Source: Acidimicrobiia bacterium
GTDB taxonomy: Bacteria > Actinomycetota > Acidimicrobiia > UBA2766
Direction: 5' to 3'
Length of the DNA stretch: 32,708 bases
Assembly: GCA_020850945.1 (NCBI GenBank)
Contig: JADZDR010000076.1
Location: forward strand, 1 to 32,708
Shown: piece by piece, positions 1 through 32,708 of the stretch
Numbering within the stretch: the first letter of the stretch is position 1
Layout: every line of letters begins with the position of its first letter
Translations under genes and position numbers: made by a program
The notes under the pieces: model-generated
Seen by the model: the letters and a program-made list of their open reading frames with translations, nothing else
The model's database searches: none
What the model was told of the DNA's origin: nothing

Positions 1-207
1 AAGTGGCCGCCAGTGCACGAGTCGCCACACCCCGAAACGGCGACCGAGCGGGAAACGGGCTCGCCGCCCCCTGGGGGTCGTCTCCCCTTGCGGGGTCGGG
101 GGGGAGAGAACGTCGACCATCACAGACCTCGCAGCCCCCCGCCCTCCAGAGCGAAACTACGGTCGGCAGGTGCGCCATGCACCCTACCCAACGCGATCAG
201 TTAGGAA

Positions 208-249
208 GGGTTCCTGCGGCCCGCCCCGTCACTCGACCCGCAGGAACCC
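208..249. terminator. 12-bp perfect hairpin, likely terminator
   Basis: A perfect 12-bp inverted repeat: GGGTTCCTGCGG at 208-219 and its reverse complement at 238-249, with an 18-base loop. There is no T-run on either side, so it is not a textbook intrinsic terminator. U-less hairpins are common at gene ends in high-GC actinobacteria. It lies in a gene-free region before the AT-rich promoter area and may end transcription entering from the left edge. Confidence 0.5.
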
Positions 250-353
250 CGGCCACCCACGGCAACCGCCAACCCCACACACACCCGTCGGCCCACCCAT
301 CGGCTCACCGTCGTCCACCACCTCGCATGTATCTCACAGTGCACGATATGTCA

Positions 354-376
354 TGCATTGCCCACGGTACAATGCA
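354..376. promoter_or_regulatory. Operator-like palindrome over a possible -10
   Basis: TGCATTG at 354-360 and CAATGCA at 370-376 form a perfect 7-bp inverted repeat with a 9-base spacer, the geometry of a dimeric repressor site. TACAAT at 368-373, a good -10 hexamer, lies inside the right half-site. No clear -35 is seen 17 bases upstream. The site is about 80 bases before the M32 peptidase start. It could control that gene, or a transcript leaving to the left. Confidence 0.4.
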
Positions 377-442
377 CATGGTTAGCTGTCAAGGCTCCAC
401 CTGACTGCGGCACCTCGGGTACCCGGAGCGTGACCGAGTAGC

Positions 443-448
443 TAGGGT
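443..448 (+). promoter_or_regulatory. -10-like hexamer of the M32 peptidase gene
   Basis: TAGGGT ends 9 bases before the ATG at 458, and no convincing Shine-Dalgarno is present. This places a transcription start at or within a few bases of the start codon, as in leaderless actinobacterial transcripts. No -35 is evident. Confidence 0.35.
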
Positions 449-457
449 GCGGGGCGC

Positions 458-1963
458 ATGGGAAGCGATGCGGCACAGCGCCTGAACGACCTCTGGGGCG
501 AGGTAGCGGACATCGGGACAGCGGCGGCGCTGCTCGGCTGGGACCAGGAGACGCACATGCCGGCGGGTGGAGCTGCCGGGCGGGCGTCCGTCATGGCGAC
601 ACTCGCCGGGATCGCCCACGCCAAGCTCACGTCACCAGAGCTCGCGGACGCGATCGACGCCGTCGAGGACGAGGCGGGGGACGACCCCGTCGGTCTCGCG
701 CAGGCACGGGAGGCGCGGCGCGAGCACGAGCGGGCGGCGAAGATCCCCGAGGACCTCGCCCGCGCCCTCGCCGAGACGACGAGCCGTGCCCTCGTGTCGT
801 GGCAGAACGCGCGGGCCGCCGACGACTTCGGCGTGTTCCGCGACGATCTCGCCGAGGTGATCCGCCTGACCCGCGAGAGGGCTGACGCGCTGACGGACGG
901 GGCCGGTAACCCCTACGACGCCCTGCTCGACGAGTACGAACCGGGCATTACGGAGCAGTCGGTCGCGCAGCTCTTCGAAGGCCTCACGCCCGCGCTCTCC
1001 GCGCTCGTCAAGGCCGTTGCCGCGAGCGGTGTCGCTGTCGACGAATCGCCGGCCCGAGGCGAGTTCCCCTCCGCCCGCCAGATGGAGCTCGGCATCGACG
1101 TCGCCACGAAGATGGGCTTCGACTTCGACTCCGGCCGCATCGACAAGTCGGCTCACCCGTTCTGTTCGAGCATGAACCCCGGTGACGTCAGGCTCACGTG
1201 GCGATGGGACGAGACCGATTTCCGTCCCGCGTTGCTCGGTGTCATGCACGAGGCGGGCCACGGCTTGTACGAACAGGGCCTCCCTCCGGAGCTGGCGCGG
1301 ACGCCGATAGGCGGCGCCGTCTCACTCGGTGTGCACGAGTCCCAATCCCGGCTCTGGGAGAACCTCGTGGGACGATCGCGGGCGTTCTGGAGCTGGGCGG
1401 TCGACCCGGTCCGCCATGCCTTTCCCGACCACCCGCCCTTCGCCGTCGAGGACATGTGGCGGGCGCTGCACGTCGTGCGACCGAGCCTCATCCGCGTCGA
1501 AGCCGACGAGGTCACGTACAACCTCCACATCGCCGCCCGCTTCGAGATCGAACGCCGCCTCGTGCGGGGCGACGTGACCGTCGACGAGCTCCCGGCAGTC
1601 TGGGACGACACGTACGAAGACCTGCTCGGGATCCGCCCGCAGTCGGCAGCCGACGGGGTCCTGCAGGACATCCACTGGTCGATGGGTGCCTTCGGTTACT
1701 TCCCGACGTACACGATCGGCAACCTCGTCGCGTCCCAGCTCTACGAGGCGGCGCGGGCGGAGCTCGGCGACTTCGAGTCCGCCTTCGAGGAAGGGGAGTT
1801 CTCCCCCCTCCTCGACTGGCTGCGTGACCGCGTACACAGGCACGGGAGCCGCTACCTGCCCGACGAGCTCGTCGACCGGGCCACCGGGCATCCCCTCAGT
1901 CCCGAACCGTTCCTCACCCACGTACGACGCATCTGCGAGGACAACTACGGAGTGACCGCCTGA
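458..1963 (+). CDS. M32 family metallocarboxypeptidase
   Basis: This 501-residue protein is a zinc carboxypeptidase of family M32 (Taq/Pfu carboxypeptidase type), a cytoplasmic enzyme that trims residues from peptide C-termini. The zinc motif HEAGH is at residues 264-268 and the third ligand is expected at Glu294, inside the family block HESQSRLWEN. The N-terminal GWDQETHMP block (about 28-36) and the C-terminal DIHWSMGAFGYFPTYTIGN block (about 401-419) are also typical. Length matches the usual ~500 residues, so the gene is complete. The ATG at 458 gives the normal family N-terminus. The start is probably leaderless (TAGGGT 9 bases upstream). It is followed 97 bases later by a co-directional acyl-CoA synthetase gene with its own promoter-like sequence, so the two need not form an operon. 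Confidence 0.95.
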   Translation: MGSDAAQRLNDLWGEVADIGTAAALLGWDQETHMPAGGAAGRASVMATLAGIAHAKLTSPELADAIDAVEDEAGDDPVGLAQAREARREHERAAKIPEDLARALAETTSRALVSWQNARAADDFGVFRDDLAEVIRLTRERADALTDGAGNPYDALLDEYEPGITEQSVAQLFEGLTPALSALVKAVAASGVAVDESPARGEFPSARQMELGIDVATKMGFDFDSGRIDKSAHPFCSSMNPGDVRLTWRWDETDFRPALLGVMHEAGHGLYEQGLPPELARTPIGGAVSLGVHESQSRLWENLVGRSRAFWSWAVDPVRHAFPDHPPFAVEDMWRALHVVRPSLIRVEADEVTYNLHIAARFEIERRLVRGDVTVDELPAVWDDTYEDLLGIRPQSAADGVLQDIHWSMGAFGYFPTYTIGNLVASQLYEAARAELGDFESAFEEGEFSPLLDWLRDRVHRHGSRYLPDELVDRATGHPLSPEPFLTHVRRICEDNYGVTA

Positions 1964-2015
1964 GAGGCATCTGCCCGTCGGACCTCCACCCACGTTCGGC
2001 GGCCCCCCCGACAGC

Positions 2016-2053
2016 TACCTTCACGCCCAAGGGGAAGCAGAGTACCTCGGGAG
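2016..2053 (+). promoter_or_regulatory. Promoter -10 and RBS of acyl-CoA synthetase gene
   Basis: TACCTT at 2016-2021 is a good -10 hexamer. A GGAG Shine-Dalgarno at 2050-2053 lies 7 bases before the ATG at 2061, which decides for that start over the later in-frame ATG at 2094, which has no ribosome site. Confidence 0.45.
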
Positions 2054-2060
2054 CAGCGTT

Positions 2061-3692
2061 ATGCCAGAGACAGGCACGGTCATCTCGACCACGATGCAGC
2101 CGCACCAGCTCACGATCACCGACATCCTGGGCCACGGCCGGCGTGTCTACTCGGACAGCGAGGTCGTCACGTTCGAAGGCGAGACCTCGCGGCGTGCGAC
2201 CTACGCCGAGGTGGCGGACCGGACGGACCGGCTCGCGGCTGCCCTCGCACGCCTCGGTGTCCGACCGGGCGATCGCGTCGGCACGTTCTGCTGGAACACG
2301 CAGGAGCACCTCGAGGCCTATCTAGCCGTGCCGAGCATGGGCGCGGTCCTCCACACGTTGAACATCCGCCTCTTCCCCGAACAGCTCGCCTACGTCGTCG
2401 GCCATGCCGCCGACAAGGTGATCATCGTCGACGACTCGCTCGTACCGCTTCTTGCCCGCGTGCGGGACGAGCTGACGACCGTCGAGAACTTCGTCGTCGT
2501 AGGCGACGGCGACGCCGCCGCCCTCGGAGACGTCCTCCGCTACGAGACCCTCCTCGGGGCCGAAGATCCCGGACACGCGTATCCGGATCTCGACGAGAAC
2601 GCAGCCGCGGCCATGTGCTACACGAGCGGTACGACCGGCAATCCCAAGGGTGTCGTCTACAGCCACCGCTCCACGTACCTCCACTCCCTCGCCGAGTGCG
2701 CGGCCGGGTCGATCGGTCTGCTCGAATCCGACCGGATCCTCCCCATCGTCCCCATGTTCCACGCAATGGCGTGGGGCCTCCCGTACGCCGGCTGGATGAC
2801 CGGATCGGACTTCGTCATGCCGGGCCGCTTCCTCCAGGCCGAGCCGCTCGCCCGACTCATCGCCGCCGAGCGGCCCACCGTGGCCGGTGCCGTCCCCACC
2901 ATCTGGAACGACCTGCTCCACTACTCCGACGACAACGACGTCGACCTGTCCTCGTTCCGTCTCGTCGTCTGCGGAGGCTCCGCCGTTCCCCGCAGCCTCA
3001 TGGAGGCCTTCGAGAACCGGCACGGCATGCGCATCATCCAGGCGTGGGGAATGACCGAGACGAGCCCGCTCGGCGCCGTCGCCCATCCCCCGAAGAGCGC
3101 CGGCTCCGCAGACGACATGGACTGGCGGGCGCGGACGGGCCGGGTCGTGGCCGGAGTCGACCTGCGCATCGTCGCCGACGACGGCACGGAGCTGCCCTGG
3201 GACGGTGAAGCAGTGGGCGAGATCGAAGTGCGAGGGCCATGGATCACGGGCAGCTACTACCGTGACGACGACCCGGCGAAGTTCCACGAAGGCTGGCTGC
3301 GCACGGGCGACGTCGGCACCGTGGAGCCGAACGGCTTCATCCAGATCACGGACAGGGCGAAGGACGTGATCAAGAGCGGCGGCGAGTGGATCTCGTCCGT
3401 CGAGCTCGAGAACGAGGTCATGGCACACGACGACGTCCTCGAGGCGGCTGTGATCGGCGTCGAGGACGAGAAGTGGGGGGAGCGTCCCCTCGTGTGCGTC
3501 GTCCCGAAGCCGGGAGCGGAGCCGTCCGCCGACGACCTCGCCTCCCATCTGGAGGGCCGTGTCGCCAAGTGGTGGATTCCCGAGCGTTGGACCTTCGTCG
3601 ACGAGGTGCCACGCACGAGCGTCGGCAAGTTCGACAAGAAGGTCCTCCGCGCCCGCCACGAGAAGGGTGAGCTCGAGATCACGACACTCTGA
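2061..3692 (+). CDS. Fatty-acid--CoA ligase (AMP-binding)
   Basis: This 543-residue protein belongs to the ANL superfamily of acyl-CoA synthetases, which activate a carboxylic acid with ATP to an acyl-adenylate and transfer it to CoA. The P-loop YTSGTTGNPKG is at about residues 187-197. The QAWGMTETSP (A5) block, the RTGDVG/D-R-KD-IKSGGEWIS hinge region and the C-terminal PRTSVGKFDKK motif with the catalytic lysine are all present, so it should be active. The overall pattern, including the early DILGHGRRVY stretch, is that of medium/long-chain fatty acid ligases (AlkK/FadD type). The true substrate cannot be read from sequence. A MaoC-type hydratase lies 7 kb away, but no beta-oxidation operon is visible. 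The gene converges on the acetyltransferase gene with a 12-base gap. Confidence 0.9.
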   Translation: MPETGTVISTTMQPHQLTITDILGHGRRVYSDSEVVTFEGETSRRATYAEVADRTDRLAAALARLGVRPGDRVGTFCWNTQEHLEAYLAVPSMGAVLHTLNIRLFPEQLAYVVGHAADKVIIVDDSLVPLLARVRDELTTVENFVVVGDGDAAALGDVLRYETLLGAEDPGHAYPDLDENAAAAMCYTSGTTGNPKGVVYSHRSTYLHSLAECAAGSIGLLESDRILPIVPMFHAMAWGLPYAGWMTGSDFVMPGRFLQAEPLARLIAAERPTVAGAVPTIWNDLLHYSDDNDVDLSSFRLVVCGGSAVPRSLMEAFENRHGMRIIQAWGMTETSPLGAVAHPPKSAGSADDMDWRARTGRVVAGVDLRIVADDGTELPWDGEAVGEIEVRGPWITGSYYRDDDPAKFHEGWLRTGDVGTVEPNGFIQITDRAKDVIKSGGEWISSVELENEVMAHDDVLEAAVIGVEDEKWGERPLVCVVPKPGAEPSADDLASHLEGRVAKWWIPERWTFVDEVPRTSVGKFDKKVLRARHEKGELEITTL

Positions 3693-3704
3693 GAAACCGA
3701 CGGC

Positions 3705-4925
3705 TCAGAAGACGAACGGGCAGACGGCAGGCACGGGCCAGGAGAAGAGGGCCTGGAGACGGGCGACGGCAGCCGGATCGCCTGCGAGTCGGCCCGTCGC
3801 CCGGAGCGGTGCGGCCTGTCCCGCCCCGAGGACGAACGTCGCGAGTGCGGACGTGTCTGTCACGATTTCGGCCTTCGCGTCGGTCCGGGTCACGTCGGCG
3901 CCCTCAGGGGAGCACTCGACGTGCCACCGCCCCGCGTTGCGCGCGAGGAGGTCGTCGTGGACTTCGAGCACGAGGTCGCCCTCCAGCGGATAACACCGCG
4001 CCGAGAGCGCGGCCGGCAGGTCGACGACGCGCACCCACAGGTTGTCGACCACGTGGGGGTTGAGGCGGCGGCCGTCGGCGAGCATCGCCTGCACGGGATC
4101 GGGGGCGGGGCGCAGCCACGCCGTGACCCGCGGGAAGAGGTCCATCGAGCACAACCACCGCCACAGTCCGATCTCGGCAGCCTGCGTGGTCGCTGCGACC
4201 TCCTCCACGTGGAGCGTCCCGTCCGCGACGGAGTCCGACCAGGCCGCCCTGTGCCGGTAGTGGGCGAATCCGGTCGGGGTACCGTCCTCTTCGAAGACGG
4301 CGAGCTGGGCGGGGCCCGCCCCGTGGCGCTGGGAAGGGGTGTCGGCGAGCAGCTTGTGCCACAGATCTGGTGATCGACCTATGTATCCGGGTGTGCGACA
4401 CATCACGGTGTCGTGGACATCCGGGAAGACCGCGAGAGCCGTGTCCCTGTCGACGAACCGGATCGTCCCCGCCGCCTCCGGCAGGTCGGGGCGGAAGTGG
4501 GTCGTGGTCGTGTCGAGTGTCCAGCGCCAGTCGTGGGCGGCGACGCCGAAACCGAACCGCGCGTAGATCTGCGACTCGGAGGCGAAGAGCGCGGCCAAGG
4601 GCTCGCCGCGCTCGGCGGACTGGTCGAGCATCCGCGTCATGAGCTCGGCGAGGAGGCCGCGCCGCCTGTGGGTCGGGAGGACCCCGACCTGGGACACGCC
4701 GGCCGTCGGGCAGGTGCCTCCGGGTACCGTCATGGTGTACGAGTAGGCGCTCGCCCCACCCACGATCGTGTCGCCGTCGAACGCGGCGAACGACCGCTCG
4801 GGCTCCATGACCGCGACGGACGCCTCACCGTAGGCAGCATCGTCGTCCTGGCCGAACGCCCGGTTCACGGTTTCGAGGAGCGCGCCGAGCTCGTCCCGGG
4901 CCACGCTGCGGACGCGGAGATCCAT
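3705..4925 (-). CDS. Eis-like GNAT N-acetyltransferase
   Basis: This 406-residue protein resembles the Eis family: a GNAT domain, a second GNAT-like domain and a C-terminal sterol-carrier-like domain. These enzymes transfer acetyl from acetyl-CoA to amines; in mycobacteria Eis acetylates aminoglycosides at several positions. The acetyl-CoA block VGVLPTHRRRGL is near residues 80-91. The block ASESQIYARFGFGVA contains Tyr121, matching the general acid (Tyr126) of mycobacterial Eis. The chain ends in Phe406; in Eis the C-terminal Phe carboxylate acts in catalysis. The frame is open further upstream, but the ATG at 4925 starts the recognisable domain and has CAGAAT 6 bases before it (leaderless). 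It is divergent from the decarboxylase gene. The physiological substrate is unknown. Confidence 0.85.
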   Translation of the reverse strand: MDLRVRSVARDELGALLETVNRAFGQDDDAAYGEASVAVMEPERSFAAFDGDTIVGGASAYSYTMTVPGGTCPTAGVSQVGVLPTHRRRGLLAELMTRMLDQSAERGEPLAALFASESQIYARFGFGVAAHDWRWTLDTTTTHFRPDLPEAAGTIRFVDRDTALAVFPDVHDTVMCRTPGYIGRSPDLWHKLLADTPSQRHGAGPAQLAVFEEDGTPTGFAHYRHRAAWSDSVADGTLHVEEVAATTQAAEIGLWRWLCSMDLFPRVTAWLRPAPDPVQAMLADGRRLNPHVVDNLWVRVVDLPAALSARCYPLEGDLVLEVHDDLLARNAGRWHVECSPEGADVTRTDAKAEIVTDTSALATFVLGAGQAAPLRATGRLAGDPAAVARLQALFSWPVPAVCPFVF

Positions 4926-4931
4926 GTGCCG

Positions 4932-4937
4932 ATTCTG
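4932..4937 (-). promoter_or_regulatory. Leaderless -10 of Eis-like gene
   Basis: Read on the minus strand, CAGAAT ends exactly 6 bases before the ATG at 4925, and there is no Shine-Dalgarno. This fits transcription starting at the start codon. No -35 is recognisable. Confidence 0.45.
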
Positions 4938-4976
4938 CCCGGCGACGGTTGCCGGGGCCGGTGATTTCGGCGAGCG

Positions 4977-4982
4977 TATCCT
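4977..4982 (+). promoter_or_regulatory. Leaderless -10 of decarboxylase gene
   Basis: TATCCT lies 7 bases before the GTG at 4990 with no Shine-Dalgarno. This supports GTG 4990 as the start. The alternative ATG at 4924 would overlap the start codon of the divergent gene and leave no room for a promoter. Confidence 0.45.
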
Positions 4983-4989
4983 CCACGGT

Positions 4990-6345
4990 GTGCACCGCTT
5001 CACACCCGAGACCGACAGGCTCGCCCGGGCCGTGGTCGAGTACGCCCTCCAGCGTGTCCGCATGGACCCACCGCCCCTCGACGGACCCGCCTCGCCGGCC
5101 GAGCTCGAGGCACGGGTCGGCCAGACGATCACGCCTGAGGGCATCGGCGGACTCGAGGCCCTCCGTGTGTTCGCCGACGAGCTCGCCCCGGCGACGATCT
5201 CCGTCGACCATCCGCGCTACCTGTCCTTCATCCCCGCGGCACCGAACGAGGCGGCTGTCCTCTTCGACCTCGTCGTCGGCGCCTCGTCCGTCTACGGGGG
5301 GAGCTGGCTCGAAGGTGCGGGCGCGGTCTACGCCGAGAACCAGGCGCTCGCCTGGCTCACGCGCCTTGTGGGCTTCCCGCTCACGGCGGGCGGGACGTTC
5401 GTGCAGGGCGGCACGGCCGGGAACCTCTCGGCCCTCGTCGCCGCCCGTGACGAAGCGCTCCGCCGCCGCGGGGGGCATCACCCCCGGCGGTGGGTGGTCG
5501 CGACGTCCGAGGAAGCCCACTCCTCGATCGGGGCCGCCGCGAAGGTGATGGACGTCGACGTCCTGGGTGTGGGCACGGATGCGGCGCACCGTCTCACGGG
5601 ACCGTCGCTCAGCGCCGCCGTCGAGACCCTGCACGCGGACGACGCGGTCTTCGCCGTGGCCGCGACTGCAGGAACGACGAACATCGGAGTCGTGGACGAT
5701 CTCGACTCGATCGCGGCCGTCTGTGAGGAGCGGGGGTGGTGGATGCACGTCGACGGGGCGTACGGCCTCGCAGCTCTCACCGTCGACGCGTACCGGCCCC
5801 TCTTCCGGGGCGTCGAACGCGCCGACTCGTTCATCGTCGACCCCCACAAGTGGCTCTTCGCCCCGTTCGACTCGTGTGCCCTCGTGTACCGCGACCCGGC
5901 GGTCGCGAAGGCGGCCCATGCCCAGCATGCCGCGTACCTGGAGCCGATCCATGCGACGGGGGAGTGGAACCCGTCCGACTACGCCGTCCACCTCACGCGG
6001 CGCGCGCGGGGCCTTCCCCTCTGGTTCGCGCTCGCCACGTACGGAACGGATGCGTTCGCGGCGGCGATCGGGCATGCCCTCGACGTGTCCAGACAGGCCG
6101 CGGACGAGATCAGGGCGCGGTCTGATCTCGAGCTGCTTCTCGATCCTGTCCTCTCGATAGTCCTCTTCCGCCGGCACGGCTGGGTCGGGGACGACTACGC
6201 CGCGTGGATGCAGCACCTCCTCGAAGCGCAGATCGCCTTCGTCGTTCCCACCGCGTTCCAGGGCGAGATCGTGGGCCGCATGGCCTTCGTCAACCCGCAG
6301 ACCACGATCGAGGACGTGCGCCTCGTCCTCGACACGATGCGCTGA
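4990..6345 (+). CDS. PLP-dependent decarboxylase (group II)
   Basis: This protein of about 451 residues is a fold-type I pyridoxal phosphate enzyme of the group II decarboxylase family (aromatic amino acid/tyrosine/glutamate decarboxylases). The PLP-binding lysine is Lys287 in DPHKWLF. The stacking histidine is His177 in EEAHSSIG, and the Asp that pairs with the pyridine nitrogen is Asp255 in HVDGAYG. GGTAGNLSAL and ATAGTTNIG are further family blocks. The expected reaction is decarboxylation of an L-amino acid to an amine and CO2; some homologues are aldehyde synthases, so the substrate is open. I prefer GTG 4990 because a -10 hexamer lies just upstream. The in-frame ATG at 4924 would add 22 residues. 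The stop codon lies inside a hairpin shared with the convergent gene. Confidence 0.85.
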   Translation: MHRFTPETDRLARAVVEYALQRVRMDPPPLDGPASPAELEARVGQTITPEGIGGLEALRVFADELAPATISVDHPRYLSFIPAAPNEAAVLFDLVVGASSVYGGSWLEGAGAVYAENQALAWLTRLVGFPLTAGGTFVQGGTAGNLSALVAARDEALRRRGGHHPRRWVVATSEEAHSSIGAAAKVMDVDVLGVGTDAAHRLTGPSLSAAVETLHADDAVFAVAATAGTTNIGVVDDLDSIAAVCEERGWWMHVDGAYGLAALTVDAYRPLFRGVERADSFIVDPHKWLFAPFDSCALVYRDPAVAKAAHAQHAAYLEPIHATGEWNPSDYAVHLTRRARGLPLWFALATYGTDAFAAAIGHALDVSRQAADEIRARSDLELLLDPVLSIVLFRRHGWVGDDYAAWMQHLLEAQIAFVVPTAFQGEIVGRMAFVNPQTTIEDVRLVLDTMR

Positions 6346-6361
6346 CGGCGCACAGCGCGTC
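6336..6361. terminator. Bidirectional hairpin between convergent genes
   Basis: A 9-bp stem (one G-U pair) joins 6336-6344 with 6353-6361 around an 8-base loop. It covers the decarboxylase stop codon and lies 10 bases before the end of the convergent gene. There is no T-run. Its position between two gene ends supports a terminator role for both strands. Confidence 0.5.
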
Positions 6362-6371
6362 GGGTGGCGGA

Positions 6372-7343
6372 TCAGGCGCCGGGGAACGGCATCACCTCGA
6401 CCTCGGACCACGGCTCGGGCAACCCGACCTCGGCATGTGCCCTCCCCGTGAGGTCCCACTCCCGCTCTACGACGCGTCTCGGTCCCCGGCCCCGCTCGAG
6501 CTGCACGTGGACGTCGGCACGCTCGCTGTTCGTGCAGTACGCGCGGGTGCCGTCCGGGTTCGGGTACTCGAGCTGGATGCAGCGCTCGGGCGCGAGGTTC
6601 ACCGTCACGTCGAGGCGGCGTCGTCCCGGGAGGGGGACGCGCACGAACCAGCGTGGCAGGGTCGCCGACGCGCGGCCGCGGAGGGCGGTAAGGAGCGAGT
6701 CGGCGGGTTCGTCCCCACGCGCGGAGCGGAGGCGGACCACGGGCCGAGGCGGGATCGAGAGGGGGCGGGGGAGATGAGGGACGGCGGCGACGACCTCGAG
6801 GGTCGTCTCGTCGTCGAGGTCGGCGTGCAGCCACGCCCAGCGTGCCGCCGATCCGCGGCCGTAGATGTGGGCCTGGGCGCCGTGCGCCTCGAGATGGCGG
6901 GTCGCGCCGTCCACGGAGACGGTTCCCGCGAGATGGGCCTGGGGCAGATCGACGATCTGCGCCGCAGGCAGCACCTCCCGCTCCCATGCCCAGCGCGGGA
7001 ACGTGTACAGGGGACGCGCGTGCGTGTGGATCTCGACGTCCCAGGCGAGGCGGTCCGTCTTGCCCGTGAAGGACCCGGCCCCCAGGTCCCAGCCGTCCCC
7101 CGAGAGGAGGGCGTCGCCTGCCGTGCGGTCCGGGCCCGGCCCGAAGCGTTCCGCCACGGGCGGGCCGTGCGGCGGGAAGACAGCGGTCCAGCCGTGCACG
7201 AAGTTGTCGCCGTCTACGGGAGCGACACGCTCGTGGTGGAACCACCAGCCCGTCCCGTCGGCCTCCGTGCAGGTCGAGTACCAGACCTCCATGAGTCCGG
7301 GTCGGCCTTGCCAGCGGGGTGCCGTCTCGTCGTGCATCGCCAT
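6372..7343 (-). CDS. Lipocalin/tocopherol-cyclase-like protein
   Basis: This is a 323-residue protein I cannot assign firmly. It is rich in Trp, beta-prone stretches and short Gly/Pro turns, with no signal peptide or membrane segment. The pattern LEAHGAQAHIYGRG..ARWAWLHAD near the middle (about residues 150-180) resembles the repeated Gly-x-x-x-H-x-x-G...W-x-W block of two-lipocalin-domain proteins related to tocopherol cyclase and carotenoid hydratase CrtC. That would imply a hydrophobic ligand, but this is an inference from pattern only. The ATG at 7343 is chosen because AAGGGG (7350-7355 on the minus strand) lies 6 bases before it; the ATG at 7337 is a close alternative. The frame stays open far upstream, but that part overlaps tetR. 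It is divergent from tetR across a 90-bp region with a palindromic operator. Confidence 0.7.
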   Translation of the reverse strand: MAMHDETAPRWQGRPGLMEVWYSTCTEADGTGWWFHHERVAPVDGDNFVHGWTAVFPPHGPPVAERFGPGPDRTAGDALLSGDGWDLGAGSFTGKTDRLAWDVEIHTHARPLYTFPRWAWEREVLPAAQIVDLPQAHLAGTVSVDGATRHLEAHGAQAHIYGRGSAARWAWLHADLDDETTLEVVAAVPHLPRPLSIPPRPVVRLRSARGDEPADSLLTALRGRASATLPRWFVRVPLPGRRRLDVTVNLAPERCIQLEYPNPDGTRAYCTNSERADVHVQLERGRGPRRVVEREWDLTGRAHAEVGLPEPWSEVEVMPFPGA

Positions 7344-7356
7344 AGCGTGCCCCTTG

Positions 7357-7372
7357 TTGACCCGGGCGTCAA
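7357..7372. promoter_or_regulatory. TTGAC-N6-GTCAA operator candidate
   Basis: TTGAC (7357-7361) and GTCAA (7368-7372) form a dyad of 16 bases in the 90-bp region between the lipocalin-like gene and tetR. The left half is also the -35 (TTGACC, 7357-7362) of the tetR promoter, whose -10 is TACCTT at 7382-7387 with a 19-bp spacer. A TetR dimer bound here would block its own promoter and probably affect the divergent gene. Confidence 0.55.
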
Positions 7373-7381
7373 GATGACGTG

Positions 7382-7387
7382 TACCTT
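7382..7387 (+). promoter_or_regulatory. tetR promoter -10
   Basis: TACCTT pairs with TTGACC at 7357-7362 (19-bp spacer). The predicted transcript starts near 7394 and carries GGAG at about 7421-7424 upstream of the GTG at 7434. Confidence 0.45.
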
Positions 7388-7433
7388 CGTGCCGTGGGGC
7401 CGGAGCGCCGCCGTGAGACCCGGAGATGCCGAC

Positions 7434-8087
7434 GTGGCCAAGACCCAGACGCAGGAGTCCGGCGGTCGCCCGCTGAAGCGGGCGGTGAGCGACGAGGACA
7501 AGAGGGAGAGGCGTCGCGCGATCCTGGCCGCGGCGAAGCGGGTCTTCGCCGAGCGCGGGTACCACGCCACGACCATCGCCGACGTCGCAAAGGCCGCAGA
7601 TCTCTCCTACGGGTCCATCTACTGGTACTTCGATTCGAAGGAAGCCCTCTTCCAGGCCCTCATGGACAGCGAGCAGCGCGCGCTGCGCCGTCACGTGGCC
7701 GCGGCAGTAGGGGAGGGAGGGCAGGACGACGAGGTGTCCCGTCGCCGTGCCCTCGCCGACGGCGTCCGCGCGATCTTCGAGCACTTCGAGGCCGACAAGG
7801 CGTCGGCGAAGCTCCTCTTCCGGGACGCGCTCACGCTCGGCTCGGGGATCGAACGGCATCTCTACGCGATCTACGAGGGGTTCATCGAGGACATCGAGCG
7901 CATGATCGGCTCGGCCCAACGCCACGGCGTGATCCTGAACGCACCGCCCCGCCTCGTCGCGTTCAGCGTGGGCGGCCTCATCGGCAACATCGCGCAGCGG
8001 CGTACCCTCACCGACGACGGTTTCTCGGCCGAGGAGGTTGCGGACTTCGTCGTGAAGCTGGTCCTCGACGGACTGCGACCCAGATAG
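7434..8087 (+). CDS. TetR family transcriptional regulator
   Basis: This 217-residue protein has the TetR layout: an N-terminal DNA-binding domain and a C-terminal ligand-binding/dimer domain. The helix-turn-helix TTIADVAKAADLSYGSIYWYF spans about residues 46-66, with the usual preceding ILAAAKRVFAERGYHA helix. The C-terminal part (about 80-217) has no diagnostic ligand motif. The GTG at 7434 has a GGAG ribosome site; another in-frame GTG lies at 7413. It shares a divergent region with the lipocalin-like gene and is followed by an alpha/beta hydrolase whose ribosome site overlaps the tetR stop codon. The three genes therefore look like one local regulon, perhaps sensing a hydrophobic or ester compound. 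That role is inference. Confidence 0.9.
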   Translation: MAKTQTQESGGRPLKRAVSDEDKRERRRAILAAAKRVFAERGYHATTIADVAKAADLSYGSIYWYFDSKEALFQALMDSEQRALRRHVAAAVGEGGQDDEVSRRRALADGVRAIFEHFEADKASAKLLFRDALTLGSGIERHLYAIYEGFIEDIERMIGSAQRHGVILNAPPRLVAFSVGGLIGNIAQRRTLTDDGFSAEEVADFVVKLVLDGLRPR

Positions 8088-8090
8088 GAG
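8086..8090 (+). promoter_or_regulatory. RBS that sets the hydrolase start
   Basis: AGGAG overlaps the tetR TAG stop (8085-8087). It is 1 base from the ATG at 8092 and 7 bases from the ATG at 8098. The spacing favours 8098 and suggests translational coupling to tetR. Confidence 0.6.
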
Positions 8091-8097
8091 AATGCCG

Positions 8098-8973
8098 ATG
8101 CGCGTCACGGCGAACGGGCTCGACATCGAGTACGAGACGACCGGCCCTCAACACGGGCCACCCCTGCTTCTCGTCAACGGTTTCAGCGTGCAACTCACAC
8201 GCTGGCCGGCGGGCTACCTCGACGCCTTCGCGGACGCGGGATTCCGTGTGATCATCTTCGACAACCGTGACGTAGGCCTCTCCTCGAAGCTCGACGCGCT
8301 CGGCACCCCCGCGGTCGTCGACGTGGCGTCACGGCGCGTTCCGGCCCCGTACTCGCTCGGGGACATGGCGGACGACACCGCCGGCCTCCTCGATGCCCTC
8401 GGTATCGACTCCGCCCACGTCGTCGGCACGTCGATGGGCGGCATGATCGCCCAGGCCTTCGCGATCCGCCACCCGGAGCGGACACGCACGATGACCTCGG
8501 TGATGTCCACGAGCGGTGCGCCGAACCTGGCGCCACCAACGCCCGAAGCCCTGGCCGTCCTCCTGCAGGCCCCCGCCGACACCGTCGACGGGCGGGTCGA
8601 GCAGGCCGTCGAGGCCGCCCGTGTGCTGTGGGGGGACTCGCCGTTTCCCTTCGACGAGGACGAGACGCGTGAGGCCGCTGCCGTCTCCGAGAAGCGCTGC
8701 TTCCATCCCGACGGCGTCGCCCGCCAGATGATGGCGATCGCCACCGCCGGGGACCGCACGGAGGCCCTCGGCAGCCTCGAGATGCCCTGTCTCGTCCTGC
8801 ACGGTGACGTCGACCCGATCCTTCCCCTCGGCCACGGCGAGGCGACGGCGGCAGCGATCCCCGGCGCGATCCTCACGGTCTTCGAGGGCATGGGTCACTC
8901 GCTGCCCCGCGAGCTCTGGGCCGACCACGCCGAGGCGGTCGCCGACCTCGCCGGTCTCGCCAGACCGTCCTGA
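8098..8973 (+). CDS. Alpha/beta hydrolase, coupled to tetR
   Basis: This 291-residue protein has an alpha/beta hydrolase fold. The nucleophile elbow is GTSMGG with Ser112. The acid is probably the Asp in LHGDVDPILP, and the histidine is in FEGMGHSLP near the C-terminus. The FDNRDVGLSSK block matches esterases/lactonases of the aclacinomycin methylesterase/RdmC-like group, which often start MRV..NGLDIEYE. The substrate is not evident. The start at 8098 rests on ribosome-site spacing; 8092 would add two residues. The gene is co-transcribed with tetR and converges on the membrane hydrolase gene with a 21-base gap and no strong hairpin. Confidence 0.88.
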   Translation: MRVTANGLDIEYETTGPQHGPPLLLVNGFSVQLTRWPAGYLDAFADAGFRVIIFDNRDVGLSSKLDALGTPAVVDVASRRVPAPYSLGDMADDTAGLLDALGIDSAHVVGTSMGGMIAQAFAIRHPERTRTMTSVMSTSGAPNLAPPTPEALAVLLQAPADTVDGRVEQAVEAARVLWGDSPFPFDEDETREAAAVSEKRCFHPDGVARQMMAIATAGDRTEALGSLEMPCLVLHGDVDPILPLGHGEATAAAIPGAILTVFEGMGHSLPRELWADHAEAVADLAGLARPS

Positions 8974-8994
8974 TGCTGGGTGGAGGGGCCTACG

Positions 8995-10650
8995 TCAGAC
9001 CGCGGTGGGCATGATCGTGGCGATGAGGATGCCCGTGAGGAGCGACTCCGTGACCGCGACGAGCACGACGTTGCGCCGTGACGTGTAGGCGACGATCGCC
9101 ATCACCTCGAGGAAGACCCATGTGAGGGCGATGACGGGCACCATGAGGAGGACGAAGTCGTCGAGGATCCCGGTGAAGCCGCCTGCGAGGAGGGCGGCGA
9201 GCACGAGGACGCGACCCCCGACGGATGTGACGGCGGCTTGCAAGGCCGGGCCCTGGCGGAGGAGGAGGTTGAAGCCGAACGCGAACGGGCCTACGAGCAC
9301 GGCAGTGAAGAGGCCGAGGCCGACCCGCAGCATTCCCGGCAGGAGGTTGTGGAACACGATCCCCGCCGGCGCGAGCGCGAGGATGCCGATGAGGACGACG
9401 GCGACGGCAGGCAGGACCGTGCGACCCACGGACCGCCAGTCGACGGGGGCACCGCGCAGGGGGGCAATCCAGTCGGGTGCTCCATCGGTGCGGGCGGCGA
9501 GGCGCAGGGCGAGGAGCCATGCTCCGACGATGAGCTCGAAGCCGACGAGAGCACCTGCCCCGGCGAGGGGCACGAGCATCTCGGGTGTGGCGAGCGCCGC
9601 CACGGGCATGGCCAGTCCCAGCGCCAAGAGCAGTCCGGCGGCACCGATCCCCCGCCCCCGCCAGCCCGCATCCGTCTCGAGGTCGGGCCCGGCCGGAGCG
9701 AGCCGCGCGCCCACGAAGCCGGAGGCGCCGACCACGACGAGGGCGGCGAGCAGGTAGAGGAGGACGATCCCGAGGCGGGGGTCGCCCAGGGGAACGGGTC
9801 CCCGCCGCGAGACCCCGAACGTGTCGTCGAGCCACGCGATCGCCGCCGCGGCCGCGGGCTTCGACCACAGGATCGTGATGTGGTCAGTCGAGGCGATCGT
9901 GACCTCCTCCTGCATGGTGGCGGCGGGAAGGGTCTCCGACGCGTAGCCGGCGGCATCCTTGAGCGAGTCGGGATCGCCGCTCGCGAGGAGGAACAGCACG
10001 CGGTTCGGTGTCTCGGGTCCCGTGGCGGCCTCGCCGCCGCTCACGGCGACGACCGCGGCAGGTCGTGCGTCGACCCGGGCGAAGTCGAGGGCGGCGTCGG
10101 CGCCCATCGAGTGACCCATCACGGCGACACGTTCAGCGTCCACGTACGGCGAGGACTCGAGCCAGTCGAGCACGGAGCCGATGTCCTCGTTCAGGCCGGT
10201 GTCGGAGCCGCCGGCAAACGGGTTCAGGTTCTCGCTGTGGCCCCGGAACTCGAGCGACGCCACGCCGTAGCCTGCGGCCGCGAGGCGACGTGCGAACGTC
10301 GAGACCATCGCCCTGTCCCCCGAGAAGCCGTGCGCCAGCACCACCACGGGCGGCCGGTCCCCGGCGTCGGGCGGTGGGGGGAGGGAGCCGTTCGCCTCCG
10401 GTTCCCCCGGCAGGTAGAGCGTGACCGGGACACCGTCACCGACGACGACGTCGGCAGTGACGACCTCCTTCTGCATGGCGGAGAGGACGAGCGAGAGGGC
10501 AAGGCATGTGACGACGGATACGACGACGATCCCGAATGCGACCCACCGCCAGAACCGACGCCGATTCGCCTGGGCCGTCTCCCGTGCCTCGGTCGGAGTC
10601 GTGATTCTCCGTTCCTCCGTCACCCGTGCGTCGCTGCGCGTCTCGTCCAT
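8995..10650 (-). CDS. Membrane-anchored hydrolase with multi-pass C-terminus
   Basis: This 551-residue protein joins an alpha/beta hydrolase domain to an integral membrane region. Residues about 35-58 form an N-terminal transmembrane segment after a basic stretch (NRRRFWRW), which would leave the hydrolase domain outside the membrane. The hydrolase core (about 65-275) has HGFSGDR, the nucleophile GHSMGAD (Ser181), a probable Asp in LLASGDPDSL and His257 in STDHIT. From about 285 to the end there are roughly eight hydrophobic segments with short charged loops. The resemblance is to dienelactone hydrolase/BAAT-type hydrolases; the membrane half has no family I recognise. ATG 10650 is preferred over TTG 10686 because the extra residues look random. 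Function unknown, possibly extracellular ester or peptide hydrolysis. Confidence 0.8.
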   Translation of the reverse strand: MDETRSDARVTEERRITTPTEARETAQANRRRFWRWVAFGIVVVSVVTCLALSLVLSAMQKEVVTADVVVGDGVPVTLYLPGEPEANGSLPPPPDAGDRPPVVVLAHGFSGDRAMVSTFARRLAAAGYGVASLEFRGHSENLNPFAGGSDTGLNEDIGSVLDWLESSPYVDAERVAVMGHSMGADAALDFARVDARPAAVVAVSGGEAATGPETPNRVLFLLASGDPDSLKDAAGYASETLPAATMQEEVTIASTDHITILWSKPAAAAAIAWLDDTFGVSRRGPVPLGDPRLGIVLLYLLAALVVVGASGFVGARLAPAGPDLETDAGWRGRGIGAAGLLLALGLAMPVAALATPEMLVPLAGAGALVGFELIVGAWLLALRLAARTDGAPDWIAPLRGAPVDWRSVGRTVLPAVAVVLIGILALAPAGIVFHNLLPGMLRVGLGLFTAVLVGPFAFGFNLLLRQGPALQAAVTSVGGRVLVLAALLAGGFTGILDDFVLLMVPVIALTWVFLEVMAIVAYTSRRNVVLVAVTESLLTGILIATIMPTAV

Positions 10651-10703
10651 GCAGGACAGTCTTGTGCGGCTCCCGCCCCACCGCAAAGGGCTTGCCCCCC
10701 TCG

Positions 10704-10789
10704 TTCTTGCGCGCGAACCGCGTTCTTGCGCGCGATGCGCGCCCGGCGGGAATCAGTTCGCGCGCAGGGTCGCGTTCCGCGCGCAAGAA
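10704..10789. repeat. Four-copy GCGCGC inverted-repeat cluster
   Basis: The 183-base gap between two minus-strand genes holds four copies of a motif close to TTCTTGCGCGCGAA. Two are forward (10704-10717 and 10723-10736, part of a 15-bp direct repeat) and two inverted (10755-10767, degenerate, and 10775-10789). The 12 bases at 10704-10715 and 10723-10734 are each the exact reverse complement of 10778-10789, so two alternative strong stems can form. Outer C-run (about 10695-10700) and G-run (10790-10794) can extend the stem. It probably terminates the MaoC gene transcript (minus strand), or is a REP-like element. Confidence 0.7.
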
Positions 10790-10833
10790 GGGGGCGGTTC
10801 GCAGGCCTGCAGCGAACTGCTCCGAGGTGGGGG

Positions 10834-11682
10834 TCAGGTCTTGTAGGTCGCCTTCGCCTGCTTGAGGACGACGTTGCCCTTCTGCGTCTCGGCCTGCACG
10901 ATCGCCTCGCCGTCGCCCGTCTCCCAGATCTTCGTGATGATCGTGTCACCGGGGTAGACCTGGTCCGAGAAGCGTGCCTCGAGGCCGAGGAAGTTGGCGG
11001 GGTCATCCGCACAGAGGGTGTGGAGGATGCCCCGTCCCACGAACCCGTAGGTGCATAGGCCGTGGATGAACGGCGCGTCGAAGCCGGCCATCTTCGCGAA
11101 GTCGGGATCGACGTGGAGGGGGTTCACGTCGCCGGAGAGCCGGGAGATCGCCGCCTGCTCCTCGCGTGTCGTGTCCTCCCACACATGGTCGGGCTCACGT
11201 TCGGGGGGGAGGTTCACGGACTTCGTGTCGGGCCCGCGTTCTCCGTCGAAACCGCCCGCGCCGCGCACGAAGATCCCGAAGCGGCTCGTGAAGATGGGTC
11301 CGTCGCTGTCCGATGTCGTGACTTCGACGTTGACGACAGCGGCCTTGCCCTTGTCCCAGACCTCGACGATCTCGCCGCCCGTCGACACCTTGGCGTTCGG
11401 TGGGATCTCACGGTGGAGGGTGATGCCCTGCTCGCCGTGGAGGATCATCATCGGGTTGATGTCGACCTTCCCCACGATCTGGGCCATGCCGGGGAAGGCG
11501 GGGATGACCGCGTATGTGGGGAGCACCTTCGGCCCCTTGCCTTCGTACACGAACTCGAGCTCGCCCACGGGTTTTGCGCCGACGCCGAGGGCGTAGAGCA
11601 TCACATCCTTCTGGGTCCACTCCGATTCGGTGGCATCGATCTTGATGCCGAGGGCTTGGGAAATGGGGGCACGTTCGCTCAT
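10834..11682 (-). CDS. MaoC-like enoyl-CoA hydratase 2
   Basis: This 282-residue protein has two hotdog halves, as in the hydratase-2 domain of peroxisomal multifunctional enzyme 2 and bacterial relatives. It should hydrate trans-2-enoyl-CoA to (R)-3-hydroxyacyl-CoA. The C-terminal hotdog carries the hydratase-2 signature LSGDVNPLHVDPDFAKMAGF, with the catalytic pair Asp185 and His190. The N-terminal half (about 10-150), with the YALGVGA block, is the non-catalytic hotdog that binds the acyl chain. Length is typical. The ATG at 11682 is probably leaderless: TTGACT and AATGCT with an 18-bp spacer end 8 bases before it. It is divergent from the kinase/P-loop gene and followed by the GCGCGC hairpin cluster. 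Confidence 0.9.
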   Translation of the reverse strand: MSERAPISQALGIKIDATESEWTQKDVMLYALGVGAKPVGELEFVYEGKGPKVLPTYAVIPAFPGMAQIVGKVDINPMMILHGEQGITLHREIPPNAKVSTGGEIVEVWDKGKAAVVNVEVTTSDSDGPIFTSRFGIFVRGAGGFDGERGPDTKSVNLPPEREPDHVWEDTTREEQAAISRLSGDVNPLHVDPDFAKMAGFDAPFIHGLCTYGFVGRGILHTLCADDPANFLGLEARFSDQVYPGDTIITKIWETGDGEAIVQAETQKGNVVLKQAKATYKT

Positions 11683-11690
11683 GGCGGAGA

Positions 11691-11720
11691 AGCATTGCCC
11701 CTTCTCGATCCGCGAGTCAA
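11691..11720 (-). promoter_or_regulatory. MaoC gene promoter (leaderless)
   Basis: On the minus strand a -35 TTGACT (11715-11720) and -10 AATGCT (11691-11696) are separated by 18 bases. The -10 ends 8 bases before the ATG at 11682, so the transcript likely begins at the start codon. It overlaps the divergent promoter of the next gene. Confidence 0.55.
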
Positions 11721-11724
11721 GAGG

Positions 11725-11730
11725 CAGGAT
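11725..11730 (+). promoter_or_regulatory. Leaderless -10 of kinase/P-loop gene
   Basis: CAGGAT ends 6 bases before the ATG at 11737 with no Shine-Dalgarno. The 54-bp divergent gap with the MaoC gene must hold both promoters. Confidence 0.4.
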
Positions 11731-11736
11731 TGGCCG

Positions 11737-13236
11737 ATGACAGACCAGACGAACCCGCAGGCGGCCGCCGGCGTCGCCGAGACGCACGCCGGGATCGTGT
11801 TCTTCGTGGGGGACAGGGCGTACAAGGTCAAGAAGGGAGTGAAGTTCGCCTTCCTCGACTTCTCGACCCGGGACCGGCGCCGCCTCGCCCTCGAGCGCGA
11901 GCTCACACTCAACCGCCGTCTCGCCCCCGACGTGTACCTCGGGATCCTCGACGTCGTCGGTGCGGACGGCACCCCGCTCGACCACGTGCTCGAGATGCGC
12001 CGCATGCCCGACACGGCGCGCCTCACCTCGCTCGTGCGGGCCGGGCGGGACCTCACCGGGGAGATCGACGAGATCGCCGACCGCATGGCGGAGTTCCACG
12101 CCGGCGCGCCGACGGGTGGGGAGATCGACACCGTGGGGCTGCCGGAGACGATCCTCGGGCACTGGCGGGACAACGTGGCGGAGATGCGCCCGCACGTGGA
12201 GGGGGGCATGCAGGCGATTCTCGACCCTGACGAGTTCGAGCGCTGCTGGATCCTTGCCCGCGAGTACGTCTCGGGCCGCCACCCCCTCTTCGCCGCCCGC
12301 GTCGAGGCAGGCTGCATCCGCGACGGGCACGGCGACCTCCTCTGCGACGACATCTTCTGCCTCGACGACGGAGTGCGCATCCTCGACTGCATCGAGTTCG
12401 ACGACCGCCTCCGCTGGGGCGACGTGGTCGCCGACATCGGCTTCCTCGCGATGGACCTCGAGCGCATCGGCGCGGTCGGGCTCGCCGAACGGCTCCTCGA
12501 CCGGTACCGGGACATGACCTGCGACACGGCGCCCCGGAGCCTCGTCCACCACTACATCGCCTACCGGGCACATGTGCGCACGAAGGTCGCGGTCCTGCGC
12601 CACGCCCAGGGCGACGACGCCGCGCTGCAGAAAGCCCGACTCCTCCTCGACATCTGCCTCTCCCACCTCGAAGAGGGGCGGCCCCGGATCGTCCTCGTCG
12701 GTGGCAGCCCGGGCACGGGCAAGACCACGGTGGCGGAGGGACTGGGCCGGTCGCGGGGCTGGGCGGTCCTGCGTTCGGACCTCGTGCGCAAGGAGCTGTG
12801 CGGCGTCGAGCCCACGGACCACACGCAGGCCGGCGGCTTCGGCACCGGCCTGTACAGCACCGAGACGACTACCCGCACCTACGCAGAGCTCGCCCGCCGA
12901 GCCGGCACGCTGGTCGGGTTGGGCGAGTCTGTCGTGCTCGACGCCACGTGGTCGAGTGCGGAGGGGCGGGAGTCGATCCGCAGACTCGGCGCCGAGACGG
13001 GCGCGGAGGTGGTCGAGCTGCGTTGTGTGTGCGATCCGGCCGAGGCGGCAAGGCGAGTCGAGGCCCGACTCCGCACGGGCCGAGATGCCTCGGACGCGAC
13101 GGCGGACGTGGCAGCGCGCATGACGTCGGAGTTCGAGCCGTGGCCCGAGGCACACGTGGTCGACACGACAGGGGACGTCGACACGTCGATCGCCACGGCC
13201 CTGCGCGCGGTCACCCCCCGCGCGGGCCGCGCCTGA
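11737..13236 (+). CDS. Phosphotransferase-like/P-loop kinase fusion
   Basis: This 499-residue two-domain protein has an N-terminal aminoglycoside-phosphotransferase-like kinase fold (about 20-300) and a C-terminal P-loop kinase/ATPase (about 315-495). In the first, GDRAYKVKKGVKFAFLDF suits the nucleotide lysine strand, DGHGDLLCDDIF (His198-Gly199-Asp200) is the catalytic loop, and IEFDDRLRWGDVVADIGF is the DFG-like/metal region. In the second, GGSPGTGKTT (322-331) is Walker A, with VVLDATW a probable Walker B region. The architecture and length match mycobacterial Rv2004c, a conserved DosR-regulon protein of unknown substrate; the homology is from memory, not a search. The catalytic residues look intact. 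No resistance function should be assumed. Confidence 0.85.
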   Translation: MTDQTNPQAAAGVAETHAGIVFFVGDRAYKVKKGVKFAFLDFSTRDRRRLALERELTLNRRLAPDVYLGILDVVGADGTPLDHVLEMRRMPDTARLTSLVRAGRDLTGEIDEIADRMAEFHAGAPTGGEIDTVGLPETILGHWRDNVAEMRPHVEGGMQAILDPDEFERCWILAREYVSGRHPLFAARVEAGCIRDGHGDLLCDDIFCLDDGVRILDCIEFDDRLRWGDVVADIGFLAMDLERIGAVGLAERLLDRYRDMTCDTAPRSLVHHYIAYRAHVRTKVAVLRHAQGDDAALQKARLLLDICLSHLEEGRPRIVLVGGSPGTGKTTVAEGLGRSRGWAVLRSDLVRKELCGVEPTDHTQAGGFGTGLYSTETTTRTYAELARRAGTLVGLGESVVLDATWSSAEGRESIRRLGAETGAEVVELRCVCDPAEAARRVEARLRTGRDASDATADVAARMTSEFEPWPEAHVVDTTGDVDTSIATALRAVTPRAGRA

Positions 13237-13241
13237 GCCGC

Positions 13242-13260
13242 TAGCGTCTCGCCGAGGAGG
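13242..13260 (+). promoter_or_regulatory. -10 and strong RBS of GH1 gene
   Basis: TAGCGT at 13242-13247 is a possible -10. AGGAGG at 13255-13260, 5 bases before the ATG at 13266, is a strong ribosome site and fixes the start. Only 29 bases separate it from the upstream stop, so read-through transcription is also possible. Confidence 0.45.
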
Positions 13261-13265
13261 AACGC

Positions 13266-14606
13266 ATGGGCATCGAACCGACCCGATCCGACGACTGGCT
13301 TCCCACGGAGACGCTCGAGTTCCCCGAGGGCTTCCTCTGGGGGACGTCGAACGCCGCCCACCAGGTCGAGGGCGGCAACGTCAACAACGACTGGTGGGCA
13401 TGGGAGCAGAAGGCGGGCAGCCCGTGCGTCGAACCGTCCGGCGACTCCACCGACTACTGGAACCGCTACGAGGAGGACCTCGACCTGTGCGCCCGCGGGG
13501 GCGGGCAGAACGTCCACCGTTTCTCGCTCGAGTGGAGCCGGATCGAGCCGGCCGAGGGGTTCGTCTCACAGGTCGCGCTCGACCACTACAAGCGTCTCTG
13601 TGACGCGATCCTCGAGCGGGGTCTCACGCCGATGGTCACGTTCCATCACTTCACGACACCGCAGTGGGCGGCGGCCGAGGGCACGTGGGCGGATGCGGCG
13701 ATCGTCGACCGCTTCGCCCGCTTCTGCGAGATCGCCGCCGCGGCTCTCGGACCGGACCGCCTCCCGTACGTCTGCACGATCAACGAACCGAGCGTGGTGG
13801 CGACCCTGGGCTATTTCGTCGGCATGTTCCCGCCGGGTGTGAACGACGCCGACGCGCAGGCGCAGGCGAGCGCGAACTTCGTGCGGGCACACGCCAAAGG
13901 GTACGGAGCGATCAAGGCGGTCGCGCCCGAGGCGCAGGTCGGGATCTCGCTCGCGATGCAGGACACGCAGGTCGCCGACCCGGACGACGACGCCGCCCGC
14001 GGCTTCGCCGAGTTCGTGGACTTCCGCATGGTCGGCTTCTTCGTCGACGCCCTGCGCACAGGCTGGATCGAGAACCTGGGGCCGGTGGTCGCTGACGAGG
14101 AGGTGCCCGGCCTCGCCGGCTGCGGCGACTTCGTCGGGGTCCAGTACTACGCACGGTTCGTCGCCGACCCGAGCTCGCCGATGTTCACGACCCCGGAGCC
14201 GGAGGGCTCGGAGATCACGCAGATGGGCTATGCGTCCTATCCGCCCGGTCTAGGCGTGTGTCTGCGGCGGGCCGCGACCACGGAGCTGCCCGTGATCGTC
14301 ACGGAGAACGGCATGGCGACCGACGACGACAAGCGTCGCTGCGCCTGGATCGCCGCCCACCTCGCCGTCTCGCACGAGGCGATGACGGAAGGCGGGGTCG
14401 ACCTGCGCGGGTACACGTACTGGTCGACGACGGACAACTTCGAGTGGGCGCTCGGTTACGGTCCCAAGTTCGGGCTGATCGGCATCGACCGCGAGAACGG
14501 TCTCGCCCGTGTGCCACGTCCGTCCCTCGACTTCTTCGACGAGATCGCCCGCACGAACCGGCTCGATCCCGCCGTCGTCGCCGAGTACGTCGGACTGGGT
14601 ACCTGA
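13266..14606 (+). CDS. GH1 family beta-glycosidase
   Basis: This 446-residue protein is a family 1 glycoside hydrolase, a retaining beta-glucosidase/galactosidase with a TIM barrel. The acid/base is Glu174 in TINEP and the nucleophile Glu347 in VTENG. The N-terminal FPEGFLWGTSNAAHQVEG block (about 19-36), HRFSLEWSRIEP (about 85-96) and the late WSTTDNFEWALGY block are typical. There is no signal peptide, so it acts in the cytoplasm on imported or internally made glycosides. No sugar transporter or LacI regulator is nearby, so the substrate is open. The gene ends inside a 42-bp perfect palindrome. Confidence 0.93.
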   Translation: MGIEPTRSDDWLPTETLEFPEGFLWGTSNAAHQVEGGNVNNDWWAWEQKAGSPCVEPSGDSTDYWNRYEEDLDLCARGGGQNVHRFSLEWSRIEPAEGFVSQVALDHYKRLCDAILERGLTPMVTFHHFTTPQWAAAEGTWADAAIVDRFARFCEIAAAALGPDRLPYVCTINEPSVVATLGYFVGMFPPGVNDADAQAQASANFVRAHAKGYGAIKAVAPEAQVGISLAMQDTQVADPDDDAARGFAEFVDFRMVGFFVDALRTGWIENLGPVVADEEVPGLAGCGDFVGVQYYARFVADPSSPMFTTPEPEGSEITQMGYASYPPGLGVCLRRAATTELPVIVTENGMATDDDKRRCAWIAAHLAVSHEAMTEGGVDLRGYTYWSTTDNFEWALGYGPKFGLIGIDRENGLARVPRPSLDFFDEIARTNRLDPAVVAEYVGLGT

Positions 14607-14636
14607 GCGGCGATATATCGCCGCTCAGGTACCCAG
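14595..14636. terminator. Perfect 42-bp palindrome at GH1 gene end
   Basis: Bases 14595-14615 are the exact reverse complement of 14616-14636, centred on GATATATC, with no mismatch and no spacer. The left arm contains the last codons and TGA stop (14604-14606) of the GH1 gene. In RNA it would fold into a hairpin of about 19 bp with a minimal loop. No T-run follows. The probable role is a strong U-less terminator separating GH1 from ilvC. Confidence 0.7.
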
Positions 14637-14706
14637 ACGCATGGTCGGACCGTGGTTGCGCTGCGTTCGGGCGGGTCCGGGGGTGCGCCGCCGCCACGCC
14701 CCGTGT

Positions 14707-14744
14707 CAGAATGAGCCCGACCTCTCTGCCGATCGCATCAGGAG
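14707..14744 (+). promoter_or_regulatory. ilvC promoter -10 and RBS
   Basis: CAGAAT (14707-14712) is a possible -10 and AGGAG (14740-14744), 6 bases before the GTG at 14751, is the ribosome site. I found no leader peptide rich in Ile, Leu or Val codons here, unlike in front of leuA. Confidence 0.45.
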
Positions 14745-14750
14745 CTCCAA

Positions 14751-15764
14751 GTGGCGGTCATCTACTACGAAGACGACGCAGACCTCTCCCTCATCACCTC
14801 GCGCAAGGTCGCGATCCTCGGCTACGGCAGCCAGGGCCACGCCCACGCCCTGAACCTCAGGGATTCGGGCGTCGACGTCCGCGTCGGGCTCCGGGAGGGA
14901 TCGCCGTCCTGGGCCCGTGCCGAGCGGGACGGCCTGCGCGTCGTGACCGCCGAGCAGGCGTGCGAGGAAGCAGACCTCATCATGGTCCTCGTCCCGGACC
15001 AGAACCAGAAGGACCTCTACGACGAGGTCATCGAACCCCGCCTCGAGGACGGCGACGCGCTCTTCTTCGCGCACGGATTCAACATCCACTTCCGGATCGT
15101 CGAACCGGGCGCCGGTGTCGACGTGTGCCTCATCGCGCCGAAGGGACCGGGGCACCTCGTGCGCCGCACCTACGAGGAGGACGCGGGAACACCTTCCCTC
15201 ATCGCCGTTCACAACGACGCATCCGGGAAGGCGAAGCAGCTCGGCATGAGCTACGCCAAGGCCCTCGGCGCGACTCGGGCGGGGCTGCTCGAGACCACCT
15301 TCCAGGAGGAGACGGAGACCGACCTCTTCGGCGAGCAGGCCGTCCTCTGCGGAGGCCTCACCGCCCTCATCGAGGCGGGATACGAGACGCTCGTCGAGGC
15401 CGGCTACCAGCCCGAGTCCGCCTACTTCGAGACCCTCCACGAGCTGAAGCTGATCATCGACCTCATCTACGAGGGCGGCCTCGCCCGCATGCGGTACTCG
15501 ATCAGCGAGACCGCCGAGTACGGCGACTTCACCCGTGGGCCGCGCATCATCACCGAGGAGACCAAGGCCGAGATGCGCCGCATCCTCGACGAGATCCAGA
15601 CGGGCAGGTTCGCGACCGAGTTCATCCTCGAGAACAGGGCCGGCCAGCCGACGCTGAAGGCGATGCGGCGCATCGGGGCCGAGCACCCGATCGAGATCGT
15701 GGGCCGCGAGCTGCGGTCGATGATGCCGTGGCTCGGCGCGAACCGGAACAAGGTCGAGGACTGA
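14751..15764 (+). CDS. ilvC: Ketol-acid reductoisomerase
   Basis: This 337-residue protein is class I ketol-acid reductoisomerase. It isomerises and reduces 2-acetolactate or 2-aceto-2-hydroxybutyrate with NADPH and Mg2+, the second common step to valine, leucine and isoleucine. The Rossmann motif [17 protein letters not shown] is at about residues 24-40. The LREGSPS loop that follows is the cofactor-phosphate region. [14 protein letters not shown] and the metal-ligand blocks [14 protein letters not shown] and [13 protein letters not shown] are intact. The GTG start has a good ribosome site. The gene stands alone: ilvB and ilvN, usual upstream partners in actinobacteria, are not in the window. 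serA, commonly close downstream, lies 9.5 kb away. The gene converges on a hydrolase gene. Confidence 0.97.
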
Positions 15765-15767
15765 CCC

Positions 15768-15786
15768 CCGGTTCTCAGGGAGCCGG
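15768..15786. terminator. Hairpin between ilvC and convergent hydrolase
   Basis: CCGGTTC (15768-15774) pairs with GAGCCGG (15780-15786) with one G-U pair and a 5-base loop. It lies between two convergent ends only 10 bases apart and may terminate both. Confidence 0.4.
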
Positions 15787-16596
15787 CCGCCGCACGAAGG
15801 ACGTGATCGCCGCCTGGACGGCGTCTATGCGCTCGAACACCCCGAGGTGGCCCACATCCGGAATCATCTCGAAGCGGCCGCGGGGCATCAGCGCGGCGGC
15901 GGCCTCGGCCCGGGCCGGCGGTGAGTCGACGTCATGCTCGAAGGCGAGGACGAGCGTGTCGACGTCGAGTCGCCGCCATCGCGCCTCCGCGTCACGGTCC
16001 ATCCATGTCACGGCGGCGTCCCACTGGCCCTGGCGTCCCTCGCGGGGTGGGGGAGGGCCGGCGTCGAGGGTGCCGGCCCACATCTCGACCGTGGCGTCGT
16101 CCTGCAGATTCTTGCGGGGCAGGTAGTTCGCGAGGACGTCGACGACGTCGAGGTCGCCCGGATAAGGATCGAGGCGGCGGGCGAGCTCGGCCATGAGGGG
16201 ATAGCGGAGCCTCTCGTAGGCACCGTGCGTGTTGGCGCTGCCGATCATGACGGCGGAGCGCACGAGATCCGGCCGGTGGAGCCCGACCTCTTCGACGATC
16301 CAGCCGCCCAGGGAGTAGCCGACGAGGTGGGCGGGGGCCAGGCCGATCGCCTCGACGAGGGCGATGCAGTCGGCGGCCATGTCCGCCACGGTGTACGGAG
16401 GCTCGGGTACGGAGGTCGGGGGTGTCCCCCGCAGGTCCCACGTCACGACCCGGAACCCTTCGGCCCGGAGGGCGGGGGCGAGCGTAAGCTCCCATGACGA
16501 CGCGGGTTGACCGAGGCCGTTCACGAGGACGAGCGGGTCGCCGTCACCGCCGTCGGTGTAGGAGATGTCGATCCCGTTCGCGGACGCTCGTGGCAC
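15775..16596 (-). CDS. Alpha/beta hydrolase
   Basis: This 273-residue alpha/beta hydrolase has the nucleophile elbow GYSLGG (Ser95), a probable acid Asp in LAFEHDVDSPP and His in DVGHLGVFE near the C-terminus. NGLGQPASSW forms the oxyanion region. The overall type is that of 3-oxoadipate enol-lactonase-like or haloperoxidase-like esterases; no aromatic-degradation genes are nearby, so the substrate is unknown. The start is GTG at 16596, with TACCAT 6 bases upstream on the minus strand (leaderless). It lies between ilvC and the small zinc-ribbon gene, on the strand opposite to the amino acid genes. Confidence 0.85.
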   Translation of the reverse strand: MPRASANGIDISYTDGGDGDPLVLVNGLGQPASSWELTLAPALRAEGFRVVTWDLRGTPPTSVPEPPYTVADMAADCIALVEAIGLAPAHLVGYSLGGWIVEEVGLHRPDLVRSAVMIGSANTHGAYERLRYPLMAELARRLDPYPGDLDVVDVLANYLPRKNLQDDATVEMWAGTLDAGPPPPREGRQGQWDAAVTWMDRDAEARWRRLDVDTLVLAFEHDVDSPPARAEAAAALMPRGRFEMIPDVGHLGVFERIDAVQAAITSFVRRPAP

Positions 16597-16602
16597 GAGG
16601 GG

Positions 16603-16608
16603 ATGGTA
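16603..16608 (-). promoter_or_regulatory. Leaderless -10 of hydrolase gene
   Basis: On the minus strand TACCAT ends 6 bases before the GTG at 16596, with no Shine-Dalgarno. Confidence 0.45.
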
Positions 16609-16650
16609 ATGCCGTCACACACCCCCGAGACGGACGGTGAGCCCTGGACG

Positions 16651-16658
16651 AAGGAGGT
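16651..16658 (+). promoter_or_regulatory. Consensus RBS of small zinc-ribbon gene
   Basis: AAGGAGGT is a full match to the anti-Shine-Dalgarno core and sits 7 bases before GTG 16666. It marks a short gene that would otherwise be called with a longer N-terminus from ATG 16603 or 16609. Confidence 0.6.
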
Positions 16659-16665
16659 CCACGGC

Positions 16666-16812
16666 GTGAACGGGATACCTCCCTGCCGTGAGTGTCGCAC
16701 GGCGATGGAGCGGGTCGGGGGCCGCCTCGGCATGCAGCTCTGGAGCGACCACTGGCGCTGTCCGGAATGCGGCTGGGAGCTGCGCCTCAGCTACGGCCGC
16801 GGCTCCGTCTGA
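16666..16812 (+). CDS. Small zinc-ribbon protein (48 aa)
   Basis: This short gene encodes 48 residues with two CxxC knuckles, CREC near residues 7-10 and CPEC near 33-36, separated by about 22 residues. This is the pattern of a zinc ribbon. The AAGGAGGT ribosome site favours GTG 16666; ATG starts at 16603 and 16609 would add about 20 acidic/polar residues. It has no signal peptide or membrane segment. Its job is unknown: such proteins often bind nucleic acid or a partner enzyme. It precedes the giant secreted caspase-like gene by 128 bases and is transcribed in the same direction. That gene has its own promoter-like sequence, so a link is unproven. Confidence 0.65.
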   Translation: MNGIPPCRECRTAMERVGGRLGMQLWSDHWRCPECGWELRLSYGRGSV

Positions 16813-16871
16813 CGCGGGATGTCCGACAACCGCCTGCCACGGACAGAACAGGAGCAAACGCCGAGAGCGGT

Positions 16872-16933
16872 TTGGGTCAGCTCGTGCGAAGAGCTATCGT
16901 TCCTTTTGTTCACTTAGGTCCACTGGGGAGGAG
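16872..16933 (+). promoter_or_regulatory. Promoter and RBS of giant secreted protein gene
   Basis: TTGGGT (16872-16877) and TATCGT (16895-16900) are separated by 17 bases, a good housekeeping promoter. The stretch 16895-16920 is unusually AT-rich for this window. The ribosome site GGAGGAG (16927-16933) lies 7 bases before GTG 16941, giving a leader of about 34 bases. Confidence 0.6.
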
Positions 16934-16940
16934 ATGCGAC

Positions 16941-19900
16941 GTGGGGAGCCTGCGAGTGAGACTCATCGCCACGCTCCTCTGCAGCGTGGTCGCCGCTGGA
17001 GTCCTGCCCATGGCCGAGGCGGACGCGGCGCCACCGAACCCGGCACCCGTGTTCCAGTCGCCGCTCTCCGTGCGCGAGGAAACAGAGCTGCACCTGGGCT
17101 GGTACAGCCTCGCGTCCCTCGACGCCAACGCCGACGGAAACCTCGACGTCGCCGCCATCGGCGCGCGAGATGACAGGGTGCGCCTGAGCGTCCTTCTCAA
17201 CCAGGGTGACGGAACCTTCGGCGCGCCGTCGTTCGCCACGGAGATCCCCGTGCACCCGGGCCATTGGCACCCGGGATACGTCTACTGGGATGCACAGCTC
17301 ATCGCGGCGGACGTCGACGACGACGGGAACGGAGACCTCGTCGCCGTCTCGACTTCGTGGGACGGTGCCCTCGTCTTCGAAGGAGACGGCACGGGCGGGT
17401 TCGCCGAGCCGGTGCAGACGCCGGGGGTTACGACGGGCACCGTCCGTGCGGGGCAGATCGACGGTACGCCGACACCGGAGCTGGTCCTCCTCGACGGCTC
17501 CGCGGTGAGGGTGCTGCGCCGGGGCGGGGACGGCACCTATGCCGAACAGACGCTGGCGTTCTCGGGGGCGGGAGCGTACGACATGTCGATCGCGGACGTG
17601 ACCGGCGATGCCCGCAACGAGATCGTGGCCTTCGGCAACCGCACGGTGCAGGTCTTCACGTTCGACGATCTCGGCAACGCCACCCGCACCGATCGAACGA
17701 TTCCCGAGACGTACGGCGGGGCCGTCTTCGAGGTCGACGGCGACGGCGACAACGACATGGTGATCTGGGGGCCCTCCCAGTACACGGTTCTCACCAACGA
17801 CGGGACCGGCGCGTTCACGGACCTGCCCAGTGTCAGCTACGAGTGGGACTACAACACGAGGCACCACGCCGAGCCGGCCGACTTCGACGGCGACGGCTCT
17901 CTCGATCTCGCCATCGAGCAGACCCAGCGTGTCAACGTCCTCCTCAACCGCGGTGGCGGCACCTTCACGCTCGACTTCTACGCCTCGCAGACACCCAACG
18001 ACGCCACGCAGCTGCTTGTCGGAACCACAGGGGCCGTCATCTGGGGTGACTTCGACGGAGTCGGCCCTCTCGACCTCGTCACCGGATCCAGCGCCCGTAG
18101 CTGGGCACGCGAGTACGGGTCGATCGCCCTCCTCCCCGGAGATCCGTCCCACCCCGGGAGGTTTCTCGCTCCGCGAGGCTGGGGTGTCGGCGCCGACGCT
18201 TCGTTCACTTACAAATCTGACGCCGCCGTGTTCGTCGACTGGAACCGCGACACCCGGCCGGATCTGGTCACAACCGCGTATCTGCCCACGGGTCACTCGC
18301 TGTTGATGTTCCCGGGGATGGGCGACGGCACCTTCGGACCCCGCCACGTCGTCACGACCCTGAGACGTTGTGCGGGCAAGCTCGGCATCGCCGACTTCGA
18401 CGGTGACACCCACCCTGACGTGCTCTGCACCCATGGTCAGTCCGTCGTGTACTTCAACGACGGAGTCGGCGGTGTGAGTGGGAGCGTCGACATCGCGCAC
18501 GTCTCGCCCAGCTTCCCGTCGAGTGACGGCGTGGGTCAGTCGTTCCGCATCACCGACGTGAACGGAGACGGCCGGCCGGACATCGTCGTCTACATGACGA
18601 ACAACTGTTGCGCCTTCGGAGAGCCGTGGATCGCCGGGCTCGGCGTCGCCCTGTACGACCCGGCGAACCCGCGGACGTTCACGGTGACGAGCGGGCTCGA
18701 CCTCCGCTACGTGCCCGGCCCCCAGGCCTTCGAGGCCGGCGACTTCGACAGCGACGGCAAGGTCGACCTCGTCACCCACTCGAGCCGGACGACATCGAAC
18801 GCCGTGGGCGAACGCTTCATCTTCTTCCGGGGCCACGGCGACGGCTCCTTCGACACCACGGTCACCCAGCCCGGCTACGTCGAGAACTGGCCGGCGATGC
18901 GTGCCGCGGATCTCGACGGGGACGGCAGGCTCGACATCGTCGGCGGCGACTGGGCCCACACGACAGTCATGCACGGGAACGGGGACGGCACCTTCACGCC
19001 CGGCGCCGCGTACGCCACCGCAGCTTCGATCCGTCTTGCCGACGTCAACGCGGATGGGCTCGCCGACCTCCTCGATCCGAGTCCGTTCGAGGGGGGGCTC
19101 GTCATCCGGACAGGCCAGGGTGACGGCACGTTCGGCGACCCGCAGCGCCTGTACCCGGGCTTCGGGTCCATGTACGACGTCCAGGCGGCCGACCTGAACG
19201 GTGATGACGCGGCGGATCTCCTCGCGGTCGGTACCTCCGCCCTCGCAGGGCTCGGGATCATCCTCCAGGAGGATCCCGGACCCGGGACTGGCGATCCGGC
19301 GAACCTCGTCGTCGAGGCGGTGAGCGCACCCGACGAGGCGGAGGCCGGGACGACCCCGGAGATCACGTACCGAGTCCGCAACACGGGCGGCGCGACGTCG
19401 GGTACCACGTGGCTCGACCGCGTCTACCTGTCGACCGATGCGTCATGGAGCAACGACGACGTCCTCGTGGCGTCGGCGGTGCGCAGCGGCGGGCTGGGAG
19501 CGGACGCGACGTACGAGCCGACGCTCCAGGGTCCCCTCCTGCCTGGTGAGGTGGGTGACTACACGGTGATCGTGCGTGCCGACGTCGAGGGCACGCTCGA
19601 CGAGACGGGCGAGGCCGACAACACGTTGGCCGCGATCGGTCAGACGTCCGTGACGGTGCCTGACCTCGGAGTCGGCGACGACGTCGACGTCACGCTGAAG
19701 GCGGGCGAGTCCCGATTCCGCCGTGTCACTCCTCCGGCCGGGGCGGACGCCCGCGTCGACGCGGCTCTCGCCGGAGAGGCCGTCGCCACGCTGCGTGCTG
19801 CGCGGGGCCGCCTCCCCTCTGTGACCGACGCCGATGTCGTGGCGTCGTCACCCGACGGCGCCGATCAGAGCGTGAGTCTGTCCGGCGAGCCGGCCGGGGA

Positions 19901-22900
19901 CTGGTTCGTCATGCTCACGGGGCGGGCGGCCGCCGCGGACGGCACCGTCGCCACCCTCTCGGCCCGGTCGGTCGGGTTCGAGATCCTCTCGACCACTCCG
20001 GACGAGGGGTCGCGGGCAGGCGACGCGACCATCACGGTCACCGGCGGGGGATTCGATGCGGGCGCGGACGTGGTTCTCGTGGGTGGCCCGGAGGACTCGC
20101 GGCGTGCGGCACGCGCGGTGCAGCGGCGCGACCGCACCCGTCTCGACGCCACGATCTCCCTGCAAGACCTCCCCCTCGGCACCTACGACGTCGTGGTCCG
20201 CAACCCCGACGGCACCGAACGCGCGGCGTCGGGCGCATTCACCGTGACGAGCGATCCGGCCGGACAGATCGACGTCGACGTGAGCGTGCCACCCAAGCTG
20301 CGTGCGTCCCAGGAATCGCCGCTTCGCATCACGGTGACGAACACGGGGGGCACCGACATCGTCGTGCCCCGCATCGTCGTCACGCCCGCCAACGCGACCG
20401 TGAAGCTCGGTGACACCCTGGAGTTCTCGGACGTCTACGTCCTCACGCCGGCCGACCTCACACCCGAGAACGGCGCGCTGCCCGTAGGGGTCATTCCGCC
20501 CCACGCGACCCGCACGGTCACGGGCAAGATCCGGGCGGGGGGCGTGGGCCGGGCGACTGTCGACGTGCGGGTCGACGCCGAAGAGGCGCAGCCGGCCGCC
20601 GACGCCGAGGTGATCGAGGCTCTCGGCATCGAGGGGCCCGACGCCGTGAGTCCCGGTGACTCGGCAGCCGTGCGCTTCGCGCTCGTCAACTCGGGTGCGT
20701 CAGCCCAGTCGGGACCGTTCGACGTCCGTGTCGGGCTGTCGCGACCCCTGAAGCACATCGAGACCGACGAGGGCGAGACGGGCGGGTTCTACGAAGGTGG
20801 CGAGTTCGTGGAGGCCGCGACCTTGAGCGTCGGTGAGGCCGTGACGCTCCAACCCGGCGGTGAGGCGACCTTCGAGGCGGCCGTGCCGGTCCCACCCCTG
20901 ACCGCCGGAGAGTGGAACTGGGCGCTCGATCCCGACGCCGACACGCTCGACCACACCGTGAACGCAGCCGAGGGCATGGCCTATCCCGACACGGAGATGC
21001 CCGTCCCCGGTGCGCCCGTCACGGTCGACGTCGAATCGATAGGTCTCGGCACGACGACGGGCGCCGTCGGCGAAGAGGAGCCCGGCGTCTTCCGGATCGA
21101 TCCCACCCTCGGGCGCGTGCGTGTCGAGCTCACGGGCCCGGCGAACGCCCGGCTTCTGGCGGGAACGTTCGACGCTCCGACCGAGAGCTTCTTCGAGCAG
21201 GAGGCGCAGGGCACGCCCCTCGTGCTCGCGCTCGAATCCGCGCGCGTACCGGACCGCTACGTCACGGTGCTGGGCGAGGGTGCGTTCAGTCTCGAGGTAG
21301 AGCCCGTGACACCGAGCATCGAGGGTGTCTCGCCGGGTGTCGTCGGGAACTCCGGTCCCGTCACCGTCCAGGTGTCCGGCGGGGCGACCCTCGACGCGAA
21401 CGGCGCGCAGCTCGTGGGGCCGGGGGGCACGCGGTCGGCCTCGGTGGTCGCCCCCGACCCCGATGCGCCCAGTCTCGCCGCCACCTTCGACACCACAGGC
21501 CTCACACCCGGGCCGTACACCCTGCGCCTCCTCCAGGGCAGCAGCCTCCTCGCCGCGAAAGAGGCGGCACTCGTCGTGAACGCAGGCGGTGCGCCGGAAT
21601 TGGCCGTCGACGTCCTCCTGCCGGACACGTTCCGTCCCGGCGAGCCGAATGCGCTCACGCTCCACTATGCGAACACGGGGACGGTCGACGCGCTCCTGCC
21701 GTTGATCACACTCCGCGCCTCTGCAGGGGGTGCGATCCGTGCATCCCGCGACGCGCAGGAGAGCGACGGCGCCGGTGCTGTCGCCGGCCTGATCCCGCCG
21801 GCCGTCGTCCCGGGTATCGCCGCCCTGCCCCCCGGCAGCGACTCGACCGTTCAGGTCTGGTACACGCCGCCCGCCGACTTCGACGGGACCATCACGATCG
21901 AGCACTGGATCGACGACTTCGCCGACCCCGCCTTCGCCGCAGAGCCGCTCGGCTGGGACGAGCTGAGCGCGGCCGTGCGGCCCGCGAACGTCGACGACGC
22001 CGCCTGGAACGACCACATCGCAGAGGAGATGGCGCGATACGGTGAGACGTGGGGGGAGCTCTACGCGTTCCTGACGTCCCAGGTCGCCGCGCAGGGGCGC
22101 GACGGGATCGAGGGGGCCGTGTTCTTCAACGGCAGGTGGCAGTGGACCGTCGCCCTCGCCGAGAAGTCGGCCTTCCCCCGACCGCGAGGCCCGGCACGCC
22201 CGTCCCTCACCCGGCCGAGTGGGGCACCACCCGCCCAGATCGCCCCGCAGGAGGAGCGGCCGGGTGACGGGATCTCCAAGACGTGGGTCGTCAACATCGT
22301 CGTGTCGGAGTTCCAGCGTGGCTTCTACTCCGCCATGCGCGACGACGGCAAGCGTGTCGAGACCCTGTTCCGCGACTTCTACAACGTCCCCGCCGCGAAC
22401 ATGAAGAACGTGCGGGACGTGGACCAGGACGACGGACTGCAGCCCGGCGAGATCCTCGACGCGATCCGCGACACCATGAACCAGGCCGACGGCGACGACA
22501 AGGTCATCATCTGGTACACGGGCCACGGCTCCGGCGAGGGCTGGTACGGCAACGACTATGACGTGGGCCGCGACTGGTACTCTCTCCGGAGCCTGAAGGC
22601 GGCGGACATCGCGGGTGCTCTCGCCGTGAACCAGACGACACCCACCCTCGTCGTCGACGACTCATGCTTCAGTTGGGGCCAGATGGGCAGGATCGCCAAC
22701 GCGAATGTCGCCACGCTCGCCACCGCACCGAACATGGTCTACGAGAAGGACACGATCGCGGACGCGTTCACGAAGGAAGCCCTCCTCGACCCGAAGGCCG
22801 ACTGGGCCGATCTCGCCCAGAGGGCGTCCGACCGCAAGCGGGGTCTCCGGAATGCGGGCACGGCGACTACGGGTGAATGCGAGACCTGGTACCAACAGCG

Positions 22901-25247
22901 GGATGCCGGAAAGTGGGACGTTCGCCGGCGCAGTCGCGGCTACCTCGCCATGCTCTCCGACGACGAGTACGCGGCACTGGAACGGGAGTACCAGGCCATC
23001 TACGACGCGTGGCGGACAGATCCGTCACGTCCAAACGGCACGGGAGCGCATCCGGAGCTCCAACAGCAGATCGAGTTCCGCGCGGCAAGCAACGCATGGC
23101 AGGAGGCGAATCCCTTCGAAGCCCGCCTCACGTCGGACAACCTGCGAACCCTGCACCTCGACCAGAAGGACCGATATCCGCACTTCGCCCCCTGGATGAA
23201 CCTCAAGGGCATGGGCGGCTTCAAGCCCGGCGCCGGGAACCTCGACATCAAGCCCGAGGCGATCGGCCGCGAGGCATTGCAGAGGATCCAGGCACCCCCG
23301 ACCGGGAGCGAAGGCAAGAGCACGGCCAGGGGAGAGTCTCCGATCTGTCCGACGACACGTTCGACCGACGTGCACGTCGACATCGAGGTGGTCGGCTCCG
23401 TCGACCCCAACGAGATCCTCGGTCCGGGCGGGCAGGGGCCCGAGAGGTGGGTGCCGCGGGGCTCGACGCTCGACTACACCGTGCGCTTCGAGAACCTCGG
23501 TCCGGGATCCGATGTCATTCCGCCCGGGCAGTCGCCGGCGACGGCCCCGGCGACGTCGGTCGTGGTCACGCTACCCCTCGACAGCGACCTCGACCTCGAC
23601 GCGGTGTCACTCGGCGACATCCGGTTCGGAGCGGTCGATGTGGCCGTTCCGGCGGGTCGCGACGCGTTCGCCGTCAGGCTCGGCGACGATGCGGGCGAGT
23701 ACGTCCCACCGCTGGGCGACGTGCTCGACATCCAAGGCGTGCTCGACCGTGATGCACGCGTGGTCACGTGGACGTTCGTCACGATCGACCCCGCGTCGGG
23801 GACGCAGGACGACCGTCCCGACGCCGGCTTCCTGCCTCCGGAGGACGGGACAGGGGCGGGACAGGGGTACGTGCAGCTCGCCGTTCGCCCCGAGGCCGAT
23901 GCCCCCGCCGGGACACTGGTCGAGGCGCAGGCGTCCATCGTGTTCGACACGAACGCGGCGATCGCCACGAACACGTGGATGAACACGCTCGACGCTGATG
24001 CCCCGGCCGTCACTATGACCTCCCCCGACCTCTTCAGCCCGGCCGAGATCCCCCTTGCGTGGACGGCGACGGACGACGGTTCGGGGGTGGCCGCCTACGA
24101 CGTGTACGTGGGTCGTGACGGGGCGCCGCTGACACTGTGGCAGGCCGGCCTGGTGGACACGAGCACGGTCTATCCCGGGGCGGTGGGGCACTCCTACGCG
24201 TTCGCGGTGTCCGCGCGGGACTCTGTGGGGCATGCGGGGCCGGTCCCGGCCGAGGCGGATGCGGTCACCTTCGTCCCGGTGCCCAACGTCGCGCCCGTGT
24301 GCGAGGCGACCGGTGCCGAGACCGCGGAGGACACGGCGGTGACCGTGACGGTCACCTGCACCGACGAGTCGCCTGCGACCCTGTCGTACACGGTCGTGGA
24401 CGGGTCCGGGCCGGGGCACGGCACGATCGAGGCGGTCGGCGGCGGCGCGTTCCTCTACGCCCCCTCACCGGACTTCAACGGCACCGATTCGTTCGAAGTG
24501 GTCGCCACGGACGAAGGCGGCGTCCCTTCCGCGCCGGCGGGTGTCGCCCTGACCGTGACACCCGTGAACGACGTGCCGTCGTGCGACACGCTCTCCGTGG
24601 CGGTCCCCGCGGGCCAGGAGGTGTCGGTGCCGCCTTCATGCCGGGACCGGGACGGCGACGCCCTCACCTTCTCGGTCGCCGCTCAGGGAACAGCGGGTCT
24701 GGCGTCCGTGGCCGAAGGGGACCTCCTGTACGCGGCGGGCCCGACGCCCGGTGGCGACACCTTCACCTATGTCGCAGCCGACGGTTCGTCGACGAGTGCC
24801 CCGGCCGACGTGAACGTCACGATCGAACCCGCATCAGGCTCGGGTGGCCTCACACCGGCCGTCGCCTTCGCGAGGTTGCGTCCGCGTCAACGCGGCGGGC
24901 CGACCGTGGTCGTAGCCAGGGGTTCGTTCCGGCTCGAACCTGGCCGCAGCGTCGCCTGCGGAGACGACGTCACCGTTTCCCTCGACGGCACCCGCATGCA
25001 CGAGACGCTGTCCGGCAGGAAGTTCGTGCGGTTCTTCGACTGGTGCGTGTACACGTCGCCCCGGGGCTTCCTCGACTGGTTCGCTTACGACATGAGAGAC
25101 GGAATCTGGAGCATGTTCGGGACAGGCCGGTCGGTCACCCTCGCCGGACTCGGGACCCCGGCCGAGTTCGGGCTGACGATCGGCGACGACTCGGGTGCCG
25201 TCTCGGTTCCGTTGCGCCGCGCGGGCAGGTGGTGGGTCCACCCATGA
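16941..25247 (+). CDS. Giant secreted FG-GAP / caspase-like protein
   Basis: This 2,768-residue protein starts at GTG 16941 with a signal peptide (basic SLRVR, hydrophobic core to about residue 23, cleavage near AEADAA). Approximate domain order: fourteen FG-GAP/VCBS units (61-760) with calcium-type DxDxDG loops; a CARDB-like module (787-905); a region resembling pre-peptidase domains (905-1010); IPT/TIG-like modules (about 1012-1105 and 1454-1550) with further immunoglobulin-like modules between and after; a Pro-rich linker; a caspase-like domain (1780-1990); a helical charged segment (about 1990-2130); a SVDPNE-type module (about 2150-2350); a fibronectin-like module (2360-2450); two cadherin-like modules (2450-2632); and an unrecognised C-terminal domain with two Cys. 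The dyad is His1862 in YTGHGSGEG and Cys1909 in VVDDSCFSW, the clan CD pattern. No LPXTG or C-terminal membrane segment is present, so it is probably released or bound non-covalently. Substrate unknown. Confidence 0.85.
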   Translation: MGSLRVRLIATLLCSVVAAGVLPMAEADAAPPNPAPVFQSPLSVREETELHLGWYSLASLDANADGNLDVAAIGARDDRVRLSVLLNQGDGTFGAPSFATEIPVHPGHWHPGYVYWDAQLIAADVDDDGNGDLVAVSTSWDGALVFEGDGTGGFAEPVQTPGVTTGTVRAGQIDGTPTPELVLLDGSAVRVLRRGGDGTYAEQTLAFSGAGAYDMSIADVTGDARNEIVAFGNRTVQVFTFDDLGNATRTDRTIPETYGGAVFEVDGDGDNDMVIWGPSQYTVLTNDGTGAFTDLPSVSYEWDYNTRHHAEPADFDGDGSLDLAIEQTQRVNVLLNRGGGTFTLDFYASQTPNDATQLLVGTTGAVIWGDFDGVGPLDLVTGSSARSWAREYGSIALLPGDPSHPGRFLAPRGWGVGADASFTYKSDAAVFVDWNRDTRPDLVTTAYLPTGHSLLMFPGMGDGTFGPRHVVTTLRRCAGKLGIADFDGDTHPDVLCTHGQSVVYFNDGVGGVSGSVDIAHVSPSFPSSDGVGQSFRITDVNGDGRPDIVVYMTNNCCAFGEPWIAGLGVALYDPANPRTFTVTSGLDLRYVPGPQAFEAGDFDSDGKVDLVTHSSRTTSNAVGERFIFFRGHGDGSFDTTVTQPGYVENWPAMRAADLDGDGRLDIVGGDWAHTTVMHGNGDGTFTPGAAYATAASIRLADVNADGLADLLDPSPFEGGLVIRTGQGDGTFGDPQRLYPGFGSMYDVQAADLNGDDAADLLAVGTSALAGLGIILQEDPGPGTGDPANLVVEAVSAPDEAEAGTTPEITYRVRNTGGATSGTTWLDRVYLSTDASWSNDDVLVASAVRSGGLGADATYEPTLQGPLLPGEVGDYTVIVRADVEGTLDETGEADNTLAAIGQTSVTVPDLGVGDDVDVTLKAGESRFRRVTPPAGADARVDAALAGEAVATLRAARGRLPSVTDADVVASSPDGADQSVSLSGEPAGDWFVMLTGRAAAADGTVATLSARSVGFEILSTTPDEGSRAGDATITVTGGGFDAGADVVLVGGPEDSRRAARAVQRRDRTRLDATISLQDLPLGTYDVVVRNPDGTERAASGAFTVTSDPAGQIDVDVSVPPKLRASQESPLRITVTNTGGTDIVVPRIVVTPANATVKLGDTLEFSDVYVLTPADLTPENGALPVGVIPPHATRTVTGKIRAGGVGRATVDVRVDAEEAQPAADAEVIEALGIEGPDAVSPGDSAAVRFALVNSGASAQSGPFDVRVGLSRPLKHIETDEGETGGFYEGGEFVEAATLSVGEAVTLQPGGEATFEAAVPVPPLTAGEWNWALDPDADTLDHTVNAAEGMAYPDTEMPVPGAPVTVDVESIGLGTTTGAVGEEEPGVFRIDPTLGRVRVELTGPANARLLAGTFDAPTESFFEQEAQGTPLVLALESARVPDRYVTVLGEGAFSLEVEPVTPSIEGVSPGVVGNSGPVTVQVSGGATLDANGAQLVGPGGTRSASVVAPDPDAPSLAATFDTTGLTPGPYTLRLLQGSSLLAAKEAALVVNAGGAPELAVDVLLPDTFRPGEPNALTLHYANTGTVDALLPLITLRASAGGAIRASRDAQESDGAGAVAGLIPPAVVPGIAALPPGSDSTVQVWYTPPADFDGTITIEHWIDDFADPAFAAEPLGWDELSAAVRPANVDDAAWNDHIAEEMARYGETWGELYAFLTSQVAAQGRDGIEGAVFFNGRWQWTVALAEKSAFPRPRGPARPSLTRPSGAPPAQIAPQEERPGDGISKTWVVNIVVSEFQRGFYSAMRDDGKRVETLFRDFYNVPAANMKNVRDVDQDDGLQPGEILDAIRDTMNQADGDDKVIIWYTGHGSGEGWYGNDYDVGRDWYSLRSLKAADIAGALAVNQTTPTLVVDDSCFSWGQMGRIANANVATLATAPNMVYEKDTIADAFTKEALLDPKADWADLAQRASDRKRGLRNAGTATTGECETWYQQRDAGKWDVRRRSRGYLAMLSDDEYAALEREYQAIYDAWRTDPSRPNGTGAHPELQQQIEFRAASNAWQEANPFEARLTSDNLRTLHLDQKDRYPHFAPWMNLKGMGGFKPGAGNLDIKPEAIGREALQRIQAPPTGSEGKSTARGESPICPTTRSTDVHVDIEVVGSVDPNEILGPGGQGPERWVPRGSTLDYTVRFENLGPGSDVIPPGQSPATAPATSVVVTLPLDSDLDLDAVSLGDIRFGAVDVAVPAGRDAFAVRLGDDAGEYVPPLGDVLDIQGVLDRDARVVTWTFVTIDPASGTQDDRPDAGFLPPEDGTGAGQGYVQLAVRPEADAPAGTLVEAQASIVFDTNAAIATNTWMNTLDADAPAVTMTSPDLFSPAEIPLAWTATDDGSGVAAYDVYVGRDGAPLTLWQAGLVDTSTVYPGAVGHSYAFAVSARDSVGHAGPVPAEADAVTFVPVPNVAPVCEATGAETAEDTAVTVTVTCTDESPATLSYTVVDGSGPGHGTIEAVGGGAFLYAPSPDFNGTDSFEVVATDEGGVPSAPAGVALTVTPVNDVPSCDTLSVAVPAGQEVSVPPSCRDRDGDALTFSVAAQGTAGLASVAEGDLLYAAGPTPGGDTFTYVAADGSSTSAPADVNVTIEPASGSGGLTPAVAFARLRPRQRGGPTVVVARGSFRLEPGRSVACGDDVTVSLDGTRMHETLSGRKFVRFFDWCVYTSPRGFLDWFAYDMRDGIWSMFGTGRSVTLAGLGTPAEFGLTIGDDSGAVSVPLRRAGRWWVHP
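17121..19230 (+). repeat. Fourteen FG-GAP/VCBS repeat units
   Basis: In-frame repeats of irregular length (about 40-65 residues) each carry a loop such as DANADGNLD (residue 61), DVDDDGNGD, DFDGDGSLD, DFDGVGPLD (370), DWNRDTRPD (433), DVNGDGRPD, DLDGDGRLD and DLNGDDAAD (751), followed by a hydrophobic strand. Units 3, 4 and 5 (QIDGTPTPE, DVTGDARNE, EVDGDGDND) are degenerate. Fourteen units would make two seven-bladed beta-propellers. Confidence 0.75.
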
Positions 25248-25252
25248 GCCTG

Positions 25253-25258
25253 TAACCT
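25253..25258 (+). promoter_or_regulatory. Possible serA promoter -10
   Basis: TAACCT begins 6 bases after the stop of the giant gene and would give a leader of about 40 bases to the ATG at 25306. AGGAG at 25288-25292 is 13 bases from the ATG, longer than ideal. No strong -35 and no terminator hairpin between the genes are seen, so read-through is possible. Confidence 0.35.
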
Positions 25259-25305
25259 GGCACGCCTCCCCGAAACCTCCGATCTCCAGGAGCGGTCACA
25301 GACCC

Positions 25306-26886
25306 ATGAAGGTGCTGGTCACCGAGAAGATCGCGCACGCCGGAGTCCAGCTCCTGCGCGATGCCGGCCACGACGTGTCCGTCGAGCTCGAGCTCACACC
25401 GGACGGGCTCCTCGAACACGTCGCGGATGCCGACGCCCTCATCGTGCGGTCGGCGACGCAGGTCACGCGTGACGTCATCGCCGCCGCCCCGCACCTCGCG
25501 GTCGTGGGGCGGGCCGGCATCGGCGTCGACAACATCGATCTCGACGCGGCCACGTCGGCGGGAGTCCTCGTCGTGAACGCACCGACTTCGAATGTCGTCT
25601 CCGCGGCCGAGCACACCATGGCTCTCCTGCTCGCGCAGGCCCGCAATCTCGGCCAGGCCGACGCGACGCTGCGGGAGGGGAAGTGGGAGCGCAAGCGCCT
25701 CGAAGGTGTCGAGCTCTACGGCAAGACCCTCGGGATCCTCGGCCTCGGACGTGTCGGGAGCCTCGTGGCGGAGCGTTGCCTCGCGTTCGGGATGCGAGTG
25801 CTCGCCTACGACCCCTTTGTGTCCGAGGAGCGGGCGAAGGCGCTCGGTGTCGACCTCGCCCGCTCCGTCGACGACGTCTTCGCCGAGGCGGACATGATCA
25901 CCGTCCACCTCCCCCGGACCCCGGAGACCGAAGGTCTCCTCGACGCCGACGCGATCGCGAAGATGAAGCCGGGTGTGCGGATCGTGAACGTGGCGAGAGG
26001 CGGCATCGTGGACGAGGCGGACCTCGCCGAGGCGCTGCGCACAGGCCGTGTGGGCGGGGCGGGTGTCGACGTGTTCGCAGACGAGCCGTGCACGGACAGC
26101 CCCCTCTTCGACGTGCCGACCGCCGTCGTCTCCCCCCACCTCGGCGCCTCCACGGTAGAAGCCCAGGATCGGGCCGGGATCACGATCGCCGAGCAGGTCG
26201 TGGCCGCGCTCGCCGGCGACTTCGCGGCCTACGCCGTGAACGTCGACATCGGCCGGGACGTCTCCGAAGAGGTGAGCAGACACCTCCCCGTGGCCGAGGC
26301 GCTCGGCCGGTTCTTCGCCGCGTACGCGGGCGGTGTGGGTGACACGCTCGAGCTCGAGGTTGTCGGGGCGCTCGCCGAGCACGACACGCGTGCGCTCGTG
26401 CTCGCCGTCCTCAAAGGTGTGTTCCACCGCGTGACCGAGGAGCCCGTCACGTTCGTGAACGCCTCGCAGCTTGCCGAGTCACGGGGGCTCGAGGTCCGCG
26501 AGGTCACGTCGTCGCGTAGCGTGGACCGCGTGAACCTCCTCACGGTGCGGGGGAAGGTGCACGGGCGTGAATATGCGGTGCAGGGCGCGTACTCGGGCGC
26601 GCACCGGCAGGTGCGCATCGTGGGTGTCGACGAGTACCAGATCGAGCTGCCGCCGTCGCAGTTCATGGCCGTGATCTCCAACGACGACCGGCCCGGTGTC
26701 ATCGGCACCGTCGGCACGATCCTGGGTGAGGCCTCGATCAACATCGCGAACATGGCGGTCGGAAGGCACGAGACCGAACCGCACGCGATGATGGGTGTGA
26801 ACCTCGATCGCTATCCGCCGGACGCGGTCCTGGACGCGATCCGCAAGGCACCGGGGATCCTCGACGCCCGATTCCTGGAGCTTTGA
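25306..26886 (+). CDS. serA: D-3-phosphoglycerate dehydrogenase, long form
   Basis: This 526-residue enzyme oxidises 3-phosphoglycerate with NAD+ to 3-phosphohydroxypyruvate, the first step of serine synthesis. The nucleotide motif GILGLGRVGS is at about 143-152. The catalytic residues are Arg231 (VARGG), Glu260 (VFADEP) and His278 (SPHLGAS), each two residues before the corresponding positions of the mycobacterial enzyme. After the catalytic part comes the intervening (ASB) domain, about 315-450, and a C-terminal ACT domain starting FMAVISNDDRPGVIGTVG, the serine-binding feedback site. Length fits the mycobacterial type. Its stop codon is directly followed by the GTG of the VOC-like gene, so they are translated together. 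Confidence 0.97.
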   Translation: MKVLVTEKIAHAGVQLLRDAGHDVSVELELTPDGLLEHVADADALIVRSATQVTRDVIAAAPHLAVVGRAGIGVDNIDLDAATSAGVLVVNAPTSNVVSAAEHTMALLLAQARNLGQADATLREGKWERKRLEGVELYGKTLGILGLGRVGSLVAERCLAFGMRVLAYDPFVSEERAKALGVDLARSVDDVFAEADMITVHLPRTPETEGLLDADAIAKMKPGVRIVNVARGGIVDEADLAEALRTGRVGGAGVDVFADEPCTDSPLFDVPTAVVSPHLGASTVEAQDRAGITIAEQVVAALAGDFAAYAVNVDIGRDVSEEVSRHLPVAEALGRFFAAYAGGVGDTLELEVVGALAEHDTRALVLAVLKGVFHRVTEEPVTFVNASQLAESRGLEVREVTSSRSVDRVNLLTVRGKVHGREYAVQGAYSGAHRQVRIVGVDEYQIELPPSQFMAVISNDDRPGVIGTVGTILGEASINIANMAVGRHETEPHAMMGVNLDRYPPDAVLDAIRKAPGILDARFLEL

Positions 26887-27273
26887 GTGCGCCACGTCGG
26901 CGCCGTCCGCTTCCTCTACGTCGGCACCGACGACATCGAAGCCGATCTCGAGCAGATGTGCGAGCGCTGGGGTGGGTCGCGGCGGTGGCGTTTCCGGCAT
27001 TTCGGCACCGAGGTCGCCGCCGTCGACATGGGTGCGGGACCGCTCGTCCTCCTCGCCGCGCACAGGCCGGCGGGGTCGGTCCTGCCCGTGCACGAGACGG
27101 ACGATCTCGCGGCGGCGAGGCGCGAGGTGAGCGATGTCGGTCTCGTGAGCGAGGTGCTCGAGACGCCGGAGGGACCCGTGTTCGTGGTCAGGCTGCCCGG
27201 TGGAGCCGAGCTCGCCGTGTTGGAGGTGGTGCGCCCCGACGCCCTCGACGCCGCCTACAGCGACGACGACTGA
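26887..27273 (+). CDS. VOC (glyoxalase)-like protein
   Basis: This 128-residue protein starts at GTG 26887, the base after the serA stop, with no ribosome site of its own; translation is probably coupled to serA. It looks like one vicinal-oxygen-chelate/glyoxalase-bleomycin resistance module: a beta-strand start (VGAVRFLYVGTDDIEADLEQM), then GTEVAAVDMGAGPLVLLAAHR and VFVVRLPGGAELAVLEVVR near the end. The usual metal ligands (His/Glu) are only partly evident, so it may bind a small molecule without catalysis. Coupling to serA suggests a link to serine metabolism, which is inference. Its 3' end overlaps the convergent RDD gene by 19 bases. Confidence 0.75.
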   Translation: MRHVGAVRFLYVGTDDIEADLEQMCERWGGSRRWRFRHFGTEVAAVDMGAGPLVLLAAHRPAGSVLPVHETDDLAAARREVSDVGLVSEVLETPEGPVFVVRLPGGAELAVLEVVRPDALDAAYSDDD

Positions 27274-27713
27274 GGCACCTCCTTCGCCTTGCGGCGCACC
27301 TCGGTGCCGGCGGCGAGGTCACCCACACGCTGGCGGCGGGGTGTGACGGCCATGAACATCGGCCCCACGATCACGCACATGAACTGGTCCACGACCCGCA
27401 GGACGTTGCGGACGGCGCTGCGCCACCAGCCGACCGCCTCACCCCGGGTCGACACGACGTGGATCCGCATGACGCGCTTGCCGGGTGTCGCCCCCGACAG
27501 GGCTTCGAACACAGTCCAGTACGCGATCGCCACGAGCCAGAGGAAGATGATGCCCGCCCAGCCCGGCGAGAACGTGGCCTTGCCGTGCGCGACGTCGAGG
27601 CGGCCCGTGCCGAGCCAGACAAGGACTACGGGGATCACGACGATCGAGGTGTCGAGGACGGCCGCCACGAGGCGCCTCCAGAAGCAGCACGGTCGCGGGG
27701 CGGGGGGTTCCAT
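27255..27713 (-). CDS. RDD family membrane protein
   Basis: This 152-residue protein has the RDD-family layout. The first helix (RRLVAAVLDTSIVVIPVVLVWLG, about 13-35) contains Arg and Asp within the membrane segment. A second hydrophobic stretch (WAGIIFLWLVAIAYWTVFEAL) follows, then the family block GATPGKRVMRIHVV and a third segment around residues 107-125. RDD proteins are small integral membrane proteins, some linked to ion transport; the role here is not known. ATG 27713 has CAGAAT 6 bases upstream on the minus strand (leaderless). The frame is open further upstream but overlaps the leuA leader. The gene is divergent from leuA and its 3' end overlaps the VOC-like gene. Confidence 0.85.
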   Translation of the reverse strand: MEPPAPRPCCFWRRLVAAVLDTSIVVIPVVLVWLGTGRLDVAHGKATFSPGWAGIIFLWLVAIAYWTVFEALSGATPGKRVMRIHVVSTRGEAVGWWRSAVRNVLRVVDQFMCVIVGPMFMAVTPRRQRVGDLAAGTEVRRKAKEVPQSSSL

Positions 27714-27719
27714 CCGGGA

Positions 27720-27725
27720 ATTCTG
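27720..27725 (-). promoter_or_regulatory. Leaderless -10 of RDD gene
   Basis: On the minus strand CAGAAT ends 6 bases before the ATG at 27713. It overlaps the -35 region of the divergent leuA promoter (27724-27729), so the two promoters may interfere. Confidence 0.45.
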
Positions 27726-27754
27726 GACACGGTGAGGCCGCGAAGCGGTAATCT
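27724..27754 (+). promoter_or_regulatory. leuA leader promoter
   Basis: TGGACA (27724-27729, one mismatch to TTGACA) and TAATCT (27749-27754) are separated by 19 bases. Transcription would start near 27761, only a few bases before the leader ORF at 27765, leaving a leader RNA of about 150 bases before leuA. Confidence 0.6.
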
Positions 27755-27764
27755 GTGCGCTGTC

Positions 27765-27836
27765 ATGCCCGCATCCTCCCGCCCGAACCACCACTCCGTT
27801 CGGATTCCGACGCGCGGCAGCCTCCTCCTTCGCTAG
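27765..27836 (+). CDS. leuA leader peptide (23 aa, Leu-Leu-Leu)
   Basis: A 23-codon ORF starts a few bases after the predicted transcription start and ends 73 bases before leuA. The peptide runs from MPASSRPNHH to RGSLLLR. Its only three Leu codons (CTC CTC CTT, 27822-27830) are consecutive and near the stop, the hallmark of a leucine-sensing leader. The same bases CTCCTCC (27822-27828) are the exact complement of the leuA ribosome site GGAGGAG (27901-27907). The last base of the TAG stop is the first base of an 11-bp hairpin. A ribosome stalled on the Leu codons would mask the anti-ribosome-site. Leader peptides before leuA are known in actinobacteria; this mechanism is my inference. Confidence 0.65.
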   Translation: MPASSRPNHHSVRIPTRGSLLLR

Positions 27837-27861
27837 CGCACATCCCGTCGCGGGTGTGCGC
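27836..27861 (+). terminator. Hairpin after leader ORF, attenuator candidate
   Basis: GCGCACA (27836-27842) and CCCG (27844-27847) pair with CGGG (27851-27854) and TGTGCGC (27855-27861): 11 bp with one bulged T and a TCG loop. A short T-containing stretch (GGTTTGT, 27867-27873) follows. A competing helix is possible between 27807-27815 and 27858-27868 (4 + 5 bp around a 2-base bulge), which would use the right arm. So the leader may switch between two folds. Confidence 0.5.
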
Positions 27862-27900
27862 GCCTCGGTTTGTCCGTGCCGACGAGAAGCGAGAGGTTTT

Positions 27901-27907
27901 GGAGGAG
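27901..27907 (+). promoter_or_regulatory. leuA RBS, complementary to leader Leu codons
   Basis: GGAGGAG ends 2 bases before the ATG at 27910 (the first GGAGG core is 4 bases away). It pairs perfectly over 7 bases with 27822-27828 inside the leader peptide gene, so it can be hidden when no ribosome sits on the Leu codons. Confidence 0.6.
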
Positions 27908-27909
27908 AC

Positions 27910-29475
27910 ATGAGCAGGAACGGATTCGATCCCGACAGGGTCGTCATCTTCGACACGACTCTGCGTGACGGCGAGCAGTCGCCCGGAATCGCGCTGAACG
28001 TCATGGAGAAGATCGAGATCGCCGAGCAGCTGCAGCGCCTCGGTGTGGACGTCATCGAGGCGGGATTCCCGATCAGCAGCCCGGGCGACTTCGAGGCTGT
28101 CGAGGCGATCGCCCAGGTCGTCACGGACTCGACGGTGTGCGGACTCGCCCGCACGGGGTTCGAGGACATCGACCGGGCGTGGCAGGCGGTCCGGCACGCG
28201 CCCAACCCCCGCATCCACGTCTTCATCGCGACGTCCCCCATCCACATGGAGCGCAAGCTGCAGATGACTCCGGAGCAGGTCAAGGGGGCGGCTGTGGCGG
28301 GAGTCGCGCGTGCGAAGTCCTACTGTGACGACGTCGAGTTCTCACCCGAGGACGGCACACGATCCGATCCCGAATTCATGGTCGAGGTCCTGCAGGCGGT
28401 CGTCGACGCCGGAGCCGTGACCCTGAACATCCCCGACACCGTCGGCTACACGACACCGGACGAGTTCCACGGACTGATCGCGTACGTCGTCGGGAACGTA
28501 CAGGGACCCGACAACCTGAGGATCTCGACGCACTGCCACAACGACCTCGGTCTCGCCGTCGCGAACTCGCTTGCTGCCATCGCCGCCGGTGCCCGCCAGG
28601 TCGAGTGCACGATCAACGGGATCGGGGAACGGGCCGGGAACGCCGCCATGGAGGAGATCGTCATGGCGCTGCGCACACGCGACGACACGTACGGGGTGGA
28701 CACCGTGATCGACACGTCGCAGCTCGCCCGTACGAGCCGGCTCGTGTCCCGTCTCACCGGCTATCCCGTGCAGTACAACAAGGCGGTCGTCGGCCGCAAC
28801 GCGTTCGCGCACGAGGCGGGAATCCACCAGCACGGCGTCCTCACCGACAAGCGCACGTACGAGATCATGGACGCCGAGTCCGTCGGCCAGGCGACCGAGA
28901 TCGTCCTCGGCAAGCACTCGGGCCGCCACGCGTTCTCCGACGCGCTGGAGAAGATGGGGCTCAAGGTGCAGGGGGACGTCCTCAACCAGGCGTTCATCCG
29001 TTTCAAGGAGCTGGCGGACCGCAAGGTCCAGATCACCGAAGCCGACCTCGAGGCGATCGTGGCCGAGGAGCTCGGCGTACAGGGCGACGCGTGGCAGCTC
29101 GTCGACCTCGTCGTCATGGGCGGCCTCGAGAAGACACCCACGGCATCGGTCCAGGTGAAGCGGAACGGCGACCGGCGCCTCATGACCGCCGAGGGCGACG
29201 GCATGATCGACGCCGCCTGCCAGGCGATCCGCAAGGCGATCGACGTCGAGTGCCGGCTCGTCGACTTCAACGTCTCGTCCGTCACGAGTGGAGTCGACGC
29301 CCTCGGGGACGTGACCGTCCAGGTCGAGTCCGAGGGGTTGCGTGCTTCGGGCCGGGGGGTGTCGACGGACGTCGTCGAGGCCTCGGCCCGCGCCTACCTC
29401 TCGGCGCTGAACAAGATCGTGCGGGCCCGTGAGCATCCCGAGAAGGAAGAGGTGGAGGGCGAGTCCGGTCCCTGA
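27910..29475 (+). CDS. leuA: 2-isopropylmalate synthase
   Basis: This 521-residue enzyme condenses acetyl-CoA with 2-ketoisovalerate, the committed step to leucine. The metal-binding Asp15 is in FDTTLRDGEQSPG, and the ligands His208 and His210 are in STHCHNDLGLAVANS. GERAGNAAMEEIVMAL and HEAGIHQHGVL are family blocks. The C-terminal third (about 390-505) is the leucine-binding regulatory domain. Length and pattern are those of the E. coli-type enzyme (about 520 residues), shorter than the roughly 640-residue M. tuberculosis form. The ATG at 27910 has a strong ribosome site that can pair with the leader Leu codons. Its substrate 2-ketoisovalerate comes from the pathway served by ilvC, 12 kb upstream; feedback by leucine and leader control are both expected. 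Confidence 0.96.
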   Translation: MSRNGFDPDRVVIFDTTLRDGEQSPGIALNVMEKIEIAEQLQRLGVDVIEAGFPISSPGDFEAVEAIAQVVTDSTVCGLARTGFEDIDRAWQAVRHAPNPRIHVFIATSPIHMERKLQMTPEQVKGAAVAGVARAKSYCDDVEFSPEDGTRSDPEFMVEVLQAVVDAGAVTLNIPDTVGYTTPDEFHGLIAYVVGNVQGPDNLRISTHCHNDLGLAVANSLAAIAAGARQVECTINGIGERAGNAAMEEIVMALRTRDDTYGVDTVIDTSQLARTSRLVSRLTGYPVQYNKAVVGRNAFAHEAGIHQHGVLTDKRTYEIMDAESVGQATEIVLGKHSGRHAFSDALEKMGLKVQGDVLNQAFIRFKELADRKVQITEADLEAIVAEELGVQGDAWQLVDLVVMGGLEKTPTASVQVKRNGDRRLMTAEGDGMIDAACQAIRKAIDVECRLVDFNVSSVTSGVDALGDVTVQVESEGLRASGRGVSTDVVEASARAYLSALNKIVRAREHPEKEEVEGESGP

Positions 29476-29477
29476 GG

Positions 29478-29497
29478 CTCGCGGTCGGCGTCGCGAG
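29478..29497. terminator. Hairpin between leuA and ABC permease gene
   Basis: CTCGCG (29478-29483) pairs with CGCGAG (29492-29497) around an 8-base loop, 2 bases after the leuA stop and in the 45-base gap to the convergent permease gene. The stem is short and has no T-run; position is the main support. Confidence 0.4.
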
Positions 29498-29520
29498 ACT
29501 GTCGTCGCCCACGTCCTCTG

Positions 29521-32040
29521 TCACTCGTAGGCGAGGGCCTCGACGATCTCGATGCGGGCGGCACGCCGGCCGGGCAGGGCGGCGCCGATCGCGCCCACGG
29601 CGGCGGCGACGGCGAGCACGTACCACGCCCAGTTGAGCGGGAAGCGCCATGTGGCTTCGTAGCCGGTCATGGCGCCGACCCCTCCGATCGTCTGGCTCGA
29701 CAGGTAGATCCCGAGAGGGAGGGCGAGGATGAACGCGACTCCCGCCATCGTGAGCGACTCGACGAGGACCATGCGCCGAACTCCGCCCCGGCCGACACCG
29801 ATCGCGCGGAGGACGCCGAACTCGCGGAAGCGCTGTAGGACCGCCATCGCGAGCGTGTTCGCGATGCCGAGGAGTCCGACGAGGACCGATATGGCCAGCA
29901 CCGCCCAGAATGGCGCGAAGAAGCCGTTGAACTCCTTGCGGATCTCGGCCTCGAAGTCCGCTTGCGTCTGTAGGTCGAATGCGAGCCCCGCGAGCGCGGC
30001 CTCGATGGCGGTCTTGCCTGCCGCGAGGGACACGCCTGGCCTCAGGTCTATCTCGATGAAGGCGGGGTCTGTCCGCCCCCAGATTCGGCGGGCGACGCGC
30101 TCGTCCACGTACGCGAGGTTGATGAAGTTGGCGGAGCGATACACGCCCGTGACCCTGAGCTCCTCACGTCCGTTCACGGTCGAGAGGACGACGACGTCGC
30201 CACGTTCGGCGTCGAGCGCGATCGCGGTCCGCTCGGTCAGGAGGATCTCTCCGTCCCGCAGCCCCTCGCGCACCTGATCCTCCTCCCCGGACACGAGGTC
30301 GAACCCGCGCACGGAGAAGAACGCGTCGACGTCCGCCCCGTCGACGAAGATGTCGGCATCGTCGCCGTCCTCGGTCTCGCTCTGCGCGGTGTGGAAGGTG
30401 AGGGGGGAGACGGTTTCGAACGATTCGACGTTACGCAGCCTGCGCAGGGTGCGGGCATCGAGGGGCTGGTAGTCCTGAGAGCCGAGCTCGTTCGACACGA
30501 CGAAGTCGGCGCCGAACTCGCGGTCGATCGACTCGATGATCGCGTCGCCCAGCGAGCGGTTGATCGTCCCGATCGTGAGGATCATGCCGAGCACGGCCAT
30601 GAGGATGCCCAGCGTGAGGGCGGAACGTGTGCGTGCCTTCGTGAGGTGGCCGACGGAGACCTTGCCCACACCGCGGGCGATGGGTGCGATCGCCGTGCCC
30701 ACCGTCGTTCCGAGGGGTCGCAGCACGAGTGGCACCAGGAGGATCGCTCCCACGAGGGGAAAGAGGAGGATCGCCATCGCGAAGGGGAAGGCGACGTCTC
30801 CGGCAAGGCTCAGAGCGATCGAGGAGGCGATGAGGGCGACACCCAGGATCCAGGCCCGCCCGAGGCGGCGCTCCGAGGCGAGCGCCTGCGTGTTGCGCAT
30901 CGCGACAATGGGGTCGACACGCGCCGCGCGGCGGGCGGGGATGAGCGAGGCGAGAAGCGTGACCCCGATTCCCACGGCTGCGGCGAGGAGGATGGCGAAG
31001 GTGGGGATCGTGAACGTGTCGAGTGAGAGGTCCCCCTCGAAGATCCCTTCCATCGTCGTGATGAGGAGGCGGGCGAGGACGAGCCCGAGGCCGAGGCCGA
31101 AGGCCGTCGACACGGTCCCGAGCGTGAGCGCCTCGACGACGACGGTGCGGGTGATCTGGCGGCGTTCGGCGCCCAGGGCCCGGAGGGTTCCGTAGAGCTG
31201 CACGCGTTCGGCCAGCGCCATGGAGAGCGAGTTGTAGACGAGGAAGACCGACACGACGACGGCGACCATCGAGACGGCGAGGAGAGCGGTCTGCGTGGCC
31301 GCGAGGATCTGGAAGAAGGTTCCGCCCTGCGTGCCCGGTTCCGTGGCCGCGAGGTTTTCGTCGAGCTCGCCCTCGTACAAGTCGATCCACTGCGCGGCAT
31401 CCGTCGCCGGTTCGAGAACAAGCAGCGTCGTGTCGACCTGCTCGCCGGACCCCGTCGCTCGCTGCACCTGCTCGAGCCAGCCGACCATGAACCGTCCCTC
31501 GAAGACACGACCCGCCCCGCGGTTCTCGAGTATCCCGACGACGTGCCACCGGCTCGTCCTCCCGTTCGCCTCGATCCTGATCGCGCGGCCCGCCTCGACG
31601 TCGAGCTCGTCGGCGAGCCTGCGGGGCAGCGTGAGCTCGTCCGAGCCGGGCTTGGGGAGGCGTCCGCCCCGTTCGAGCTCGTAGTCGACGATCTCGCGGT
31701 CGCTCGCGATGTCGGTGCCGACGAGCGTGAACCCCCTGTCGTCGCGGGCCAGGGTCGCGGCGTGCCCGGTGCGGGGCACGACTGCCCTCACGTCGGGCAG
31801 GTCCTCGACACCGGCGATGTCGCTCTCGTCGTACTTCTCGAATCCCGGCGAGGCGATCCAGACGTCGGCACGCCCGACGAGGTCGTCGATGATCGTGCGC
31901 AGGCTCGCCTCCGTCGTGGCGTTCGAGATCATCGTCGCGAAGAAGATCGCGACACCGAATGCGACACCGAGCCCCGTGAGGGCCGAGCGGCCCTTACGAT
32001 GCCTCAAGTGCTTGAAGCCAAGCGAAGACAGACTTCGCAC
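29521..32040 (-). CDS. FtsX/MacB-type ABC transporter permease
   Basis: This 839-residue membrane protein is the duplicated FtsX-like permease type found in MacB/LolCE-related transporters. The order is an N-terminal transmembrane helix (about 15-38, after a basic KHLRHRKGR stretch), a periplasmic-type MacB_PCD domain (about 40-235), a three-helix FtsX domain (about 240-385) ending PARRAARVDPIVAMR, a middle pair of helices, a further helix with ALTLGILMAVLGMILTIG, a second MacB_PCD domain, and a final FtsX domain ending PGRRAARIEIVEALAYE. About ten helices are expected. GTG 32040 has GGAGG 5 bases upstream; GTG 32046 overlaps that ribosome site. It overlaps the ATPase gene by 47 bases, a sign of coupled translation. 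Cargo is unknown; relatives export lipids, lipoproteins or peptides, or act mechanically on cell-wall enzymes. Confidence 0.92.
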   Translation of the reverse strand: MRSLSSLGFKHLRHRKGRSALTGLGVAFGVAIFFATMISNATTEASLRTIIDDLVGRADVWIASPGFEKYDESDIAGVEDLPDVRAVVPRTGHAATLARDDRGFTLVGTDIASDREIVDYELERGGRLPKPGSDELTLPRRLADELDVEAGRAIRIEANGRTSRWHVVGILENRGAGRVFEGRFMVGWLEQVQRATGSGEQVDTTLLVLEPATDAAQWIDLYEGELDENLAATEPGTQGGTFFQILAATQTALLAVSMVAVVVSVFLVYNSLSMALAERVQLYGTLRALGAERRQITRTVVVEALTLGTVSTAFGLGLGLVLARLLITTMEGIFEGDLSLDTFTIPTFAILLAAAVGIGVTLLASLIPARRAARVDPIVAMRNTQALASERRLGRAWILGVALIASSIALSLAGDVAFPFAMAILLFPLVGAILLVPLVLRPLGTTVGTAIAPIARGVGKVSVGHLTKARTRSALTLGILMAVLGMILTIGTINRSLGDAIIESIDREFGADFVVSNELGSQDYQPLDARTLRRLRNVESFETVSPLTFHTAQSETEDGDDADIFVDGADVDAFFSVRGFDLVSGEEDQVREGLRDGEILLTERTAIALDAERGDVVVLSTVNGREELRVTGVYRSANFINLAYVDERVARRIWGRTDPAFIEIDLRPGVSLAAGKTAIEAALAGLAFDLQTQADFEAEIRKEFNGFFAPFWAVLAISVLVGLLGIANTLAMAVLQRFREFGVLRAIGVGRGGVRRMVLVESLTMAGVAFILALPLGIYLSSQTIGGVGAMTGYEATWRFPLNWAWYVLAVAAAVGAIGAALPGRRAARIEIVEALAYE

Positions 32041-32708
32041 GGTCACCTCCGGTACCCGCCAGCACAAGCTCGTCGACGATCAGCCCGTCCCTGATGAAGA
32101 CGATTCGGTCACAGCCGGATGCCGCTCTCGGGTCGTGTGTGATGATCACGACGGTCTGACCGTGCTCGTCCACGAGACGCCGGAGGAGGCCGAGCACGTC
32201 GGCGCCGGAACGCGAGTCGAGGTTCCCTGTCGGCTCGTCGGCCAAGAGAACATCAGGGGCGGCGACGAGGGCGCGGGCGATGGCGACGCGCTGCTGCTGG
32301 CCCCCCGAGAGCTGGGCAGGCAGGTGATCTGCCCGGTCCGCGAGGCCCACCGTCCCGAGGAGCTCGTCGACCCGTCTCCGGTATCTCCGTTTCGGGACAC
32401 CGTCGACGACGAGGGGCAAGGCGACGTTCTCCCGTGCCGTGAGGACCGGCACGAGGTTGAAGAACTGGAACACGAAGCCGAGCTCACGGCGCCGCATGCG
32501 CGTGAGGCGCCGGTCCGAGAGCGTCGCGATGTCACGGCCGCCGATGTACACGGCGCCGGAGGTGGGCTTGTCGAGCCCACCCATGATGTGGAGGAGGGTC
32601 GACTTGCCCGATCCGGACGGCCCCATGACGGCCACGTACTCCCCCGCGGCGACGTCGAGATCCACGCCCGCGAGGGCGTAGGTGACGGCTGCTTCCGTGC
32701 GGTCCTCC
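31994..32708 (-). CDS. ABC transporter ATPase (LolD/MacB type), 5' truncated
   Basis: The window edge cuts this gene: the frame stays open to base 32708, and residues upstream of the internal GTG at 32665 ([16 protein letters not shown]) match the usual family N-terminus, so the true start lies outside. About 238 residues are visible. Walker A is GPSGSGKST, the Q-loop FQFFNLVP, the signature LSGGQQQR, Walker [13 protein letters not shown] and the switch histidine ITHD; all are intact. GNLDSR and FFNLVP are typical of the LolD/MacB/FtsE group. It powers the FtsX-type permease encoded just downstream, with which its 3' end overlaps by 47 bases. Confidence 0.95.

Follow-up and report, generated by a model that had tools for sequence, protein, structure and literature searches.

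A perfect loopless 42-bp palindrome at the end of a GH1 gene belongs to a dispersed, probably mobile family of about 60 near-identical copies in an Acidimicrobiia genome

The window analyzed here, a stretch of 32,708 nucleotides from an Acidimicrobiia bacterium (contig JADZDR010000076.1), contains a perfect palindrome within which a GH1 glycosidase gene ends, and about 58-60 near-identical copies of this palindrome, with sharp 42-bp edges and mostly unrelated flanks, are scattered through the same genome. Our analysis indicates that the palindrome is probably a lineage-specific, dispersed, non-autonomous and recently amplified insertion element of the REP kind. On the sequence comparisons described below, its mobility is well supported, although not proven; it may double as a 3′-end hairpin, and a role as a terminator is plausible.

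Inverted-repeat analysis of the window placed the spacerless palindrome at 14595-14636, with arms that are 100% complementary over 21 nt and have 0 nt between them. Its left arm opens with CTG GGT ACC TGA (14595-14606), the Leu-Gly-Thr-stop of the GH1 ORF; the first-pass annotation, which described a perfect 42-bp spacerless palindrome whose left half includes this gene's final three sense codons and its stop, was therefore exact. The features of this region are as follows.

13266-14606, plus strand: GH1 glycosidase gene (Pfam Glyco_hydro_1, E 3.4e-78)
14585-14594, no strand: left flank, the region of the weak mirrored motif and edge pairing in other copies
14595-14636, no strand: palindromic element, one of about 58-60 genome copies
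14595-14615, plus strand: left arm, 21 nt
14604-14606, plus strand: GH1 stop codon, a TGA that the palindrome provides
14616-14636, minus strand: right arm, 21 nt, exact reverse complement of the left arm
14637-14646, no strand: right flank, counterpart of the left flank
14751-15764, plus strand: ilvC, ketol-acid reductoisomerase, starting 114 nt past the palindrome

The second-longest spacerless arms in the window measure 7 nt, and 20 mononucleotide shuffles produced spacerless arms of 13 nt at most, compared with 21 nt in the real sequence; this single palindrome is beyond chance. As RNA, the 42-bp core forms a 19-bp stem capped by a 4-nt loop (-40.3 kcal/mol), and its 121-nt context has a fold z of -5.31. 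The window also holds, at 10696-10797 between two genes, a 40-nt imperfect inverted repeat (80% complementary, 22-nt spacer) with a sequence unrelated to the 42-bp palindrome, and at 16692-25247 a very large ORF of 2851 codons with FG-GAP, CARDB and cadherin-like domains.

The first-pass annotation had proposed a genome search for further copies, and this check proved decisive. A 161-bp query from the palindrome region gave 80 matches in the genome of origin (3.91 Mb in 97 contigs, 98.5% complete); the 22-bp centre gave 58 at up to 3 mismatches (reversed control, 0), and the 21-nt arm gave 60 forward and 58 reverse matches. The resulting count is a lower bound, because in six contigs the end lies no more than about 100 bp from a full or half copy. 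Surroundings were read for 54 of the at least 58 copies, the remainder lying beyond the matches listed or being cut by contig ends. The 53 complete copies comprise 43 that are perfect in every letter, 9 with one change and 1 (L077) with two mutually compensating changes; the one additional copy is severed by a contig end. Divergence this low suggests recent spread. No parent element with separated arms was found among the arm matches listed for the 97 contigs, and the copies listed show no inverted pairs at short regular spacing, a trait of REPINs and BIMEs, the closest pairs among them being at least 552 bp apart.

Flanks are mostly unrelated between copies, and the only clear exception (L033 and L036), apart from a short stretch at L047, complicates the argument from low divergence. 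The L033 and L036 copies stand behind unrelated genes and have in common, on each side, about 20-50 nt of diverged flank around an identical core; a similar pattern extends over a short stretch at the two L047 copies. Since the flanks have diverged and the cores have not, the core may also be maintained by selection or by exchange between copies, a hint that youth is not the sole cause of its constancy. At L033 and L036, one copying event appears to have carried the flanks along. A first impression from blast that the L047 copies lie in a tandem duplication was rejected, as the match coordinates correspond to a repeat inside the gene between them and the preceding genes do not align.

The palindrome was found in 0 of 99 genomes of relatives at up to 2 mismatches, a set that includes a congener (G001). 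The congener's GH1 orthologue (88% amino-acid identity) has no palindrome and ends VGQGTITG, where the gene in the window ends VGLGT. For ten copies, the congener sequence compared included a match to one or both flanks, and only one of these sites aligns straight through: ffh and its neighbor align across the site, and the congener shows a gap of 49 columns at the palindrome. The nearest flanks at this site have diverged, and, as it is the only aligned site, loss in the congener instead of insertion here could also account for the gap. Other sites give a less tidy picture: at L057 the two flanking genes nearly touch in the congener, at L039 the region is rearranged, and behind gyrB a different repeated sequence takes the place of the palindrome. 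That repeat, which starts CTAGGTGGCTGGTGTGAAAC, begins at the gyrB stop codon (L098:3372-3463) and recurs elsewhere (L079, L080 and L122), often at contig ends; it may be the terminal part of a longer mobile element. No palindrome family of the same kind was seen in 229 kb of congener sequence. In that the copies barely differ and are missing from the congener, the first-pass suggestion of recent formation holds; rather than arising in place from the sequence at the GH1 gene end, however, the palindrome is one member of a dispersed family.

Beyond these relatives, 0 stretches in IMG/VR share the palindrome, and the exact 22-mer centre has one foreign match among GTDB contigs, in the filamentous cyanobacterium CCP3 (L066). 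This is a single perfect palindrome, probably a coincidence rather than a member of the family, because its outer arms differ and a search allowing up to 3 mismatches gave no second match in that genome. Two other genomes contain palindromic repeats of their own. G005, a genome of the same class in one contig, has a family of palindromes that contain a 1-nt loop and occur as inverted pairs with a spacing of about 54-63 bp (L165:942-1024, L165:15105-15189 and L166:9648-9730), and one match to the Y1 transposase family PF01797, apparently a REPIN/RAYT system. G003 (L094 and L099) has short hairpin repeats, CCCCGCCAAACGCGGG, in REPIN-like pairs about 63 bp apart, and no PF01797 match.

Genes around the 54 loci were called with a purpose-made dicodon caller, and tRNA genes, which are invisible to it, were added separately. 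By this caller 91% of the sampled DNA is coding, and 27 copies lie between tandem genes, 15 between convergent genes, 7 between divergent genes and 5 at contig edges; 53 of the 54 lie outside genes or overlap a gene end by at most 12 nt. Tandem copies (n = 26, excluding L025, which the caller classed as tandem although Pfam and solved homologues place it within a gene) lie at median distances of 18 nt from the upstream stop and 110 nt from the next start, and 23 of them are closer to the stop. A called gene receives its TGA stop codon from 11 of the 54 copies, and two copies follow tRNA genes (22 nt past tRNA-Tyr and 29 nt past tRNA-Glu). Both neighbors are Pfam-confirmed in five of the seven divergent gaps; in a sixth (L039) both match the congener, and in the seventh (L065) the neighbors match no Pfam family.

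The exceptional copy at L025 lies within a conserved enzyme gene, encoding an SDR39U1/SulA-type epimerase (L025:3866-4840), to which the palindrome contributes 14 in-frame codons. Around it the protein has 31 residues compared with 7 in the solved homologue 3oh8, and 36 compared with 6 in the solved homologue 4b4o, so more than the palindrome alone differs at this locus.

Much of this placement would also be expected of a functional 3′-end sequence, that is, a strong bidirectional terminator or RNA-protecting hairpin kept by selection and spread through its usefulness. The short distances behind stop codons and tRNA genes, the 15 convergent copies, the very stable hairpin and the identical cores in diverged flanks at L033 and L036 are consistent with such a role, and U-tracts are reported not always to be needed for termination (PMC8355165). 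As the origin of the family, however, we consider this rather unlikely. Seven copies lie in divergent gaps, five of them confirmed by Pfam and one more through the congener, and one is inside a gene; the hairpin is followed by at most 5 T per 10 nt, with 3 or fewer in 94 of 106 flanks; and the palindrome is absent from the congener. Selection for RNA pairing would, moreover, allow compensated changes, whereas the 9 singly changed copies are altered on one side only and a single copy has a compensated pair. In favor of the reading as an insertion element, the placement behind stop codons agrees with that published for REPs.

Alignment of the copies outward from the centre shows nearly invariant columns 1-21, followed at column 22 by an A/T base in 105 of 107 flanks. 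Over columns 23-32 there is a weak motif, W S N G N G Y G T G in the outward direction, which appears in mirror image on the two sides; from column 33 the flanks look like intergenic background. The two sides also pair with each other more often than expected from composition at column 22 (47 of 53, 32.3 expected), column 23 (33 of 53, 20.3 expected) and column 24 (25 of 52, 14.5 expected), and a control with slid partners showed a weak excess at most. The window copy has unpaired edge bases (A...A). Such edge covariation might have been left by the insertion target or by templated repair, or might reflect selection that favors a longer stem. Target-site duplications, a classical MITE trait, are lacking in 48 of 51 copies, the other three showing 2, 3 and 4 nt; within 10 nt of the palindrome, the 106 flanks contain GTAG twice, CTAC once, and CGTC and GACG five times each.

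A search for a copying enzyme in the genome of origin gave 0 matches to the Y1 transposase family (PF01797; positive in 5 of 14 control genomes) and 0 to reverse transcriptase (PF00078; positive in 3 of 14). These absences rule against a RAYT-driven REP and against spread of a retro-copied hairpin by reverse transcriptase. They also leave the insertion-element reading with no candidate mobilizing enzyme, which, together with the general lack of target duplications and the reliance on one congener site with diverged flanks, weighs against it. In its favor are the number and near-identity of the copies, their sharp edges in mostly unrelated surroundings, the ffh gap and the GH1 orthologue of a congener that has no palindrome, and the in-frame copy at L025.

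If the palindrome is an insertion element, each copy would be an inserted unit of 42-44 bp that makes no target duplication, and the target would be a context with weak mirror symmetry around two central A/T bases. Spread would proceed through an enzyme or a templated copying process, and surviving insertions would be concentrated a short way past stop codons and tRNA genes; there the hairpin (-40 kcal/mol as RNA) and the TGA that it contains in one frame would be harmless or be used as a bidirectional 3′-end hairpin. In the window, the insertion would have hit the final codons of the GH1 gene and given that gene a new C-terminus and stop. A more specific proposal, which we advance only tentatively, is that the mobile element consists of nothing but the perfect loopless palindrome and spreads, with neither Y1 transposase nor target duplication, by hairpin-templated copying into the centres of tiny palindromic sites, the covarying pairs outside the core, above all at column 22, being the imprint of this mechanism. 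With its youth and near-invariance, in a genome that yielded no Y1 transposase, such a family would offer a clean system in which to look for a second bacterial route of hairpin copying. It also illustrates how a tiny repeat can give genes their stop codons and, once, 14 internal codons.

The symmetry of the palindrome, its genome-wide dispersal and the mirrored flank motif out to column 32 would suit a DNA site for a chromosome-organizing or regulatory protein; the first-pass annotation had mentioned a protein site. This idea gained no support and appears quite improbable: 42 invariant positions are long for such a site, and sites of this type are usually common to a genus, whereas this sequence is absent from 99 relatives. 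Origin in situ, from an imperfect palindrome at the gene end corrected by gene conversion between its arms, is highly improbable. Conversion, also raised by the first-pass annotation, may act on the edges, as the covarying pairs at columns 22-24 and the compensated double change in the core of L077 suggest, but it cannot yield one identical 42-letter sequence at about 60 places whose flanks are mostly unrelated, and as the origin of the window copy it is refuted by the other copies. Least probable of all is a library-linker or assembly artefact, the latter another early concern: some sequencing linkers are perfect palindromes, and the sharp edges and the six contig ends near copies or half copies fit such a source, but the copies carry private point changes and a common flank motif and avoid coding DNA almost completely in sequence that is about 91% coding, so an artefact is very unlikely.

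Among the titles and abstract openings found by literature searches, none describes a matching element, and one may nevertheless have appeared in print. The closest parallels are the REPs of the GTAG and CGTC super-families, short dispersed palindromes, mostly intergenic, that are described as lying close to the 3′ ends of tandem or convergent genes, providing stop codons and sometimes occurring inside genes (PMC3733652); the present palindrome resembles them in all these respects but was seen with no GTAG or CGTC foot tag, no loop and no head-to-head dimers, and its roughly 60 copies are nearly invariant in a genome with no Y1 transposase found. REP-like palindromes are thought to be copied in trans by RAYT transposases, and REPINs are likewise non-autonomous palindromic repeats (PMC3116915, PMC2817692), but they form inverted pairs, whereas single palindromes occur here in a genome with no PF01797 match. 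The palindromic elements of Rickettsia are inserted in frame into genes (PMC3733652), as is the copy at L025, but nearly all copies of the 42-bp unit described here lie outside genes. Intrinsic terminators that lack a U-tract (PMC8355165) similarly place a stable hairpin close behind stop codons; here, however, the same 42 letters occur at every site, including divergent gaps and one gene interior. Mitochondria, too, have mobile GC clusters and hairpin elements, small repeats of palindromic or hairpin form to which mobility or invasion has been ascribed, though in organelle DNA (PMC4478555, PMC2800124). The palindrome thus behaves like a REP-type palindromic insertion element yet lacks the foot tag and the RAYT of the described families, and its loopless perfection, covarying edge pairs and missing RAYT make it an unusual variant among REP-like elements.

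Follow-up and report, generated by a model that had tools for sequence, protein, structure and literature searches.

The central part of a giant secreted-type protein encoded in the genome of an environmental Acidimicrobiia bacterium appears to be a distant relative of the metacaspases. Sequence profiles, a homologue that keeps the same motifs and a weak structure model together support the assignment of residues 1780-1990 to clan CD (caspase fold), as a metacaspase-type domain. The gene lies in a stretch of 32,708 nucleotides, referred to here as the window. An initial annotation had proposed an active, secreted cysteine peptidase with metacaspase-like chemistry; of this, a metacaspase-like clan CD domain that has both catalytic residues and lies within a multidomain protein of secreted type held up, while its activity stays a prediction.

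Gene and domain architecture

The open reading frame spans 16692-25247 on the plus strand and yields 2,768 residues when the GTG at 16941 is taken as the start. Its frame is open over 8.3 kb with a coding-type base composition (third-position GC 0.87), and both its G+C and its third-position G+C agree with the rest of the window. The 83 residues upstream of the GTG are most likely a spurious extension, because DNA homology to a genome of the same genus (G002) stops at 16812, before the GTG. This end point coincides with the end of a zinc-ribbon-like ORF (16666-16812, plus strand; two CxxC pairs, about 48 residues or slightly longer), which is kept in G002 and lies in another frame beneath the extension. 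Elsewhere in the window, a 724-residue ORF (11062-13236, plus strand) carries a C-terminal AAA_33/zeta-toxin-like kinase domain.

From N to C terminus, the protein consists of a putative signal peptide, FG-GAP repeats with Ca-binding-like DxDxDG loops, a CARDB domain, an anchor-Z-like repeat, sequence without a family assignment, the linker rich in Pro, the protease-like domain, a VDPNEILGP/DUF7619 module, Ig/cadherin-like repeats and a C-terminal end that is again unassigned (Table 1). The flanking modules had been described as adhesion-type, and the FG-GAP, CARDB and Ig/cadherin-like matches fit this description, although the function is only guessed. An identity as a polymorphic toxin was rejected because Pfam detected no toxin domain at the C terminus, near which only the Ig/cadherin-like repeats and an end without any assignment were found.

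Table 1. Positions of the giant gene and its features in the window.
Feature	Position	Strand	Basis
Giant secreted-type protein, 2,768 residues	16941..25247	+	GTG start after GGGGAGGAG
Sec-type signal peptide, RVRLIATLLCSVVAAGVLPMAEADAA	16941..17030	+	Judged by eye from sequence
FG-GAP repeats, 11 stretches, beta-propeller type	17118..19490 (approximate limits)	+	Pfam PF13517, E 9.5e-50
CARDB domain	19302..19631	+	Pfam PF07705, E 1.6e-11
'Choice-of-anchor Z' repeating domain match	19989..20246	+	NCBIfam NF058597, 27.7 bits, slightly below cut-off 30
Pro-rich linker upstream of protease domain	22158..22277	+	4 of 5 Arg precede Pro
Caspase/metacaspase-like domain	22263..22895	+	Profiles, homologue, model
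Asp1802, candidate equivalent of helix-1 Asp (TbMCA2 Asp95)	22344..22346	+	Alignment with metacaspase-4; PMC4357240, PMC6426788
Putative catalytic His1862 and Gly1863	22524..22529	+	Sequence, homologue alignment
Asp1907-Ser1908-Cys1909: putative S1-pocket Asp (TbMCA2 Asp211) and catalytic Cys	22659..22667	+	Alignments
VDPNEILGP module including DUF7619 match	23400..24020	+	Pfam PF24595; common to related giant proteins
Ig/cadherin-like repeats (Big_9, Cadherin_5, Cadherin_4)	24285..24716 (approximate limits)	+	Pfam

Assignment of the protease-like domain

His1862 (22524-22526) and Cys1909 (22665-22667) were found where the initial annotation had placed them, 47 residues apart, the former in a WYTGHG motif starting at residue 1858. 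Both His1862-Gly and Asp-Ser-Cys1909 close a predicted strand, in keeping with clan CD, where a strand ending in His-Gly is followed by one ending in Cys. When the protein sequence was shuffled 3,000 times, a strict pattern (hydrophobic strand, HG, 30-80 residues, hydrophobic strand, [DN]DSC) never arose, and a loose HG...DxCx[SGA] pattern did so in 2.5% of the shuffles. That the motif is not due to chance is strongly argued by a homologue in the Acidimicrobiia MAG FR_2 (G126, JAOSJL010000001.1), whose domain is only 33% identical and keeps both His-Gly and Asp-Ser-Cys.

In a Pfam family search with the whole protein as query, no match to Peptidase_C14 (PF00656, curated cut-off 21.4 bits) was obtained. 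When trimmed to 22278-22910, the domain scored 18.5 bits (E 0.0017), and because this falls short of the cut-off we refer to it as metacaspase-like and not as a C14 member; the FR_2 domain exceeded the cut-off with 29.4 bits. The best NCBIfam match of the trimmed domain was the EACC1-associated caspase (E 5.8e-5), an identity rejected on the score against NF047832 (22.7 bits versus a cut-off of 140). A gingipain identity was likewise discarded (PF01364, C25: 12.0-17.2 bits, below 23), and PADLOC returned nothing beyond a weak match to 'caspase' (E 0.013).

Profile comparisons pointed to the metacaspases. With a profile built from the window and FR_2 domains, Arabidopsis metacaspase-4 was the sole match among solved structures (4.1e-6); His and Cys were matched in this alignment, with SDSCHSG of metacaspase-4 opposite DDSCFSW of the window domain. 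A four-sequence profile reached metacaspases down to 4.4e-15, a partly circular result since two of the four rows are ordinary C14 proteins, and its only non-metacaspase match at E < 0.5 was 3bij, an uncharacterized protein. Asp1802, His1862, Gly1863, Asp1907, Cys1909 and Ser1911, together with three other columns, are invariant in the four-sequence alignment.

Structure prediction gave a single-sequence AlphaFold model with a pLDDT of 44 and, from a two-row alignment, a poor model (mean pLDDT 50.8, pTM 0.56) in which the elements follow the caspase order and, at low confidence, a strand and helices come after Cys1909. In a Foldseek search with this low-confidence model, ranks 1-15 were all metacaspases (E 4e-4 to 4.5e-3) and legumain came next, followed at lower ranks by clostridial toxin cysteine protease domains and MALT1 among unrelated folds. 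TM-scores to metacaspases were 0.33-0.43 for this model of pLDDT 50.8, which is too weak for a His-Cys distance to be read from it.

Distribution, locus and related scaffolds

FR_2 has every part of the window protein's architecture, with RTX-like repeats added at the end. Its copy (L003) is spread over three frames by two frame changes, which may be assembly errors or decay, and the caspase domain lies within 1,409 uninterrupted codons. FR_2 and the window genome were the only two of 395 Acidimicrobiia genomes with the domain. No match was found in three genomes of the same family as the window genome, including one from its genus, or in 57 other genomes of FR_2's order. A search of genome contigs with the window protein revealed no relative, nor did searches of viral contigs and plasmids, and a search of the phylum returned one ordinary stand-alone caspase. 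A caspase-family ORF that scores above the C14 cut-off was noted in genome G078 (L014 685-2283, plus strand); it has GHV instead of GHG near the expected His, AACYGG at the Cys and a possible lipoprotein signal, and could represent an inactive or atypical form.

The locus was compared in three relatives. The flanking DNA in G002 is 82-85% identical to that of the window, and a different, ferritin-like ORF, not a giant gene, occupies the slot between the ilvC-adjacent hydrolase and serA. By eye, this ORF (L020 about 2100-3680, minus strand; about 388 residues) is ferritin-like, of the ribonucleotide-reductase-like kind. In G001 and G003, ilvC and serA adjoin. The gene is therefore species-specific among these relatives, and it would either have been gained in the window species or lost in all three.

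Two other giant secreted-type ORFs, of 3,090 codons in G327 (L012 3837-13106, minus strand) and 3,186 codons in G184 (L013 5392-14949, plus strand), align with window residues 5-1562 and 61-1258, respectively, and again from 2154, at 28-38% identity. In place of the protease, their centre contains carboxypeptidase-regulatory-like repeats along with other sequence, and Pfam detected no peptidase in this part. The VDPNEI-type module is kept in both and is preceded by a helical stretch. It is tentatively conceivable that the Acidimicrobiia possess a family of giant secreted proteins in which the propeller/CARDB front and the VDPNEI module stay constant and the central cassette is swapped, one version of which would have an active extracellular metacaspase as its working part. 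Such a family would amount to a modular surface system able to take a caspase-family protease as cargo.

Predicted function and relation to known proteases

In metacaspases, acidic residues of the S1 pocket set the specificity for Arg or Lys, and Asp95 (helix 1) and Asp211 (two residues before Cys) of TbMCA2 belong to this pocket (PMC4357240, PMC6426788). By alignment, Asp1802 corresponds to Asp95 and Asp1907 to Asp211, and FR_2 keeps both; given this acidic pair, cleavage after Arg or Lys is the expected specificity of the domain.

We propose, with about as much confidence as doubt, that the protein is a secreted stalk with an internal metacaspase-like Arg/Lys protease as cargo acting on extracellular proteins; secretion, activity, specificity and substrates are all predictions from sequence. 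The FG-GAP propeller and the Ig-type modules would form the secreted stalk that carries the clan CD cysteine protease domain, in which His1862 and Cys1909 would constitute the catalytic dyad and Asp1802 and Asp1907 an acidic S1 pocket that directs cuts after Arg or Lys. Outside the cell, targets would be surface or environmental proteins. Because two related proteins have other domains at its position in the scaffold, it would most likely be enzymatic cargo.

The domain could instead process the protein from within, cutting the polypeptide to which it belongs and freeing an N-terminal or C-terminal part, a reading that we regard as possible but doubtful. The Pro-rich linker, suggested in the initial annotation as a candidate site of such self-cleavage and release, is a poorly supported one: four of the five Arg in the linker, Arg1747, Arg1753, Arg1758 and Arg1773, precede Pro, and Pro after Arg usually blocks cleavage. 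Arg/Lys-rich stretches that follow the domain, for example VRRRSRG at 1994-2000, would offer other sites, but the RRRSR stretch is not conserved in FR_2. The existence of two related scaffolds without the protease argues against its being the maturation enzyme of the scaffold, since those two can evidently mature without it. Internal caspase-like domains have been described in large bacterial surface proteins and polymorphic toxins (Zhang 2012, PMC3482391) and are mostly taken as releasing peptidases. The window protein resembles these in having an internal caspase-like domain in a long secreted-type protein and differs in that no toxin domain was detected downstream of the protease.

It is unlikely that the caspase fold is catalytically dead or structural and serves to bind peptides or only as a spacer in the stalk. 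Precedents for inactive forms exist in pseudo-orthocaspases and inactive caspase repeats (PMC6426788, PMC3482391), and the sequence has diverged, but at 33% identity the His, Gly and Cys and the two S1 Asp are all retained. That the domain is not of clan CD and its motifs are coincidental, as the poor single-sequence model and the family score below cut-off might suggest, is highly improbable in light of the conservation in FR_2, the C14 score of the homologue, the profile matches to metacaspases and the Foldseek ranking.

Compared with metacaspases and orthocaspases (C14, subfamily C14B), the window domain shares the predicted order beta1-alpha1-beta2-alpha2-beta3(HG)-alpha3-beta4(DSC), HG and DSC-x-S, and both S1 Asp, but it is embedded in a giant secreted-type scaffold and no clear p10 or Ca-binding 280-loop is established. 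Ca binding of metacaspases involves the 280-loop of p10, and p10-less orthocaspases may manage without it. Gingipains (C25) are likewise secreted clan CD Arg/Lys proteases, to which the domain shows a weak match; His221 and Cys244 of RgpB are 23 residues apart (PMC4357240), compared with 47 here. EACC1-associated caspases, despite being the best NCBIfam match, belong to a two-gene membrane-associated conflict system (PMC7159879).

On the basis of their partner domains, an extracellular location was assigned to 30 of 671 prokaryotic metacaspases (Asplund-Samuelsson 2012, PMC3501461), in a paper whose main text contains no propeller, CARDB or adhesion terms; the part consulted of the main text of PMC3482391 does not mention FG-GAP or CARDB. 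The same architecture was not found in the literature searched, a partial coverage of main texts. Extracellular metacaspases have thus been predicted before and internal caspase-like domains in large surface proteins described, and what seems new is this carrier architecture. Since the protease sits in a slot that holds other domains in two relatives, the protein is best read as an unusual carrier of a known kind of protease.

The general view of the caspase fold would stay unchanged. With their differing central sequence, the related scaffolds lend themselves to a natural comparison of protease-bearing and protease-free forms. Discussion of prokaryotic caspase relatives usually centres on programmed cell death; if our proposal is true, a metacaspase built into a secreted stalk would clearly exemplify a role outside the cell.
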